64,000 bases of DNA, from contig NZ_CP134772.1 of the NCBI RefSeq assembly GCF_031882575.1, positions 1,135,001 to 1,199,000 of the forward strand. The letters run 5' to 3'. Made by a program: the position numbers and the translations under genes. A model generated the notes under the pieces. The model was not told the origin of the DNA and did not search any database. It worked only from the letters and a program-made list of their open reading frames with translations. Position 1 is the first letter of the stretch, and each line of letters starts with the position of its first letter. Shown here piece by piece: positions 1 to 64,000 of the stretch. This DNA is from Pseudomonas sp. VD-NE ins. Its GTDB lineage: Bacteria > Pseudomonadota > Gammaproteobacteria > Pseudomonadales > Pseudomonadaceae.

Positions 1-352
1 TCGCCGCATAAGCCATGTAGTTGAAGGCTTCAGTGTTACGTTGTTCGGCGCTCAGGGTGCTGTCGTAACGGGTAGTCATCGACAGGTAGCAGAACGCGCG
101 AGTGTGCTTTGGGGCGGCCATGACCATGCAGGTTTTGGCATCCTTGTACTCGCCGTTTTCGTATAACTGGTAGCCCACGCCATACAGAATATCGCTGTCC
201 ATCTGCGCATTGCAGTGCTCGTTGGCGGTAACGACCGGTAGCACGTTTTGCAGGGTCAGTTTGGGCAGTGTGTCATTGAGGGACGGTTCTTTGGTTGCGC
301 AGCCAGCCAGCAAGGTGAGCAGTGCCAGTGGCAATACGTGGAGGAGTTTCAA
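1..352 (-). CDS. Lipoprotein of unknown function (C-terminus outside window)
   Basis: Reading on the minus strand from a TTG at 352 gives MKLLHVLPLALLTLLAGCAT, a short lipoprotein signal with the lipobox LAGC, so the mature protein should begin at a lipidated Cys. An AGGA lies about 9 nt upstream of the TTG; no in-frame ATG gives a better signal sequence. The visible part contains several Cys and a stretch (YGVGYQLYENGEYKDAKTC) that looks like one TPR- or Sel1-like helical repeat. The gene runs off the left edge, so length and function cannot be judged. I do not recognise the family. Confidence 0.6.
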   Translation of the reverse strand, partial: MKLLHVLPLALLTLLAGCATKEPSLNDTLPKLTLQNVLPVVTANEHCNAQMDSDILYGVGYQLYENGEYKDAKTCMVMAAPKHTRAFCYLSMTTRYDSTLSAEQRNTEAFNYMAYAA

Positions 353-417
353 AAGCTGTTTCCTGATCTGAGTTGAAGCGTGTATGCAGGGCTCGCGTCA
401 GGCAGGTCAACAAAGCA

Positions 418-444
418 GCGACTGTTCCGGGCGGGAACAGTCGC
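418..444 (-). terminator. Hairpin downstream of the SDR gene
   Basis: An 11-bp perfect inverted repeat (GCGACTGTTCC / GGAACAGTCGC) with a 5-nt loop lies between the SDR gene and the lipoprotein gene, both read on the minus strand. On that strand it is followed by only a weak T-rich stretch (TGCTTTGTTG), so it is a probable but imperfect intrinsic terminator for the SDR gene. Confidence 0.4.
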
Positions 445-593
445 GAGAGGAGAGATAAAGGATCAGCAATTCCCTTGCTTCGATGCTTGCCCGAGCGACT
501 CCTTGCGCTATCGGGGTTACTTCAAGCATTGGAGGCTTCAAGTGACGCGCATTCTACGTGTAATGAACCGCTTGGCAATTTGATCGGTTGTAA

Positions 594-1418
594 TCAAAGA
601 TTTCTACGCAAACCGAAGCGCTTCATCAACGTCGACTCCAGCAAACCCTTGGGCAGTAACGCCGCCAACAACGGCAACGCGCGGCTGCCATTGCCGATTC
701 GGATCAAGCGTGGCGGTTTGCTCTGCTGCACAGCCTTGAGTAACTCAGCGGCAAACTCCCTGGCCGGCGTCGGCTTGTCCTGCGACGCCTTGGCCCGCGC
801 GCGAATGCCCTCACGCAGCGCAAACCACGGCGATTGTTCATTGATCAGTTGCTCGGCTTCATGCCCGGCGTTTTTGGCAAAACTCGATTGAATCGCCCCC
901 GGCTGCACTTCCATCACACGTATGCCGAACGGCGCCAGTTCCATGCGCAGTGCATCGCTCAAGGCATGCACCGCTGCTTTCGAGGCGCAGTAAGCTCCGG
1001 CAAACGGTGTGACCAATACCCCGGAAACACTGCCGATATTCACCACCAATCCTTTGGCCCGGCGCAGGACCGGAAACAGTGCGCGCGTAACGCCGACGAT
1101 CGAAAACACATTGGTTTCGAACTGGCGCTGCATGGCCGCCACACCGCCGTCGAGCAGCGGCCCCATGGCGCCGTAACCCGCATTGTTGATCAGCACATCG
1201 AGGCCGCCGTGTTGCTGGTTGATCCGCTCGCCAAGTTGCTCCAGCGCCGCGTTGTCGTTGACGTCGAGTTGCACGGCGATGAACCCGGCTGATGCCAGCA
1301 ACGCCACATCTTCAGCCTTGCGCGCACTGGCCCAGACTTCGAAACCGGCGGCTTTGAACGCGTCGGCGAGGGCGCGGCCGATGCCGCTGGAACAACCGGT
1401 AATCAACGCAACGGGCAT
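594..1418 (-). CDS. SDR family NAD(P)-dependent oxidoreductase
   Basis: A classical short-chain dehydrogenase/reductase of 274 aa. Visible motifs are the nucleotide-binding TGCSSGIG (residues 7-14), NNAG (78-81), the catalytic Ser at about 130, and YCASK with Tyr143 and Lys147. The substrate cannot be predicted; the closest general type is the 'oxidoreductase with SDR domain' used in lipid or ketone reduction. The ATG at 1418 is preferred because AAGGAAAG sits about 7 nt upstream; a TTG 18 nt further upstream would place that Shine-Dalgarno inside the gene. The next minus-strand gene upstream begins at 1918, and the 35-bp gap suggests the two may be co-transcribed. Confidence 0.8.
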   Translation of the reverse strand: MPVALITGCSSGIGRALADAFKAAGFEVWASARKAEDVALLASAGFIAVQLDVNDNAALEQLGERINQQHGGLDVLINNAGYGAMGPLLDGGVAAMQRQFETNVFSIVGVTRALFPVLRRAKGLVVNIGSVSGVLVTPFAGAYCASKAAVHALSDALRMELAPFGIRVMEVQPGAIQSSFAKNAGHEAEQLINEQSPWFALREGIRARAKASQDKPTPAREFAAELLKAVQQSKPPRLIRIGNGSRALPLLAALLPKGLLESTLMKRFGLRRNL

Positions 1419-1453
1419 GGCGCTTTCCTTGTGCAAAAAATCGGGGGAGGGGA

Positions 1454-1918
1454 TCAGTCGGAAAAACTACCTTGCAATCGCTCGGCGCGAAACTCCAGGG
1501 TTTGCGGGCGATAAGCGGGGCGTAGCGGCGGCATCGGCAGGCAGTCTTCCCAGTCGCCGCCGGCCTGCAGTTCGCCGGGACCGCGATAGCGCGGGGCGGT
1601 GTATTGGTTGTCGGCCAGATTGACCGTGTCACCCGGCGCATAGGCTGCGATGCGCCAGCGCAGTTCGGTCAGGGGCACGTCATTGCCGTTTTTCATTTTC
1701 AATTGCAGCGGACGATCGGCCGGGCATTGCTGCGGGGCATAGCTGATACGCATCTCAAGGCGCGCCAGTTGCTTGATCTCGCGGTTGTCCAGCCATACCA
1801 CCCACATGGCCACGAAGCCCAGGCCAATCGCCGCCGCCACCGAAACCGGCAAGGCTTTGGCCGGGTAGCGCAACAGCAGGATCAACCAGGTGATGACCAG
1901 CAGAATGCCGATGAACAT
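1454..1918 (-). CDS. Small inner-membrane protein of unknown function
   Basis: A 154-aa protein with two N-terminal hydrophobic helices (about residues 2-17 and 25-43) and a soluble C-terminal domain of about 110 residues. The soluble part has two Cys and several Trp and Pro, suggesting a small beta domain on the periplasmic side. A CGGAGCG Shine-Dalgarno precedes the ATG. Similar pseudomonad proteins have been labelled 'multidrug transporter' in annotations, but two helices do not support a transporter. I give no function. It lies 35 bp upstream of the SDR gene on the same strand. Confidence 0.6.
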   Translation of the reverse strand: MFIGILLVITWLILLLRYPAKALPVSVAAAIGLGFVAMWVVWLDNREIKQLARLEMRISYAPQQCPADRPLQLKMKNGNDVPLTELRWRIAAYAPGDTVNLADNQYTAPRYRGPGELQAGGDWEDCLPMPPLRPAYRPQTLEFRAERLQGSFSD

Positions 1919-2091
1919 GTTGGAACGCTCCGTGAGTTCGTGGCCATCATCCTACCGAAGGGCGGCGGGAATGGACATTCGCTGAGCTAACCTTCATACC
2001 GTTGGTCGGTACTGTAATTTCTGTCAGTAGGCGTTGACTCGCGTACCTGTTTAGCTGTCCTGAAGACAGCCCTTAGGTGGGGAGGCCACTC

Positions 2092-4665
2092 ATGGGAATG
2101 CATAGCAAAACACCAACGCTTGCGGTGTTCGATCCTCGAGGGTTGTCGGCGCGAACCGTCGACTATTGGCGTAACGATGAACTTTGCCCTGTTCAACCCC
2201 GCAACCAACGGACTGCGTATGACGCCGCGGGGCGTGCGGTTGAGCAGTGGGACCCGCGTTTGTGGGCGCTGCAAATGACGGATCCACTCTCTTGCGCCAA
2301 TGTGCTGTCTGTCTATTCACTGAGCGGACAGGAGTTGCGCTCGGACAGCGTCGATTCCGGGTGGCGTGTCAGTTTGTTGGGCGCAGGCGAACAGAGGCTG
2401 GAACAGTGGGATGGGCGAGGCAACCGGCGGCAGATTCGGTACGACGATCAGTTGCGGCCAGTGGAGATCATCGAGAACGGGGCGTCTATCGAGCAGCTTG
2501 CCTATGGCGACGAGACAACCCGCGACTGCAATCAACACGGGCGACTGGTTCGTCATGATGATGCGGCGGGCGTACTGCTGTTCAATGACTATGGATTGAC
2601 CGGCGCAGTGCTGGTGCATGAACGATGTATCAGCGGTGAGTCGGTTCCGGGTTACATCACCCGAACACAAGTGACGCCGCTTGGTGACATGCAATCGCGG
2701 ACGGACGCTTTGGCGAATGTGCAGCGCTGCAGTCAAACCCTCGATGGACGTTTGCGCGCCGTGGATCTCTGTCTGAGTGGTACTGCACAATGGCTGCCGA
2801 TGGTCAGCGCCATTACCTACAACGCGGCAGGGCAGGTCGAAGAAGAGGTGGCGGGTAATGGCGTAGTGACTTCGCTGAAGCACGATGCTGAAGACGGACT
2901 TCTCAGACGTTTATGTTCTCGAGTCGGGCAACAGACGCCGTTGCAGGACCTGCGATACGCCTACGACCCGCTCGGCAATGTGCTGAGCATCGAAGATGCG
3001 GCGCTGCCGATTCGCTATTTCGCCAACCAGCGTATCGAGCCGATCTGCCGCTTTGCCTATGACAGTCTGTCGCAACTCATCGAAGCGACGGGATGGGAAG
3101 CGGGCCCTGTCAGACATGGCCCACTGTCTGAATCAGACGGCTTGACCAATTACTGCCAGGCCTACCGATATGATGAAGGCAACAACCTTCTTGAGTTGAC
3201 CCATGTCGGTTCGCAACACCCCGGTCATCGGCTGGTGGCTGAAGCCCATAGCAATCGCTGTCTGCCCGTGCGCGATGGCGTGGAACCGGGCAAAGAAGCA
3301 TTTCGCAACGGCTTCGATGCCAACGGCAATTTATTGATGCGGCAACCGGGCCAGTCCTTCTCTTGGAATCGGCAAAATCAATTATGCGAAGTTCGCCCCG
3401 TCGAACGCGACGCAGAGCCCGACGATACCGAGCGTTACTTCTACGGCGCCGACGGCATGCGTGTGCGCAAAATTCGCTCATTGCAAACCAATGCCAAAAC
3501 CAATGTCATCGAAACCCTTTACTTGCCGGGCCTGGAAATCCGCACACACAGTGGTACCGGGGAAGAACTGCACGTTATCGATGTAGAGGACGGACGAGGC
3601 AGTGTGCGGTTGTTGCATTGGGCTACGCGAAAACCACGAGAGATCGCGAACAATCAACGGCGCCACGGCCTGACCGACCATCTGGGCTCAAGTACGCTGG
3701 AGCTGGATCAGGATGCCAACATTATTTCCCAGGAAAGCTATTACCCGTTCGGCGGTACAGCGTGGTCGAACGGCGAAGCCTTACAGCTCAGTTACAAAAC
3801 GGTCAGGTATTCCGGCAAGGAACGGGACGCGAGTGGGCTCTATTACTACGGATTACGTTATTACCTGCCCGAATGGCAACGTTGGTTGAATCCGGATCCG
3901 GCAGGTGACGCTGACGGTTTGAATGTCTATCGGATGGTAAGAAACCAGCCGATGCGATTTCGCGATCAACAAGGACTGGCGCCGGTTCCGGTTGAAGCTA
4001 TTGAGTCAGGCAAGGCCAAAGCTACCGAGGACGAAGTCCCTGCGGTGAAGGTCCCTATTATGTACAAGGTCGATTATCTGCAAGAGCGATTGTCTTTGGC
4101 GGATGCCGCATCGAATGGGGCAGCCAAGCGGGTTGAGGAGAGCTTTACGCACAAGGTGAATCCCTATATCAGGTCCGTTTACACCACACCAAAAGCGTCG
4201 CAGCTTGAAAGACCCAGCAAGTTCTTCAATATCTATTCAAGGTCGGAGTGGGAGTTCAAGGACAACTATAAATACTCCGATTCTGGAAAAGTATTCTTGA
4301 ATGATATCAGTCGGCATCAAATTCGCCTGGCTGCTGATCTGAGTGTTCTTCCCGCTACAATCAGAAGATCAAAAGTCAGGAACGAAGTAACGCTTAATAT
4401 GACCGAGGGGCTGGAAAGTGGCAGCGCCGAACTGCTTGAGGTTTTTTCGCGGACACCGAATGGCAAGCCTACTCAGCGACTCGCGGAAGAAGTGGGTTTG
4501 AAAATGACCTCGGTTACCAAAGAGGTGACAGGTAGCAACGTAGATTTCGTTGTGACCGTCGTACCTACCGGGTCGTACGAAGCTGTTTTTTCTGAGGAGG
4601 TAGCTACGCCTGTACGCAGGTTTTCCAGGATGCGTCCCACAAAAGTCATGGAAAAAACGACGTAG
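2092..4665 (+). CDS. TccC-like Rhs-family toxin protein with unrecognised C-terminal module
   Basis: An 857-aa protein. Its start (TPTLAVFDPRGLSARTV) and the segment SVYSLSGQELRSDSVDSGW match the N-terminus of TccC components of insecticidal Tc toxins. The middle is rich in YD/RHS repeats (for example YDPLGNVLSIED and FDANGNLLMRQPG). The Rhs-associated core lies at about residues 545-630 (YYPFGGTAW, RYSGKERDASGLYYYGLRYY, NPDPAGDADGLNVYR). In TccC/Rhs proteins the core ends in an aspartyl self-cleavage site and the repeats form a cocoon around the C-terminal toxin. Here the last ~225 residues (about nt 3985-4662) are a separate module, lower in GC and matching no toxin family I know. No TcA, TcB or immunity gene is nearby. 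The ATG at 2092 follows GGTGGGGAGG. Confidence 0.85.
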   Translation: MGMHSKTPTLAVFDPRGLSARTVDYWRNDELCPVQPRNQRTAYDAAGRAVEQWDPRLWALQMTDPLSCANVLSVYSLSGQELRSDSVDSGWRVSLLGAGEQRLEQWDGRGNRRQIRYDDQLRPVEIIENGASIEQLAYGDETTRDCNQHGRLVRHDDAAGVLLFNDYGLTGAVLVHERCISGESVPGYITRTQVTPLGDMQSRTDALANVQRCSQTLDGRLRAVDLCLSGTAQWLPMVSAITYNAAGQVEEEVAGNGVVTSLKHDAEDGLLRRLCSRVGQQTPLQDLRYAYDPLGNVLSIEDAALPIRYFANQRIEPICRFAYDSLSQLIEATGWEAGPVRHGPLSESDGLTNYCQAYRYDEGNNLLELTHVGSQHPGHRLVAEAHSNRCLPVRDGVEPGKEAFRNGFDANGNLLMRQPGQSFSWNRQNQLCEVRPVERDAEPDDTERYFYGADGMRVRKIRSLQTNAKTNVIETLYLPGLEIRTHSGTGEELHVIDVEDGRGSVRLLHWATRKPREIANNQRRHGLTDHLGSSTLELDQDANIISQESYYPFGGTAWSNGEALQLSYKTVRYSGKERDASGLYYYGLRYYLPEWQRWLNPDPAGDADGLNVYRMVRNQPMRFRDQQGLAPVPVEAIESGKAKATEDEVPAVKVPIMYKVDYLQERLSLADAASNGAAKRVEESFTHKVNPYIRSVYTTPKASQLERPSKFFNIYSRSEWEFKDNYKYSDSGKVFLNDISRHQIRLAADLSVLPATIRRSKVRNEVTLNMTEGLESGSAELLEVFSRTPNGKPTQRLAEEVGLKMTSVTKEVTGSNVDFVVTVVPTGSYEAVFSEEVATPVRRFSRMRPTKVMEKTT

Positions 4666-4678
4666 TGCCTGGACGACG

Positions 4679-4746
4679 ATAAAGAAGCCCCCGCCCAACC
4701 CACTGCGGATAGGGGACGCAGCGGGCTGGACGGGGGCTTCTTGTTT
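4679..4746. terminator. Bidirectional terminator between the TccC-like gene and algA
   Basis: AAGAAGCCCCCG and CGGGGGCTTCTTG form a long GC-rich stem with further pairing inside, and the plus strand continues into TTGTTTT. The element sits between two converging genes (TccC-like gene ending at 4665, algA ending at 4757), so it probably stops transcripts from both sides, including the end of the alginate operon. Confidence 0.8.
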
Positions 4747-4756
4747 TATCGATCAG

Positions 4757-6208
4757 TTATTGCGCGATGGTCTTCACCGACACGCCGCGTTCGATCGGGG
4801 TGGAGCGACCGTAGATATCTTCGAAACGTTCGATATCGTCTTCACCCAGGTACGAACCCGATTGCACTTCGATGATTTCCAGCGGGATCTTGCCAGGGTT
4901 GCGCAAGCGGTGCACCGAGGCGATCGGGATGTAGGTCGACTGGTTCTCGCAGAGCAGGAACACGTTTTCATCGCAGGTCACTTCGGCAGTGCCGCTGACC
5001 ACGATCCAGTGTTCGGCGCGGTGGTGGTGCATCTGCAGCGACAGGCACGCGCCCGGTTTTACCGAGATGTGCTTGACCTGGAAACGCCCGCCCATGTCCA
5101 CCGAGTCGTAGGAACCCCACGGACGATAAACCTCGCAGTGGTTCTGGGTTTCGCTGCGGCCCTGCTCGTTGAGCGTGTTGACCATCTGCTTGACGCCCTG
5201 AACCTTGTCTTTGTGGGCGATCATCATGGCGTCTTTGGTTTCGACCACAACGATGTTTTCCAGACCGATCACCGACACCAGTTTGCCGTTGCCGTGGATC
5301 ATGCAGTTCTTGCTGTCCTGAATCACTACATCGCCTTTGGTGACGTTGCCGTTGGCGTCTTTCTCGTTGACTTCCCACAGCGACGACCAGCAACCGACAT
5401 CGCTCCAGCCAGCGGTCAACGGCACGACGCAGGCACGCTGGGTTTTTTCCATGACGGAGTAGTCGATGGAATTGTCCGGGCAGCAGGCGAAGGTGGCTTC
5501 GTCGAAGGTGATGGTGTCGGCGTCCTGCTGGCTGCGTTCGAGGGTCAGCAGGCAGGTGTCGTAGATGTCCGGATCGTGCTTTTTCAGTTCTTCGAGGAAG
5601 CGGCTGGCACGGAACAGGAACATGCCGCTGTTCCAGTAGTAACCGCCGGACTCAACGTACTCGGTGGCACGTTTGACGTCAGGTTTTTCGACGAAGTGCG
5701 AAACGCGGCTGACGCCTTCGGGCAGCAGCGAATCGCCAGTGGATTTGATGTAGCCGTAACCGGTTTCCGGTTTGGTCGCCGGCACGCCGAACAGGACCAT
5801 TTCGCCGTTTTCGGCGGCAACGGTGGCCAGGGCCAGGGCACGTTGCAGGGCTTTCTGGTCTTCCAGTACGTGGTCGGCCGGCAGTACCAGCATCAGTTCG
5901 TCACGGCCTTCATTGACCAGCATCATCGCGGTCAGCGCTACGGCTGGCGCAGTGTTGCGGCCGAACGGCTCCATGAGAATGCGTTGGCATTCCAGTTTGC
6001 GATTGGCCAACTGCTCGTTGACGATGAAGCGGTGATCCTTGTTGCAGACCACGATCGGGGTGTCCATGCCTTCGAACACCAGGCGCTCGAGGGTCTGCTG
6101 GAACAGGGTGTGTTCGCCGGTCAGGGCGAGGAATTGCTTAGGGAACTGCTTGCGCGAAAGCGGCCAGAGACGCGAACCGCTACCACCTGACAAGATCACC
6201 GGAATCAT
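4757..6208 (-). CDS. algA: Mannose-1-phosphate guanylyltransferase / mannose-6-phosphate isomerase
   Basis: Bifunctional type II PMI-GMP enzyme of 483 aa, as expected for AlgA. It converts fructose-6-P to mannose-6-P and mannose-1-P to GDP-mannose, the first and third steps to alginate. The GMP domain begins with GGSGSRLWPLSRK (residues 8-20) and has the active-site FVEKP. The C-terminal cupin PMI domain has the metal-binding QMHHHRAEHW (about 392-401). The ATG at 6208 is chosen because MIPVILSGG is the family's usual beginning; 12 further upstream codons are open but unsupported. It is the last gene of the alginate operon, separated from algF by about 100 bp containing a repeat. Confidence 0.95.
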   Translation of the reverse strand: MIPVILSGGSGSRLWPLSRKQFPKQFLALTGEHTLFQQTLERLVFEGMDTPIVVCNKDHRFIVNEQLANRKLECQRILMEPFGRNTAPAVALTAMMLVNEGRDELMLVLPADHVLEDQKALQRALALATVAAENGEMVLFGVPATKPETGYGYIKSTGDSLLPEGVSRVSHFVEKPDVKRATEYVESGGYYWNSGMFLFRASRFLEELKKHDPDIYDTCLLTLERSQQDADTITFDEATFACCPDNSIDYSVMEKTQRACVVPLTAGWSDVGCWSSLWEVNEKDANGNVTKGDVVIQDSKNCMIHGNGKLVSVIGLENIVVVETKDAMMIAHKDKVQGVKQMVNTLNEQGRSETQNHCEVYRPWGSYDSVDMGGRFQVKHISVKPGACLSLQMHHHRAEHWIVVSGTAEVTCDENVFLLCENQSTYIPIASVHRLRNPGKIPLEIIEVQSGSYLGEDDIERFEDIYGRSTPIERGVSVKTIAQ

Positions 6209-6236
6209 ATTGTTTACTCCATAAAATGCAGTTGAG

Positions 6237-6297
6237 AGCTGCAAGCTGCAAGTGGCGAGTTAGAAGCACTTCACTTGCAGCTTGAGGCTTGTAGCTG
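6237..6297. repeat. Inverted AGCTTGCAGCTT-type repeat
   Basis: AGCTGCAAGCTGCAAGTG and the imperfect reverse complement CACTTGCAGCTTGAGG form a hairpin between algF and algA. The same vocabulary (AGCTTGC, GCCGCTTG, GCAAGC) recurs at 19970-20040, 26141-26312 and about 27712-27745, so it is a dispersed family distinct from the REPs. It lies inside the transcribed operon. Confidence 0.65.
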
Positions 6298-6310
6298 ATA
6301 GTTCGAGCGA

Positions 6311-6967
6311 TTAGCGAGTCGATACCGGGCGTTTTACCCAGACTGGCGACAGGCTGCTGCCGCTGCCGGTGACGTACAGCACTGCGGCTTCACCACGTTC
6401 CAGGGCGACCGGTTTCACGTCGCCGACTTTCTTGTCACCTTCGTACAGCGCCAGGCTGACTTTCACCGGGTTGATTTCACGTTCGCCACGGCCCTTGGCG
6501 GCGACGTTCGGCACCACGTCGGTTTTGCCGTCAGCAGTTTTCAGGGTCAGCGGCTTGTCACTGAGGTTCTGCACGCGCACGAGGGATTTCTGCTTGTTCT
6601 TGAACGGCGGCTCTTCGATCAGTTGCGGCGCGCCGGAAGCGTTGTTGACCAGGGTGTAGTAGTGGTCACCGGCGAGTTTCACCGGCAGGGTCTGGCTGCC
6701 GACCTTGGCGCTGTAATCGCCGCCCGGCATGAAGCTGAAATCGCTGCTGGCCAGTGGCGCAACGTCACTCAGGTTGGTGCTGCCGACGGTGGCGCTGACT
6801 TCAGCGTTGCTGGCGTTGTAGACACGCACAAAGGTCGAGCCTTTCGGTGCGGTCGGGCCGTAGAGCGCAGCGTCGCCACCGGCGAAAGCTTGGACTGACA
6901 GCACGCTCAGACCAGCAACCAGTGCAATGCGTTTTGCGAGACGACGAGGAGTAGTAGTGAAAGTCAT
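6311..6967 (-). CDS. algF: Alginate O-acetyltransferase protein AlgF
   Basis: A 218-aa periplasmic protein with an N-terminal signal peptide (ending about FAGGDAALYGP) and a beta-rich body. AlgF is required, with AlgI, AlgJ and AlgX, for 2-/3-O-acetylation of mannuronate residues during export; it has no catalytic motif of its own and is thought to act as an adaptor. Position (between algJ and algA) and length (P. aeruginosa AlgF is about 216 aa) support the call. Confidence 0.92.
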   Translation of the reverse strand: MTFTTTPRRLAKRIALVAGLSVLSVQAFAGGDAALYGPTAPKGSTFVRVYNASNAEVSATVGSTNLSDVAPLASSDFSFMPGGDYSAKVGSQTLPVKLAGDHYYTLVNNASGAPQLIEEPPFKNKQKSLVRVQNLSDKPLTLKTADGKTDVVPNVAAKGRGEREINPVKVSLALYEGDKKVGDVKPVALERGEAAVLYVTGSGSSLSPVWVKRPVSTR

Positions 6968-6981
6968 GGTGTACCTCTCTT

Positions 6982-8157
6982 TCAGTTTTGCGCCCGATCG
7001 GGCGTCTCGGATTTAGTGTTGATTGCTACGTTTTGTTGGCGCGCGCCGGCTTGTTTAAGCTCTGCGACCCACTGCGGGTCGGCGTCGCCGATTTCGTTGT
7101 TCACAGGCAGATAACGTTCAGGAAACTCCCAGATCAGCACCTGTGGCGGGCTGTTCTTGAAGTCATCGCTTTTCAGGTAGCTGAGCATCGGCAGAATCGG
7201 GCCGTGGCCGTCTTCGGCGTAGCTCACCACGTCGCTGTGCAGCGCTTGTTTCAGTGCACCGACGAAGTTCCAGTTAGGGTTAGCGCTGTAGCTGGTGCCG
7301 ACCAGTGCCACCGGCACTTCATTGCTGGCGAACAGCGCGTCGTCACCGGCAGGCTGATCGCCGGCCGCGACGGTGTTGCGCTTTTGCAGCGGCTCTTGCG
7401 CCGGCATCAGGTTTTCGAACAGCGGATCGAGCGGGAGGAACAAGCGCAGGTCGCCCTTGTGCGTGACCTTCTCCGCCGGGGTGGTGACGAAACGCTGCGG
7501 CTCGCCGCTGAGCGGGAACTTGTCGGCGATGGTTTTTGCCAGGGTGTTCGCGGCGATTTCGGCGCCTTCCGGCGTCCAGTGCGTGTCGGTGCGCAGGAAC
7601 ACTTGCTGACCGTTCTGCTTGGCCTGTTGGAAAGGCTTGAGCAGGTCCGGGGCGAGGATCTTGTCGGCGGCTACACGAGCATGGAAATCCTGATAGAGAT
7701 TTTCGTGGATGCTCGCCGGTTTCACTTCACCCAGATGCTCCGGGTACAGACGAACCTTGGCCGGCACGATCGCCATCACCAGTTTCACGCCTTTCGCTTT
7801 CAGGGTCTGGCGTACGCCTTCGACCAGCGCGTAGTTGCCTTGCAGGTTCAGCTCTTCGTTGACGATCGGGTTGAATTCCTCATCGCTGTACAACCACTGA
7901 TCGCGGCCGAGCACTACGCCCGGACGACCTTCGTTGAACAGTTTGAAATCCAGCGCGGCCCAGAGGTTGGTGCCCAGACGCTTGATCGGGAATTCATCGT
8001 CGTAGTGAGTTTCCACCGCCTTGGTCCAGCGGCCATTGAGCACCGTGGCATCGGCATTGGTGCTGAAGCCGAAGAAGCTGCGAACCGACCACAAACCAAG
8101 GACCAACAGGGTCACCAGGAACAGGGCGATGTAGAAGATGCGTAATGAGCGGGTCAT
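6982..8157 (-). CDS. algJ: Alginate O-acetyltransferase AlgJ (SGNH-like)
   Basis: A 391-aa type II membrane-anchored periplasmic protein: one TM at residues 7-27, then an SGNH-hydrolase-like domain. The expected Asp-His pair is in RTDTHWTPEGAEIA (about residue 190) and the Ser in LVGTSYSANPNWN. AlgJ moves acetyl groups in the periplasm between AlgI and the polymer. It follows algI by 10 bp and is probably translationally coupled to it. It is related to AlgX in the same operon, which shares the DxHW and GTSxS motifs. Confidence 0.93.
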   Translation of the reverse strand: MTRSLRIFYIALFLVTLLVLGLWSVRSFFGFSTNADATVLNGRWTKAVETHYDDEFPIKRLGTNLWAALDFKLFNEGRPGVVLGRDQWLYSDEEFNPIVNEELNLQGNYALVEGVRQTLKAKGVKLVMAIVPAKVRLYPEHLGEVKPASIHENLYQDFHARVAADKILAPDLLKPFQQAKQNGQQVFLRTDTHWTPEGAEIAANTLAKTIADKFPLSGEPQRFVTTPAEKVTHKGDLRLFLPLDPLFENLMPAQEPLQKRNTVAAGDQPAGDDALFASNEVPVALVGTSYSANPNWNFVGALKQALHSDVVSYAEDGHGPILPMLSYLKSDDFKNSPPQVLIWEFPERYLPVNNEIGDADPQWVAELKQAGARQQNVAINTKSETPDRAQN

Positions 8158-8167
8158 GTCAGATCCC

Positions 8168-9733
8168 TCAGAACTGGAAGTAAAGGAACGGCGAGAAGCT
8201 TTGCGCCGAAAGTTTGAGAATCGAGGCGATGAACAGCAGCAGGATCAAGCCGCGCATCACATAGCGCGACCAGTCCGCGCTCCAGTAGGCCGGTTGCACC
8301 TGGGCTTCGACGCCGACGGTGTAGCCAGGCTCGTGGATGCTCGCCGGGTTTTCGCCGGGTGCTGCCTTGATCATCCCCGGAGTCGCGGTGGCAGGGCCGT
8401 TGGCCTCGACGTTGACTTCAGGTTTGGTTTTGGCCGGCGGCTGGTTGGTGTACAGATCACGCAAACCGAAGAACGCCAATGTCACGTATGCCACCACGAG
8501 AGTCGCCACTTGCAGACCGGTGAGACTGGCCTGATTGAGTTCCGACAGCGACCAGTCGCCGAAGCTGAACATTGCGCCGTACATGCGCCCGGCAACGTGC
8601 AGGTTCTCGGCACGGAAGATCACCCAGCCCATGACCACGAGCAGGAAGGTCAGCGCCCAGCGGATCGGATTGAGGCTGCGTGGCGAGGTGTTTAGGCCCA
8701 GCGCTTTTTCAATCGCCAGCCACATGCCGTGCCAGGCGCCCCAGACGATGTAGGTGATGTTCGCGCCGTGCCACAGACCACCCAAAAGCATGGTCAGGAA
8801 CAGGTTGCGATAGGTCATCAGCGTGCCTTTACGGTTACCGCCGAGGGTGATGTACAGATAGTCACGCAACCAGGTCGACAGGCTGATGTGCCAGCGACGC
8901 CAGAACTCGGTGATCGACTGGCTGATGTACGGCTGTTTGAAGTTTTCCATGAAACGGAAACCCATCATCAGGCCCAGACCAATCGCCATGTCGCTGTAGC
9001 CGGAGAAGTCGAAATACAGCTGCGCGGTGTAGGCCAGCGCGCCAAGCCAGGCATCGCCGGTGGTCGGGTTTTGCAGGGCGAAGCAATGGTCAGCGACCAC
9101 CGCGAGGGTGTCGGCGATAAAGACCTTTTTGATGAAACCCTGCATGAACCGGGTGCAGCCCTCGGAGAACTTGTCGAGGGTGTGCGTGCGGTTGTTGAAC
9201 TGGTCGGCGAGGTCGCGGAAACGCAGAACCGGGCCGGCAATCAGGTGCGGGAAGATCGCCACGAATGCCGCAAAGTCGATCAGGTTGCGGGTGGCCGGGG
9301 TGTCGCCGCGATATACGTCGATGATGTAGCTGATCGACTCGAAGATGTAGAACGAGATACCGATCGGCAGCAGCACGTGGGTGAGGATGAACGGCGACAG
9401 ACCGACCGACGTCATCATCGCGTTGATGCTGTCGACGCCGAAGTTGGCGTACTTGAAGTAGCCGAGAATGCACAGGTCCACCGCGACGCCGAGCAATAGC
9501 CAGCGCTGCGCCGGTTTGGTCCGCACACCGGCGGCACCGACTTTGAGGCCGATCCAGTAGTTCCACAGCGTGACGGCGGCGAACAGCGCGAGGAAGTCCA
9601 CACGCCACCAGGCATAGAACACGTAGCTGGCGATCAGCAGCAGCAGGTTGCGATAGCGTTGCCCGCTCAAGTAGTACAAGCCGAGAAAGATCGGCAAGAA
9701 CAGAAACAGGAACACGTTGGATGAAAATACCAT
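8168..9733 (-). CDS. algI: Membrane-bound O-acyltransferase AlgI
   Basis: A 521-aa polytopic MBOAT protein with about a dozen hydrophobic helices starting at MVFSSNVFLFLFLPIFL. Conserved MBOAT features are the HISLSTWLRDYLYI segment, whose His matches the essential His322 region of AlgI, and GGLWHGANITYIVWGAWHG with the second invariant His. It takes acetyl groups from a cytoplasmic donor across the inner membrane to AlgJ/AlgX. A hydrophilic loop of about 50 residues near the C-terminus is variable. The start ATG directly follows the repeat-containing gap after algL. Confidence 0.94.
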   Translation of the reverse strand: MVFSSNVFLFLFLPIFLGLYYLSGQRYRNLLLLIASYVFYAWWRVDFLALFAAVTLWNYWIGLKVGAAGVRTKPAQRWLLLGVAVDLCILGYFKYANFGVDSINAMMTSVGLSPFILTHVLLPIGISFYIFESISYIIDVYRGDTPATRNLIDFAAFVAIFPHLIAGPVLRFRDLADQFNNRTHTLDKFSEGCTRFMQGFIKKVFIADTLAVVADHCFALQNPTTGDAWLGALAYTAQLYFDFSGYSDMAIGLGLMMGFRFMENFKQPYISQSITEFWRRWHISLSTWLRDYLYITLGGNRKGTLMTYRNLFLTMLLGGLWHGANITYIVWGAWHGMWLAIEKALGLNTSPRSLNPIRWALTFLLVVMGWVIFRAENLHVAGRMYGAMFSFGDWSLSELNQASLTGLQVATLVVAYVTLAFFGLRDLYTNQPPAKTKPEVNVEANGPATATPGMIKAAPGENPASIHEPGYTVGVEAQVQPAYWSADWSRYVMRGLILLLFIASILKLSAQSFSPFLYFQF

Positions 9734-9849
9734 CCCGATCTCTCCATGTTTGAACCAACAGTCAAGGGCAAAGCCCCCCCAAACCCCCCGTGGTAGTGGA
9801 GGGGTGAAACGGTGTTTCTGTCAGGGTTGTGCCGGGCCTTGAAATCTTG

Positions 9850-10053
9850 CCCTCACCCCCCGCCCTCTCCCGGAGGGAGAGGGAGCCTGATCTCCATGGT
9901 TTTCAAAAATGGAGATCAACTCGGTATTTCTGTGCCGCCTGATCTCGGTTGTTTTTCAACGCCTGAGATCAACTCGGTATTTCATTTCGGCGTAACTCGT
10001 ACAACCACCTCGGTCAGTCCCCTCTCCCTTTGGGAGAGGGTTAGGGTGAGGGG
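9850..10053. repeat. CCCTCTCCC-type palindrome doublet enclosing 51-bp repeats
   Basis: Two copies of the palindrome CCCTCTCCC-NNN-GGGAGAGGG (9863-9883 and 10020-10040) face each other, with outer CCCTCACCCC on one side and GGGTGAGGGG on the other. Between them two modules follow at a 51-54 bp period: each has TGATCTC...GAGATCA as a small hairpin followed by AACTCGGTATTTC. The whole 327-bp algL-algI gap holds no gene. A second copy of the outer palindrome pair is at 23070-23215. Confidence 0.75.
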
Positions 10054-10061
10054 CTTTTGCT

Positions 10062-11186
10062 TTATGAGCCTTTGTTGCCCTTCTCATGCGACGGGTCGTA
10101 GACCTTGGTCAGGTCGCCGCCGAGGCGGAAGGTCTTGAACGGCTGCATGCCGTGCTTCTTCTCGATCACATCAGGCGCACAGGTGTAGAGCGTGCAGAAC
10201 GGTTCGAGCCAGGCGAATTTCATGTCCTCTTTCAAGTCGGTCATGTCCTGCTCTTTGCCGTTCTTCTTCTCGAATTCATCCGGGTCTTTCACCCCGGACA
10301 ACACCCGATCACCGAGACGCTTCAGCGCACCGTTGTTCTCCTGGCGCAAATCAACCCCGTTGACCTGGGCGAAACTGGCGATCATCGCCAGCGGCGGCAG
10401 GGCGTAGTTGTGATAGGCGAGGGCGCGTTGCTGGCGCTTGAGTTCGTTCGGCAAGAAGCCGTCGGCATCGACTTGATTGACGCCAACCTTGTATTCCTTC
10501 ACCGCCCAGTCAAACAAGTCGCGGCGGTTGGTCGCGACCGAGGTCGCCATCACCGACCACGCTGCCCAGTACGAGTGGTTGTTGGTTTTTTCCAGCGGCA
10601 GGTTGTCCCAGTCGCTGACCACCTGATCGGCCATTTTGCTGAACCACGCCTCGATCAACTGCGCTTCCTGCTGGTGCTGCGCCAGCGGATGCGAGTCGGA
10701 GAATTTCAGACGAATGTACGAAGATGCCATGCTGCCCAACGCCCATTTGCGCATCGACTTGCCGGTGTGGTTGAAGTCTTTCGACATCAACGCGTCGGCC
10801 TTGGCCCACGCGGTCAGCCAGTTCAGCGTGCAATCGAGCTGTTCCGGACGACCGTCGCGCATGAACTGCATCACCCGTTTGGCGGTGCCGCGTTCCAGCG
10901 TGGTGATGTCTTTGGTGGTGTCGCGGAAGGCCTTTTCCGACTGCACGTTCAGCGTCGCGCGGGCCTTGTCCGAACCTTCGTATTTGCTGCGAAATTGCAG
11001 CGGCCCGGTGTACGGCGTCGGCATTGCATCGCAGCCTTCGCTTTTGTCACCGGTCTTGAATTTATCCACAGGCGCGAAATAGCCCTGAGGTGGACGCAGT
11101 GGTGCGGCGGCCTGCGCGGTGCCGGCGAAGATCGCCAGCCCGAGCAGCGTCGGCGCTAAAAGAGTTTTCAGTTTCGAGTTTCGCAT
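10062..11186 (-). CDS. algL: Alginate lyase AlgL (poly(beta-D-mannuronate) lyase)
   Basis: A 374-aa periplasmic PL5 alginate lyase with a signal peptide ([16 protein letters not shown]). It has the family's [21 protein letters not shown], the catalytic [12 protein letters not shown] with the Asn-His pair, [14 protein letters not shown], and [15 protein letters not shown] with the conserved Tyr. AlgL degrades polymer that escapes into the periplasm. ATG 11186 is preferred over the ATG at 11198 (which overlaps the algX stop) because TGAGGT lies 8 nt upstream and [10 protein letters not shown] starts a normal signal peptide. The algX stop is at 11195, giving an 8-bp gap. Confidence 0.94.
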
Positions 11187-11194
11187 AGCAGACC

Positions 11195-12655
11195 TCATTG
11201 CCCGACCTGAGCGGTTTGTTGCCCAGCGCCCGGGAATACGTTGCGTTTGCAGATTTTCGCTTCGACTTTCTGCGGCGCGGTGCCCGCTTCCGGGCCCTGG
11301 ACTTCGACTGCCAGCAGGTTTTGCGAGGCCCAGTCTTCGTCCGTGCGCAACTCAAAGGCGAAACGACCGTCGGTGTCGGAGGTTTCCGGTTTCTCGATCT
11401 TGATGTCCTCGTGGCGACCGTTCATGTACCAGAGGGTGGCTTGCAGGGTTTTCACCGAAGGGTCGGCGAAGCGGATGTCGACCTGATGGCTGCTGTTCTG
11501 CAGGTTCAGGTTCTTGCTGTTGACCAGCAGTTCTTGTTTGCCGCCCGGCTTGAGCGTGGTGCTCGCGGACATTTGCGCGTCTTTGCCTTCGCAGCCGTTG
11601 TCGAGAAGAGACATCATCTGGCGATAGATGGTTTCCTGGTCGAGGCGGTACAGCGGCGAGAATTCCCAGATGAGAATTTTCGGCGGAGTCTTCTGGAATT
11701 CGTCGCTGCCGAGGTACTGCAGCATCGAGCCTTCCAGACCACCGCCAGGGAAGGCGACGTTGAGAATGTCGGCGCCGATGGCTTCTTCGAGGAAGCCGGC
11801 GAAGTTGTAGTTCTTGCCGCTGTGCGAAGTACCGACCAGAGTGATTTGCGGATTGCCGGAATCGCCGAACAGGTCGCCGTCACCGGCCTCGCCTTTTGGC
11901 TCGGTGGTGAACTGGTCCATGTACTGGATCGCGTAACTGGTGCCGCACAGTTGCCCGGCCATGTTGTGCAGGGTGCCGGTCTTGCCCATGCGCCCGGAGC
12001 GCTTGGTCTCGAATTCACGCTTGGGCACGTCGGCGAAGGCCGGGATCTGCTTGACCTTCTCGGCGACGATTTTCGCTGTGCGCTGCGCGCCGTATGGCGT
12101 CCAGTGCTGGTCGCCGCGGAAGTAGAAATCGTGGGCGGGCAGGGTGTCCGGCAGCGACTCGTTGGTCAGCGGCGACAGGTCCGGCACCACGTAACCCATC
12201 TTGGCGAAGCGGCCGAGCATGGTCTTGTAGTTGCCCAGCGCTTTCTCGTAATCGAACGCGGCTTTTTCCTGCGGGTTGAGCTTGTTGCGGTTCACCAGAC
12301 CACGGGTCGGCTGATAAACGATCACCAGCTCGACACCTTTGGCCTTGAACGCATCGTGCAACTGTTGCAGGCGCTTGTAGCCGGCCGGAGTGGTGTTGAA
12401 TTCGGTGCGCAGATCTTCCTGAGTCCGGAACAGCCAGTCGCCTTGCGCTTGCACCAGGGTGGTGAAGTTCTGTTGATAACGCGTGGTGTAGTTCTTCGCG
12501 TCATGGGCCGCCGGGCACAGGTTGCAGCACGGTTCGGCGCTGAACTTCGGCGGTGTGGCAGCGGCGCCTTCATCGGCACGGGCGCCGTTGCTGGCCGCGA
12601 GAATGCCCACGGTCAGGGCCGACAGGCTGAGTAATCTGATCAAGTGTGGGTGCAT
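11195..12655 (-). CDS. algX: Alginate biosynthesis protein AlgX (O-acetyltransferase)
   Basis: A 486-aa periplasmic protein with a signal peptide ([14 protein letters not shown]). The SGNH-like domain has [12 protein letters not shown] (Asp and His of the triad) and [12 protein letters not shown] (nucleophilic Ser); the C-terminal third is the carbohydrate-binding module that holds the polymer. AlgX is the terminal acetyltransferase on polymannuronate and part of the AlgK-AlgX secretion scaffold. Two Cys close together after the signal peptide (CCNLC) probably form a disulfide with a downstream Cys. It begins 10 bp after the algG stop. Confidence 0.94.
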
Positions 12656-12665
12656 AAAATTATCC

Positions 12666-14237
12666 TCAGTCCCGCATTTCGGTCTGGCGTTCGACAGGGT
12701 CGATCAGCACGGCTTTCTGCTGGCGCACCAGCAGGTCGAGAATTTCATCCTGGCGCTCGCCGAGGATGCCGTTGAAGCTGATGCCGCTGGATTTGGTCGG
12801 CGCCAGCATCGACACGCGATACAGCTCGACACTCAATGGCGAATCGATCGACAGCGGGCCGCTGCCATTGGCCGCCAGTTCACCGCCAACGACGATCAGC
12901 GACACCTGCGCATCGAACGGGTCGAGCTTGATGTCACGGTCGGTGTCGGTGAGGTCTTTGATGTGGCCGTAGACGCCGGTCAAACCGTTGGCCATGGCGA
13001 CGTTTTCGTAGAGGCGGATATTCACGCTGTTACGAATGCGGATGCCGTGGCGCTTGTTGCTGATGACCTTGTTGCCCCACAGCAGGTTGTCGGCGGACTC
13101 GTAGAGGGTGATGCCGTCGGTGTGGTTCTTGTAGATCTCGTTGTAGGCAATGATGTTGTTGACGCTGTTCCGGTCGATCACCAGGCCCGAGAGGTGGTTG
13201 TCGAAGCTCTTGTTGTTGAAGATGAAGCTGTCGTTGACCTCACGGGAAATAATGATCCCGTGCTTCTTCTTCGTGCCGTGCACGGTGTTCTCGGCAATGA
13301 TCAGGCCGTGGGAACGGTCGTGCGGGTCGATGCCGTAGACGATGTTGTCTTTGTAGGTGTTGCCCTTGACCACGAAGTCGCGCGTCTCGTAGCAGTAGAA
13401 GCCGTACCACATGTCGGAGAACTCGGAGCCGACGATCCAGCCAGTCGGTTCTGGCCGCTTGAGGACCTTGGCCATGTTTGGCGTGTACTGGGAAATACTC
13501 ACCCCGTACGACTTACTGTTGGCGTAGCCGAAGCTGGCCATTTTGCTATTGACGATGTAAGTCTCGGTGCCACCCCAGGCGAGCAGGAACGGACGGAATT
13601 CCTTCGGCGAACGGAAGGTCGCCGGGCCGTTGTCCTTCTCGCGCCAGCCAGTGATTTTGGTGTCACGCACGAACAACTGGCCGTCGTTGACCAGGAACGC
13701 ACCGGCCTCTTGCGACAGGCGCAGTTCCTGGGTCTGGCCGTCGATTTCGAGGATGCCTTTACGGCCCACCACGATCGGCAGCTTCGACAGGTACACGCCC
13801 GGCGAGGTCTCGCTGAAGTACTGCTTGGGCAGTTTCTGCGCCAGATCCTTGAGGTTCATGTAACCGTCGTCGACGAAGATCGCCTGCGGGATGCCGTGCT
13901 GACGCACCACCCATTCGGCCATCTTGTTGTCGCCGCCGATGAAGTCCTTCAGCGCGTCTTCCTGCATCATCCGGCGCACGCTGATCTTGCCCGCTTTGCT
14001 GCGGTTGATCTTCGCCGCAGCGGCTTCGGCGGTGTAGCCGGACAGGTCAGGCAGTTTCGGCGCGGCCAGGTTCAGCGCCTCTGTCGGCGCGCTGCTGACG
14101 GTGTAGGTTTTTGCTTGCTGCAATTCCTTGGCAGTCGTCACCGGCTTGGCCGGTTCGACAGTGGCGAAGGCGCCAGCCGAGGCCAGCAACATCGCGCCGG
14201 CCAACAGGCTGAGCGAGCCTTTCCTTGCATGGTGCAT
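12666..14237 (-). CDS. algG: Mannuronan C5-epimerase AlgG
   Basis: A periplasmic right-handed beta-helix enzyme (523 aa) that converts mannuronate to guluronate in the polymer. The catalytic DPHDRSHG is visible in YGIDPHDRSHGLIIAEN, followed by a run of helix rungs (NTVHGTKKKHGIIIS, NKSFDNHLSGLVID, NEIYKNHTDGITLYES). A signal peptide ends near ASAGAFATVEP. I chose ATG 14237 because AAGGGAG is about 9 nt upstream and the signal peptide starts MHHARKGSLSLL; the ATG at 14264, overlapping the algE stop as TGATG, would add nine residues. Confidence 0.94.
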   Translation of the reverse strand: MHHARKGSLSLLAGAMLLASAGAFATVEPAKPVTTAKELQQAKTYTVSSAPTEALNLAAPKLPDLSGYTAEAAAAKINRSKAGKISVRRMMQEDALKDFIGGDNKMAEWVVRQHGIPQAIFVDDGYMNLKDLAQKLPKQYFSETSPGVYLSKLPIVVGRKGILEIDGQTQELRLSQEAGAFLVNDGQLFVRDTKITGWREKDNGPATFRSPKEFRPFLLAWGGTETYIVNSKMASFGYANSKSYGVSISQYTPNMAKVLKRPEPTGWIVGSEFSDMWYGFYCYETRDFVVKGNTYKDNIVYGIDPHDRSHGLIIAENTVHGTKKKHGIIISREVNDSFIFNNKSFDNHLSGLVIDRNSVNNIIAYNEIYKNHTDGITLYESADNLLWGNKVISNKRHGIRIRNSVNIRLYENVAMANGLTGVYGHIKDLTDTDRDIKLDPFDAQVSLIVVGGELAANGSGPLSIDSPLSVELYRVSMLAPTKSSGISFNGILGERQDEILDLLVRQQKAVLIDPVERQTEMRD

Positions 14238-14263
14238 GTCGGGCACTCCCTTGGCGGTTTGCA

Positions 14264-15745
14264 TCAGAAGCGCCAGATCACGTCGATGAACGCGCGGTGC
14301 ATGTACGAATCAACCTGCTTGCCGTAGGCATCGCCCGGTTTGAACACACCGCCACGGAAGCGCACGAGGGCCGAAGGCTCGTCGATCGACTGGCTCAGCG
14401 CCGCCGGCAACAGGCCTTGCTTGAAGTACTTGGTGACGACCAGGTCCATCTCCTGACCGAGGTCCTTGTTGCCGTCTTCAAGCGGCAGCGAAGTGCTGGA
14501 GAGGATCGCGCCGGTGGCGTCGTCGGTATTGTTTTCCACGGCGTTGATGCCGTTGCTGCCCACCGGTTTGTTGCCGTCGACACGCCAGAACTTGTGATAG
14601 ATCAGGCTGGCGTCGTACTCGTCGTTGACCATCCACGAACCGAACAACGTCGCGGTCTGCATGTTGTTCATTTCGCCACGGAACGCTTCGCCGAAACGGT
14701 GAACCCGCGAGCGCGTACCGGTGTAGTTGGAGCGGTTGCTTTCAAGACCGGTCTGCTCGTAATCGGCGCTGGCGCGGGCATAGGCACCGCCGACTTGCCA
14801 TTGCGGATCGAGGCGCAGACGCACACCGATGTCGGTGGCCCAGCCGTTGACGTCATCGCTGCGCTTGGCTTGCGCCGGACGCGAACCATCGGCATTCAGC
14901 GCGTTGACCGTGTCGCGGTCGCCGCTCATGCCGGTGATGCTGCCCCAGTAGTTGACGGTGTTGGTGTTGCGCCAGTTGTAGGCGTCGCTGTCAGCGGTCA
15001 GGCCGAGCCAGCTGATGTCACCGTTCTCGGTTTTATCCAGCGAATCACGCGGGACGCCCGGTTCGGCGTAATCGAGTTTGCCGTCATCATGGGTGTGGTG
15101 ACCGCGAATGCCGACCCAGTTGCCCGGCGTCCACTGGTAAGCGGCATCTGCGTAGGCGTGCAGGCGATCCTTGTCTTTCGGCGCCAGCTCTTTGAGGTCG
15201 GTGCGGTATTCGCTGAAGCGTTCGGCGACACCGGCGTTGGCGCGCAACAGGGTGGTGTCGAAGGTCCAGTTCAGCGCTTCGATGTTGGTGTCGCGCCACT
15301 GGCCATCGTCATTGCGCAGACGCTGACGACCGAACTTGAGCATCTCGCCCGGGTACGGGGTGAGGCCGCTGTAGCCGACCCAGAACTCGCGCATCGCCAA
15401 GTAGTTTTTCTTGGTTTTGCGATCACCGTTGTCGGTGGCTTGTTCACCGTCGGATTGTTGCAGAGTGTCGGTTTCGATGATGTCGGTCGAGGTCACCGCC
15501 TGGCCCATGGCGTAGGCGCTCCACGCGCCGCTTTCGCCATAGATCCACGGACGCAGGTCGAGGCCGACACCGTTGACGTCGCCGCCCTTGGCGGTGCCGA
15601 GGTCACGGTCGTCTTCGGACTGGCCGGTGACTTTCACTTCGAGGCCGAAGTTCTTGGTTTCAGTCATCGCGGCCAGTGTCGGGCAAGACCAGATCAGCGC
15701 GAACGAGAGGCCAATGCCGGCCTTCACGAATGGATTCAACTTCAT
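14264..15745 (-). CDS. algE: Alginate outer-membrane export porin AlgE
   Basis: A 493-aa outer-membrane beta-barrel with a signal peptide ([19 protein letters not shown]...). Alternating amphipathic strands fill the protein and it ends in an aromatic residue (DVIWRF), typical of BAM substrates. AlgE is an 18-stranded, electropositive channel through which acetylated, epimerised alginate leaves the cell. Its start overlaps the algK stop by 4 bp (ATGA), so translation is coupled. Confidence 0.94.
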
Positions 15746-17253
15746 AATTTTTCCTCGCCGTCTTCTTCTTCTTGCAGGGCGTGCAGTTGCAGCGTGTTCG
15801 GGTTCAGAGCGCCACGGCTGGCTTGCTCTTGTTGCAGCAGACGTTGCGCTTCGGCGAGACGCTCGGGTGGCAGTTGCGCGGCGAGGGTGGTCGCCAGCTC
15901 ATCGGCTTGCGGGGTGTTTTGCGCCTTGGCCAATTGGCTGAACACGTAGGCGTTGAGCGGGTCGGGCTTGGTACCCTTGCCTTGGGAGAACAGTTGGGCG
16001 ATGGCGAAGTCGGCGCTGTTCTGGCCGTTGCGCGCGGCGGTCAGCAGGTGGTCGAGAGCCTTCTGCGGATAGACCTTGCCCAGGTAGCCACGGCGATAGA
16101 TCTGGCCGAGGTAGTAATCGGCGGCGACTTCACGGCCGACGGCTTTCTGGAAATGTTCTTCGGCGACTTTCGCGTCAGCCGGAACCATTTTCCCTTCGTA
16201 GTAGAGCTTGCCCAGCAACAGCTCGGCGCGTGGCTGGTCGGCGGCGCGGCCGTTGTCGAGGTACTTCATCATCTGATCGACGTCGCCCAGTTCGGGATAG
16301 TCGTAAAGCAATTGCGCGAGGGTGACCCACGACGCCGGGTAACCCGGAGCGATCGGCTCAAGCAGCGACTGCGCGGTTTTTTCGTCGGTCTTGCCGAGGG
16401 TCGAATCGGCCAGCACACGGGCCACGGAGTCGACGCGTTGTGCGGTGACGGTGCCACGGCTGTAACCGGCCTGCAGCTGCTTGATCAACTCGGCCTGTTG
16501 CTCAGGCTGGGCACGTTTCTGATAGACCGTGGCCAGTTCGACGTAGCAGATATCGGTGGTGTTGAGCGCGGCTTTGCAGATCTTTTCCACGTCATCCAGG
16601 TGCTGGTCGTAGGTGCCTTGAGTGCGATACAGCAGCACCTGCGCCAGACCCGCTTCCGGGTAGCCGGATTTGCGCCATTGATCGATCTGCTGCTGCGCGT
16701 TGATGTTCGGGAAGCTGTGCGGGTATTGCAGGTACAGCATCGCCAGCGGGATCAACGTATTGCCTTCGCCATTGGCGGCAGCTTTTTTCAGCAGGCTTTC
16801 GGCTTCGTGGTGCTCGGCTTCGGTGGAACCCGGTTTGGCCACCAGCAAACGACCGAGACGCGCCTGTGCACGCGGCGAAACACTGGCGGCGGCGCGGTAA
16901 GTCGCCTCGGCCTGTTTCATTTGTGCAGGGTCGCGGCTGTCGACCTGGATATCGGCGAGGCCGACTTGCGCTTCGCTGTAGCCCAGATCGGCCAATTGCT
17001 GATAGTTCTGCGCAGCGGTGGCGGTGTCGCCACGCTTGAGCGCTTCGTTGGCCAGACGCTGATCGGGCAGACCGGCGCAACCGGCGAGACTGACCGCCAA
17101 TGCCAAGGCACACACCGATCCCATGTGGGAGCTGGCTTGCCAGCGATTCAGGCGACTCGGTATTTCAGCAAGACCGCATTGATCCGATCGCTGGCAAGCC
17201 AGCTCCCACAGGGATCGTGGCGTTCTGAAAAGACTGGTGATAGTCACAGGCAT
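15742..17253 (-). CDS. algK: Alginate secretion lipoprotein AlgK, N-terminus disrupted by a REPIN
   Basis: A Sel1/TPR-repeat outer-membrane lipoprotein that places AlgE and joins the periplasmic complex. The mature part from [20 protein letters not shown] matches P. aeruginosa AlgK closely. The lipobox is VSLAGC. The 503-aa frame starts at [13 protein letters not shown] (ATG 17253), but residues about 15-44 are translated from an 87-bp REP doublet (17124-17210) that stays in frame. The hydrophobic signal core ([11 protein letters not shown]) lies after the insert. Start options are ATG 17253, giving a signal peptide with a ~40-residue N-extension, or ATG 17124 (MGSVCALAL), which lacks a basic n-region and a clear Shine-Dalgarno. 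The rest shows no defect. Confidence 0.9.
17124..17210. repeat. REPIN (ATCGCTGGCAAGCCAGCTCCCACA type) inside algK
   Basis: TGTGGGAGCTGGCTTGCCAG at the low end and its exact 24-bp reverse complement at the high end enclose about 39 bp. Total length is 87 bp, a multiple of three. The same palindrome flanks 27518-27606 and occurs singly at 28578-28597. It lies between codons of the algK signal-peptide region, which is uncommon for REPs because they are usually extragenic. Confidence 0.9.
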
Positions 17254-17262
17254 GTCCTCGAC

Positions 17263-18432
17263 TTAAAGACCGGCAGCCATGGCTTTGTCGATCAGCCAGT
17301 TCAGGTTCGGGCCACGGTCGCTGTTCACTTCCACCGGGCGGCCGGCGAGGCTGCTGTCGAGCGGCTCGTCAGGCTGGATCTGTACGCGGATGTCGGAGGA
17401 CAGGTCGGCGCTTTTCAGGCTGGTGCTGCTGACGATCTTGCCGGTGCGGGTCTTGTCTTCGCCGGCGATCTGGAAGCTCACCGGGGTGCCCGGACGCACG
17501 TCGCCGAACTGGCGATAGGAGAAGCGCGCATCGACGCTGGCCTGGGTGTTGCGCGGCACCAACTGGAAGATCACATCGCCCTTGCTCGCGTATTGACCAT
17601 CAGCCACCAGTTGCTGAGCCACGGTGCAATCGCACGGCGAAGTCAGGGTGCCGGTCATTTGCTTGCCGAACAGTTCTTCAACCTTGGCCGGCGACAGTTG
17701 ATCTTCTTCCAGATGACCCTTGAGCACGTCGAGCATGCTGGTGCTGAAGGTCGCCAGTGGCGCGCCTTTGGCGGCAACGCCGTCGGACTTGACCAGACTC
17801 TGCACGGTGCCGTCACGCGGCATGGTGATGTTCATCCCCGGCACGCTGACCAGACCGGCCTGTGCATGGCTGACGAAGTACATGCCGTAAACCGATTTGA
17901 AAATGAAACCCGCCGCGACCAGGCCAACGGCGAAGATGCCGGCGCTGAACGTCACTGCTTTCAGGCGCCCGAACGGGGTCATGCCGGAGCCGCCGTCCTT
18001 GACCTTGCGTGCTTTGGTGAAGTTATCGCGCTGCAGGGTCGCCAGCACTTCGCCGATGCTGACGATGTCGCCAGCAAGGTGCGAAGTGATCAGGTGGCGC
18101 AGGGTGGAAATGTCCTGCGGCTCAAGGTTCTGGAACTGGCAGCCGGCACGGCCGGTCTGGCGGTCGAAGGAACGCACCTGCAGTTCAACGTCCATGGCGA
18201 TGCCGAGGTTGTCGATGACGAACTGCAGACGCGCCTTGTACACCTGGCCAATGGTCAGTGGCATTTGCCCGGCGTTGAACGCCAGACCACCGGCCGACAG
18301 GTCCAGGACCCGCGCTTCGACCGGCGTCCGGTCAGGACCGAAGAAGCGCAGTTTGGCCGGGATTTTCACGCGGGCGTGTTGGCGCTGGGCTTCGGATTCA
18401 TGCACTACGTTGGCGTTGACGGCGGTATTCAT
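17263..18432 (-). CDS. alg44: Alginate co-polymerase Alg44 (PilZ c-di-GMP receptor)
   Basis: A 389-aa inner-membrane protein. The N-terminal PilZ domain shows QRQHARVKIPAKLRF and DLSAGGLAF, the c-di-GMP-binding pattern (RxxxR-like and DxSxxG). A single TM lies at about residues 160-185 (FSAGIFAVGLVAAGFIF). The periplasmic part resembles HlyD/MFP adaptors (SLVKSDGVAAKGAPLATF). Binding of c-di-GMP activates polymerisation by Alg8. In the first motif the Arg spacing should be checked in an alignment. It starts 36 bp after the alg8 stop and ends 10 bp before the algK frame. Confidence 0.93.
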   Translation of the reverse strand: MNTAVNANVVHESEAQRQHARVKIPAKLRFFGPDRTPVEARVLDLSAGGLAFNAGQMPLTIGQVYKARLQFVIDNLGIAMDVELQVRSFDRQTGRAGCQFQNLEPQDISTLRHLITSHLAGDIVSIGEVLATLQRDNFTKARKVKDGGSGMTPFGRLKAVTFSAGIFAVGLVAAGFIFKSVYGMYFVSHAQAGLVSVPGMNITMPRDGTVQSLVKSDGVAAKGAPLATFSTSMLDVLKGHLEEDQLSPAKVEELFGKQMTGTLTSPCDCTVAQQLVADGQYASKGDVIFQLVPRNTQASVDARFSYRQFGDVRPGTPVSFQIAGEDKTRTGKIVSSTSLKSADLSSDIRVQIQPDEPLDSSLAGRPVEVNSDRGPNLNWLIDKAMAAGL

Positions 18433-18467
18433 AGGGGCGATTTCCTTGTTAATTCAATAGGGGCGGG

Positions 18468-19949
18468 TCAGACCATCATCAGCAGCACGGCGACAAAAAT
18501 GCTGCCGGCGGAGAAGGTCATGGTCCGAGACGACCAGGTGTTGAACCAACGTTGAAAGCTGGCGAGATCACGGGTCAGGGATGTGGGTTGGCGCGTCCAG
18601 GATTGTTGGTCGAGGCGGAAGAACACGTAGATCTTCACCAGCGCACCGACGATCTGGTTGTAATAAAGAATCGCTGGGTAAGCCGGGCCGATGCGGTGAC
18701 CGGAGCACGACAGCAGCAACGTCAGGATCAGGCGGGTGATGCCGATCCACAGCAGGTAAACGAGGATGAACGCGGTGCCGTATTTGAAGCTGGCGATCAT
18801 CGCCACGGTCAGGCCGAGCAGCGAGGTCCACATCGATACGCGCTGGTCAAACAGCACCACCGAAGTGAACGCACCGAGGCGTTTCACACCCAGGCCCAGT
18901 GCTCGCGAATTCTGGCGCAGGTTGTTGCCGTACCAGCGGAACATCAGTTTGCGGCTAGCCTTGATGAAGCTCTTTTCCGGCGGGTGTTCAACGGTGTTGA
19001 TCGCTGCGTCAGGCACGTAGAAGGTGTCGTAGCCAAGGCGCATCAGGCTGAACCAGCTCGACTTGTCGTCGCCGGTCAAAAACTTGAAGCGGCCCAGACG
19101 CCAGTGTTGCAGCGAGTCGCTTTCCACATCGGCGATGAATTCCGGGTTGGTTACCACGGTGGCGCGGAACACCGACATACGACCGGTCATGGTCAGCACG
19201 CGTTTGGACAGGGCCATCGAGCACATGTTGATGTGGCGCTGGGCGAAACGCAGCTTGTGCCATTCGCTCATGATGTAGCCGCCGCGCACTTCGCAGAACT
19301 CGTTGGTGGTCAGGCCGCCGACATTGCCGAACAGCTGGAACCACGGCACGGTCTTGCGCACGGTGCCTTCGCCGAGCACGGTGTCGCCATCGATCACGGC
19401 AACCACGGCGCGGTCGTCCGGCAGGTGACGGGAGATCGCGCGGAAACCGTAGGCCAGGCCATCACGTTTGCCGGTGCCGGGAATGCGCACGAAGTCGAGC
19501 TTCACGCGGTCGGGCGGATTCATCCGCGCCCACAGCGCCTTGACCAGCAGCTCATCGGACATTTCGACGATCGAGCAGACCACGGTGGTCGGCAGTTCGC
19601 AGTCGATGGCTTCGCGGATCACCGAGCTGTAGACCTGCGCGGTGGTGAGCGCGTCGATACGGAAACTGGTGACCATCAGGAACACATGCGACGGGTCCGC
19701 CGCTTTACCCAGCTTGCGCACTTTGCGGCGCAGGTGCGGGTAAACGATGTAGAGGAAAATCATGCCGCGCACAAAGTGCGTTGCACCCATCGAGTAGCGC
19801 CAGATACCCACGGCGCCAATCAGGAAAATGAAGTCCTTCGACTCGGAGTCGAATGTGGACGTGGGCAGCATCAAGGCCAGGCCCATCAGCAGACTGAGAT
19901 AAAAAAGCCAGCCGGCTGATTGCAGAAAAAAATGTTTGAGCTTGGTCAT
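18468..19949 (-). CDS. alg8: Alginate polymerase Alg8 (GT2)
   Basis: A 493-aa membrane glycosyltransferase, close to the 494 aa of P. aeruginosa Alg8, that polymerises GDP-mannuronate. It has N-terminal TMs ([20 protein letters not shown]), a cytosolic GT2 domain with [12 protein letters not shown] (DxD-like) and [10 protein letters not shown], the [12 protein letters not shown] segment in the QxxRW position, and C-terminal TMs. ATG 19949 (MTKLKHFF) is chosen since GGA lies 8 nt upstream; ATG 19958 and TTG 19979 are also open. About 100 bp with a repeat separates it from algD. Confidence 0.93.
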
Positions 19950-19969
19950 CAACGTCATCCGAAGGTGAG

Positions 19970-20040
19970 AAGGCTTCAAGCCGCAAGCTTCGAGCTGCCA
20001 GCGGAACGCTTTGGCTTGCAGCTCGAGGCTTGTCGCTTAG
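19970..20040. repeat. AGCTTGC-type inverted repeat between algD and alg8
   Basis: CTTCAAGCCGCAAGCTTCGAGC and GGCTTGCAGCTCGAGGCTTG form an imperfect hairpin in the algD-alg8 gap. It belongs to the same loose family as 6237-6297 and could act as an RNA structure stabilising or attenuating the operon transcript after algD. Confidence 0.55.
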
Positions 20041-20047
20041 GGCTGCT

Positions 20048-21364
20048 TTACCAGCAGATACCTTCGGTACGAGTACCGGCGTCGGTGGCTTTGGCCATGA
20101 AGCCGACCAGGTCGATGACCTGTTTGCCGTGCGGCGCTTGTTGGGCCAGCGCGCGGAATTTCTCGTCGCGGTTGCCGAGGATGATTACGTCGGAGTTGTC
20201 GATCACCGAATCGAAGTCCGCGTTGAGCAGGGACGACACGTGGGGGATCTTCGACTCGATGTAGTCTTTGTTCGCGCCGTGAACACGGGCGTACTCGACG
20301 TTGCTGTCGTAGATGCTCAGGTCGTAACCCTTGCCGATCAGCATCTCGGCCAGCTCTACCAGCGGGCTTTCGCGCAGGTCGTCGGTACCGGCCTTGAAGC
20401 TCAGGCCGAGCAGGGCGACTTTGCGTTTGTCGTGGCTTTCAACGATGTCGAAGGCGTTCTGCACTTGCGATTCGTTGCTGCGCATCAGCGAGTTGAGCAG
20501 CGGTGCTTCGACGTCCAGCGAACCGGCGCGGTAGGTCAGGGCGCGCACGTCTTTCGGCAGGCACGAACCACCGAAGGCGAAGCCTGGGCGCATGTAGTAC
20601 TGGGACAGGTTGAGAGTCTTGTCCTGGCAAACCACTTCCATCACTTCACGGCCATCGACGCCGACCGCTTTGGCGATGTTGCCGATCTCGTTGGCGAAGG
20701 TCACTTTGGTCGCGTGCCAGACGTTGCAGGTGTACTTGATCATCTCGGCGACGGCGATGTCCTTGCGGATGATCGGTGCGTCGAGTTCTTCGTACAGCGA
20801 TTGCAGAACGTCGCCCGAGGCCTTGTCGAACTCGCCGATGACGGTCATCGGTGGCAGGTCGTAGTCAGCAATGGCGGTGGATTCACGCAGGAACTCAGGG
20901 TTGACCGCAACGCCGAAGTCGACGCCGGCCTTCTTGCCCGAGCAGTCTTCGAGAATCGGGATCACCACGTTGGCAACAGTGCCCGGCAGTACGGTGCTGC
21001 GTACGACGATGGTATGGCGGGTAGTCTTTTCACGCAGAACAAAACCGATCTCGCGGCATACCGCTTCGATGTAGTTCAGTTCGAGGTCGCCGTTCTTCTT
21101 GCTCGGCGTGCCAACGCAGATCATCGACAGGTCAGTGTCACGAATCGCCTCGGCGAAGTTGGTCGTGCCACGCAGACGACCGGTCTGGATACCTTGTTGC
21201 AGAAGTTCGCCCAGGCCCGGTTCAACAATCGGCGACTTGCCGGCGTTGATCATGTCGATCTTGTCTTTGGCAACATCGACGCCAACCACGTCATGGCCCC
21301 GTGCAGACAGGCAACCGGCACATACTGCGCCAACGTAACCCAAACCAAATATGCTGATGCGCAT
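20048..21364 (-). CDS. algD: GDP-mannose 6-dehydrogenase
   Basis: The committed step of alginate synthesis: a double NAD+-dependent oxidation of GDP-mannose to GDP-mannuronate. The 438-aa protein begins with the Rossmann motif MRISIFGLGYVGAVCAG; GFAFGGSCLPKDVRAL carries the catalytic Cys (Cys268 by P. aeruginosa numbering). It is the first gene of the operon and is preceded by a leader of about 460 nt from an AlgU-type promoter. Confidence 0.96.
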   Translation of the reverse strand: MRISIFGLGYVGAVCAGCLSARGHDVVGVDVAKDKIDMINAGKSPIVEPGLGELLQQGIQTGRLRGTTNFAEAIRDTDLSMICVGTPSKKNGDLELNYIEAVCREIGFVLREKTTRHTIVVRSTVLPGTVANVVIPILEDCSGKKAGVDFGVAVNPEFLRESTAIADYDLPPMTVIGEFDKASGDVLQSLYEELDAPIIRKDIAVAEMIKYTCNVWHATKVTFANEIGNIAKAVGVDGREVMEVVCQDKTLNLSQYYMRPGFAFGGSCLPKDVRALTYRAGSLDVEAPLLNSLMRSNESQVQNAFDIVESHDKRKVALLGLSFKAGTDDLRESPLVELAEMLIGKGYDLSIYDSNVEYARVHGANKDYIESKIPHVSSLLNADFDSVIDNSDVIILGNRDEKFRALAQQAPHGKQVIDLVGFMAKATDAGTRTEGICW

Positions 21365-21431
21365 CGCAATTACCTCTGTATATATCAGGCCTTAGAGGGC
21401 CGGAGTTAATGGTGTTCAGCGTTCATTAGTG

Positions 21432-21493
21432 CACTCGAAAGTGCGGCATACAGGCGCCACAATGCCGTGTGCAGGCATACTAAGTTTCGAGTG
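21432..21493. promoter_or_regulatory. Nested stem-loop in the algD leader
   Basis: CACTCGAAA (21432-21440) pairs with TTTCGAGTG (21485-21493), and inside it GCGGCAT (21443-21449) pairs with ATGCCGT (21462-21468). It lies about 70 nt before the algD start codon. It may be a translation or stability control element; no binding factor can be named from sequence alone. Confidence 0.5.
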
Positions 21494-21836
21494 TCTAAAT
21501 AAGTGCACTCAAGATGTGCGCAACCAGGCCTTGTTGTTATGACTTGCCCTGTTATGCAGCCGATCTTCTTTGGAGAAGACTCTTGTGCAATCGTCTTGCG
21601 CGCTCGATGTCAGGATGAAAGTCCCGTAAATCAAGCGGTTGGGTGCTCAGGCGAGCACGTTTATAAGGGCGCGGCCATGGCCTTTGTAGGGGATATAAAT
21701 GCTGCGTATCTCCTGTCCATCGTCTGTTTTGAGACTGGTTAGTCATCTAGGCAAGTTGCTGTGACAACTTGGTTACATGGCCATCTGCTCTGCGTAAGTT
21801 ATCTCGTACAAACTCGGCGAGAATCGTTACCGGTGG

Positions 21837-21863
21837 TATGAGCTATGCATTCGGACGAAGTTC
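21837..21863 (-). promoter_or_regulatory. AlgU (sigma-22/RpoE-type) promoter of the alginate operon
   Basis: On the minus strand GAACTT (21863-21858), 16 bp, then TCATA (21841-21837). This fits the AlgU consensus GAACTT-N16/17-TCtga. Transcription should start near 21830, giving a leader of about 465 nt, comparable with the long algD leader known in P. aeruginosa. AlgU with AlgR and AlgB would be the expected regulators; I saw no convincing AlgR box nearby. Confidence 0.8.
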
Positions 21864-21987
21864 CTGTCCGCTCATCGCGAAATCTGAAATTTCTTGAAAT
21901 ATTGTCGGAGATGGCACTAATCTCAATTTGATAGCACTTTCGTTTTCGACCTTTAATAACAGGCGAATAATCACGTTAGATAGTTTT

Positions 21988-22038
21988 GTGCCACTACCGT
22001 GAAAAAAATCAGGTGCCACTACTGAAAAAAATGATCAG
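21988..22038. promoter_or_regulatory. Tandem near-duplicate upstream of the algD promoter
   Basis: Two adjacent copies of about 25 bp (21988-22012, 22013-22038) share GTGCCACTAC, then a TGA/A7 run and ATCAG. On the minus strand each reads (T)n-CAGTAGTGGCAC, so TGGCAC is present twice, 150-180 bp upstream of the AlgU -35. It could be a pair of regulator sites. The rest of the 21864-22134 gap is AT-rich with no gene. Confidence 0.45.
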
Positions 22039-22134
22039 TGTCGAGTGAAACTAATCTTAGAAAAGACAGGGGAGTTTTTTTGGCGCCAGTAAAATGGCGA
22101 AATGGGGCGGGGGATTTTTGACAGCGTGCAGGCT

Positions 22135-22162
22135 GCACGACTCTTTATAGAAAGAGTCGTGC
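22135..22162. terminator. Perfect 12-bp hairpin downstream of yaaA
   Basis: GCACGACTCTTT-ATAG-AAAGAGTCGTGC is a perfect 12-bp inverted repeat 13 bp beyond the yaaA stop codon. No U-run follows on the minus strand, so it may be a Rho-dependent or processing hairpin, or a barrier between yaaA and the algD regulatory region. Confidence 0.5.
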
Positions 22163-22174
22163 AATAGGCATGCT

Positions 22175-22954
22175 TTATTCGGGGGCGTGGTCGCGCAGAA
22201 ATACCAGATTGTCGGGTTTCGATTGCTCGGCGCTGTAGTGATAACCCTGTACATCGAATTGTTTGAGCTGGGCCGGATCGTTGATTTTTTCCTGAATCAC
22301 GAAACGGCTCATCAGGCCACGAGCCTTCTTCGCGTAGAAACTGATGATCTTGTACTGACCGTTCTTCTGATCCTTGAACTCGGTGTTGATGATCCGTGCG
22401 TTCAATGCCGTGCGTTTGACCGCCGAGAAGTACTCGTTGGACGCCAGGTTGAGCAGAACGTCGTCGCCTTGATCGGCCAGTGCTTCGTTGAGCCATTCGC
22501 TGATGCGCGTGCCCCAGAAAGCGTACAAGTCCTTGCCCCGGGCGTTGGCCAGTTTGGTGCCCATTTCCAGGCGATACGGTTGCATCAGGTCGAGCGGGCG
22601 CAGCAAGCCATACAGGCCGGAGAGCATGCGCAGGTGTTTTTGCGCGTAATCGAAATCGGCTTCGCTGAAGGACTGCGCGTCGAGACCGGTATAAACGTCA
22701 CCCTTGAACGCGAGCAGCGCTTGCTTGGCGTTTTCCGGGGTGAATGCGGGTGTCCAGCTGCCGAAGCGCGCGGCGTTGAGCCCGCCGATCTTGTCGGACA
22801 CGTGCATCAGCTCGCTGATCTGCGCCGGCGTCAGGTCGCGCAATTGCTGGATCAGTTCCTGAGAGTGGTCGAGATATTGCGGCTGGGTGAAGCGCTGGGT
22901 CGCCGGCGGTGTTTCGTAATCGAGGGTCTTGGCGGGGGAAATCACCATCAGCAT
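22175..22954 (-). CDS. yaaA: Peroxide stress protein YaaA (DUF328)
   Basis: A 259-aa cytoplasmic protein with the hallmark start [14 protein letters not shown] and the internal motifs [29 protein letters not shown], and [19 protein letters not shown]. In E. coli YaaA lowers intracellular free iron under H2O2 stress and belongs to the OxyR regulon. ATG 22954 has AAAGGAGACGACTTC directly upstream; the longer open frame to 23047 is not used. It lies between the alginate control region and a REP-rich gap. Confidence 0.93.
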
Positions 22955-23069
22955 GAAGTCGTCTCCTTTAATCGTGGGGGCGATTCTAGGGGGTTGGGGC
23001 GGTTGACTCCAGCTATGGGGGTTATAGGTCGGGGTTAGCAGGGGCATTTGCGACGGTTGGTGGATTTTT

Positions 23070-23215
23070 CCCTCACCCTAACCCTCTCCCAGAGGAAGAG
23101 GGGACCGACCGTGTTGTTCTCGAGTAATACATCGACCTGAGATATCCAGTCGAACTCAGGTTTGAAAACATGAAGAGCGGCTCCCTCTCCCTCCGGGAGA
23201 GGGCTGGGGTGAGGG
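23070..23215. repeat. CCCTCTCCC-type palindrome doublet
   Basis: CCCTCACCCTAACCCTCTCC (23070) faces GGGAGAGGGCTGGGGTGAGGG (to 23215) across about 75 bp. It is the same element as in the algL-algI gap, but the central part differs: it has CCTGAG...CTCAGG instead of the 51-bp modules. It lies between the divergent yaaA and deacetylase-like genes. Confidence 0.8.
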
Positions 23216-23265
23216 CAGCGTCCGTGAATCTTGCACATCAGCTATAGTGCCGCGCGGGTTTTGTT

Positions 23266-24405
23266 ATGGAGACATCCCTTTTGCGCATTGTTCTTTTATT
23301 CACCGCGTGGCTGTTGAGCGTCGGTGCCGTGGCGGCGCCGGGCGATGTGGCGACGCTGGATCGTGGCACCTGGCCAGAGCAGCTCAGCAATCCGACGCTG
23401 TTTGATGTGGCTTCACGGGCGGAAATCCTGATGTTCGCCCGTGGCCTGCTCGGCACTGAATCGATGGACGAGGCCGCGTTGGCTCAGCGCCTGGGCCTGC
23501 GCACAGTCAATATCGATGCGGTCAACAGCCTGCGCCAGCGCCTCTGGCAGCGCTTGTTGGCCAACTACAACTATGCCCAGCAAAGCTGCGATCAGGACGC
23601 TTCGTTCTGCTTCCTTGTAGAAGACTTGCCGACGTTGCGCGAGCAGGCGGCCAAGTTTGTGGTCAGCGACGACAGTTATTACACCAAGTGGGCCGAGCCG
23701 AGCCGGATCTTCCATTTGCAGTATCTCGACGAACTGATGCGCAAGGCTGCCTTATCGCCGCAGACCAGCAACGAATTCGATCGTTTCGGCGACTACGAGC
23801 GTAATGGCGACGAGATGCACGACCGTTTGTTTCTGCTGACCTTCGACAGCGCCGCCAACGTGCAACCGGACAACACCGGTTGGCTCACCGAATACCTGCG
23901 CAAGGCAAACCTGAGCGGCACATTCTTTGTGTTGGGCAAGGATATTCAGGCGCGACTGGCTGATCGTTCCGTGAGCAGCCTGCAAGCCGCGTTCTCGAAA
24001 CAGTGCGTCGGCGTGCAGGGCTGGGAGTTCCGCTCCCACAGCCACTGGCAGGACTGGCAGGATTCGGTGCGGCACAGTGCTGATCTGGTGAAGAACAAAT
24101 TGCCGGAAAACTATGTGCCGCTGTTCCGTCCGCCAGAAGGGCAACGCCGCAGTGATGCACAAGGTTTCTTCAACACTCAGGGCCTGCAAGTGGCGCTGTG
24201 GGACATCGATGCCCAGGACGGCGCCGGCAAACTCAAGGGCGCAGCGAGTGCGCAGCGCGTGCTGACCCTGATGCTGCTGTGGCGACACGGGGTGATCAAT
24301 TTCAACATGAAACAGGACGCGGTGAAGACCTCGTTACCGTGGCTGATCACGCAAACCGCGCAGAGTGGTATCGGTTGGGAGGACTGTCAGGACGCTTTTC
24401 GCTGA
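23266..24405 (+). CDS. Polysaccharide deacetylase-like protein with degenerate metal site
   Basis: A secreted 379-aa protein with a signal peptide (LLFTAWLLSVGAVAAPGD). The C-terminal half resembles a NodB (CE4) fold: LLTFDSAANVQPDNTGWL near residue 190, WEFRSHSHWQDW near residue 255, and PLFRPPEGQRRSD near residue 285. In active CE4 enzymes motif 1 is TFDDG; here the second Asp, a metal ligand, is Ser, and motif 2 lacks the usual HxxxH. The N-terminal 150 residues (including DQDASFCFLVEDLPT) belong to no domain I recognise. It may be a non-catalytic polysaccharide-binding protein or use a different metal set. There is no clear Shine-Dalgarno. Confidence 0.75.
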   Translation: METSLLRIVLLFTAWLLSVGAVAAPGDVATLDRGTWPEQLSNPTLFDVASRAEILMFARGLLGTESMDEAALAQRLGLRTVNIDAVNSLRQRLWQRLLANYNYAQQSCDQDASFCFLVEDLPTLREQAAKFVVSDDSYYTKWAEPSRIFHLQYLDELMRKAALSPQTSNEFDRFGDYERNGDEMHDRLFLLTFDSAANVQPDNTGWLTEYLRKANLSGTFFVLGKDIQARLADRSVSSLQAAFSKQCVGVQGWEFRSHSHWQDWQDSVRHSADLVKNKLPENYVPLFRPPEGQRRSDAQGFFNTQGLQVALWDIDAQDGAGKLKGAASAQRVLTLMLLWRHGVINFNMKQDAVKTSLPWLITQTAQSGIGWEDCQDAFR

Positions 24406-24415
24406 GAAACGAAAA

Positions 24416-24450
24416 AAGCCCGGAAACATTGGGCTTGGGGCGATTTTTTT
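24416..24450 (+). terminator. Intrinsic terminator after the deacetylase-like gene
   Basis: AAGCCC-ggaaacatt-GGGCTT with TTTTTTT ten bases further on, 11 bp past the stop codon. Confidence 0.65.
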
Positions 24451-24585
24451 GCAGGATTCGATGCAGGCGGACTTCCGACTTTAGCGGGGTCTGGGCAGTC
24501 CGCCAAGGGCTTTTCGTCACTCTGCAAAATAAACTTAAAAAAACCGTCAAAGTACTTTTTTATGTCATCGGTTTTGGAGTATTAC

Positions 24586-24626
24586 GAAGACAGACCGCCG
24601 AAACCTGCAACACAGGTGGCGTCTTC
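24586..24626. promoter_or_regulatory. Structured leader upstream of phoH
   Basis: GAAGAC (24586) pairs with GTCTTC (24621), GCC with GGC, and CCTG with CAGG, giving a three-tier 41-nt stem-loop about 117 bp before the phoH ATG. The gap between the upstream terminator and phoH is about 290 bp with no gene; this hairpin is the only clear structure. Its role is unknown. Confidence 0.4.
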
Positions 24627-24742
24627 CAAGACCCGTTTGTTTGCAGTCACTTGAATCTCCGCAGGTGAGATTTCGGCAGTCACTTCGAGGCGCAGCACCG
24701 CTCAGGTATTGCGTCTACTGGCTCTGACAAAGGTGACCGAGT

Positions 24743-26137
24743 ATGGATGATCACGGACGTAGCCCTTCCTCCAACCAGCCAATCCTTTATGTACTCGATA
24801 CCAACGTATTGATTCACGATCCAAACGCCCTGCTGAATTTCGAAGAACACCACGTCGCGATCCCGATGACCGTGCTTGAAGAGCTGGACAAGCTCAAGAG
24901 CGGGCATCACAGCGTGGCCGCTGAATGCCGTCAGGCCATCCGGCTGATCGACAAGACCCTGGGCGATGCGTCCCCGGAAGATGTCGAGCTGGGTGTGCCG
25001 ATCCAGCGCGGCAAAGGCGGGCCGAAGGGCTTGCTGTCAATTCTGATGAGCAAGCAGGCGGAATCGAACCTGATTCTGCCCGAGCATCTGAACGACAACA
25101 AAATCATCAACCAACTGATCGACCTGCACACCCGCGATCCGAAGAAACCGGTGGTGCTGGTCACCAAAGACATCAACATGCGCCTCAAGGCGCGCGCCTG
25201 CGGCATCGATGCCGAGGATTACAGCACCGACCAACTGGTCGATGACGTGTCCCTGTTGCCCAACGGCTACCACAACATGACCGGCTCTTTCTGGGACCGC
25301 GTGAGCAAGGTCGACACCCGTCAGGATCACGGCCGCACCTGGCACCAAGTGCAACTGATCGACAATCTGCCGGCAGTGCACATCAACGAGTTCATCATTG
25401 ATGAACAGGGCTTTGTCGGCTGGATCAAGGAGATCGACGAAGACAAGCTGCTGATCCTCGACCTGCATCAGGAACCGCTGCTGCATCAAGAGGCCTGGGG
25501 GCTCAAGCCACGCGACATCTATCAGAGTCTGGCGCTGTACGCGCTACTCGATCCGGACATTCATCTGGTCAATCTGTCGGGTGCCGCCGGTTCCGGTAAA
25601 ACCATTCTGGCACTGGCTGCGGCGATCGAGCAGACCATGGTCAGCAAGCGTTATCGCCGCATCATCGCGACCCGCAGCGTGCAGGGCCTGGATCAGGAAA
25701 TCGGCTTCCTGCCCGGCACCGAAGCGGAAAAGATGGAGCCTTGGCTGGGCGCCATCACCGACAACCTCGAAGCCTTGCACATGGATGACGAAAACACCCA
25801 TGGCAGCGTCGATTACATCCTCAGCAAAGTGCCGTTGCAGTTCAAATCGCTCAACTACATTCGCGGGCGCAGCTTCCAGCAGAGCCTGATCCTGATCGAC
25901 GAATGCCAGAACCTCACGCCGCACCAGATGAAAACCATCATCACCCGGGCCGGTGCGGGTTCGAAAGTGGTGTGCCTGGGCAACCTCGCACAGATCGACA
26001 CCCCTTACCTGTCCGCGACCAGCTCCGGGCTGACCTACCTGACCGAACGCTTCAAGGATTTCCCCAACGGTGTGCACATCACCCTGCAAGGGGTGCCTCG
26101 CTCGATTCTGGCTGAATACGCAGAAACCCACCTGTAA
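24743..26137 (+). CDS. PhoH-family PIN-ATPase (PhoH2)
   Basis: A 464-aa two-domain protein. The N-terminal PIN domain starts ILYVLDTNVLIHDPN with acidic residues for metal binding (Asp19), and the C-terminal PhoH ATPase has the P-loop GAAGSGKTI at about residues 279-287 and LILIDECQNLTPHQM as Walker B. PhoH2 proteins act as RNA helicase-RNases. The distant copy found near ybeYZ is shorter and lacks PIN, so this is the PIN-fused type. It is followed by a repeat, then moaCDE. Confidence 0.92.
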   Translation: MDDHGRSPSSNQPILYVLDTNVLIHDPNALLNFEEHHVAIPMTVLEELDKLKSGHHSVAAECRQAIRLIDKTLGDASPEDVELGVPIQRGKGGPKGLLSILMSKQAESNLILPEHLNDNKIINQLIDLHTRDPKKPVVLVTKDINMRLKARACGIDAEDYSTDQLVDDVSLLPNGYHNMTGSFWDRVSKVDTRQDHGRTWHQVQLIDNLPAVHINEFIIDEQGFVGWIKEIDEDKLLILDLHQEPLLHQEAWGLKPRDIYQSLALYALLDPDIHLVNLSGAAGSGKTILALAAAIEQTMVSKRYRRIIATRSVQGLDQEIGFLPGTEAEKMEPWLGAITDNLEALHMDDENTHGSVDYILSKVPLQFKSLNYIRGRSFQQSLILIDECQNLTPHQMKTIITRAGAGSKVVCLGNLAQIDTPYLSATSSGLTYLTERFKDFPNGVHITLQGVPRSILAEYAETHL

Positions 26138-26140
26138 AAC

Positions 26141-26312
26141 AGCTGCAAGATTCAAGCTGCAAGCGGCAAGATACAAGCGTAGAGAGTGTTTCTCTCATGC
26201 CCTTGTAGCTTGCCGCTTAATGCTTGCAACTGCTTAAATGCTGCCATTCCATACCTGCAGACTACTGCGCTTTTCACTTGCCGCTTGTAGCTTGCCGCTC
26301 GCAGCTGCCTCA
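26141..26312. repeat. AGCTTGCCGCTTG-type repeats upstream of moaC
   Basis: AGCTGCAAG and GCGGCAAGATACAAG (26141-26180) pair with CTTGTAGCTTGCCGCTT (about 26201), and a further copy GCCGCTTGTAGCTTGCCGC sits at about 26281. It fills most of the 186-bp phoH-moaC gap. Confidence 0.6.
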
Positions 26313-26323
26313 AGGAGGCCCCC

Positions 26324-26797
26324 GTGCTGACTCATCTCGATTCCCAAGGTCGCGCCAACATGGTCGACGTCACCGAAAAAGCCGTGACGTTCCGTGAAGC
26401 GACGGCCCAAGCGCTGGTGCGCATGCTCCCCGAAACGCTGCAGATGATCGTCAGCGGCGGCCATCCCAAGGGTGACGTGTTCGCCGTGGCGCGCATTGCC
26501 GGCATTCAAGCGGCGAAGAAAACCAGTGATCTGATTCCCCTGTGCCATCCGCTGATGCTTACCGGCGTCAAAGTCGAACTCAGTGCTGATGGCGAAGACA
26601 CCGTGCGCATCGTCGCTCGCTGCAAACTCTCCGGGCAGACCGGTGTGGAAATGGAAGCACTGACCGCTGCCAGCGTCGCCGCCCTGACAATCTACGATAT
26701 GTGCAAAGCCGTCGATCGCGGCATGACCATCGAAAGCGTGCGCCTGCTGGAGAAAGTCGGCGGCAAGAGCGGGCACTTTCAAGCGGAGCAGCCATGA
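26324..26797 (+). CDS. moaC: Cyclic pyranopterin monophosphate synthase MoaC
   Basis: A 157-aa enzyme making cPMP from the MoaA product in molybdenum cofactor synthesis. It has the conserved [32 protein letters not shown] and the GGKSGHF end. The GTG at 26324 is the start, with CAAGGAGGCC just upstream; no good ATG exists before the conserved region. MoaA and MoaB are not in this window. The stop overlaps the moaD start. Confidence 0.94.
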
Positions 26798-27036
26798 ACC
26801 TGACCGTGAAGTTTTTTGCCCGTTACCGTGAAGCGCTGGGCGTGGGTTCGGTAAAGGTTGAGGGCGATTTCGCCACCGTCGACGACGTGCGGGCATTGTT
26901 GGCACAACGCGATGGCGCTGAGGTGCTGAGCGAGCAGAACCTGATGTGTGCACGCAACGAAGACCTCTGCCAGCTCGACGAGCCAGTGGTTGATGGCGAC
27001 GAAGTGGCGTTTTTCCCCACCGTGACCGGGGGCTGA
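26794..27036 (+). CDS. moaD: Molybdopterin synthase sulfur carrier subunit MoaD
   Basis: An 80-aa ubiquitin-like protein beginning [16 protein letters not shown] and ending in the required TVTGG, whose terminal Gly-Gly is adenylated and thiocarboxylated. It overlaps the end of moaC (ATGA) and ends 3 bp before moaE, so the three genes are translationally coupled. The frame is open further upstream, but ATG 26794 is the only start that fits the fold. Confidence 0.93.
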
Positions 27037-27039
27037 GCC

Positions 27040-27492
27040 ATGGCGATTCGCGTGCAGGTCACGCCGTTTGATCCGGGTGCGGAAGTCAACGCGATGCACG
27101 CGGCCAATGTCGGCGTCGGCGCGGTGGTGAGTTTTGTCGGCTATGTGCGCGACTTTAACGACGGCCTCGATGTGGCGGGGATGTTCCTCGAACACTATCC
27201 GGGCATGACCGAAAAAGCCCTCGGCAAGATCGCCATCGAAGCCGAACAGCGCTGGCCGCTGTTGAAACTGGAAGTGCTGCATCGCATCGGTGCACTGGAA
27301 CCGGGCCAACCGATCGTCTTCGTCGGCGCCGCCAGCGCCCATCGCCAGGCCGCATTCGATGCCTGTGCCTTCGTCATGGACTACCTGAAAACCCGCGCGC
27401 CGTTCTGGAAGAAAGAAAACACCAGCGATGGCCCGCGTTGGGTTGAAGGGCGGGACAGTGATCATGCAGCTGCGGATCGCTGGAAGAAATAA
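27040..27492 (+). CDS. moaE: Molybdopterin synthase catalytic subunit MoaE
   Basis: A 150-aa MoaE. Motifs include VGAVVSFVGYVRDFNDG, the LEHYPGMTEKALG strand and FVMDYLKTRAPFWKKE with the essential Lys residues. With MoaD it inserts the dithiolene sulfurs into cPMP. The gene directly follows moaD. No moeA or moaB lies near. Confidence 0.94.
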   Translation: MAIRVQVTPFDPGAEVNAMHAANVGVGAVVSFVGYVRDFNDGLDVAGMFLEHYPGMTEKALGKIAIEAEQRWPLLKLEVLHRIGALEPGQPIVFVGAASAHRQAAFDACAFVMDYLKTRAPFWKKENTSDGPRWVEGRDSDHAAADRWKK

Positions 27493-27517
27493 GTTCTCTA
27501 GCGCCTTCCCATCCGCC

Positions 27518-27606
27518 ATCGCTGGCAAGCCAGCTCCCACAGGGTTTTGCGTCGTGCACATATTTTTGTGCACCACTGAAACTGTGGGAGCTGGCTTGCC
27601 AGCGAT
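27518..27606. repeat. REPIN (ATCGCTGGCAAGCCAGC type)
   Basis: ATCGCTGGCAAGCCAGCTCC at the left and its full inverted copy ending at 27606 flank about 39 bp, with the internal hairpin GTGCAC...GTGCAC. It is the same palindrome family as the copy in algK. Confidence 0.85.
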
Positions 27607-27655
27607 GAGGCCATCTGCAACACCCAAAACCTCGCAGACACTCTCTTCTCCCTGA

Positions 27656-27700
27656 TTGACGACTTGTACCTATAAGTCCAATATGGATTTACAAGTACAA
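27656..27700 (+). promoter_or_regulatory. Promoter and palindromic operator of the amino-acid binding-protein gene
   Basis: TTGACG (27656-27661), 17 bp, then CAATAT (27679-27684) makes a plausible sigma-70 promoter. A 37-bp palindrome (27664-27700; outer TTGTAC/GTACAA, core GTCCAATATGGAT) is centred on the -10. The core differs at only two of 13 positions from the core at the dauB promoter. This position suggests repression, probably by DauR. Confidence 0.6.
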
Positions 27701-27791
27701 AAAAAGCTTCAGTCTTGCCGCTCGTAGCTCCCCGCTCGTAGCTGCTCTTCTTCATCTTGCCAAACCAACAACAACCCGCGAGAGAACGAAC

Positions 27792-28568
27792 ATGAAGAAA
27801 CTCCCCCTCATCACCGGTCTTGCCCTCAGCCTGTTGGCCTCCGCCAGCGTGTTCGCCGCTGAGCAAACCCTGCGCATCGGTATCGAAGCCGCTTACCCGC
27901 CATTCGCCTCGAAAACCGACAAAGGCGAAATCGTCGGTTTCGACTACGACATCGGCAATGCCCTGTGTGCGCAGATGAAGGTCAAGTGCGTGTGGGTCGA
28001 AGGTGAGTTCGATGGCCTGATTCCTTCGCTGAAAGTGAAGAAGATCGACATGGCCCTGTCGTCGATGACCATCAACGAAGACCGCAAGAAGTCGGTGGAT
28101 TTCAGCCACAAGTACTACTTCACCTCATCGCGGCTGGTGATGAAAGAAGGCGCCAGCGTTGACGATCAATACGCCAGCCTGAAGGGCAAGAACGTCGGCG
28201 TGCAGCGCGCAACGACTACTGATCGTTACGCCACTGAGGTGTTCGAGCCGAAGGGCATCAACGTCAAGCGCTACAGCAACAACGAAGAGATCTACATGGA
28301 TTTGGCGGCGGGGCGGCTTGATGCGATTTTTGCCGACACCATTCCGCTGAATGACTTTCTGTCGATGCCGCGGGGCAAGGGTTATGCGCTTGTCGGGCCT
28401 GAGTTGAAGGATCCGAAGTACGTGGGCGAGGGCGCGGGGATTGCAGTGCGCAAAGGCAATGCCGAATTGGTCAGCCAGTTGAATGGCGCCATCGATGGCA
28501 TTCGCGCGAGTGGCGAGTACCAGAAGATTTCCGAGAAGTATTTCAAGTCCGACATCTACGGTGACTGA
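27792..28568 (+). CDS. Periplasmic basic amino-acid-binding protein (Lao/Aot type)
   Basis: A 258-aa SBP_bac_3 protein with a signal peptide ([15 protein letters not shown]) that opens with [30 protein letters not shown], the signature of the HisJ/LAO/AotJ group for arginine, lysine and ornithine. The position next to dauBAR and its promoter palindrome argue that it delivers D- and/or L-arginine. In P. aeruginosa a binding-protein gene also lies by dauR. No permease or ATPase is adjacent, so it must share another ABC transporter such as Aot or Aap. Confidence 0.88.
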
Positions 28569-28577
28569 TAGTCCGTC

Positions 28578-28597
28578 ATCGCTGGCTTGCCAGCGAT
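28578..28597. repeat. Single REP palindrome
   Basis: ATCGCTGGCTTGCCAGCGAT: a single REP between the binding-protein gene and the converging dauR gene. It may also help to stop transcription from both sides. Confidence 0.7.
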
Positions 28598-28623
28598 TGG
28601 GCTGGATCAATCATCGCAAATCT

Positions 28624-29250
28624 CTAGCCCTTCAATTCCTTCAAATGCTTGTACACCGTCGCCCGCCCCATGTTCAGCACATTGGCCACGTAGTTCGAGG
28701 CGCTCTTGCCCTTGAAAGCGCCTTCGGCGTGCAGCGCCAGCACCAGTTCACGTTTGTGATCGCGGGTCAGCACATTCAGGCTCAGTTGCCGCTCGCGCAG
28801 CCAGGCGTGGAGGAAGGTGTTGATGCGCTCCTGCCAGTCATCGCGAAACAGTGAGTCCGGCTGCGGGATCAATTTGCTCGGCGACAGGAACAGGTCCAGC
28901 GCCGCTTTGGCATTCTCGAACAGCGAAATATTCAGATTGATGCACAGCACCGCCAGCGGCAGGCCTTCGCTGTCGCGCAGGACGCTGCTCAGGCTGCGAA
29001 TTTTCTGGCCGTCCCAATTGAGCTTTTCGTACGGACCGATATTCCTGTCGCTGACATCCTCGCTGAGCATGTCTTCCAGCGACGAGTCATCGCCGATCTC
29101 ACGCTTGGACAGGTTGTTGGCGATGTAATCGACCTTCTGTGTGCGCAGGTCGTGTAGCACCACTTCGGCGTGCGGAAAGAACAGTGTGGCGATGGCATCG
29201 GCGATGGCGCGGAAGTTATCCAGCGCCGGGTCGAACTCAGGGGCGGTCAT
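28624..29250 (-). CDS. dauR: Transcriptional regulator DauR (YheO/PAS-HTH family)
   Basis: A 208-aa protein with an N-terminal YheO-like PAS domain (about residues 10-130, including NISLFENAKAALD) and a C-terminal HTH (LNMGRATVYKHLKEL). In P. aeruginosa DauR represses dauBAR and responds to D-arginine/2-ketoarginine. It is the third gene of the operon. ATG 29250 is used; GGAG lies 10 nt upstream. Similar palindromes at both dau promoters are its likely targets, though that is inference. Confidence 0.82.
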   Translation of the reverse strand: MTAPEFDPALDNFRAIADAIATLFFPHAEVVLHDLRTQKVDYIANNLSKREIGDDSSLEDMLSEDVSDRNIGPYEKLNWDGQKIRSLSSVLRDSEGLPLAVLCINLNISLFENAKAALDLFLSPSKLIPQPDSLFRDDWQERINTFLHAWLRERQLSLNVLTRDHKRELVLALHAEGAFKGKSASNYVANVLNMGRATVYKHLKELKG

Positions 29251-29343
29251 GACAGTGGAGCTCCAGGCAGCGTCAGCGCCCCCGTGATCAGGAGGCGCTG
29301 CGAGTGTGCCGCAATCGGTTGGGCGCGTCATCCGGATGGACGA

Positions 29344-31576
<2,233 letters not shown>

Positions 31577-31609
31577 GTCAGGCTCCGGATACTTGGTCTA
31601 AACTAATTT

Positions 31610-31641
31610 GTCCATTATGGACTTTTAGTATTCTCTCGCAA
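31610..31641 (-). promoter_or_regulatory. Promoter and operator of dauBAR
   Basis: On the minus strand TTGCGA (31641-31636), 16 bp, CATAAT (31619-31614). The perfect palindrome GTCCAT-T-ATGGAC (31610-31622) covers the -10. This is the same layout as the binding-protein promoter at 27656, where the core differs at two of 13 positions. Confidence 0.6.
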
Positions 31642-31663
31642 GCACCTGATGAAACGCCGGACG

Positions 31664-31702
31664 AAAAAAAGCGCAGTCCGTTGCCGGCTGCGCTTTTCTT
31701 TT
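31664..31702. terminator. Terminator of rhlB
   Basis: AAAAAAAGCGCAG...CTGCGCTTTTCTTTT: T-runs on both strands, 10 bp beyond the rhlB stop and just before the dauB promoter, so it insulates the dau operon from rhlB. Confidence 0.8.
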
Positions 31703-31711
31703 AAACGTCGC

Positions 31712-33190
31712 TTACTGCGGACGCTTGCGCTCAACCGCACGCAACAGATGCGTCGGCGGCGTTTCGCAGCTGATCTTGCGACCGAGCTTCTCTTCGATGG
31801 ACGGCAACTGATAGGAGTCGTCCTCACCGGCGAAGCTGATCGACACGCCATCGGCGCCAGCACGACCGGTACGGCCGATGCGGTGCACGTAGTCGTCCGG
31901 GACTTCCGGCAGGGTGAAGTTGATCACGTGGCTGATGCCGTCGATGTGGATGCCGCGACCGGCCACATCAGTGGCGACCAGCACGCGAATCTTGCCTTCG
32001 CGGAAACCTTCCAGCGTCTTGATGCGTTTGTGCTGCGGCACATCGCCGGACAACTGCGCAGCATTCACACCGTCGCGCACCAGGCGCTCTTCGATACGGC
32101 GGACTTCGTCCTTGCGGTTGGCGAAGACCATCACCCGCTCCCAGCCATTATCGTTGACCAGGTTGTAGAGCAATTTGTACTTGTCGGCACCGGCCACGGC
32201 GTAGATGTGTTGCTCAACGTTTTCGCTGGCGACGTTGGTGACTTCGATTTCGACGATGGACGGATCGGTGGTCCATTGCTTGGCGAGGTTCATCACGTCT
32301 TCGGTGAAGGTCGCGGAGAACAGCAAGGTCTGGCGCTCGGACTTCGGCGGAGTCTGGCGAATGATCTGGCGTACTTGCGGGATGAAACCCATGTCGAGCA
32401 TGCGGTCGGCTTCGTCCAGCACCATCACTTCGACCATGTCCAGGTGCACGTCGCCGCGCTGGTTGAAGTCGAGCAGTCGGCCCGGGGTTGCCACAAGAAT
32501 GTCGCAATGACGCGCTTCGAGGTGCTTGAGCTGCTTGTCGAAGTCCATGCCGCCAACAAACGTCATGACGTTGAGGCCGGTGTACTTGGTCAGGTCGGCA
32601 GCGTCTTTGGCGATCTGCACCACCAGCTCACGGGTCGGCGCGATGATCAGCGCACGGGGTTCGCCCATGTAGCGTTCTTTCGGCGGCGGCGTTTGCAACA
32701 GCTGGGTGATGATCGAGATCAGGAACGCGGCGGTTTTGCCTGTGCCGGTCTGCGCGCGGCCAATGGCGTCTTTGCCGGCGAGGGTGAAGCCCAGCACCTG
32801 CGCCTGGATCGGCGTGCAATACGGGAAACCCAGATCCTGGATGGCGTGCATCAGTTCTGGAGACAGCTTGAAATCGTGGAAGCGGGTTTTGCCTTCCTGT
32901 GGCTCGACGACGAAATCTTCGAGTTTCCACGGAATCACCGGTGCCTTGGGCTTCGGTTCGCGGCGCGGTCTGGCCGGTTTCGGCGCTTCGCTGCGGGCAG
33001 TTTCGGCGGCGATGGGCACGGCCGGTGCAGGTTGCGGTTCTGCCTTCGGTGCCGCTACGTGAGCGGGGCGGTCGGCCTGTGGGGCATCGGTGCGATGACC
33101 GGGGGCGTGCGACGGCGCACTGGGAACTGGCGCGAGCTGCTCAGCCTCGCTTTTACCGAACATCTTCTTGAGTGCTTTGAGCACGGTCAT
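31712..33190 (-). CDS. rhlB: ATP-dependent RNA helicase RhlB
   Basis: A 492-aa DEAD-box helicase. The core begins near residue 105 with [19 protein letters not shown]; motif I is [12 protein letters not shown] (about residue 145), motif [11 protein letters not shown], motif III LLFSATF and motif [12 protein letters not shown]. The first ~95 residues are a low-complexity Pro/Ala/basic extension. RhlB works with RNase E in the degradosome. It is adjacent to dauB, as recalled for P. aeruginosa. Confidence 0.93.
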
Positions 33191-33287
33191 CTCATCAATT
33201 GGTTAAGGAATGTACGCCGGCCAGTGTAATGCAAGAAACGGGCGCGGCGTAGTGGGAGGGATCAAAGGGTGGTTTTAATCTCGACGC

Positions 33288-33971
<684 letters not shown>

Positions 33972-34048
33972 TCATTAAGTGCGTGATTCGAGTGCGCGTC
34001 CGGTTGATCCGTTAAGAAGATGTCGCAAGGTTACAAGTTTTGCTATTG

Positions 34049-34078
34049 ACCTGTCGTTGAATCGATTCCGCGACAGGT
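34049..34078. promoter_or_regulatory. 30-bp dyad upstream of aapJ
   Basis: ACCTGTCG-TT-GAATCGATTC-CG-CGACAGGT: 13 of 15 position pairs match. It lies in the 468-bp gap between estB and aapJ. The spacing suggests an operator or a hairpin; nothing else around it looks coding. Confidence 0.45.
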
Positions 34079-34315
34079 GTGGTACGGGCTTTGCTATGGA
34101 AGGTTCTGTACGAATAATCCTACGTGTGGCGGTAACACTATCAGTGTACGACCCGCGACGGGATTGCAAAGAATCCGGTGATGGATGTTCGCCAATGGCC
34201 GCTACGGGCTTAGCGAACGTGAAAGGGCTACAGCCCGTTCGGCCGATTGGTGAGAAGTGAGTTGTCCATGATGTGGATTTTCTCCTACTAGACTCATAGC
34301 GAAGGTCTTACGTCG

Positions 34316-34347
34316 GTTGACCCCAAAAAAAGCCAACACGGGTCAAC
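34316..34347. promoter_or_regulatory. GTTGACCC/GGGTCAAC inverted repeat upstream of aapJ
   Basis: A perfect 8-bp inverted repeat with a 16-bp A-rich spacer, 66 bp before the aapJ ATG. It could be an operator or a leader hairpin. The gap also holds small imperfect repeats near 34200 (GGGCTACAGCCC). Confidence 0.4.
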
Positions 34348-34412
34348 AACGCCTCAAAAGGGTGCGACTGGACTCAAGCTCCGACACAACAAGAGCAAAA
34401 CTGGAGGTTTGA

Positions 34413-35444
34413 ATGAAGATGTTGAAATCCACCCTGGCCATCGTGACTGCAGCAACAGTACTCGGTGTCAGCGGGTTCGCTCAGGCGGGTGCAACCCTGG
34501 ATGCAGTGCAGAAGAAAGGTTTTGTGCAGTGTGGCGTGAGCGACGGTCTGCCGGGCTTCTCGGTACCAGACGCAACCGGCAAGATCCTCGGGATCGATGC
34601 TGACGTCTGCCGCGCTGTGGCCGCTGCCGTATTCGGCGACGCGACCAAGGTCAAGTTCAGTCAGTTGAACGCCAAGGAGCGCTTCACCGCGCTGCAATCG
34701 GGCGAGATCGACATCCTGTCGCGCAACACCACCATGACCAGTTCGCGTGACGCGGGCATGGGCCTGAAATTCCCGGGCTTCATTACCTACTACGACGGCA
34801 TCGGCTTCCTGGTGAACAACAAGCTGGGCGTGAAAAGTGCCAAAGAGCTGGACGGTGCAACCATCTGCATCCAGGCCGGTACCACCACCGAGCTGAACGT
34901 TTCCGACTACTTCCGTGGCAACGGTCTGAAATACACCCCGATCACTTTCGACACCTCCGATGAAAGCGCCAAGTCGCTGGAGTCCGGTCGTTGCGACGTG
35001 CTGACCTCCGACAAGTCCCAACTGTTCGCCCAGCGTTCCAAGCTGGCCTCGCCGAAGGACTACGTGGTTCTGCCGGAAACCATTTCCAAAGAACCTCTGG
35101 GCCCGGTCGTACGTAACGGCGACGACGAGTGGCTGGCCATCGTCCGTTGGGTTGGCTACGCGCTGCTCAACACCGAAGAAGCCGGCATCACTTCGAAGAA
35201 CGTCGAAGCTGAAGCCAAGTCGACCAAGAACCCGGACGTCGCCCGTATGCTCGGCGCTGACGGCGAGTACGGTAAAGACCTGAAACTGCCGAAAGACTGG
35301 GTTGTGCAGATCGTCAAACAAGTCGGCAACTACGGCGAAATCTTCGAGAAAAACCTCGGCAAGAGCACTCCGCTGGAAATCGACCGCGGCTTGAACGCCC
35401 TGTGGAACAACGGCGGCATTCAGTACGCACCACCAGTGCGCTAA
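34413..35444 (+). CDS. aapJ: General L-amino acid-binding protein AapJ
   Basis: A 343-aa periplasmic binding protein with a signal peptide ending at about GVSGFAQAGATLD. It has VQCGVSDGLPGFSVPDATGKILGIDADVCRAVAAA and TTTELNVSDYF, typical of AapJ/BztA rather than short-chain binding proteins, and the length fits. It feeds the AapQMP transporter for a broad range of L-amino acids. The ATG has ACTGGAGGTTTGA upstream. The aapQ gene follows after 66 bp. Confidence 0.93.
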   Translation: MKMLKSTLAIVTAATVLGVSGFAQAGATLDAVQKKGFVQCGVSDGLPGFSVPDATGKILGIDADVCRAVAAAVFGDATKVKFSQLNAKERFTALQSGEIDILSRNTTMTSSRDAGMGLKFPGFITYYDGIGFLVNNKLGVKSAKELDGATICIQAGTTTELNVSDYFRGNGLKYTPITFDTSDESAKSLESGRCDVLTSDKSQLFAQRSKLASPKDYVVLPETISKEPLGPVVRNGDDEWLAIVRWVGYALLNTEEAGITSKNVEAEAKSTKNPDVARMLGADGEYGKDLKLPKDWVVQIVKQVGNYGEIFEKNLGKSTPLEIDRGLNALWNNGGIQYAPPVR

Positions 35445-35510
35445 TGGTTCTATCGCCCGGCGGGCCAACCGCCGGGTGATGTTCTTGTTCCATTTCTTCC
35501 GGGGCACTTC

Positions 35511-36692
35511 ATGCAAAATTCAATCGGCGCACCAAAGCAGAGGTTCAGCCTCAGCGATCCACGAGTGCGTGCGTGGCTATTCCAGATCATCACCGTTGTG
35601 GCGGTGGTCTCGCTGGGCTGGTACTTGTTCGACAACACGCAAACCAACCTTCAGCACCGGGGTATTACCTCGGGTTTCGGTTTTCTGGAGCGCAGTGCCG
35701 GATTCGGCATCGCTCAACACCTGATCGACTATACGGAAGCGGACAGCTATGCCCGCGTCTTCGTCATCGGACTTCTCAACACCCTGTTGGTGACTGTGAT
35801 CGGCGTGGTTCTGGCGACGATCCTCGGTTTCATCATCGGTGTAGCACGGCTGTCGCAGAACTGGATCATCAGCAAACTGGCGACGGTGTATGTGGAAGTG
35901 TTCCGCAACATTCCGCCGCTGCTGCAGATTCTGTTCTGGTACTTCGCGGTGTTCCTGACCATGCCGGGGCCGCGCAACAGCCATAACTTCGGCGACACCT
36001 TCTTCGTCAGCAGCCGTGGCCTGAACATGCCGGCCGCACTGGCTGCCGACGGTTTCTGGGCGTTCGTGATCAGCATCGTGGTGGCCATTGTCGGCATCGT
36101 GCTGATGTGCCGTTGGGCGAACAAGCGCTTCGAAGCAACCGGCGTGCCGTTCCACAAGTTCTGGGTGGGGCTGGCGATTCTGCTGGTGATCCCGACGTTG
36201 TGCGCACTTGTCTTCGGCGCTCCGCTGCATTGGGAAATGCCGAAGCTTTCAGGCTTCAACTTTGTCGGCGGCTGGGTGCTGATCCCGGAACTGCTCGCCT
36301 TGACCCTGGCCCTGACCGTGTACACCGCGGCGTTCATCGCCGAGATCGTGCGTTCCGGGATCAAGTCGGTCAGCCATGGTCAGACTGAGGCGGCACGTTC
36401 CCTCGGCCTGCGCAACGGTCCGACCCTGCGCAAGGTGATCATTCCGCAAGCCCTGCGCGTGATCATTCCGCCGCTGACCAGCCAATACCTCAACCTGGCG
36501 AAAAACTCTTCGCTGGCCGCCGGTATCGGTTACCCGGAAATGGTTTCTTTGTTCGCCGGCACCGTGCTCAACCAGACCGGTCAGGCAATCGAAGTGATTG
36601 CCATCACCATGAGCGTGTACCTGGCGATCAGTATCAGCATTTCCCTGCTGATGAACTGGTACAACAAGCGCATTGCGCTGATCGAGCGGTAA
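35511..36692 (+). CDS. aapQ: ABC transporter permease AapQ
   Basis: A 393-aa inner-membrane protein, long because of the extended N-terminal region of the Aap type (compare about 400 aa in rhizobia). It has roughly eight TM segments and an EAA loop, HGQTEAARSLGLRNGPTLRKVIIPQALRVIIPPL. It pairs with AapM. The 66-bp gap to aapJ has no terminator, and aapM follows by 10 bp. Confidence 0.92.
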   Translation: MQNSIGAPKQRFSLSDPRVRAWLFQIITVVAVVSLGWYLFDNTQTNLQHRGITSGFGFLERSAGFGIAQHLIDYTEADSYARVFVIGLLNTLLVTVIGVVLATILGFIIGVARLSQNWIISKLATVYVEVFRNIPPLLQILFWYFAVFLTMPGPRNSHNFGDTFFVSSRGLNMPAALAADGFWAFVISIVVAIVGIVLMCRWANKRFEATGVPFHKFWVGLAILLVIPTLCALVFGAPLHWEMPKLSGFNFVGGWVLIPELLALTLALTVYTAAFIAEIVRSGIKSVSHGQTEAARSLGLRNGPTLRKVIIPQALRVIIPPLTSQYLNLAKNSSLAAGIGYPEMVSLFAGTVLNQTGQAIEVIAITMSVYLAISISISLLMNWYNKRIALIER

Positions 36693-36702
36693 GGAAAAGC
36701 GC

Positions 36703-37797
36703 ATGAGTACTCATACTTTCAAACCCGACATGCCCCCACCGAACAGCAGCATCGGCGTGGTGGCGTGGATGCGCGCGAACATGTTCTCCAGCTGGCTCAA
36801 CACCCTGCTGACGCTGTTTGCGTTCTACCTGATCTACCTGGTGGTGCCACCGATTCTCAGTTGGGCAATCATTGATGCCAACTGGGTCGGCACCACCCGC
36901 GCCGACTGCACCAAGGACGGCGCCTGCTGGGTGTTCATTCAGCAGCGTTTCGGCCAGTTCATGTACGGCTACTACCCGACGGAACTGCGCTGGCGTGTGG
37001 ACCTGACCGTGTGGCTGGCGGTGATCGGCGTGGCGCCCCTGTTCATCTCGCGCTTTCCGCGTAAAGCGGTGTACGGACTGAGCTTCCTGGTGCTGTACCC
37101 GATCATTGCCTACATCCTGTTGCACGGCGGTTTCGGTCTGAGCAATGTGGCGACCAGCCAGTGGGGCGGCTTGATGCTGACCTTGGTGATCGCCACTGTC
37201 GGTATCGCCGGTGCCTTGCCGCTGGGGATTGTGCTGGCGCTGGGCCGTCGTTCGAACATGCCGGCGATTCGTGTGGTCTGCGTGACCTTTATCGAATTCT
37301 GGCGCGGCGTGCCGTTGATCACCGTGCTGTTCATGTCTTCGGTGATGCTGCCGCTGTTCCTGCCTGAAGGCATGAACTTCGACAAGCTGCTGCGGGCACT
37401 GATCGGCGTGATCCTGTTCCAGTCGGCCTATGTGGCCGAGGTGGTGCGCGGCGGTCTGCAAGCAATTCCCAAAGGTCAGTACGAAGCGGCCGCGGCGATG
37501 GGCCTCGGTTACTGGCGTTCGATGGGCCTGGTGATTCTGCCGCAAGCCCTGAAGCTGGTGATCCCCGGCATCGTCAACACCTTCATTGCGCTGTTCAAGG
37601 ACACCAGTCTGGTGATCATCATCGGCCTGTTTGACCTGCTCAACAGCGTCAAACAAGCCGCTGCCGATCCGAAATGGCTGGGCATGGCCACCGAAGGCTA
37701 CGTGTTCGCCGCCCTGGTGTTCTGGATTTTCTGTTTTGGTATGTCGCGCTATTCCATGCATCTGGAACGCAAGCTCGACACTGGCCACAAGCGTTAG
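36703..37797 (+). CDS. aapM: ABC transporter permease AapM
   Basis: A 364-aa permease with several TM helices and the EAA motif PKGQYEAAAAMGLGYWRSMGLVILPQALKLVIPGI. It forms the channel with AapQ. There are two extra Cys in the large loop between the first TM and the core (TRADCTKDGACW). It ends 11 bp before aapP. Confidence 0.92.
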   Translation: MSTHTFKPDMPPPNSSIGVVAWMRANMFSSWLNTLLTLFAFYLIYLVVPPILSWAIIDANWVGTTRADCTKDGACWVFIQQRFGQFMYGYYPTELRWRVDLTVWLAVIGVAPLFISRFPRKAVYGLSFLVLYPIIAYILLHGGFGLSNVATSQWGGLMLTLVIATVGIAGALPLGIVLALGRRSNMPAIRVVCVTFIEFWRGVPLITVLFMSSVMLPLFLPEGMNFDKLLRALIGVILFQSAYVAEVVRGGLQAIPKGQYEAAAAMGLGYWRSMGLVILPQALKLVIPGIVNTFIALFKDTSLVIIIGLFDLLNSVKQAAADPKWLGMATEGYVFAALVFWIFCFGMSRYSMHLERKLDTGHKR

Positions 37798-37808
37798 GAG
37801 TTGTGTAA

Positions 37809-38573
37809 ATGAGTGAAGCAATCAAAAAGCCTGTAGGTCCTGAAGGCATTATTCAGATGCAGGGCGTCAACAAGTGGTACGGCCAGTTCCACGTGCTCAA
37901 AGACATCAACCTCAACGTCAAACAGGGCGAGCGTATTGTTCTGTGCGGGCCGTCGGGTTCCGGCAAGTCGACGACGATTCGTTGCCTCAATCGTCTGGAA
38001 GAACATCAGCAGGGCCGCATCGTCGTCGACGGCGTGGAACTGACCAACGACCTCAAGCAGATCGAAGCGATCCGCCGCGAAGTCGGCATGGTGTTCCAGC
38101 ACTTCAACCTGTTCCCGCACCTGACCATTTTGCAGAACTGCACCCTGGCACCGATGTGGGTACGCAAGATGCCCAAGCGCAAGGCCGAGGAAATCGCCAT
38201 GCATTACCTGGAGCGCGTACGCATTCCGGAGCAGGCGCACAAATTCCCGGGGCAACTGTCCGGTGGTCAGCAGCAGCGTGTGGCGATTGCTCGCGCCCTG
38301 TGCATGAAACCGAAAATCATGCTGTTCGATGAACCGACTTCAGCGCTCGATCCGGAGATGGTGAAGGAAGTACTCGACACCATGATCGGTCTGGCTGAAG
38401 ACGGCATGACCATGCTCTGCGTGACCCACGAAATGGGCTTTGCCCGCACCGTGGCCAACCGCGTGATCTTCATGGACAAGGGTGAAATCGTTGAGCAGGC
38501 TGCGCCGAATGACTTCTTCGATAATCCGCAGAATGAGCGGACGAAGTTGTTCTTGAGTCAGATTTTGCATTGA
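37809..38573 (+). CDS. aapP: ABC transporter ATPase AapP
   Basis: A 254-aa polar amino-acid-type ATPase with Walker [12 protein letters not shown] (about residues 45-55), signature [15 protein letters not shown], Walker [15 protein letters not shown] and switch His in VTHEMGFA. It powers the Aap transporter and closes the operon. Confidence 0.95.
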
Positions 38574-38589
38574 TGGTTTGTGTGTAAAT

Positions 38590-38620
38590 CAAACCCGGCC
38601 TTGTGCCGGGTTTGTTTTTT
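38590..38620 (+). terminator. Terminator of aapJQMP
   Basis: AAACCCGGC-cttgt-GCCGGGTTTGTTTTTT, 17 bp after the aapP stop. It also meets the converging mqsA gene. Confidence 0.88.
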
Positions 38621-38625
38621 GTGGT

Positions 38626-39114
38626 TCAGGAAACGGTGAGGGTTTCGTGTTCCTTGTGTACGGTGTGCGTGAAACCTCGCAGGTCTGCGCCTTCAGCCAA
38701 GGTCCGGATATCGACGAGCATGTAGGGATGACGATCCAATAGACGCATCAGCAGCACCAATGCCTTGGGTGGAAGTAACTCGCCGCGTTCGTAGCGAGAG
38801 AATGCGTTATGCCCGCCACCAGAGAGCAGTTGCACCGTCTCTTTCTGCGTCAGGTGCAATTTGCGTCGAATACGTTTCATCTCGGCGCCGATCATTTGTC
38901 TGCCAGCGAGAACCAGCTCGTCACCGGCATCACAATAACGCTCAGCACTATCGGTGTCGAAATCCCATTCCACTTCACCGCACTTCTGGCACTCCCAACC
39001 AGACAGATCGTCTACACGGCGCTCCATGCCTTTGACACTAAGGGTTTCTCCGCGACCCTGGAAATGCCTCATTCCCTCACGTGCACCGCAGCTGACACAT
39101 TGCTGGGTTTTCAT
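38626..39114 (-). CDS. mqsA: Antitoxin MqsA-like
   Basis: A 162-aa type II antitoxin. The zinc-binding N-terminal part has CVSCGAREG and WECQKCGE (C-x2-C twice, as in MqsA). The C-terminal XRE HTH reads KLHLTQKETVQLLSGGGHNAFSRYERGELLPP, very near MqsA's LTQKEASEIFGGGVNAFSRYEKG. The protein is about 30 residues longer than E. coli MqsA, with an insertion in the zinc domain and a C-terminal tail. It neutralises MqsR and represses the pair through the palindrome at 39446. It overlaps the mqsR end by 4 bp. Confidence 0.88.
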   Translation of the reverse strand: MKTQQCVSCGAREGMRHFQGRGETLSVKGMERRVDDLSGWECQKCGEVEWDFDTDSAERYCDAGDELVLAGRQMIGAEMKRIRRKLHLTQKETVQLLSGGGHNAFSRYERGELLPPKALVLLMRLLDRHPYMLVDIRTLAEGADLRGFTHTVHKEHETLTVS

Positions 39115-39422
39115 GGGTTTTTCTCCTTGAAGGAGATTACCGGTGGGCTGCCGCCGGGGCGGTAGGTCACCTTGATGCAAATCTCCTGATCTCGTGAAGT
39201 GATGTGATTCAAGTCTTGCCAGATTCGATGATCGTCATAAGTAGTCATCGATTTGTACAACATCCTGGTTTGTAGCTCGAAAACGATCTCTAGCATTTCG
39301 CTGAGGTTGAAACCGAGCTTCTCCGCTGATTTGACCGAAGCTTTGGTGAAAGCTTTTTGACCTAACCGCCGCACCTCAGCCTTGATCACCGCCAGCTCAT
39401 AATGGGGTGTGTTCTTTTCCAT
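39111..39422 (-). CDS. mqsR: Toxin MqsR-like (GCU-specific mRNA interferase family)
   Basis: A 103-aa protein with the MqsR core YKSMTTYDDHRIWQDLNH (the conserved Lys and Gln of the catalytic region) and the end VISFKEK, matching E. coli MqsR in length and motif order. It degrades mRNA by cleaving at GCU; here I infer only the RNase activity. Toxin precedes antitoxin, the usual mqsRA order. The ATG lies 24 bp from the operator. Confidence 0.88.
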   Translation of the reverse strand: MEKNTPHYELAVIKAEVRRLGQKAFTKASVKSAEKLGFNLSEMLEIVFELQTRMLYKSMTTYDDHRIWQDLNHITSRDQEICIKVTYRPGGSPPVISFKEKNP

Positions 39423-39445
39423 AAGAAACCAAAACCCTGTCCCTG

Positions 39446-39468
39446 AAATTACCCTTAAAGGGTAATTT
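39446..39468. promoter_or_regulatory. Palindromic operator of mqsRA
   Basis: AAATTACCCTT-A-AAGGGTAATTT: perfect 11-bp arms about one central base, 24 bp upstream of mqsR. E. coli MqsA binds similar AACCT...AGGTT palindromes at its own operon, so this is the likely autorepression site. Confidence 0.75.
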
Positions 39469-39555
39469 TCACCAATCGAAAATACCGCTTCATGTGTCTC
39501 CGATTGACCCTAGGTGGTTGCCGTCCTACACGGGTCTGACTAACATGTCAGAAAA

Positions 39556-39576
39556 TTCATCCTATGATTGGATGAA
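39556..39576 (+). promoter_or_regulatory. Operator of the FadR-type regulator gene
   Basis: TTCATCC-TATGATT-GGATGAA, a 7+7+7 dyad ending 12 bp before the regulator's ATG at 39589 and overlapping its Shine-Dalgarno region, so autoregulation of the regulator-transporter pair is likely. Confidence 0.6.
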
Positions 39577-39588
39577 AGGGCGAATCCT

Positions 39589-40248
39589 ATGTCAGACATT
39601 TCTCCACTCATTAAGCGATCTTTGGTCGATCAGGCCTTGGATCAGCTGCGTCAGCGCATCAACAGCGGTGCCTGGCAGGTTGGCGAGCGTTTGCCGACCG
39701 AACCCGAGCTGTGCGCCGAGCTGGGCATCAGCCGCAACACCGTGCGTGAAGCCATGCGCGTGCTGGCTTTTTCCGGGCTGATTGAGATTCGTCAGGGCGA
39801 CGGCAGTTACCTGCGCGCAGTGGTCGATCCGATGGATACCCTGAAAGCGCTGTCGCAATGCTCGCTGGATCAGGCGCGGGAAACCCGCCACATCCTCGAA
39901 GTCGAGGCCATCGGCCTGGCGGCGTTACGTCGTACCGAAGAAGACCTCGTCGCATTGCGTGAAGCGCTCGGCACCAGCGGCAGCCACTACCACGGCGATC
40001 TCGACACCTACATCGCCTGCGATCTGGTGTTCCACCGTCGTCTGGTCGACGCCGCGCACAACCCGACCCTCAGCGAGCTTTATCGCTATTTCTCCAGCAT
40101 CGTCGGCGCGCAATTGCGCCAGACCCTGAATATCGTCCCGCGCCGTCAGGAAGTCTTCGACTTGCATATCGAGTTACTCGATGCGGTCGAACAACGCGAC
40201 CCGGAACGGGCCAAAGCCTTGTCGAGGCAGTTGATCAATGAACCTTGA
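39589..40248 (+). CDS. FadR-family (GntR/FCD) transcriptional regulator
   Basis: A 219-aa regulator: winged-helix HTH LGISRNTVREAMRVLAFSGLIEIRQGDGSYLRA (about residues 47-79) and a C-terminal FCD ligand domain with metal-type His residues (LVFHRRLVDAAHN). The ATG follows GAAAGGG. Its end overlaps the transporter gene by 11 bp, so the pair are co-transcribed. The effector is unknown; the transporter suggests a small organic anion. Confidence 0.85.
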   Translation: MSDISPLIKRSLVDQALDQLRQRINSGAWQVGERLPTEPELCAELGISRNTVREAMRVLAFSGLIEIRQGDGSYLRAVVDPMDTLKALSQCSLDQARETRHILEVEAIGLAALRRTEEDLVALREALGTSGSHYHGDLDTYIACDLVFHRRLVDAAHNPTLSELYRYFSSIVGAQLRQTLNIVPRRQEVFDLHIELLDAVEQRDPERAKALSRQLINEP

Positions 40249-41542
40249 AACCGAGAAAACCATGTCCCGCAGTGAGATATCCACAACCCCCAAACGCACG
40301 GCGGAGCTTGAAGAGCTGCTGATTGACGCCGAGGCCGATGACGAGCAGGTGCAACAAAGCCATCCGCTGGTGAAGCGCCCGTGGCTGTTGTTGCTGGGGC
40401 TGATTCTGGTGGCGCTGAATTTGCGTCCAGCGCTGTCGAGCATGGCGCCGCTGCTCAGCGACGTGTCGAAAAGTCTCGGTTTGTCGGCGGCTCAGGCCGG
40501 TCTGCTGACCACACTGCCAGTGCTGTGCCTGGGATTGTTCGCCCCACTGGCGCCGATTCTGGCGCGGCGCTTTGGCGCTGAACGGGTGGTGCTGGGGATT
40601 CTGTTGGCGTTGGCCGGCGGTATCATTTTGCGCAGCAACTTCGGTGAGATCGGCCTGTTCGCTGGCAGCGTTTTGGGCGGCGCGAGTATCGGCATCATCG
40701 GTGTTTTGCTGCCGGGTATCGTCAAGCGCGACTTTGCCAAACACGCCGGCACCATGACCGGCGTCTACACCATGGCGTTGTGTCTGGGCGCAGCGATGGC
40801 CGCCGGTTCAAGCGTGCCGTTGAGTGAACACTTCGGTCACAGTTGGACGATGGGCCTGGGTTTCTGGGTCATTCCAGCGCTGGTTGCGGCGGTGTTCTGG
40901 TTGCCGCAAGTCGGGCAGAAACATGGCGCGCACAACGTCGCCTATCGCGTGCGCGGTCTGCTGCGTGATCCGCTGGCCTGGCAGGTGACCTTGTACATGG
41001 GCCTGCAATCGTCGCTGGCCTACATCGTTTTCGGCTGGTTGCCGTCGATCCTGATTGGTCGCGGCCTGACGCCGACCCAGGCCGGTCTGGTGTTGTCCGG
41101 TTCGGTAATCATCCAGCTCGCCAGCTCGTTGGCTGCGCCGTGGCTGGCCACTCGTGGCAAGGATCAGCGCCTGGCAATCGTCGTGGTCATGGCGCTGACC
41201 CTTGGCGGTCTGTTCGGTTGCCTGTATGCGCCGATCGAAGGCCTTTGGGGCTGGGCGATTCTGCTGGGGCTGGGGCAGGGCGGTACGTTCAGTCTGGCGT
41301 TGACGCTGATCGTGCTGCGCTCGCGTGATTCGCATGTTGCGGCGAACCTGTCGAGCATGTCTCAGGGTTTCGGTTATACGTTGGCGTCGATGGGGCCGTT
41401 CGCGGTCGGCGTGGTGCATGACTGGACCGGCGGCTGGAATGCCGTGGGCTGGATCTTTGGCATCATCGGTACTGGTGCGATCATCGCCGGGCTTGGCGCC
41501 GGGCGTGCGCTGTACGTGCAAGTGCAAAGCGAAAAAATCTGA
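40238..41542 (+). CDS. MFS transporter, CynX/NimT family
   Basis: A 434-aa major-facilitator protein with 12 predicted TM segments and the CynX-type start LNLRPALSSMAPLLSDVSKSLGLSAAQAGLLTTLPVLCLG. There is an N-terminal cytosolic extension of about 45 residues. The gene overlaps the FadR regulator by 11 bp; a second start at 40262 would avoid most of the overlap. Substrates of this family include cyanate and nitroimidazoles; none can be chosen here. Confidence 0.86.
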   Translation: MNLETEKTMSRSEISTTPKRTAELEELLIDAEADDEQVQQSHPLVKRPWLLLLGLILVALNLRPALSSMAPLLSDVSKSLGLSAAQAGLLTTLPVLCLGLFAPLAPILARRFGAERVVLGILLALAGGIILRSNFGEIGLFAGSVLGGASIGIIGVLLPGIVKRDFAKHAGTMTGVYTMALCLGAAMAAGSSVPLSEHFGHSWTMGLGFWVIPALVAAVFWLPQVGQKHGAHNVAYRVRGLLRDPLAWQVTLYMGLQSSLAYIVFGWLPSILIGRGLTPTQAGLVLSGSVIIQLASSLAAPWLATRGKDQRLAIVVVMALTLGGLFGCLYAPIEGLWGWAILLGLGQGGTFSLALTLIVLRSRDSHVAANLSSMSQGFGYTLASMGPFAVGVVHDWTGGWNAVGWIFGIIGTGAIIAGLGAGRALYVQVQSEKI

Positions 41543-41558
41543 ATGCACTGATTTTAAA

Positions 41559-41648
41559 TGTGGGAGCGAGCCTGCTCGCGAAGGCGATTTTACATTCAAT
41601 ATCTTTGTCGACTGACACGGCGCTTTCGCGAGCAGGCTCGCTCCCACA
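41559..41648. repeat. REPIN (TGTGGGAGCGAGCCTGCTCGCGA type)
   Basis: TGTGGGAGCGAGCCTGCTCG and its inverted copy, with TTGTCGACTGACAC in the loop. It lies between the transporter and the NTF2-like gene; five copies of this type occur in the window. Confidence 0.9.
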
Positions 41649-41751
41649 TGGGTTTTGCGTGCTGCAGGTATTCGGTTTACGAATGCCGATAGTGTTTCTG
41701 CGCATTGCAGATTATCGTGCTGGCAATCTGTACCTATTTTGGAGATTGCCC

Positions 41752-42222
41752 ATGAGCGAAGCCCACGCCGCGTTGATCACCCGTTTCTACCAGGCCTTCC
41801 AGCGCCTGGACGCCGAAGCCATGGCCGCCTGCTACACCGACGACGTGGTGTTCAGCGATCCGGCCTTCGGTGAACTGCGCGGGCGCGATGCCGGCGACAT
41901 GTGGCGCATGCTCACCACCCGCGCCAAAGACTTTTCGCTGACCTTCGACAACGTCCGCGCCGATGAGCGCAGCGGCGGCGCGCATTGGGTCGCGACCTAC
42001 CTGTTCAGCCAGACCGGCAACATCGTCATCAACGATATCCAGGCCCGTTTCGTCTTTCGTGACGGCAAGATCTGCGAGCACCACGACCACTTCGATCTGT
42101 GGCGCTGGTCGCGTCAGGCCCTCGGTTTCAAAGGCCTGCTACTGGGCTGGACGCCGCTGGTGCGCAACGCCGTACGCGCTCAGGCATTGAAGGGACTGAA
42201 GGCATTTCAGGCCGGTCGCTGA
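41752..42222 (+). CDS. Nuclear transport factor 2-like (SnoaL) protein
   Basis: A 156-aa SnoaL/NTF2-fold protein: [42 protein letters not shown] is the hallmark start of the family, which forms cone-shaped pockets and includes isomerases and small-molecule-binding proteins. The catalytic function is not predictable. ATG 41752 has TTGGAGATTGCCC upstream. It may be co-transcribed with the downstream GIY-YIG gene, with a gap of 40 bp. Confidence 0.8.
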
Positions 42223-42262
42223 TAAGATCGCCGCCTGTTTTCCTACACGTTCAGATCCCGAA

Positions 42263-42565
42263 GTGACCAGCCTTAGCGAAAAATCTGTCGATGTCGCCGA
42301 ACCGGTGAGCAAATCCTGGTTCGTCTACCTCGTTCGCGCGGCCAATGGCTCGTTGTACTGCGGAATCAGCGACGACCCCGTGCGTCGCTTCGCCAAGCAT
42401 CAAAGCGGCAAAGGCGCGCGGTTCTTCCTCTCCAGCCCGGCCATGGCGCTGGTCTATACCGAGTTGTGTCGCGATAAAAGCGATGCGCTGCGCCAGGAAC
42501 GCTTGATCAAAAAACTCAGGAAGAGCGCGAAGGAGTGTCTGGTCGCGTCTTATCAATCTGACTGA
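42263..42565 (+). CDS. GIY-YIG nuclease-domain protein (UPF0213 type)
   Basis: A 100-aa protein with [22 protein letters not shown] (GIY-YIG in the form VYL-YCG) and KLRKSAK at the end. It resembles small YhbQ proteins, thought to act on DNA. GTG 42263 is the start used; a second GTG at 42305 would remove an N-terminal extension of 14 residues. No strong Shine-Dalgarno supports either. Confidence 0.8.
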
Positions 42566-42649
42566 TTGGTTCCCATCAGGCAGATCTGTAGGCTGCTAAG
42601 CAAATGCACGCTAAGCTGCCAGCTCACTATCTGAGCGGCGGAGCCGAGC

Positions 42650-43585
42650 ATGTCCGAGTTGATTCTGCATCATTACCCGACCTCTCCATTTGCCGAGAAG
42701 GCCCGCCTGCTGCTGGGCTTCAAAGGCTTGTCGTGGCGCTCGGTGCATATTTCGCCAGTGATGCCGAAACCGGATCTGACCGCCATGACCGGTGGCTATC
42801 GCAAGACCCCGGTGTTGCAGATTGGCGCTGATATCTACTGCGACACTTCGCTGATCGCCCGTCGTCTGGAGCAGGAAAAAGCCTTGCCGGCGTTCTTCCC
42901 CGAGGGTCAGGAATTCACCGCCGCCAGTTTTGCCACATGGGCTGACTCGGTGGTGTTTCAACATGCGGTGAGCCTGGTGTTTCAGCCGGAATCGGTGGCA
43001 GTGCGCTTCGCCAAGCTGCCGCCGGAAGCGATCAAAGCTTTTATCGCTGACCGCGCCGGTCTGTTCAGTGGAGGCAGCGCCACGCGTTTGTCTGCCGAAC
43101 AAGCCAAGCATCAGTGGCCGACGATCATGGCTCGCCTAGAGCAGCAGTTACAGCGCGAGCAGGGCGACTTCCTGTTCGGCGAACCGTCGATTGCCGACTT
43201 CGCATTGGCGCATCCCATGTGGTTCCTCAAGGCTACGCATGTCACGGCTCCATTGGTTGATGAGTATCCGGCTGTTGCGGCCTGGTTGGGCCGAGTGCTG
43301 GGCTTTGGCCATGGCGCAGCCAGTGCGATGACGTCGGAAGAGGCGCTGGAGGTTGCACGCAATGCGACACCAGCGGCGTTGCCGGATGAGCAGTTCGTTG
43401 ATCCGAACGGTTTCAAGGCTGGTCAGCAGGTGGCGATTGCCGCGACGGATTACGGGGTTGATCCGGTGGTGGGCGAGTTGCTGTTTGCCGGTAGCGAACA
43501 GCTGATCATTCGTCGCGAAGACGAGCGTGGCGGCGTGGTGCATGTGCACTTCCCGCGTTTCGGTTTCCGCATCGAAGCCAGATAA
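42650..43585 (+). CDS. Glutathione S-transferase family protein
   Basis: A 311-aa protein. The first 80 residues are a thioredoxin-like GST N-domain (LILHHYPTSPFAEKARLLLGFKGLSWRS, with cis-Pro in YRKTPVLQIG), followed by an all-helical C-domain; the last ~95 residues extend past the usual GST length (about 210 aa) and may be another small domain (DEQFVDPNGFKAGQQVAIAATDYGVDPVVGEL). Function in detoxification is likely, the substrate unknown. The ATG is preceded by CGGAGCC. Confidence 0.8.
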   Translation: MSELILHHYPTSPFAEKARLLLGFKGLSWRSVHISPVMPKPDLTAMTGGYRKTPVLQIGADIYCDTSLIARRLEQEKALPAFFPEGQEFTAASFATWADSVVFQHAVSLVFQPESVAVRFAKLPPEAIKAFIADRAGLFSGGSATRLSAEQAKHQWPTIMARLEQQLQREQGDFLFGEPSIADFALAHPMWFLKATHVTAPLVDEYPAVAAWLGRVLGFGHGAASAMTSEEALEVARNATPAALPDEQFVDPNGFKAGQQVAIAATDYGVDPVVGELLFAGSEQLIIRREDERGGVVHVHFPRFGFRIEAR

Positions 43586-43589
43586 AAGC

Positions 43590-43660
43590 AAAAGATCGCA
43601 GCCTGCGGCAGCTCCTACACAAATCTCATGTAGGAGCTGCCGCAGGCTGCGATCTTTTGA
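43590..43660. repeat. REPIN (GTAGGAGCTGCCG type)
   Basis: AAAGATCGCAGCCTGCGGCA and its inverted copy in 71 bp, with a 9-bp loop. It separates the converging GST and glutaredoxin genes and may act as their common terminator. Confidence 0.88.
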
Positions 43661-43668
43661 TCTTGCTG

Positions 43669-44019
43669 TTACTTCAGCGCGGCGAGGATTTCGTCCGGGT
43701 CAAACCCGCGAATCAACGTGCCGTTCACATCAATCAACGGAATCCCGCGCCCACCCAATGCCTCGTACGCCTTGCGCGCCTCGGCATCCTTCTCGATATC
43801 GAACTCCTTGAACGCAATCCCCTTACTATCGAGAAAGCGCTTGGTTTGTTTGCAGTAGCCGCACCAGTCGGTGGCGTAGAGCACGACGCTGGCCTGCGCG
43901 CGCGTCTGCTCTGCAACCATTTGCGACGGATTGAACACCCGCTCGATCTTGCCCCAGTTTTGATAGACCACGACCACCAGCAGAACCAGCGCGACCTTCT
44001 TCAGCACATTGCCAAGCAT
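43669..44019 (-). CDS. Membrane-anchored glutaredoxin-like protein
   Basis: A 116-aa protein with one N-terminal TM (VALVLLVVVVY) and a glutaredoxin domain containing the active pair ATDWCGYCKQTKRFLD and the cis-Pro RGIPLIDVNG. It probably faces the periplasm and reduces disulfides or carries redox equivalents; the topology is inferred. The start codon lies in TGATG with the ndpA stop, so translation is coupled to ndpA. Confidence 0.82.
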   Translation of the reverse strand: MLGNVLKKVALVLLVVVVYQNWGKIERVFNPSQMVAEQTRAQASVVLYATDWCGYCKQTKRFLDSKGIAFKEFDIEKDAEARKAYEALGGRGIPLIDVNGTLIRGFDPDEILAALK

Positions 44020-45023
44020 CAGTTGCGCCGCTTCAGCTGATCGGTGAGCGACGTCGGCAGGCCTTTGATCACCAGGGTGCCAGCCTCTTCGTCGTACTCG
44101 ATCTTCGAGCCCAGCAAGTGCGCTTCAAAGCTGATCGACAGGCCTTCGGCGCGGCCGGTGAAGCGGCGGAACTGGTTCAAGGTGCGTTTGTCTGCCGGAA
44201 TCTCCGGCGACAGGCCGTAGTCCTTGTTGCGGATGTGATCGTAGAAGGCTTTCGGGCGTTCTTCGTCGATCAGCTCGGAGAGTTCTTCCAGGCCCATCGG
44301 TTCGCCGAGTTTGGCCTGGCTGCTGGCGTAGTCCACCAACGTCTTGGTCTTCTCGCGGGCGGATTCTTCCGGCAGGTCTTCGCTCTCGACGAAGTCACTG
44401 AACGCCTTGAGCAACGTACGGGTCTCGCCCGGGCCGTCAACGCCTTCCTGGCAGCCGATGAAGTCGCGGAAGTATTCCGAAACCTTCTTGCCGTTCTTGC
44501 CCTTGATGAACGAGATGTACTGCTTGGACTGCTTGTTGTTCTGCCACTCGGAGACGTTGATCCGCGCTGCGAGGTGCAGTTGGCCGAGGTCGAGGTGGCG
44601 CGACGGGGTCACGTCCAGCTCGTCGGTCACTGCCACGCCTTCGCTGTGGTGCAGCAGGGCGATGGCCAGGTAGTCGGTCATGCCTTGCTGATAGTGAGCG
44701 AACAGCACGTGGCCACCGACGGACAGGTTCGACTCTTCCATCAGTTTTTGCAGATGTTCGACTGCGACTTTGCTGAGCGCGGTGAAGTCCTTGCCGCCTT
44801 CCATGTATTCCTTCAGCCAGCCGCTGAACGGGAACGCACCGGATTCCGGGTGGAACAGGCCCCAGGCTTTGCCCTGTTTGGCGTTATAGCTCTCGTTGAG
44901 GTCGGCGAGCATGTTCTCGATGGCTGCGGACTCGGCGAGTTCCGTGTCACGGGCGTGCAGAACTGCGGGTGTGCCGTCGGGTTTTTTGTCGATCAGGTGG
45001 ACGATGCAATGACGGATCGGCAT
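44019..45023 (-). CDS. ndpA: Nucleoid-associated protein NdpA (YejK)
   Basis: A 334-aa protein of the 37-kDa nucleoid-associated family, beginning [21 protein letters not shown] and containing [23 protein letters not shown]. It binds DNA in the nucleoid. ATG 45023 is used since the family starts [12 protein letters not shown]; the longer frame to 45131 has no support. Upstream, 45132-45418 holds no gene I can support; the HU gene follows on the other strand. Confidence 0.9.
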
Positions 45024-45418
45024 GGGCTTCTCGGCTGTTGGAAGGGAGGAGGGCAGGCTCCCCCGAAAAAGCGCCCAGTGTACCGCAACCACTGGTTTTG
45101 GCGCGGGTTGTAGGGCAAAACCGGGGCGCACACTGACGCATATGCAGTTTTTTACCGATTTAGCGCAATAAAGCTGACCAAATGGGTAGCTAGAGGCGGA
45201 TATTTCCCCGTCTCTGTGCTAGTTTTGCCCGGTCTTACGCGAAGTCACTGCGTTAAGCGTGCAATCAGCATTTGTCAGGTCGAACCAAACCCTGATTTCG
45301 GTATCTATAACCCGACTCGTCGTGGTTATCGCCGAGGGTGCCAGATCCAGAAGATCGGGCTCGATGGCTGACACTGCACTCTGCAATCCATATGAATTTG
45401 ATAGGGAAGGAACACTAC

Positions 45419-45700
45419 ATGGCTCTTACTAAAGACCAACTGATCGCCGACATCGCTGAAGCTATCGACGCGCCGAAAACCACCGCGCGTAACGCTCTGG
45501 ACCAACTGGGCCAAATCGTTGCCGATCAGCTGGAAAACGGCGGCGAAATCACCTTGCCAGGTATCGGCAAGCTGAAAGTGACCGAGCGTCCTGCCCGCAC
45601 TGGCCGTAACCCTTCGACTGGCGCTGCCATCGAAATCCCTGCTAAGAAAGTGATCAAGCTGGTTGTGGCCAAAGGCCTGACCGACGCTGTGAACAAGTAA
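45419..45700 (+). CDS. HU family DNA-binding protein
   Basis: A 93-aa histone-like protein: MALTKDQLIADIAEAIDAPKTTARNALDQLGQIVADQL and the DNA-arm GRNPSTGAAIEIPAKKVIKLV. HU dimers bend and compact DNA. The ATG has GGGAAGGAACACTAC upstream. The sequence does not decide which HU paralogue it is. Confidence 0.92.
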   Translation: MALTKDQLIADIAEAIDAPKTTARNALDQLGQIVADQLENGGEITLPGIGKLKVTERPARTGRNPSTGAAIEIPAKKVIKLVVAKGLTDAVNK

Positions 45701-45712
45701 GACGCAGTAATA

Positions 45713-45751
45713 AAAAACCGTGCACCGGAGTGATCCGGGCACGGTTTTTTT
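45713..45751 (+). terminator. Terminator of the HU gene
   Basis: AAAAAACCGTGC-ACCGGAGTGATCCGG-GCACGGTTTTTTT, a strong stem with T-runs on both strands, 12 bp past the stop. Confidence 0.9.
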
Positions 45752-45786
45752 GTGTCTGCGATTTGATGGCTGAATCGCAGGGCCAG

Positions 45787-45904
45787 TGTGGGAGCGAGCC
45801 TGCTCCGGGCGGCGTTCCGACGAATGCGGTGGATCAGTCGATATTGAAGCTAACTGACACGCCGCCTTCGTCGGAACGCCGCCCGGAGCAGGCTCGCTCC
45901 CACA
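45787..45904. repeat. Extended REPIN with hybrid arms
   Basis: A 38-bp perfect inverted repeat with a 42-bp spacer. It starts with TGTGGGAGCGAGCCTGCTC like the other copies of this type, but the inner half is CGGGCGGCGTTCCGACGAA in place of GCGAA, and it is the same in both arms. It lies between the HU and rlmF genes. Confidence 0.9.
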
Positions 45905-45920
45905 GGGGATCTTCGGTTTC

Positions 45921-46940
45921 TTAGCGAACCCAGCGCTCGCGGCGCCAGATCTGCTGCTCGGACTTGGTCTGGAAAGTCCAGGCCACAAAGCGGCTCTGCT
46001 TCTGGCCCTGAGACATCTCGACGACCTGGCTTTCCAGCACGCCGGCCTTTTTCAGTGCGGTTTCGATGGCTGGCAGGTTCGACGCTTTCGACACCAGGGT
46101 GCTGAACCACAGCACCTTGTGCTGGAAGTTCGCGCTCTCGGCGATCAGTTGCGTCACGAAACGTGCTTCGCCACCTTCACACCACAGTTCCGCCGACTGA
46201 CCGCCGAAGTTCAGCACCGGCAGTTTGCGTTTCGGGTCGGCCTTGCCCAGCGCACGCCATTTGCGCTCGCTGCCCTTGGTCGCTTCGTCCATCGAAGCGT
46301 GGAACGGCGGGTTGCACATGGTCAGGTCAAAGCGTTCACCCGGCTCCAGCAAGCCAATCAGGATGTGCTTGCGGTTTTCCTGCTGGCGCAGCTGGATGAC
46401 CTTGCTCAGATCGTTGGACTGGACGATGGCTTTGGCAGCGGCCACGGCGGTCGGATCGATCTCCGAGCCGAGGAAGTGCCAGCGGTATTCGCTGTTACCG
46501 ATCAGCGGATACACGCAGTTGGCGCCCATGCCGATGTCCAGCACGTTGACGATCGCGCCGCGCGGGACCTTGCCGTCGTTCATGCTGGCCAGCAGGTCAG
46601 CGAGGAAGTGCACATAATCGGCACGGCCCGGAACCGGTGGGCAGAGATAATCCGCCGGGATGTCCCAATGCTGGATCCCATAAAACGATTTGAGCAGCGC
46701 CCGGTTGAACACGCGCACCGCATCGGGGCTGGCGAAGTCGATGCTTTCCTTGCCGTACGGGTTGGTGATCACAAACTTCGCCAGTTCCGGCGTGGTCTTG
46801 ATCAGCGCCGGGAAGTCGTAACGACCCTGATGGCGATTGCGCGGGTGCAGGCTGGCCTTTTCACGCGGCTCGACAGTCTTGGCCGGGGTCGCGGAGTCAG
46901 GCTTCTTGCGCGCAGGTTTGGGTGTGCGGGGGGCGTTCAT
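45921..46940 (-). CDS. rlmF: 23S rRNA (adenine-1618-N6)-methyltransferase RlmF
   Basis: A 339-aa SAM-dependent methyltransferase with [15 protein letters not shown] (SAM site) and [14 protein letters not shown] (catalytic NPPF motif). It begins with a basic Pro/Lys-rich region ([13 protein letters not shown]). It N6-methylates A1618 of 23S rRNA. ATG 46940 is used; the frame is open to 47003, but that part is not family-like. It converges on the HU gene through the extended REPIN. Confidence 0.92.
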
Positions 46941-47012
46941 GGGCGTGGTCGATTCGGGTATGGCTGAAAGTGGCGGGTATTGTCCCACATCTAAAGGCAA
47001 CACCGTTCAAAC

Positions 47013-47102
47013 TGTGGGAGCGAGCCTGCTCGCGAAGACGGTTTCACACCCAACAGATTTGTCGACTGACACACTGCTTTCGCGAGCAGGCTCGCTCCCA
47101 CA
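47013..47102. repeat. REPIN (TGTGGGAGCGAGCCTGCTCGCGA type)
   Basis: TGTGGGAGCGAGCCTGCTCG inverted repeat with TTTGTCGACTGACAC in the centre. It lies between the divergent or unlinked rlmF upstream region and the end of valS. Confidence 0.9.
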
Positions 47103-47126
47103 GGGGATTTGTGGTGTTCTGGAATG

Positions 47127-47158
47127 AAAAAGGGAGGCCCACCAGGGCCTCCCTTTTT
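47127..47158 (-). terminator. Terminator of valS
   Basis: AAAAAGGGAGGCCC-ACCA-GGGCCTCCCTTTTT: 16 bp beyond the valS stop, with T-runs on both strands. Confidence 0.9.
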
Positions 47159-47173
47159 CAACGCGATTTACCG

Positions 47174-50020
47174 TTACAGGCTGGCAATCCGCGCGTGTTG
47201 CTCGGCCAGTTTGGCCAGGGCTTGTTCAGCCTCGGCCAGTTTGGCGCGTTCCTTCTCGATGACTTCGGCCGGGGCCTTGTCAACGAATCCGGCGTTGGAC
47301 AATTTGCCGCCAACACGCTGGACTTCACCCTGCAAACGCAAGATTTCCTTGTCCAGACGCGCCAGCTCGGCGCCCTTGTCGATCAGGCCAGCCATCGGCA
47401 CCAGCACTTCCATCTCGCCAACCAGCGCGGTGGCAGACAGCGGTGCTTCTTCGCCAGCCGCCAGAACGGTGATCGATTCCAGACGCGCCAGTTTCTTCAG
47501 CAGCGCTTCGTTCTCGGTCAGACGGCGCTGGTCTTCGGCGCTGACGTTCTTCAGGTAGATCGGCAGTGGCTTGCCCGGGCCGATGTTCATTTCGCCACGG
47601 ATGTTGCGCGTGCCGAGCATCAGTTCCTTGAGCCATTCGATATCGTCTTCGGCGGCCGGATCAATGCGCTCTTCGTTGGCCACTGGCCACGCTTGCAGCA
47701 TGATCGTCTTGCCCTGAATGCCGGCCAGCGGCGCAATGCGCTGCCAGATTTCTTCAGTGATGAACGGCATGAACGGATGCGCCAGACGCAACGCCACTTC
47801 CAGTACGCGAACCAGCGTACGGCGAGTGCCGCGCTGACGTTCAACCGGCGCGTTCTCGTCCCACAGCACAGGCTTGGACAGTTCCAGGTACCAGTCGCAG
47901 TACTGGTTCCAGATGAACTCGTACAGCGCTTGTGCGGCGAGGTCGAAACGGAACTGATCGAGTTGACGGGTCACTTCGGCTTCAGTGCGTTGCAACTGCG
48001 AGATGATCCAGCGATCCGCCAGCGACAGCTCGTAGGCTTCGCTGTTCTGGCCGCAGTCTTCGCCCTTGTCCAGAACGTAACGCGCGGCGTTCCAGATCTT
48101 GTTGCAGAAGTTGCGATAGCCTTCAACGCGGCCCATGTCGAACTTGATGTCGCGACCGGTGGAGGCCAGCGAGCAGAAGGTGAAGCGCAGGGCGTCAGTG
48201 CCATAGCTGGCGATGCCGTCGGCGAACTCGTCGCGGGTCTGCTTCTCGATCTTCTTCGCCAGTTTCGGCTGCATCATGCCGGAGGTGCGCTTCTGCACCA
48301 GGTCTTCCAGCTCGATACCGTCGATGATGTCCAGCGGGTCCAGGACGTTGCCCTTGGACTTGGACATCTTCTGGCCCTGGCCATCACGCACCAGACCGTG
48401 CACATACACGGTCTTGAACGGAACTTGCGGCGTGCCGTCTTCGTTCTTGATCAGGTGCATGGTCAGCATGATCATCCGGGCAACCCAGAAGAAAATGATG
48501 TCGAAGCCCGTCACCAGCACGTCGGTGGAGTGGAATTTCTTCAGGAATTCGGTCTGCTCAGGCCAGCCCAGGGTGGAGAAGGTCCACAGGCCGGAACTGA
48601 ACCAGGTGTCGAGTACGTCGTTGTCCTGTTGCAGCGCCACGTCCGGGCCGAGGTTGTGCTTGGCGCGCACTTCGGCTTCGTCGCGACCGACGTAGACCTT
48701 GCCCGACTCGTCGTACCAGGCCGGAATCCGGTGGCCCCACCACAACTGACGGCTGATGCACCAGTCCTGGATGTCGCGCATCCACGAGAAGTACATGTTT
48801 TCGTATTGCTTCGGCACGAACTGGATGCGGCCGTCTTCAACGGCGGCAATCGCAGGCTCGGCCAAAGGTTTGGTCGACACGTACCACTGGTCGGTCAGCC
48901 ACGGCTCGATGATGGTGCCGGAGCGATCGCCTTTCGGCACTTTCAAGCCGTGGTCGTTGACGCTGACCAGCAGGCCGGCGGCGTCGAAGGCGGCAACGAT
49001 CTGCTTGCGCGCTTCAAAACGCTCGAGACCGGCGTATTCAGCTGGAATCGCGCCGTCGATGCTGTCGTTCAGCGTGCCGTCGAGGTTGAACACCTGGGCT
49101 GCAGGCAGCACGTTGGCGTTCTTGTCGAAGATGTTCAGCAGCGGCAGGTTGTGGCGCTTGCCGACTTCGTAGTCGTTGAAGTCGTGGGCCGGGGTGATTT
49201 TCACGCAGCCGGTGCCGAATTCAGGGTCGCAGTAATCGTCGGCGATGATCGGGATGCGGCGGCCAACCAGTGGCAGCTCGACAAACTTGCCGATCAGGGC
49301 TTGGTAGCGCTCGTCGTTCGGGTTCACCGCAACGGCGGAGTCGCCGAGCATGGTTTCCGGACGGGTGGTCGCGACGATCAGGAAATCGTTGCCATCAGCG
49401 GTTTTCGCGCCGTCGGCCAGCGGGTACTTCAGGTTCCACAGGAAGCCTTTCTCGTCGTGGTTTTCCACTTCGAGGTCGGAAATCGCCGTGTGCAGTTTGG
49501 TGTCCCAGTTGACCAGGCGCTTGCCGCGATAGATCAGGCCGTCTTCGTGCAGGCGTACGAAGGCTTCTTTAACCGCTTCCGAGAGGCCGTCGTCCATTGT
49601 GAAGCGCTCACGGCTCCAGTCGACGGACGAACCGAGGCGACGGATCTGACGGCTGATGTTGCCGCCGGACTGATCCTTCCATTCCCAGACTTTCTCGAGG
49701 AATTTTTCGCGGCCCAGATCGTGGCGATTCTGGCCCTGGGCTTCCAGTTGACGCTCCACCAGCATCTGCGTGGCGATACCGGCGTGGTCGGTGCCCGGTT
49801 GCCACAGGGTGTTGCGACCCTGCATGCGGCGGAAACGGATCAGGGCGTCCATGATCGCGTTGTTGAAACCGTGACCCATGTGCAAGCTGCCGGTGACGTT
49901 CGGCGGCGGGATCATGATGGTGTAGGAGTCGCCCGCGCCTTGCGGGGCGAAGTAGTTCTCGGACTCCCAGGTGTTGTACCAGGAAGTTTCAATGGCGTGC
50001 GGCTGGTAGGTCTTATCCAT
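47174..50020 (-). CDS. valS: Valyl-tRNA synthetase
   Basis: A 948-aa class I synthetase. The HIGH motif appears as [14 protein letters not shown] (about residues 38-51) and KMSKS as [16 protein letters not shown] (about residue 550). The editing CP1 domain, including [14 protein letters not shown], and a C-terminal coiled-coil arm ([15 protein letters not shown]) are present. Length and motifs are those of a full-length ValRS. Confidence 0.97.
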
Positions 50021-50119
50021 GCGCGGCGGGACCCTATTGGCATTAATTCAGGAAAAGCCGACGAGTATAGCGGGGCATGGGGCCGAGGGCGAGCGGGGCA
50101 GGCCGGATGGAGAGCTAAA

Positions 50120-50205
50120 TGTAGGAGCTGCCGAAGGCTGCGATCTTTTGATCTTGTCTTTAAAAAACAAAGGTCAAAAGATCGCAGCCTTCGGCAGCTC
50201 CTACA
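50120..50205. repeat. REPIN (GTAGGAGCTGCCGAAGG type)
   Basis: TGTAGGAGCTGCCGAAGGCT with an inverted copy and loop of about 20 bp, between valS and the small gene upstream of it. Arms as in 30542-30628. Confidence 0.9.
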
Positions 50206-50212
50206 GGAGCGT

Positions 50213-50614
50213 TTACTCGTATTGGCTTAGGAGGCGTTCCATGCGTGCATCGAGGCGGCGTTTGATTTCGGTTTCGATGTGCGGTGCGAAGTCATCGATC
50301 ACGTCCTGCATGATCAGTTGCGCGGCGGCGCGCAGTTCGCTGTCGAGGTGGAGCAGGGCGTCCGGGCCTTTATTCGCAGGGGGCGCAGGTTGCGCGGCCG
50401 GCGCCGGAGTTGGAGCGGGTTGCGGTTCGACTGCGATTGCGGCCGGCTCGGCGCCGACAGAGTCAAACAGCATCGGAATCTGTTCCTGTTCGCCATCATC
50501 GACCGTATCGGTCAACAGCGGCGGTTGCAGGTTGTCGTCGCCGAGCAACTGGCGGATCGATTCGAGATCGTCCAACAGGTGTGCGGACTTTTGCTGCGGT
50601 TTCGGAGTGTCCAT
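50213..50614 (-). CDS. Conserved hypothetical protein linked to holC-valS
   Basis: A 133-aa soluble protein in three parts: a short N-terminal segment with LLDDLESIRQLLGDDN, an Ala/Pro-rich linker (EPQPAPTPAPAAQPAPP), and a basic C-terminal helix (HIETEIKRRLDARMERLL). It has no enzyme motif. A gene in the same position lies between holC and valS in P. aeruginosa. A role with HolC, such as an adaptor, is only inference. It ends the holC-linked group on the minus strand. Confidence 0.7.
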   Translation of the reverse strand: MDTPKPQQKSAHLLDDLESIRQLLGDDNLQPPLLTDTVDDGEQEQIPMLFDSVGAEPAAIAVEPQPAPTPAPAAQPAPPANKGPDALLHLDSELRAAAQLIMQDVIDDFAPHIETEIKRRLDARMERLLSQYE

Positions 50615-50622
50615 TGGAATGC

Positions 50623-51051
50623 TCAGAGTCGCTGTAAACGGTGATCTTGCAGAGGATAGCCCTGTTCGCGGTAGAAACGGAAACTCTCCCGCGCAGCCGC
50701 TCGAATCGTCGGATCTTCCACCACCACTTCCGCCACGCGGGCGAATTTGCTGGCAAAGGCCGGGACTTTCAGGTCGAGATTGACCAGTAAATCCTGATGT
50801 TGACCGCAGTCATCGCCCAATCCCAACACAATCAAACCGTCCGGCTCACTGTCGGCAGGGCCATGCGGCACGAACGTTTCGCCCTTGAACGCCCACAGGC
50901 GCGCATCGAGATCGTCACGCTGGGCGGCATCGCTGCAATGCAGGTAGATGCGGTGGCCCATGCGCCAGGCTTTCTCGGTGAGCTTGCAGGCGAAGTCCAG
51001 GCGAGCCGAAGGGTCGGCGCTGGGCAGAATATAAAAGTCGACTTTGGTCAT
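50623..51051 (-). CDS. holC: DNA polymerase III subunit chi
   Basis: A 142-aa chi subunit: MTKVDFYILPSADPSARLDFACKLTEKAWRMGHRIYLHC and LIVLGLGDDCG match HolC. Chi joins the clamp-loader complex to SSB at the replication fork. It is co-directional with pepA (58-bp gap) and valS. Confidence 0.93.
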   Translation of the reverse strand: MTKVDFYILPSADPSARLDFACKLTEKAWRMGHRIYLHCSDAAQRDDLDARLWAFKGETFVPHGPADSEPDGLIVLGLGDDCGQHQDLLVNLDLKVPAFASKFARVAEVVVEDPTIRAAARESFRFYREQGYPLQDHRLQRL

Positions 51052-51108
51052 TGCGGTTCCAGAGCAGCAAGCGGCGCCACTCGAAAGTGACGCCGCCCAT
51101 CAGCGGGT

Positions 51109-52737
<1,629 letters not shown>

Positions 52738-52741
52738 CTAG

Positions 52742-53005
52742 GGGGCGTTCTCAATTAGTTTTCACACCGCGTTGTCGCCTTAAAGCCAGCCAGGCAAGGC
52801 GCAGGCCGCTGGGAATGGTTGTTCCCTTTCCAAGGCCTGCAACGCAGACTGGCCGGCTTTAAGGCACAACCCGAAGGGCCGGGCCTGCTGTTGTGCAGGG
52901 CTGCGTTGCTCGAAGCTTATTTGGAATGACCAAACCACGCTTCTCGCGCCTTGCCCTGCACAACAGCAGACCCGGCGCGGTGTGAAAACTAATTGAGAAC
53001 GCCCC
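52742..53005. mobile_element. MITE with 30-bp terminal inverted repeats and CTAG target duplication
   Basis: A 264-bp non-coding element. The ends begin GGGGCGTTCTCAATTAGTTT and are 30-bp perfect inverted repeats (52742-52771, 52976-53005). CTAG flanks both sides (52738-52741, 53006-53009), a target duplication typical of IS5-family elements. Inside are two more inverted repeats: GCCTTAAAGCCaGCCAG with CTGGCCgGCTTTAAGGC, and CTGCTGTTGTGCAGGGC with its inverse. There is no transposase frame, so it must have moved with a transposase in trans. It lies between the divergent pepA and lptF genes. Confidence 0.9.
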
Positions 53006-53054
53006 CTAGGTTGTACGATCTGCAAAGGATTACAGACATGGATGAGTGTGCGCA

Positions 53055-53083
53055 GTGACAGGCGCCCTCAATCACAGGATAAT
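53055..53083 (+). promoter_or_regulatory. Probable promoter of lptFG
   Basis: GTGACA (53055-53060), 17 bp, GATAAT (53078-53083): a good sigma-70 match about 90 bp before the lptF start, between the MITE and lptF. The MITE ends 50 bp upstream of it. Confidence 0.6.
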
Positions 53084-53175
53084 GCCGCATCTTTTTTCGA
53101 CGGCTCTGCGTTGCGGGCCGGTCGATGTGTTTGCTTGTTTGGCCGCCTTAGCCTGACAACCCTGGAGTGTCTGGT

Positions 53176-54297
53176 TTGATCGTCTTCCGTTATCTGTCCC
53201 GCGAAGTCCTGTTGACCCTCAGTGCCGTGAGTGCCGTGCTGCTGGTCATCATCATGAGCGGTCGCTTCATCAAATATCTGGCTCAGGCCGCTGCCGGCCA
53301 GCTCGATCCGGGCTCGCTGTTCCTGATCATGGGGTATCGTCTGCCGGGTTTCCTGCAACTGATTCTGCCGCTGGGCTTGTTCCTCGGGATCCTGCTGGCG
53401 TACGGTCGCCTGTACCTGGAAAGCGAGATGACTGTGCTGTCGGCCACCGGCATGAGCCAGCAGAAGCTGTTTCGCATGACCTTGTTTCCGGCGACCCTGG
53501 TTGCGCTGGTCGTAGCGTGGCTGAGCCTGGGTCTGGCCCCGCAAGGCGCCAACCAGTTCCAGTTGCTGCTGAACAAGCAGGACGCGCTGACCGAGTTCGA
53601 TACCCTCGAACCAGGGCGCTTCCAGGCTCTGCGTGACGGTACTCGGGTGACCTACACCGAAACCCTGAGCGACGATCGCGTCAATCTGGGCAGCGTATTC
53701 ATTTCGCAGAAAAACCTCGGTGCCGATCAAAAGGATCGCGGGATTTCCGTGCTGGTGGCCGAAAGCGGGCGCCAGGAAGTGCGCCCCGATGGTAACCGCT
53801 ACCTGATCCTCGACAACGGCTATCGCTACGACGGCAGTCCGGGGCAGGCCGATTACCGCGCCATTCATTACGACACTTATGGCGTGTTGCTGCCCAAGCC
53901 GGACGTCAGCGAAGAAGTCACCGACCGTGACGCCATGCCGACTTCATCTCTTGTGGGCAGCGATGACATCCGCTCCAAAACCGAGCTGCAATGGCGTTTG
54001 TCCCTGCCGCTGCTGGTGTTTATCGTGACCCTGATGGCGGTGCCGCTGTCGCGAGTCAATCCGCGCCAAGGGCGTTTCCTCAAGCTGCTGCCGGCGATTC
54101 TTCTATATATGGCTTACCTGACGATCCTGATTGCCGCCCGCGGCGCCCTTGAAAAAGGCAAGATCCCGCCGGCCCTCGGCCTGTGGTGGGTGCATGCGAT
54201 CTTCCTGTTCATCGGTCTCGGCCTGCTGTATTGGGAGCCGCTGCGTCTGAAGATGGCCAGCCGTCGCGCTGCAGCGCTGGAGGTGGCCCGTGGTTAA
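53176..54297 (+). CDS. lptF: LPS export permease LptF
   Basis: A 373-aa inner-membrane protein with N-terminal TMs (MIVFRYLSREVLLTLSAVSAV) and a periplasmic beta-jellyroll domain between TM3 and TM4. With LptG and LptB2 it extracts LPS to the LptC-A-D bridge. The TTG at 53176 is used because GGAG is 8 nt upstream and the protein normally begins IVFRYLSREV; a GTG at 53167 is the alternative. It overlaps lptG by 8 bp. Confidence 0.9.
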   Translation: MIVFRYLSREVLLTLSAVSAVLLVIIMSGRFIKYLAQAAAGQLDPGSLFLIMGYRLPGFLQLILPLGLFLGILLAYGRLYLESEMTVLSATGMSQQKLFRMTLFPATLVALVVAWLSLGLAPQGANQFQLLLNKQDALTEFDTLEPGRFQALRDGTRVTYTETLSDDRVNLGSVFISQKNLGADQKDRGISVLVAESGRQEVRPDGNRYLILDNGYRYDGSPGQADYRAIHYDTYGVLLPKPDVSEEVTDRDAMPTSSLVGSDDIRSKTELQWRLSLPLLVFIVTLMAVPLSRVNPRQGRFLKLLPAILLYMAYLTILIAARGALEKGKIPPALGLWWVHAIFLFIGLGLLYWEPLRLKMASRRAAALEVARG

Positions 54298-55351
54298 ACT
54301 CGACCGCTACATCGGCAGCAGCGTGTTCATGGCGATCATCGCCGTGCTGGCAATCATTCTCGGCCTGGCAACGCTGTTCGCGTTCATCGATGAGATGGGT
54401 GACGTTAGCGACACCTACACCCTCGTTGATGTGCTGAGCTTCGTGTTGCTGACCGCGCCACGCCGTCTCTACGAAATGTTGCCGATGGCCGCATTGATCG
54501 GCTGCCTGATCGGTCTCGGCAGTCTGGCCAGCAGCAGTGAGCTAACCGTCATGCGCGCCGCTGGTGTATCCATCGGCCGTATCGTCTGGGCGGTCATGAA
54601 GCCAATGCTGGTGCTGATGCTGGCGGGCGTGCTGATCGGCGAATACGTCGCTCCGGCAACCGAAAGCATGGCGCAGGCCAATCGCTCGCTGGCGCAAGGC
54701 AGCGGCGACGCGCAAAGCGCCAAGCACGGTATGTGGCACCGTCAGGGTGAAGAATTCATCCACATCAACGCCGTGCAACCCAACGGCCTGCTGTATGGCG
54801 TGACCCGCTATCACTTCGACAAGGAGCGCCATCTGCTGAGTTCGAGCTTCGCCAAGAAGGCCGAGTTCGACGGCAATAAGTGGCAACTCACCGACGTTGC
54901 CACCACGCTGTTCCATGAACGCAGCACGGAAGTCGTCAATACCCCGAGCGAGCAATGGGACGTGGCGTTGAGCCCGCAATTGCTCAGCACCGTGGTCATG
55001 GCGCCGGAATCGCTGTCGATCAGTGGTCTGTGGGGTTACATCCACTACCTGTCCGAGCAAGGCCTGAGCAACGGCCGTTACTGGCTGGCATTTTGGGTCA
55101 AGGTGTTGCAGCCGCTGGTCACTGCCGCTCTGGTGTTGATGGCGATCTCCTTTATCTTCGGTCCGTTGCGTTCGGTGACTCTCGGTCAGCGCGTGTTCAC
55201 CGGTGTGCTGGTGGGTTTCACTTTCCGTATCGTCCAGGATTTGCTCGGCCCCTCCAGCCTGGTGTTCGGTTTCTCGCCGCTGTTCGCGGTGCTGGTACCG
55301 GCCGGCGTCTGTGCACTGGCGGGTGTCTGGCTGCTGCGAAGAGCCGGTTGA
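54290..55351 (+). CDS. lptG: LPS export permease LptG
   Basis: A 353-aa paralogue of LptF with the same layout: LDRYIGSSVFMAIIAVLAIILG, then a periplasmic domain and three C-terminal TMs (WVKVLQPLVTAALVLMAISFIFG). It has a GTG start within the lptF end. It completes the Lpt transporter with LptF. Confidence 0.93.
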   Translation: MVKLDRYIGSSVFMAIIAVLAIILGLATLFAFIDEMGDVSDTYTLVDVLSFVLLTAPRRLYEMLPMAALIGCLIGLGSLASSSELTVMRAAGVSIGRIVWAVMKPMLVLMLAGVLIGEYVAPATESMAQANRSLAQGSGDAQSAKHGMWHRQGEEFIHINAVQPNGLLYGVTRYHFDKERHLLSSSFAKKAEFDGNKWQLTDVATTLFHERSTEVVNTPSEQWDVALSPQLLSTVVMAPESLSISGLWGYIHYLSEQGLSNGRYWLAFWVKVLQPLVTAALVLMAISFIFGPLRSVTLGQRVFTGVLVGFTFRIVQDLLGPSSLVFGFSPLFAVLVPAGVCALAGVWLLRRAG

Positions 55352-55383
55352 TGACAGGCGATTGACCTGTGCTTTAAACCTCG

Positions 55384-55416
55384 AAAACGCCTCGGTCGAC
55401 AGATCGGGGCGTTTTT
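55384..55416 (+). terminator. Terminator of lptFG
   Basis: AAAACGCCTCG...GATCGGGGCGTTTTT, 32 bp beyond the lptG stop. Confidence 0.75.
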
Positions 55417-55524
55417 GCATGCAATCCGGGTGACAGGCGAACGTGACGCTTGCGCCGTGTATCAGGTACAATTCCCGGCTATTTTTCGGCGGGCTATGCC
55501 TGCAGCCTTTTTGAGTGTTGATCC

Positions 55525-57324
55525 GTGAGTGATTTGAGTCATATCCGCAATTTCTCCATCATCGCCCACATTGACCATGGCAAGTCGACGCTGGCCGATC
55601 GCTTCATCCAGATGTGCGGCGGCCTGGCCGAGCGTGAAATGGAAGCCCAGGTACTGGATTCCATGGACCTGGAGCGTGAACGCGGGATCACCATCAAGGC
55701 CCACAGCGTCACCCTTTATTACACGGCCAAAGATGGCATCAAGTACCAACTGAACTTCATTGACACCCCGGGACACGTCGACTTCACCTATGAAGTCAGC
55801 CGTTCCCTGGCTGCCTGTGAAGGCGCTTTGCTGGTGGTCGACGCCGGTCAAGGCGTAGAAGCCCAGTCCGTGGCCAACTGCTACACCGCCATCGAGCAGG
55901 GCCTTGAGGTCATGCCGGTGCTGAACAAGATCGACCTGCCACAGGCCGATCCTGATCGCGTCAAAGACGAAATCGAGAAGATCATTGGCATCGACGCCAC
56001 CGACGCCGTCACTTGCAGCGCCAAGACCGGCCTGGGTGTCGACGAAGTGCTCGAACGTCTGGTGCACACCATTCCTGCGCCGACCGGCAACATCGAAGAT
56101 CCGCTGCAAGCGCTGATCATCGACTCCTGGTTCGACAACTACCTGGGCGTTGTCTCCCTGGTGCGCGTGCGTCATGGCCGCGTGAAGAAGGGCGACAAGA
56201 TCCTCGTCAAGTCCACCGGCAAGATCCATCTGGTCGACAGCGTGGGTGTGTTCAACCCGAAACACACCGCCACCACCGATCTGAAAGCCGGCGAAGTGGG
56301 CTTCATCATTGCCAGCATCAAGGACATTCACGGTGCACCGGTCGGTGACACCCTGACCCTGAGCTCGACCCCGGACGTTGAAGTGCTGCCAGGCTTCAAA
56401 CGCATCCAGCCGCAGGTTTACGCCGGTCTGTTCCCGGTCAGCTCCGACGACTTCGAGGATTTCCGCGAAGCGCTGCAGAAGCTGACCCTCAACGACTCGT
56501 CGCTGCAGTACACCCCGGAAAGCTCCGACGCATTGGGCTTCGGCTTCCGTTGCGGTTTCCTCGGCATGCTGCACATGGAGATCATCCAGGAGCGCCTCGA
56601 GCGCGAGTACGACCTGGACCTGATCACCACCGCGCCAACGGTAATTTTCGAGCTGGTGCTGAAAACCGGTGAAACGATTTACGTCGACAACCCATCCAAG
56701 CTGCCGGATGTGTCGTCGATCGAAGACATGCGCGAGCCGATCGTGCGGGCCAATATTCTGGTGCCGCAGGAACACTTGGGCAACGTCATCACCCTGTGCA
56801 TCGAGAAGCGCGGCGTTCAAGTCGACATGCTGTTCCTCGGCAATCAGGTGCAGGTCACTTACGACCTGCCGATGAACGAAGTGGTCCTGGACTTCTTCGA
56901 CCGTCTCAAATCCACCAGCCGCGGCTATGCTTCGCTGGATTACCATTTCGATCGTTACCAATCGGCTAATCTGGTGAAACTGGACGTGCTGATCAACGGC
57001 GACAAGGTCGATGCCCTGGCATTGATCGTGCACCGTGACAACTCGCACTACAAAGGTCGCCAGTTGACCGAGAAGATGAAAGAACTGATTCCTCGTCAGA
57101 TGTTCGACGTAGCGATTCAGGCCGCCATCGGTGGTCAGATCGTTGCCCGGACAACCGTCAAGGCGCTCAGAAAGAACGTATTGGCCAAATGCTACGGCGG
57201 TGACGTCAGCCGTAAGAAGAAACTGCTCGAGAAGCAAAAGGCCGGTAAGAAACGCATGAAGCAGGTCGGCAACGTGGAAATTCCACAAGAAGCCTTCCTT
57301 GCAGTGCTCAGGTTGGATAGTTAG
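55525..57324 (+). CDS. lepA: Elongation factor 4 (LepA)
   Basis: A 599-aa translational GTPase starting with GTG ([26 protein letters not shown]). G1 is AHIDHGKS, G3 DTPGHVD, G4 NKID. The unique LepA C-terminal domain with [43 protein letters not shown] follows. It back-translocates or aids ribosome assembly. lepB starts 5 bp after it. Confidence 0.97.
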
Positions 57325-57329
57325 GTCCT

Positions 57330-58184
57330 ATGTCACTAAATTTCCCGCTGTTGCTGGTCATCGCCGTGTTCGTCTGCGGCCTGTTGGCGTTGCTTGATCT
57401 GTTGATCCTGGCGCCGCGTCGCCGGGCGGCCATTGCCTCTTATCAAGGCAGTGTCAGCCAGCCCGACGTCGTGGTGGTCGAAAAACTGAACAAGGAACCG
57501 CTGCTGGTTGAATACGGCAAGTCGTTCTTCCCGGTGTTGTTCATTGTGCTGGTGCTGCGTTCGTTCCTCGTGGAACCGTTCCAGATCCCGTCGGGCTCGA
57601 TGAAGCCAACCCTGGATGTTGGCGACTTCATTCTGGTGAGCAAGTTTTCTTACGGGATCCGCCTGCCGGTGATCGACAAGAAAATCATCGAAGTCGGTGA
57701 CCCGCAGCGTGGCGATGTGATGGTGTTCCGCTATCCGAGCGATCCGAACGTCAACTACATCAAGCGTGTAGTCGGTCTGCCAGGCGACACGGTGCGTTAC
57801 ACCGCCGACAAACGTCTGTTTGTGAATGGCGAGTCGGTTGCCGAGCAGATGATCGGTGCCGAGCCGGGCACTCTGGGCAGCGCCGAGCTGTACAAAGAGA
57901 AACTGGGCGCCGCCGAGCATCTGATCCGCAAGGAAATGAGCCGCTACCGCGCCACGCCGGACCGCTCGTGGACAGTACCCGCCGGGCACTACTTCATGAT
58001 GGGCGACAACCGCGACAACTCGAACGACAGTCGCTACTGGGATGATCCGAACATTCCCAAGGATCTGCTGGGCATGGTTCCCGACCAGAATATCGTCGGC
58101 AAGGCCTTCGCGGTCTGGATGAGCTGGCCGGAGCCGAAACTCAGTCACCTGCCGAATTTTTCGCGGGTTGGCCTGATCAAGTAA
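57330..58184 (+). CDS. lepB: Signal peptidase I
   Basis: A 284-aa inner-membrane serine protease with N-terminal TMs (LLLVIAVFVCGLLALLDLL). Box B PSGSMKPTL gives the nucleophilic Ser90 and YIKRVVGLPGD the general base Lys at about 145; box E is MGDNRDNSNDSRYW. It removes signal peptides, including those of the alginate and Lpt proteins. In P. aeruginosa a DUF4845 gene follows; here 170 bp lead straight to rnc. Confidence 0.95.
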   Translation: MSLNFPLLLVIAVFVCGLLALLDLLILAPRRRAAIASYQGSVSQPDVVVVEKLNKEPLLVEYGKSFFPVLFIVLVLRSFLVEPFQIPSGSMKPTLDVGDFILVSKFSYGIRLPVIDKKIIEVGDPQRGDVMVFRYPSDPNVNYIKRVVGLPGDTVRYTADKRLFVNGESVAEQMIGAEPGTLGSAELYKEKLGAAEHLIRKEMSRYRATPDRSWTVPAGHYFMMGDNRDNSNDSRYWDDPNIPKDLLGMVPDQNIVGKAFAVWMSWPEPKLSHLPNFSRVGLIK

Positions 58185-58353
58185 TCACACACGGCGCTGT
58201 TGACCACAGCGCCGAATGCATTTCTGGAGCCGGCACAATCGGCTTCGCAATCGCCAGGATTTAATTTTTGAACACAGCGTTAATTGTCCCAGGCCTGCGC
58301 CGCATCCCGGCGATGGCAGTGGAATCCAGCCACGAACTCAGCGTGGGTAAACC

Positions 58354-59043
58354 GTGAGCGTTTCTCTAAGCCGTCTCGAGCGCCAGCTCGGTTACACCTT
58401 CAAGGATCAGGAGCTGATGCTGCTGGCCCTGACACACCGCAGTTTTGCCGGGCGCAACAACGAACGCCTGGAATTCCTCGGTGATGCCATCCTCAACTTC
58501 GTCGCTGGCGAGGCGCTGTTCGATCGCTTCCCGCTGGCCCGCGAAGGCCAGTTGTCGCGTTTGCGCGCACGCCTGGTAAAAGGTGAGACGCTGGCCGTAC
58601 TGGCCCGCGGTTTCGACCTTGGCGATTACCTGCGACTGGGCTCCGGTGAGTTGAAAAGCGGCGGTTTTCGTCGCGAATCGATTCTGGCCGATGCCCTCGA
58701 AGCCTTGATCGGTGCGATCTATCTTGATGCCGGCATGGACATGGCGCGTGAGCGCGTGCTGGCCTGGCTGGCTGGCGAGTTCGAAGGCCTGACACTGGTC
58801 GACACCAACAAGGATCCGAAAACCCGCTTGCAGGAACACCTGCAATCGCGCGGTTGCGATCTGCCACGCTATGAAGTGGTGGATATCCAGGGCGAGCCGC
58901 ACTGCCGAACCTTCTTCGTCGAGTGCGAAGTTGTCTTACTGAATGAAAAAAGCCGAGGTCAGGGTGTGAGCCGTCGTATTGCCGAACAGGTAGCGGCCGC
59001 CGCAGCACTGATTGCCCTGGGCGTGGAGAATGGCAATGACTGA
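58354..59043 (+). CDS. rnc: Ribonuclease III
   Basis: A 229-aa RNase III. The catalytic domain has [20 protein letters not shown] (the LEFLGD signature) and [16 protein letters not shown]; the dsRBD is at the C-terminus ([14 protein letters not shown]...[16 protein letters not shown]). It starts at GTG 58354. It overlaps era by 8 bp. The 170-bp gap to lepB contains GGCGCTG-TTGACCA-CAGCGCC at 58193 and no gene. Confidence 0.96.
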
Positions 59044-59938
59044 TACAAACGCAACTCGCTGTGGCTATGTTGCCATCGTCGGCCGTCCCAATGTCGGTAA
59101 GTCGACGTTGCTGAACCACATCCTTGGCCAGAAGCTCGCGATCACCTCGCGCAAGCCGCAGACCACTCGCCACAACATGCTCGGGATCAAGACCGAGGGT
59201 GACGTGCAAGCGATCTACGTCGACACCCCCGGCATGCACAAGGGTGGCGAAAAGGCCCTGAACCGCTACATGAACAAAACCGCTTCGGCGGCGTTGAAAG
59301 ACGTCGACGTGGTGATTTTCGTCGTTGACCGCACCAAGTGGACCGACGAAGACCAGATGGTTCTGGAGCGCGTGCAGTACGTGACCGGCCCGCTGATCGT
59401 CGCGCTGAACAAGACCGACCGCATCGAAGACAAAGCCGAGCTGATGCCGCACCTGAGCTGGTTGCAGGAACAGCTGCCGAACGCGCAGATCATTCCGATT
59501 TCCGCGCAGCACGGGCACAACCTCGAAGCACTGGAAAAAGTGATTGCCGATCATCTGCCGGAGAACGATCACTTCTTCCCGGAAGACCAGATCACCGACC
59601 GCAGCAGCCGTTTCCTCGCTGCCGAACTGGTGCGCGAGAAGATCATGCGCCAGATGGGCGCCGAGCTGCCGTACCAGATCACCGTCGAAATCGAAGAGTT
59701 CAAGCAGCAGGGCAAGACCCTGCACATCCATGCGTTGATCCTCGTTGAACGCGACGGCCAGAAGAAGATCATCATTGGCGACAAGGGCGAGCGCATCAAA
59801 CGCATCGGCACCGAAGCGCGCAAGGACATGGAGTTGCTGTTCGACTCCAAGATCATGCTCAACCTGTGGGTCAAGGTGAAGGGCGGCTGGTCCGACGACG
59901 AGCGCGCGCTGCGTTCGCTGGGTTACGGCGACCTGTAA
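59036..59938 (+). CDS. era: GTPase Era
   Basis: A 300-aa GTPase for 16S rRNA maturation: G1 [13 protein letters not shown]3 DTPGMHKG, G4 NKTD, and a KH domain with [14 protein letters not shown] near the C-terminus. ATG 59036 is used (GGAG 7 nt upstream); ATG 59030 is two codons earlier. Its start overlaps the rnc end. Confidence 0.96.
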
Positions 59939-59967
59939 TCACCGGTCCAGAGAACACCGATACCCAC

Positions 59968-60056
59968 TGTGGGAGCGAGCCTGCTCGCGAAGGGATGTAA
60001 CATTCAGCATTGATGTTGACTGTCACTCCGCTTTCGCGAGCAGGCTCGCTCCCACA
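59968..60056. repeat. REPIN (TGTGGGAGCGAGCCTGCTCGCGA type)
   Basis: Inverted copies of TGTGGGAGCGAGCCTGCTCG around a 40-bp loop between era and recO. Confidence 0.9.
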
Positions 60057-60103
60057 GTGGTTTTGGGTTGTGTGTAAAACTGCGTTTCTTCATCGAGAAC
60101 TCA

Positions 60104-60793
60104 ATGTCGCAAAACCCGCCTCCCGCCCAACCCGCCTACGTCCTGCACAGTCGCGCCTACCGCGAAACCAGTGCGTTGGTGGATTTCCTCACGCCGCAAG
60201 GTCGGCTGCGGGCGGTGTTGCGCAGTGCGCGGGGCAAGGCTGGGACATTGGCGCGGCCGTTCGTGTCGCTGGAAGTCGAATTCCGTGGCAAGGGGGAGTT
60301 GAAGAATGTCGGGCGCATGGAAAGCTCTGGCACCTCGGCGTGGCTCAATGGTGAAGCGCTGTTCAGCGGTCTCTATCTCAATGAGTTGCTGATCCGTTTA
60401 CTGCCTGCCGAAGACCCGCATCCAGGTGTATTCGATCATTACGCCGCAACCTTGTTGGCATTAGCTGAAGGTAGACCGCTGGAGCCATTGCTGCGCTCTT
60501 TCGAATGGCGACTGCTGGACGACCTCGGCTACGGTTTTTCGTTGAACATGGATGTCCACGGCGAACCCGTCGCGCCGGACGGTCTCTATCGTTTGCAGGT
60601 GGATGCCGGGCTCGAACGAGTTTTCCTGCTGCAGCCCGGCCTATTCAACGGCGTTGAACTACTGGCCATGGCCGAGGCCGACTGGACCGCCCCCGGCGCT
60701 CTCTCTGCCGCCAAGCGCCTGATGCGGCAGGCACTGGCCGTTCACCTGGGCGGTCGTCCCCTCGTCAGTCGCGAACTGTTTCGCAAGCCCTAG
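60104..60793 (+). CDS. recO: DNA repair protein RecO
   Basis: A 229-aa RecO: an OB-fold start ([34 protein letters not shown]) and the helical domain with VSRELFR near the end. It loads RecA on SSB-covered DNA with RecR. The Zn-finger Cys of some RecO proteins are absent, as is usual in pseudomonads. ATG 60104 follows CGAGAACTCA. Confidence 0.93.
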
Positions 60794-60839
60794 CCCCGTG
60801 TATGCTGTGCGCCGAATCTTTCCCTTCAGGAGCGCATCC

Positions 60840-61586
60840 GTGACCACCAGCAATCGCATTCTTCTTGGCGTGAACATCGACCACGTCGCCACCCTGCGTC
60901 AGGCCCGTGGCACGCGCTATCCGGATCCGGTCAAGGCTGCACTGGACGCGGAAGAGGCGGGTGCCGATGGCATCACCGTGCATCTGCGTGAAGACCGCCG
61001 ACACATTCAGGAGCGCGATGTCCTGTTGCTCAAGGATGTGCTGCAAACCCGCATGAACTTCGAAATGGGCGTCACCGAAGAAATGATGGCGTTCGCCGAA
61101 CGCATCCGTCCTGCGCACATCTGTCTGGTCCCGGAAACCCGTCAGGAGCTGACCACTGAAGGCGGTCTGGATGTAGCGGGGCAGGAGGAGCGCATCAAGG
61201 CAGCGGTCGAGCGTCTGTCGAAGATCGGCAGCGAAGTGTCGCTGTTCATTGATGCCGACGAGCGTCAGATTGCTGCGTCGAAGCGTGTTGGCGCCCCAGC
61301 CATCGAGCTGCACACCGGTCGTTACGCCGATGCCGAAACCCCGACTGAAGTGGCTGAAGAATTGAAGCGTGTGGCGGACGGTGTGGCGTTTGGTCTGGCC
61401 CAAGGCCTGATCGTCAACGCGGGGCACGGCTTGCATTACCACAACGTTGAAGCCGTCGCGGCGATCAAAGGTATCAACGAACTGAACATCGGCCACGCGC
61501 TGGTGGCGCATGCGTTGTTCGTCGGCTTCAAGTCTGCCGTATCGGAAATGAAGGCGCTGATCCTGGCTGCCGCGTTGAAAGGCTGA
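60840..61586 (+). CDS. pdxJ: Pyridoxine 5'-phosphate synthase PdxJ
   Basis: A 248-aa TIM-barrel enzyme: [34 protein letters not shown], and [12 protein letters not shown] with the catalytic His residues. It condenses 3-amino-acetone phosphate with deoxyxylulose 5-phosphate to pyridoxine 5'-phosphate. GTG 60840 ([14 protein letters not shown]) follows CAGGAGCGCATCC. It follows recO by about 45 bp. Confidence 0.95.
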
Positions 61587-61605
61587 AGATCAACGCATAA
61601 CAACG

Positions 61606-61694
61606 GTGGGAGCGAGCCTGCTCGCGAAAGCGTTGTATCAGTCAAAGATGATGTCGACTGACACGACGCCTTCGCGAGCAGGCTCGCTCCCACA
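61606..61694. repeat. REPIN (GGTGGGAGCGAGCCTGCTCGCGA type)
   Basis: GTGGGAGCGAGCCTGCTCGC inverted repeat around a loop of about 40 bp with ATGTCGACTGACAC, between pdxJ and the convergent mltF. Confidence 0.9.
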
Positions 61695-61713
61695 TTTGTT
61701 TTTGGGGTGTTGG

Positions 61714-63240
<1,527 letters not shown>

Positions 63241-63459
63241 TCACAAAACCGCACGAAACCCAGCAGAAACGGGCCTTTACGGCTTTTTGTTACAGTAAAA
63301 ATAAGCGGCCTCTGAATAACTGATTTACCTGACTCTGAAGTCGGAAACACAGATTGATATCCGAGTGCAACCGTGCGTAGCGTTTCGGGTGATGTTGAGG
63401 GCGGTTTAGGCTAGAATGCACGGCCTCAAAGCACACCCCTTCCCGAGGCTGTCCCGAAG

Positions 63460-64000
63460 ATGTTGATCCTGCGCGGCGCTCCTGCCCTTTCTGCCTTTCG
63501 CCACAGCAAACTCCTTGAGCAACTGAGCCAGAAGGTTTCAGCTGTCAGTGGCCTGTATGCTGAATTCGCTCACTTCGCCGAAGTCACCGGCGTCCTGACC
63601 GGCGACGAACAGCAGGTGCTAGCGCGCCTTCTGAAGTACGGCCCAAGCGTTCCGGTACAAGAGCCGACCGGTCGTCTGTTTCTGGTGTTGCCGCGTTTCG
63701 GCACCATCTCGCCATGGTCGAGCAAGGCCAGCGACATCGCCCGCAACTGCGGCCTGAGCAAGATCCAGCGTCTGGAGCGCGGTATCGCCTTCTACGTGGC
63801 CGGTCAGTTCAGCGAAGCCGAAGCCCAGCAGATTGCCGACGTGCTGCATGACCGCATGACCCAGATCGTCCTGAGCAATCTGGAACAGGCTGCCGGTCTG
63901 TTCAGCCACGCCGAGCCGAAGCCGCTGACTGCGATCGACATCCTCGGTGGCGGTCGCGCCGCGCTGGAAAAAGCCAACACCGAACTGGGTCTGGCCCTCG
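63460..64000 (+). CDS. purL: Phosphoribosylformylglycinamidine synthase (N-terminal part)
   Basis: The first 180 codons of PurL, cut by the window's end: [22 protein letters not shown], then [26 protein letters not shown], characteristic of the large fused PurL (about 1300 aa) that makes FGAM in purine synthesis. The start has CCCGAAG upstream and no strong Shine-Dalgarno. The 285-bp gap to mltF holds no gene. Confidence 0.94.

Follow-up and report, generated by a model that had tools for sequence, protein, structure and literature searches.

The view that REPs are normally extragenic, which an initial annotation of the locus described here also took, agrees with the accessible text of PMC3116915, according to which the three commonest 16-mers of Pseudomonas fluorescens SBW25 occur 1,067 times and 14 overlap genes; the distribution of REPs and RAYT genes in the P. 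fluorescens group is the subject of PMC3390384 (accessible text). Intragenic REPs and in-frame Rickettsia palindromic elements (RPE) are nevertheless already known. GTAG and CGTC REPs have been described within ORFs, where dimers encode 20–30 residues, and the recB genes of two Xanthomonas species carry different REPs at about one site (PMC3733652, accessible text), while RPE are palindromic repeats that lie in frame in genes (accessible text of PMC10969869 and PMC3733652). We found no report of a REP in algK among titles and abstracts (subscription papers being outside this scope), and no printed report of REPs recurring at one place in a single signal peptide. The AlgKX structure is uninformative on the leader because the signal sequence is absent, P. 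putida AlgK beginning there at residue 33 (PMC9734138, accessible text).

The locus lies in a 64,000-nt stretch of the Pseudomonas sp. VD-NE ins genome (referred to here as the window, and all positions are given within it). The algK ORF (15742–17253, minus strand) is open throughout the REPIN and encodes 503 amino acids with the lipobox VSLAGC, in which Cys59 is encoded at 17077–17079; this bears out the earlier claim that the REPIN is in frame in algK and parts the start from the h-region and lipobox. The identity of the protein is given by NCBIfam NF038194 (812 bits against a curated cut-off of 700, matching from residue 46), the match to AlgK of PDB 3e4b begins at residue 60, and as in a lipoprotein the lipobox Cys is preceded by a hydrophobic stretch. 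On the minus strand the leader consists of GAGGA, ATG 17253, GTG 17247, about ten codons, the REPIN and then the h-region and lipobox, which places the REPIN downstream of the algK start codon but ahead of the signal peptide's hydrophobic core (Table 1). The Shine-Dalgarno motif GAGGA is 7 nt upstream of GTG 17247 (codon 3), with GAGG only 2 nt from ATG 17253, and ATG 17124 sits at the edge of the repeat. AlgG and an alginate lyase are named by NCBIfam in the same run of genes, and we take the AlgE, Alg44, Alg8 and AlgX genes to be such from position, without a curated match (for alg44, from its place in the operon). Judged from sequence comparisons, our preferred reading, to which we give a probability of roughly 0.87, is that the n-region of the AlgK signal peptide is translated with the REPIN in it, as tolerated filler that would be cleaved off, at a site where REPs recur.

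Table 1. Features of the algK leader and its surroundings (window positions).
Feature	Position	Strand	Evidence or remark
REPIN, in-frame pair of inverted REPs with arms of 27 nt	17121..17213	-	arms, copies, exact REPs, fold
First REP in coding direction, read LWELACQR	17187..17209	-	exact 23-nt REP
39-nt spacer, stop-free in the coding frame, amino acids seemingly unconstrained in close relatives	17148..17186	-	
Second REP, minus-strand reading NRWQASSH	17125..17147	+	exact 23-nt REP
algK CDS from the probable true start GTG 17247 (listed ORF: ATG 17253)	15742..17247	-	profile match, GTG conservation, spacing of Shine-Dalgarno-like motif
Shine-Dalgarno GAGGA, immediately 3' of the alg44 stop codon (17263-17265)	17255..17259	-	
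h-region and lipobox; last 12 pre-Cys codons under strong purifying selection in close relatives	17077..17115	-	
ATG, alternative start of the initial annotation; without Shine-Dalgarno-like motif, not conserved	17122..17124	-	
alg44	17263..18432	-	stop 9 nt ahead of ATG 17253; sub-cutoff matches to secretion adaptors only

The REPIN itself had been correctly recognised. Its arms (17121–17147 and 17187–17213) are 27 nt each, 96% complementary and 39 nt apart, and both contain the 23-nt REP GTGGGAGCTGGCTTGCCAGCGAT without mismatch and on opposite strands, a sequence which did not occur once in 100 shuffles of the window. The element has 97 matches in its own genome at E 0.001 or better, many of which are partial or represent one place counted on both strands, and 149 REPs within two edits were found in 844 kb of this genome compared with one in 200 kb of shuffled sequence. 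It is a REPIN in being a multi-copy inverted REP pair with a short spacer that is able to form a hairpin, and departs from the description in lying in frame within algK rather than in extragenic DNA. A second REPIN is present in the window at 27518–27606, with identical 23-nt arms (27518–27540 and 27584–27606) in the opposite order, and at G000:C1:3577255-3578128 four REPIN-like matches with a spacing of about 260 bp suggest that a larger unit is repeated there in tandem. Rfam matches all stayed below threshold, among them MIR474 at 17112–17218 (34.7 bits for a cut-off of 48), presumably because of the long hairpin. The one match above cut-off to PF01797 (Y1 transposase) in the same genome is a 163-aa frame, and the four REPs in this 3.3-kb locus are of the GAGC(C/T)TGCTC type, which is the other main type of the genome and not that of the window; we infer that the putative RAYT of this locus may have moved the window REPIN.

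We looked for algK and its leader across the genus. An initial search of relatives found some match at E 0.001 in 42 of 57 genomes including our own, many of these being only Sel1-like repeats or REP frames, with 33 reaching 1e-90 or better among the matches listed, and in the genus search mature AlgK was matched with an E of 1e-60 or lower in 355 of 398 genomes. From these we collected 310 loci with a 5' end (30 + 30 + 80 named loci + 30 + 140 short stretches), picked in order of similarity to the window AlgK and to a second AlgK (L034), as a consequence of which the most distant species are under-sampled and about 135 of the 355 genomes fall outside the sample. Using the PDQ anchor, 307 of the 310 loci were parsed to give 257 different leaders, which are not independent observations owing to shared ancestry and recombination; the three unparsed loci (L202, L205 and L209, from G366, G085 and G137) were excluded from all counts, and by eye the first seems to be REP-bearing and the other two REP-free. 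We note that one algK match (L029, G033:C1:2057208-2058715) is in two overlapping pieces (residues 1–158 and 153–503), which would fit either a frameshift well away from the REPIN or an error of sequencing, and that one genome has two AlgK-like genes (G026:C1:1024087-1025427 and G026:C1:374358-375671, with 63% and 50% identity).

A REP was found in 197 of the 257 leaders within three edits and in 179 within one edit (24 of 1285 shuffles matched at three edits and none of 1285 at one edit; matching at four edits was rejected as too loose because 47 of 257 shuffled leaders matched). By genome, 153 of the 217 parsed, our own included, have a REP in the algK leader, as do 74 of the 80 named loci, though this last share is biased upward since these loci, which overlap the other genomes sampled, were drawn partly with a REP-derived peptide pattern. 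The REP insertion in the algK leader is thus no oddity of one strain but is widespread in the genus and recurrent. It is also concentrated at this place, as the 80 named loci (519 kb) contain 146 REPs within two edits in the algK leader, which makes up 2.8% of the bases, and six elsewhere, these being single two-edit matches at two places. In the 844 kb of our own genome, 35 REPs including the two of algK lie in ORFs with a coding-looking downstream part, and we recognised no other clear in-frame intragenic REPIN among the 13 of these we examined, which look like two-edit chance matches in real genes, REPs before ordinary starts, or spurious frames. A second list, of 13 REPs with a coding-looking upstream ORF part (3'-end overlaps included), was covered as far as it shares entries with the first, and in 20 additional stretches chosen for their long open frames the coding-like cases seemed by eye to be REPs before ordinary starts. 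A protein search with residues 1–62, which detects only proteins of similar length, returned 21 proteins, all belonging to PF27483, and the 14 with names are AlgK.

A further reading is that the REPIN is translated and, in addition, selected as an RNA hairpin which tunes AlgK output, the pacing of ribosomes on the signal peptide, or mRNA stability where alg44 meets algK. This is compatible with our preferred reading, as both can be true, and we regard it as possible but unlikely. The coding strand has a folding energy of -110.6 kcal/mol (z of -7.1 against 200 shuffles), the arms match with no more than two mismatches in 15 nt in 145 of the 180 two-arm leaders and do so across changes of REP type, and the leader is nearly the sole REP site in the operon stretch around algK in the 80 named loci as well as one which has changed repeatedly. 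However, the arms have three or more mismatches in the remaining 35 two-arm leaders, translation should melt the hairpin, 64 of the 217 genomes have no REP here, and matched arms are to be expected from REPIN mobility alone. The stable hairpin is compatible with a regulatory role and also with plain REPIN mobility. A stronger version of the same idea, which we consider doubtful, is that in much of the genus the n-region is a domesticated landing site for REPINs, where repeated and independent capture is selected since the hairpin, or a pause due to it, sets AlgK output at the alg44/algK junction; if this were true, the protein code would serve solely as a constraint, through which an RNA element could reside in an operon that lacks spare intergenic space.

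The history of the site was examined on a FastTree phylogeny of 145 mature algK genes (a quick tree in which 43 of 142 inner branches fall under 80). REP presence and absence cannot be explained on it by fewer than 17 changes (counting both gains and losses), of which 12 are forced by starred branches, and 30 changes are required by the 11 combinations of arm order and frame. It could be argued that all of this follows from a single ancient insertion which diversified and was lost in some lineages, together with leader exchange by recombination, and with no repeated insertion. One order and frame is indeed common to 132 of the 197 REP leaders, arm types are mixed and leaders mosaic, and there are REP-free alleles within REP-bearing clades (L017, L067, L102 and L125); a different h-region, PLTLAMAIALAGC, occurs in L017, its identical leaders and L102, which looks like the result of recombination swapping the entire leader in one block. 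Against this, both arm orders are seen, the first arm occurs in each of the three reading frames (the CGSRLAGD kind among them), and several REP types are scattered over the tree, with REP cores switching between close species. Two leaders (L142 and L148) have a REPIN nested in frame within a REPIN, and another (L229) has a REP-like palindrome of a different type, also in frame, inside the first REP. A single ancient insertion is contradicted as the sole cause and we hold it to be very improbable, although recombination very probably contributes. Nested REPs in the algK REPIN, again in frame, may also be present in L255 and L260, which were recognised from translations or REP matches only, and in L119, L272, L286 and L295 no REP was found and the frame is intact.

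The question of whether the REPIN is translated was approached by a frame-blind test that took, in each leader, whichever motif-bearing ATG or GTG comes first in the stretch from the alg44 stop to the REP, the motif being a Shine-Dalgarno-like one. Such a start is present in 194 of the 197 REP leaders and shares the frame of the lipobox Cys in every one of them; three leaders have none. An earlier start anchor had been in frame in 192 of 193 leaders (L247, L266, L270 and L275 being without the anchor), the exception being L033, which has the same leader as L160, where an ATG overlaps the alg44 stop and the GTG is in frame. There are no stops in the coding frame between the first REP and the Cys in any of the 197 leaders, and in the span bounded by the outermost REP ends stops occur in the two remaining frames in 74 and 130 of 193 leaders. 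The third codon is GTG in all 184 MPV-type leaders, REP-free ones included, and the first codon is not ATG in six of them; in one of the six, the REP-free L317, an extra base shifts the codon-1 ATG out of frame but not the GTG. As the GTG is invariant and codon 1 variable in these leaders, GTG 17247 is probably the real start of algK.

The initial annotation had offered two possibilities, a long N-terminal extension or a start at ATG 17124, and had allowed that REP-free relatives might begin at the same downstream codon. The first of these is now strongly supported. The relatives do not behave as allowed, with 42 of the 60 REP-free leaders having an in-frame start with a Shine-Dalgarno-like motif 7–19 nt past the alg44 stop (the other 18 have no such motif), like the 194 of 197 REP leaders in which the motif-bearing start is 7–15 nt past it. 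The second possibility is not supported, as ATG 17124 is not conserved and 47 of the 197 REP leaders have no ATG, GTG or TTG that follows the REP and precedes the Cys by 12 codons or more (102, including the window leader, have an ATG at such a position, 32 a GTG without an ATG, and 16 only a TTG). A REPIN that is left untranslated, with alg44 before it and the algK start after it (ATG 17124 or a nearby GTG or TTG), and that is open by accident might be suggested by the 102 leaders with a downstream ATG, by the stop-poor nature of doublets (243 of 396 doublet frames in our own genome are open, with a 20-kb overlap counted twice, which with one third for length gives a rough yardstick of about one in five for a random REPIN to fit), by other REPs in our own and related genomes that lie in upstream ORF extensions before ordinary-looking starts, and by the accessible text of PMC3733652, which proposes this for most 5'-end REPs of P. 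putida, C. koseri and S. maltophilia ORFs, yet it predicts no constraint on frame or stops where all 194 motif-bearing upstream starts are in frame and all 197 leaders open, leaves 47 leaders with no downstream start, and is at odds with the Shine-Dalgarno-like 4-mers that precede 19 of 198 downstream ATG or GTG codons compared with the upstream in-frame start in 193 of 197 REP leaders (here the span searched was one base wider), and in our view is very improbable.

Selection was compared between parts of the leader in 48 close pairs, all of which come from the commonest REP class. In the spacer, substitutions at the three codon positions number 34, 41 and 44, with 26 synonymous and 74 non-synonymous codon changes, whereas in the last 12 pre-Cys codons they number 34, 8 and 132, with 138 synonymous and 19 non-synonymous changes; the stretch from the start to the REP is intermediate (30, 34 and 69) and the arms vary little. 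The spacer codons drift neutrally and the h-region is constrained. Within the REPIN, 162 substitutions would be expected to give 8.2 nonsense changes if random and none was observed, and in the commonest REP class the start-to-Cys lengths vary by threes between 162 and 186, the tree requiring no fewer than 40 length changes, a count that includes recombination. On these comparisons the amino acids appear to be nearly free and the reading frame not. The mean net charge of the 15 residues before the h-region is +2.1 in the REP leaders against +0.55 in the REP-free leaders, though in the latter the 15-residue stretch may extend past the start codon.

Taken together, the frame, stop, spacer, h-region and start-codon counts indicate that translation very probably runs through the REPIN from GTG 17247, giving a long n-region that would be cleaved off. 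According to our preferred reading, translation would begin just past alg44 at GTG 17247 (or ATG 17253), the ribosome would read the REPIN as some 30 residues of filler followed by the h-region and lipobox, and the whole leader would be cut off at lipoprotein maturation, for which reason mature AlgK would be unchanged. Since the n-region would tolerate almost any stop-free, in-frame sequence, it would offer a safe REP site in this part of the operon, where REPs have been gained, lost, replaced, halved and nested many times across Pseudomonas, with selection holding the frame open, rejecting frameshifts and stops, and hardly concerned with the amino acids. The sequences themselves show that the element is present, in frame, recurrent and under this pattern of selection, and from them we deduce the start that is used, the cleavage, and movement through a RAYT transposase and recombination. 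It should be noted that at about 57 residues the signal peptide would be unusual, and that the usable post-REP ATG of 102 REP leaders and the 64 REP-free genomes also count against this reading.

REPs are called extragenic by definition, and algK keeps them in frame in most of the genomes examined. With its turnover of type, orientation and frame, the algK leader documents in nature how REPINs are gained, lost, replaced and nested at one site, and the reading frame serves as the readout; it cautions against shifting annotated algK starts downstream and suggests that in dense operons cleaved signal peptides can offer mobile DNA a safe place. In its inverted doublet, multiple copies, hairpin and a Y1 transposase gene with REPs nearby in the same genome, the element resembles the REPINs and RAYT of PMC3116915, but unlike those, which the accessible text describes as extragenic, the algK REPIN is in frame in a gene and recurs across species. 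The accessible text of PMC3733652 doubts that the 5'-end REPs of P. putida are coding, whereas in algK the frame, stops and starts favour coding; the list of genes with intragenic REPs in that paper may or may not include algK. The stop-free, in-frame insertion in a gene is a likeness to the RPE, as far as the accessible descriptions of these go, but RPE are found in many unrelated genes of one intracellular genus, and the algK REPs in one gene and at one site in Pseudomonas, with differing types. As a repeat of this Pseudomonas genome, the algK element would not be a member of the RPE family, and unlike an RPE the insert should be removed together with the signal peptide.
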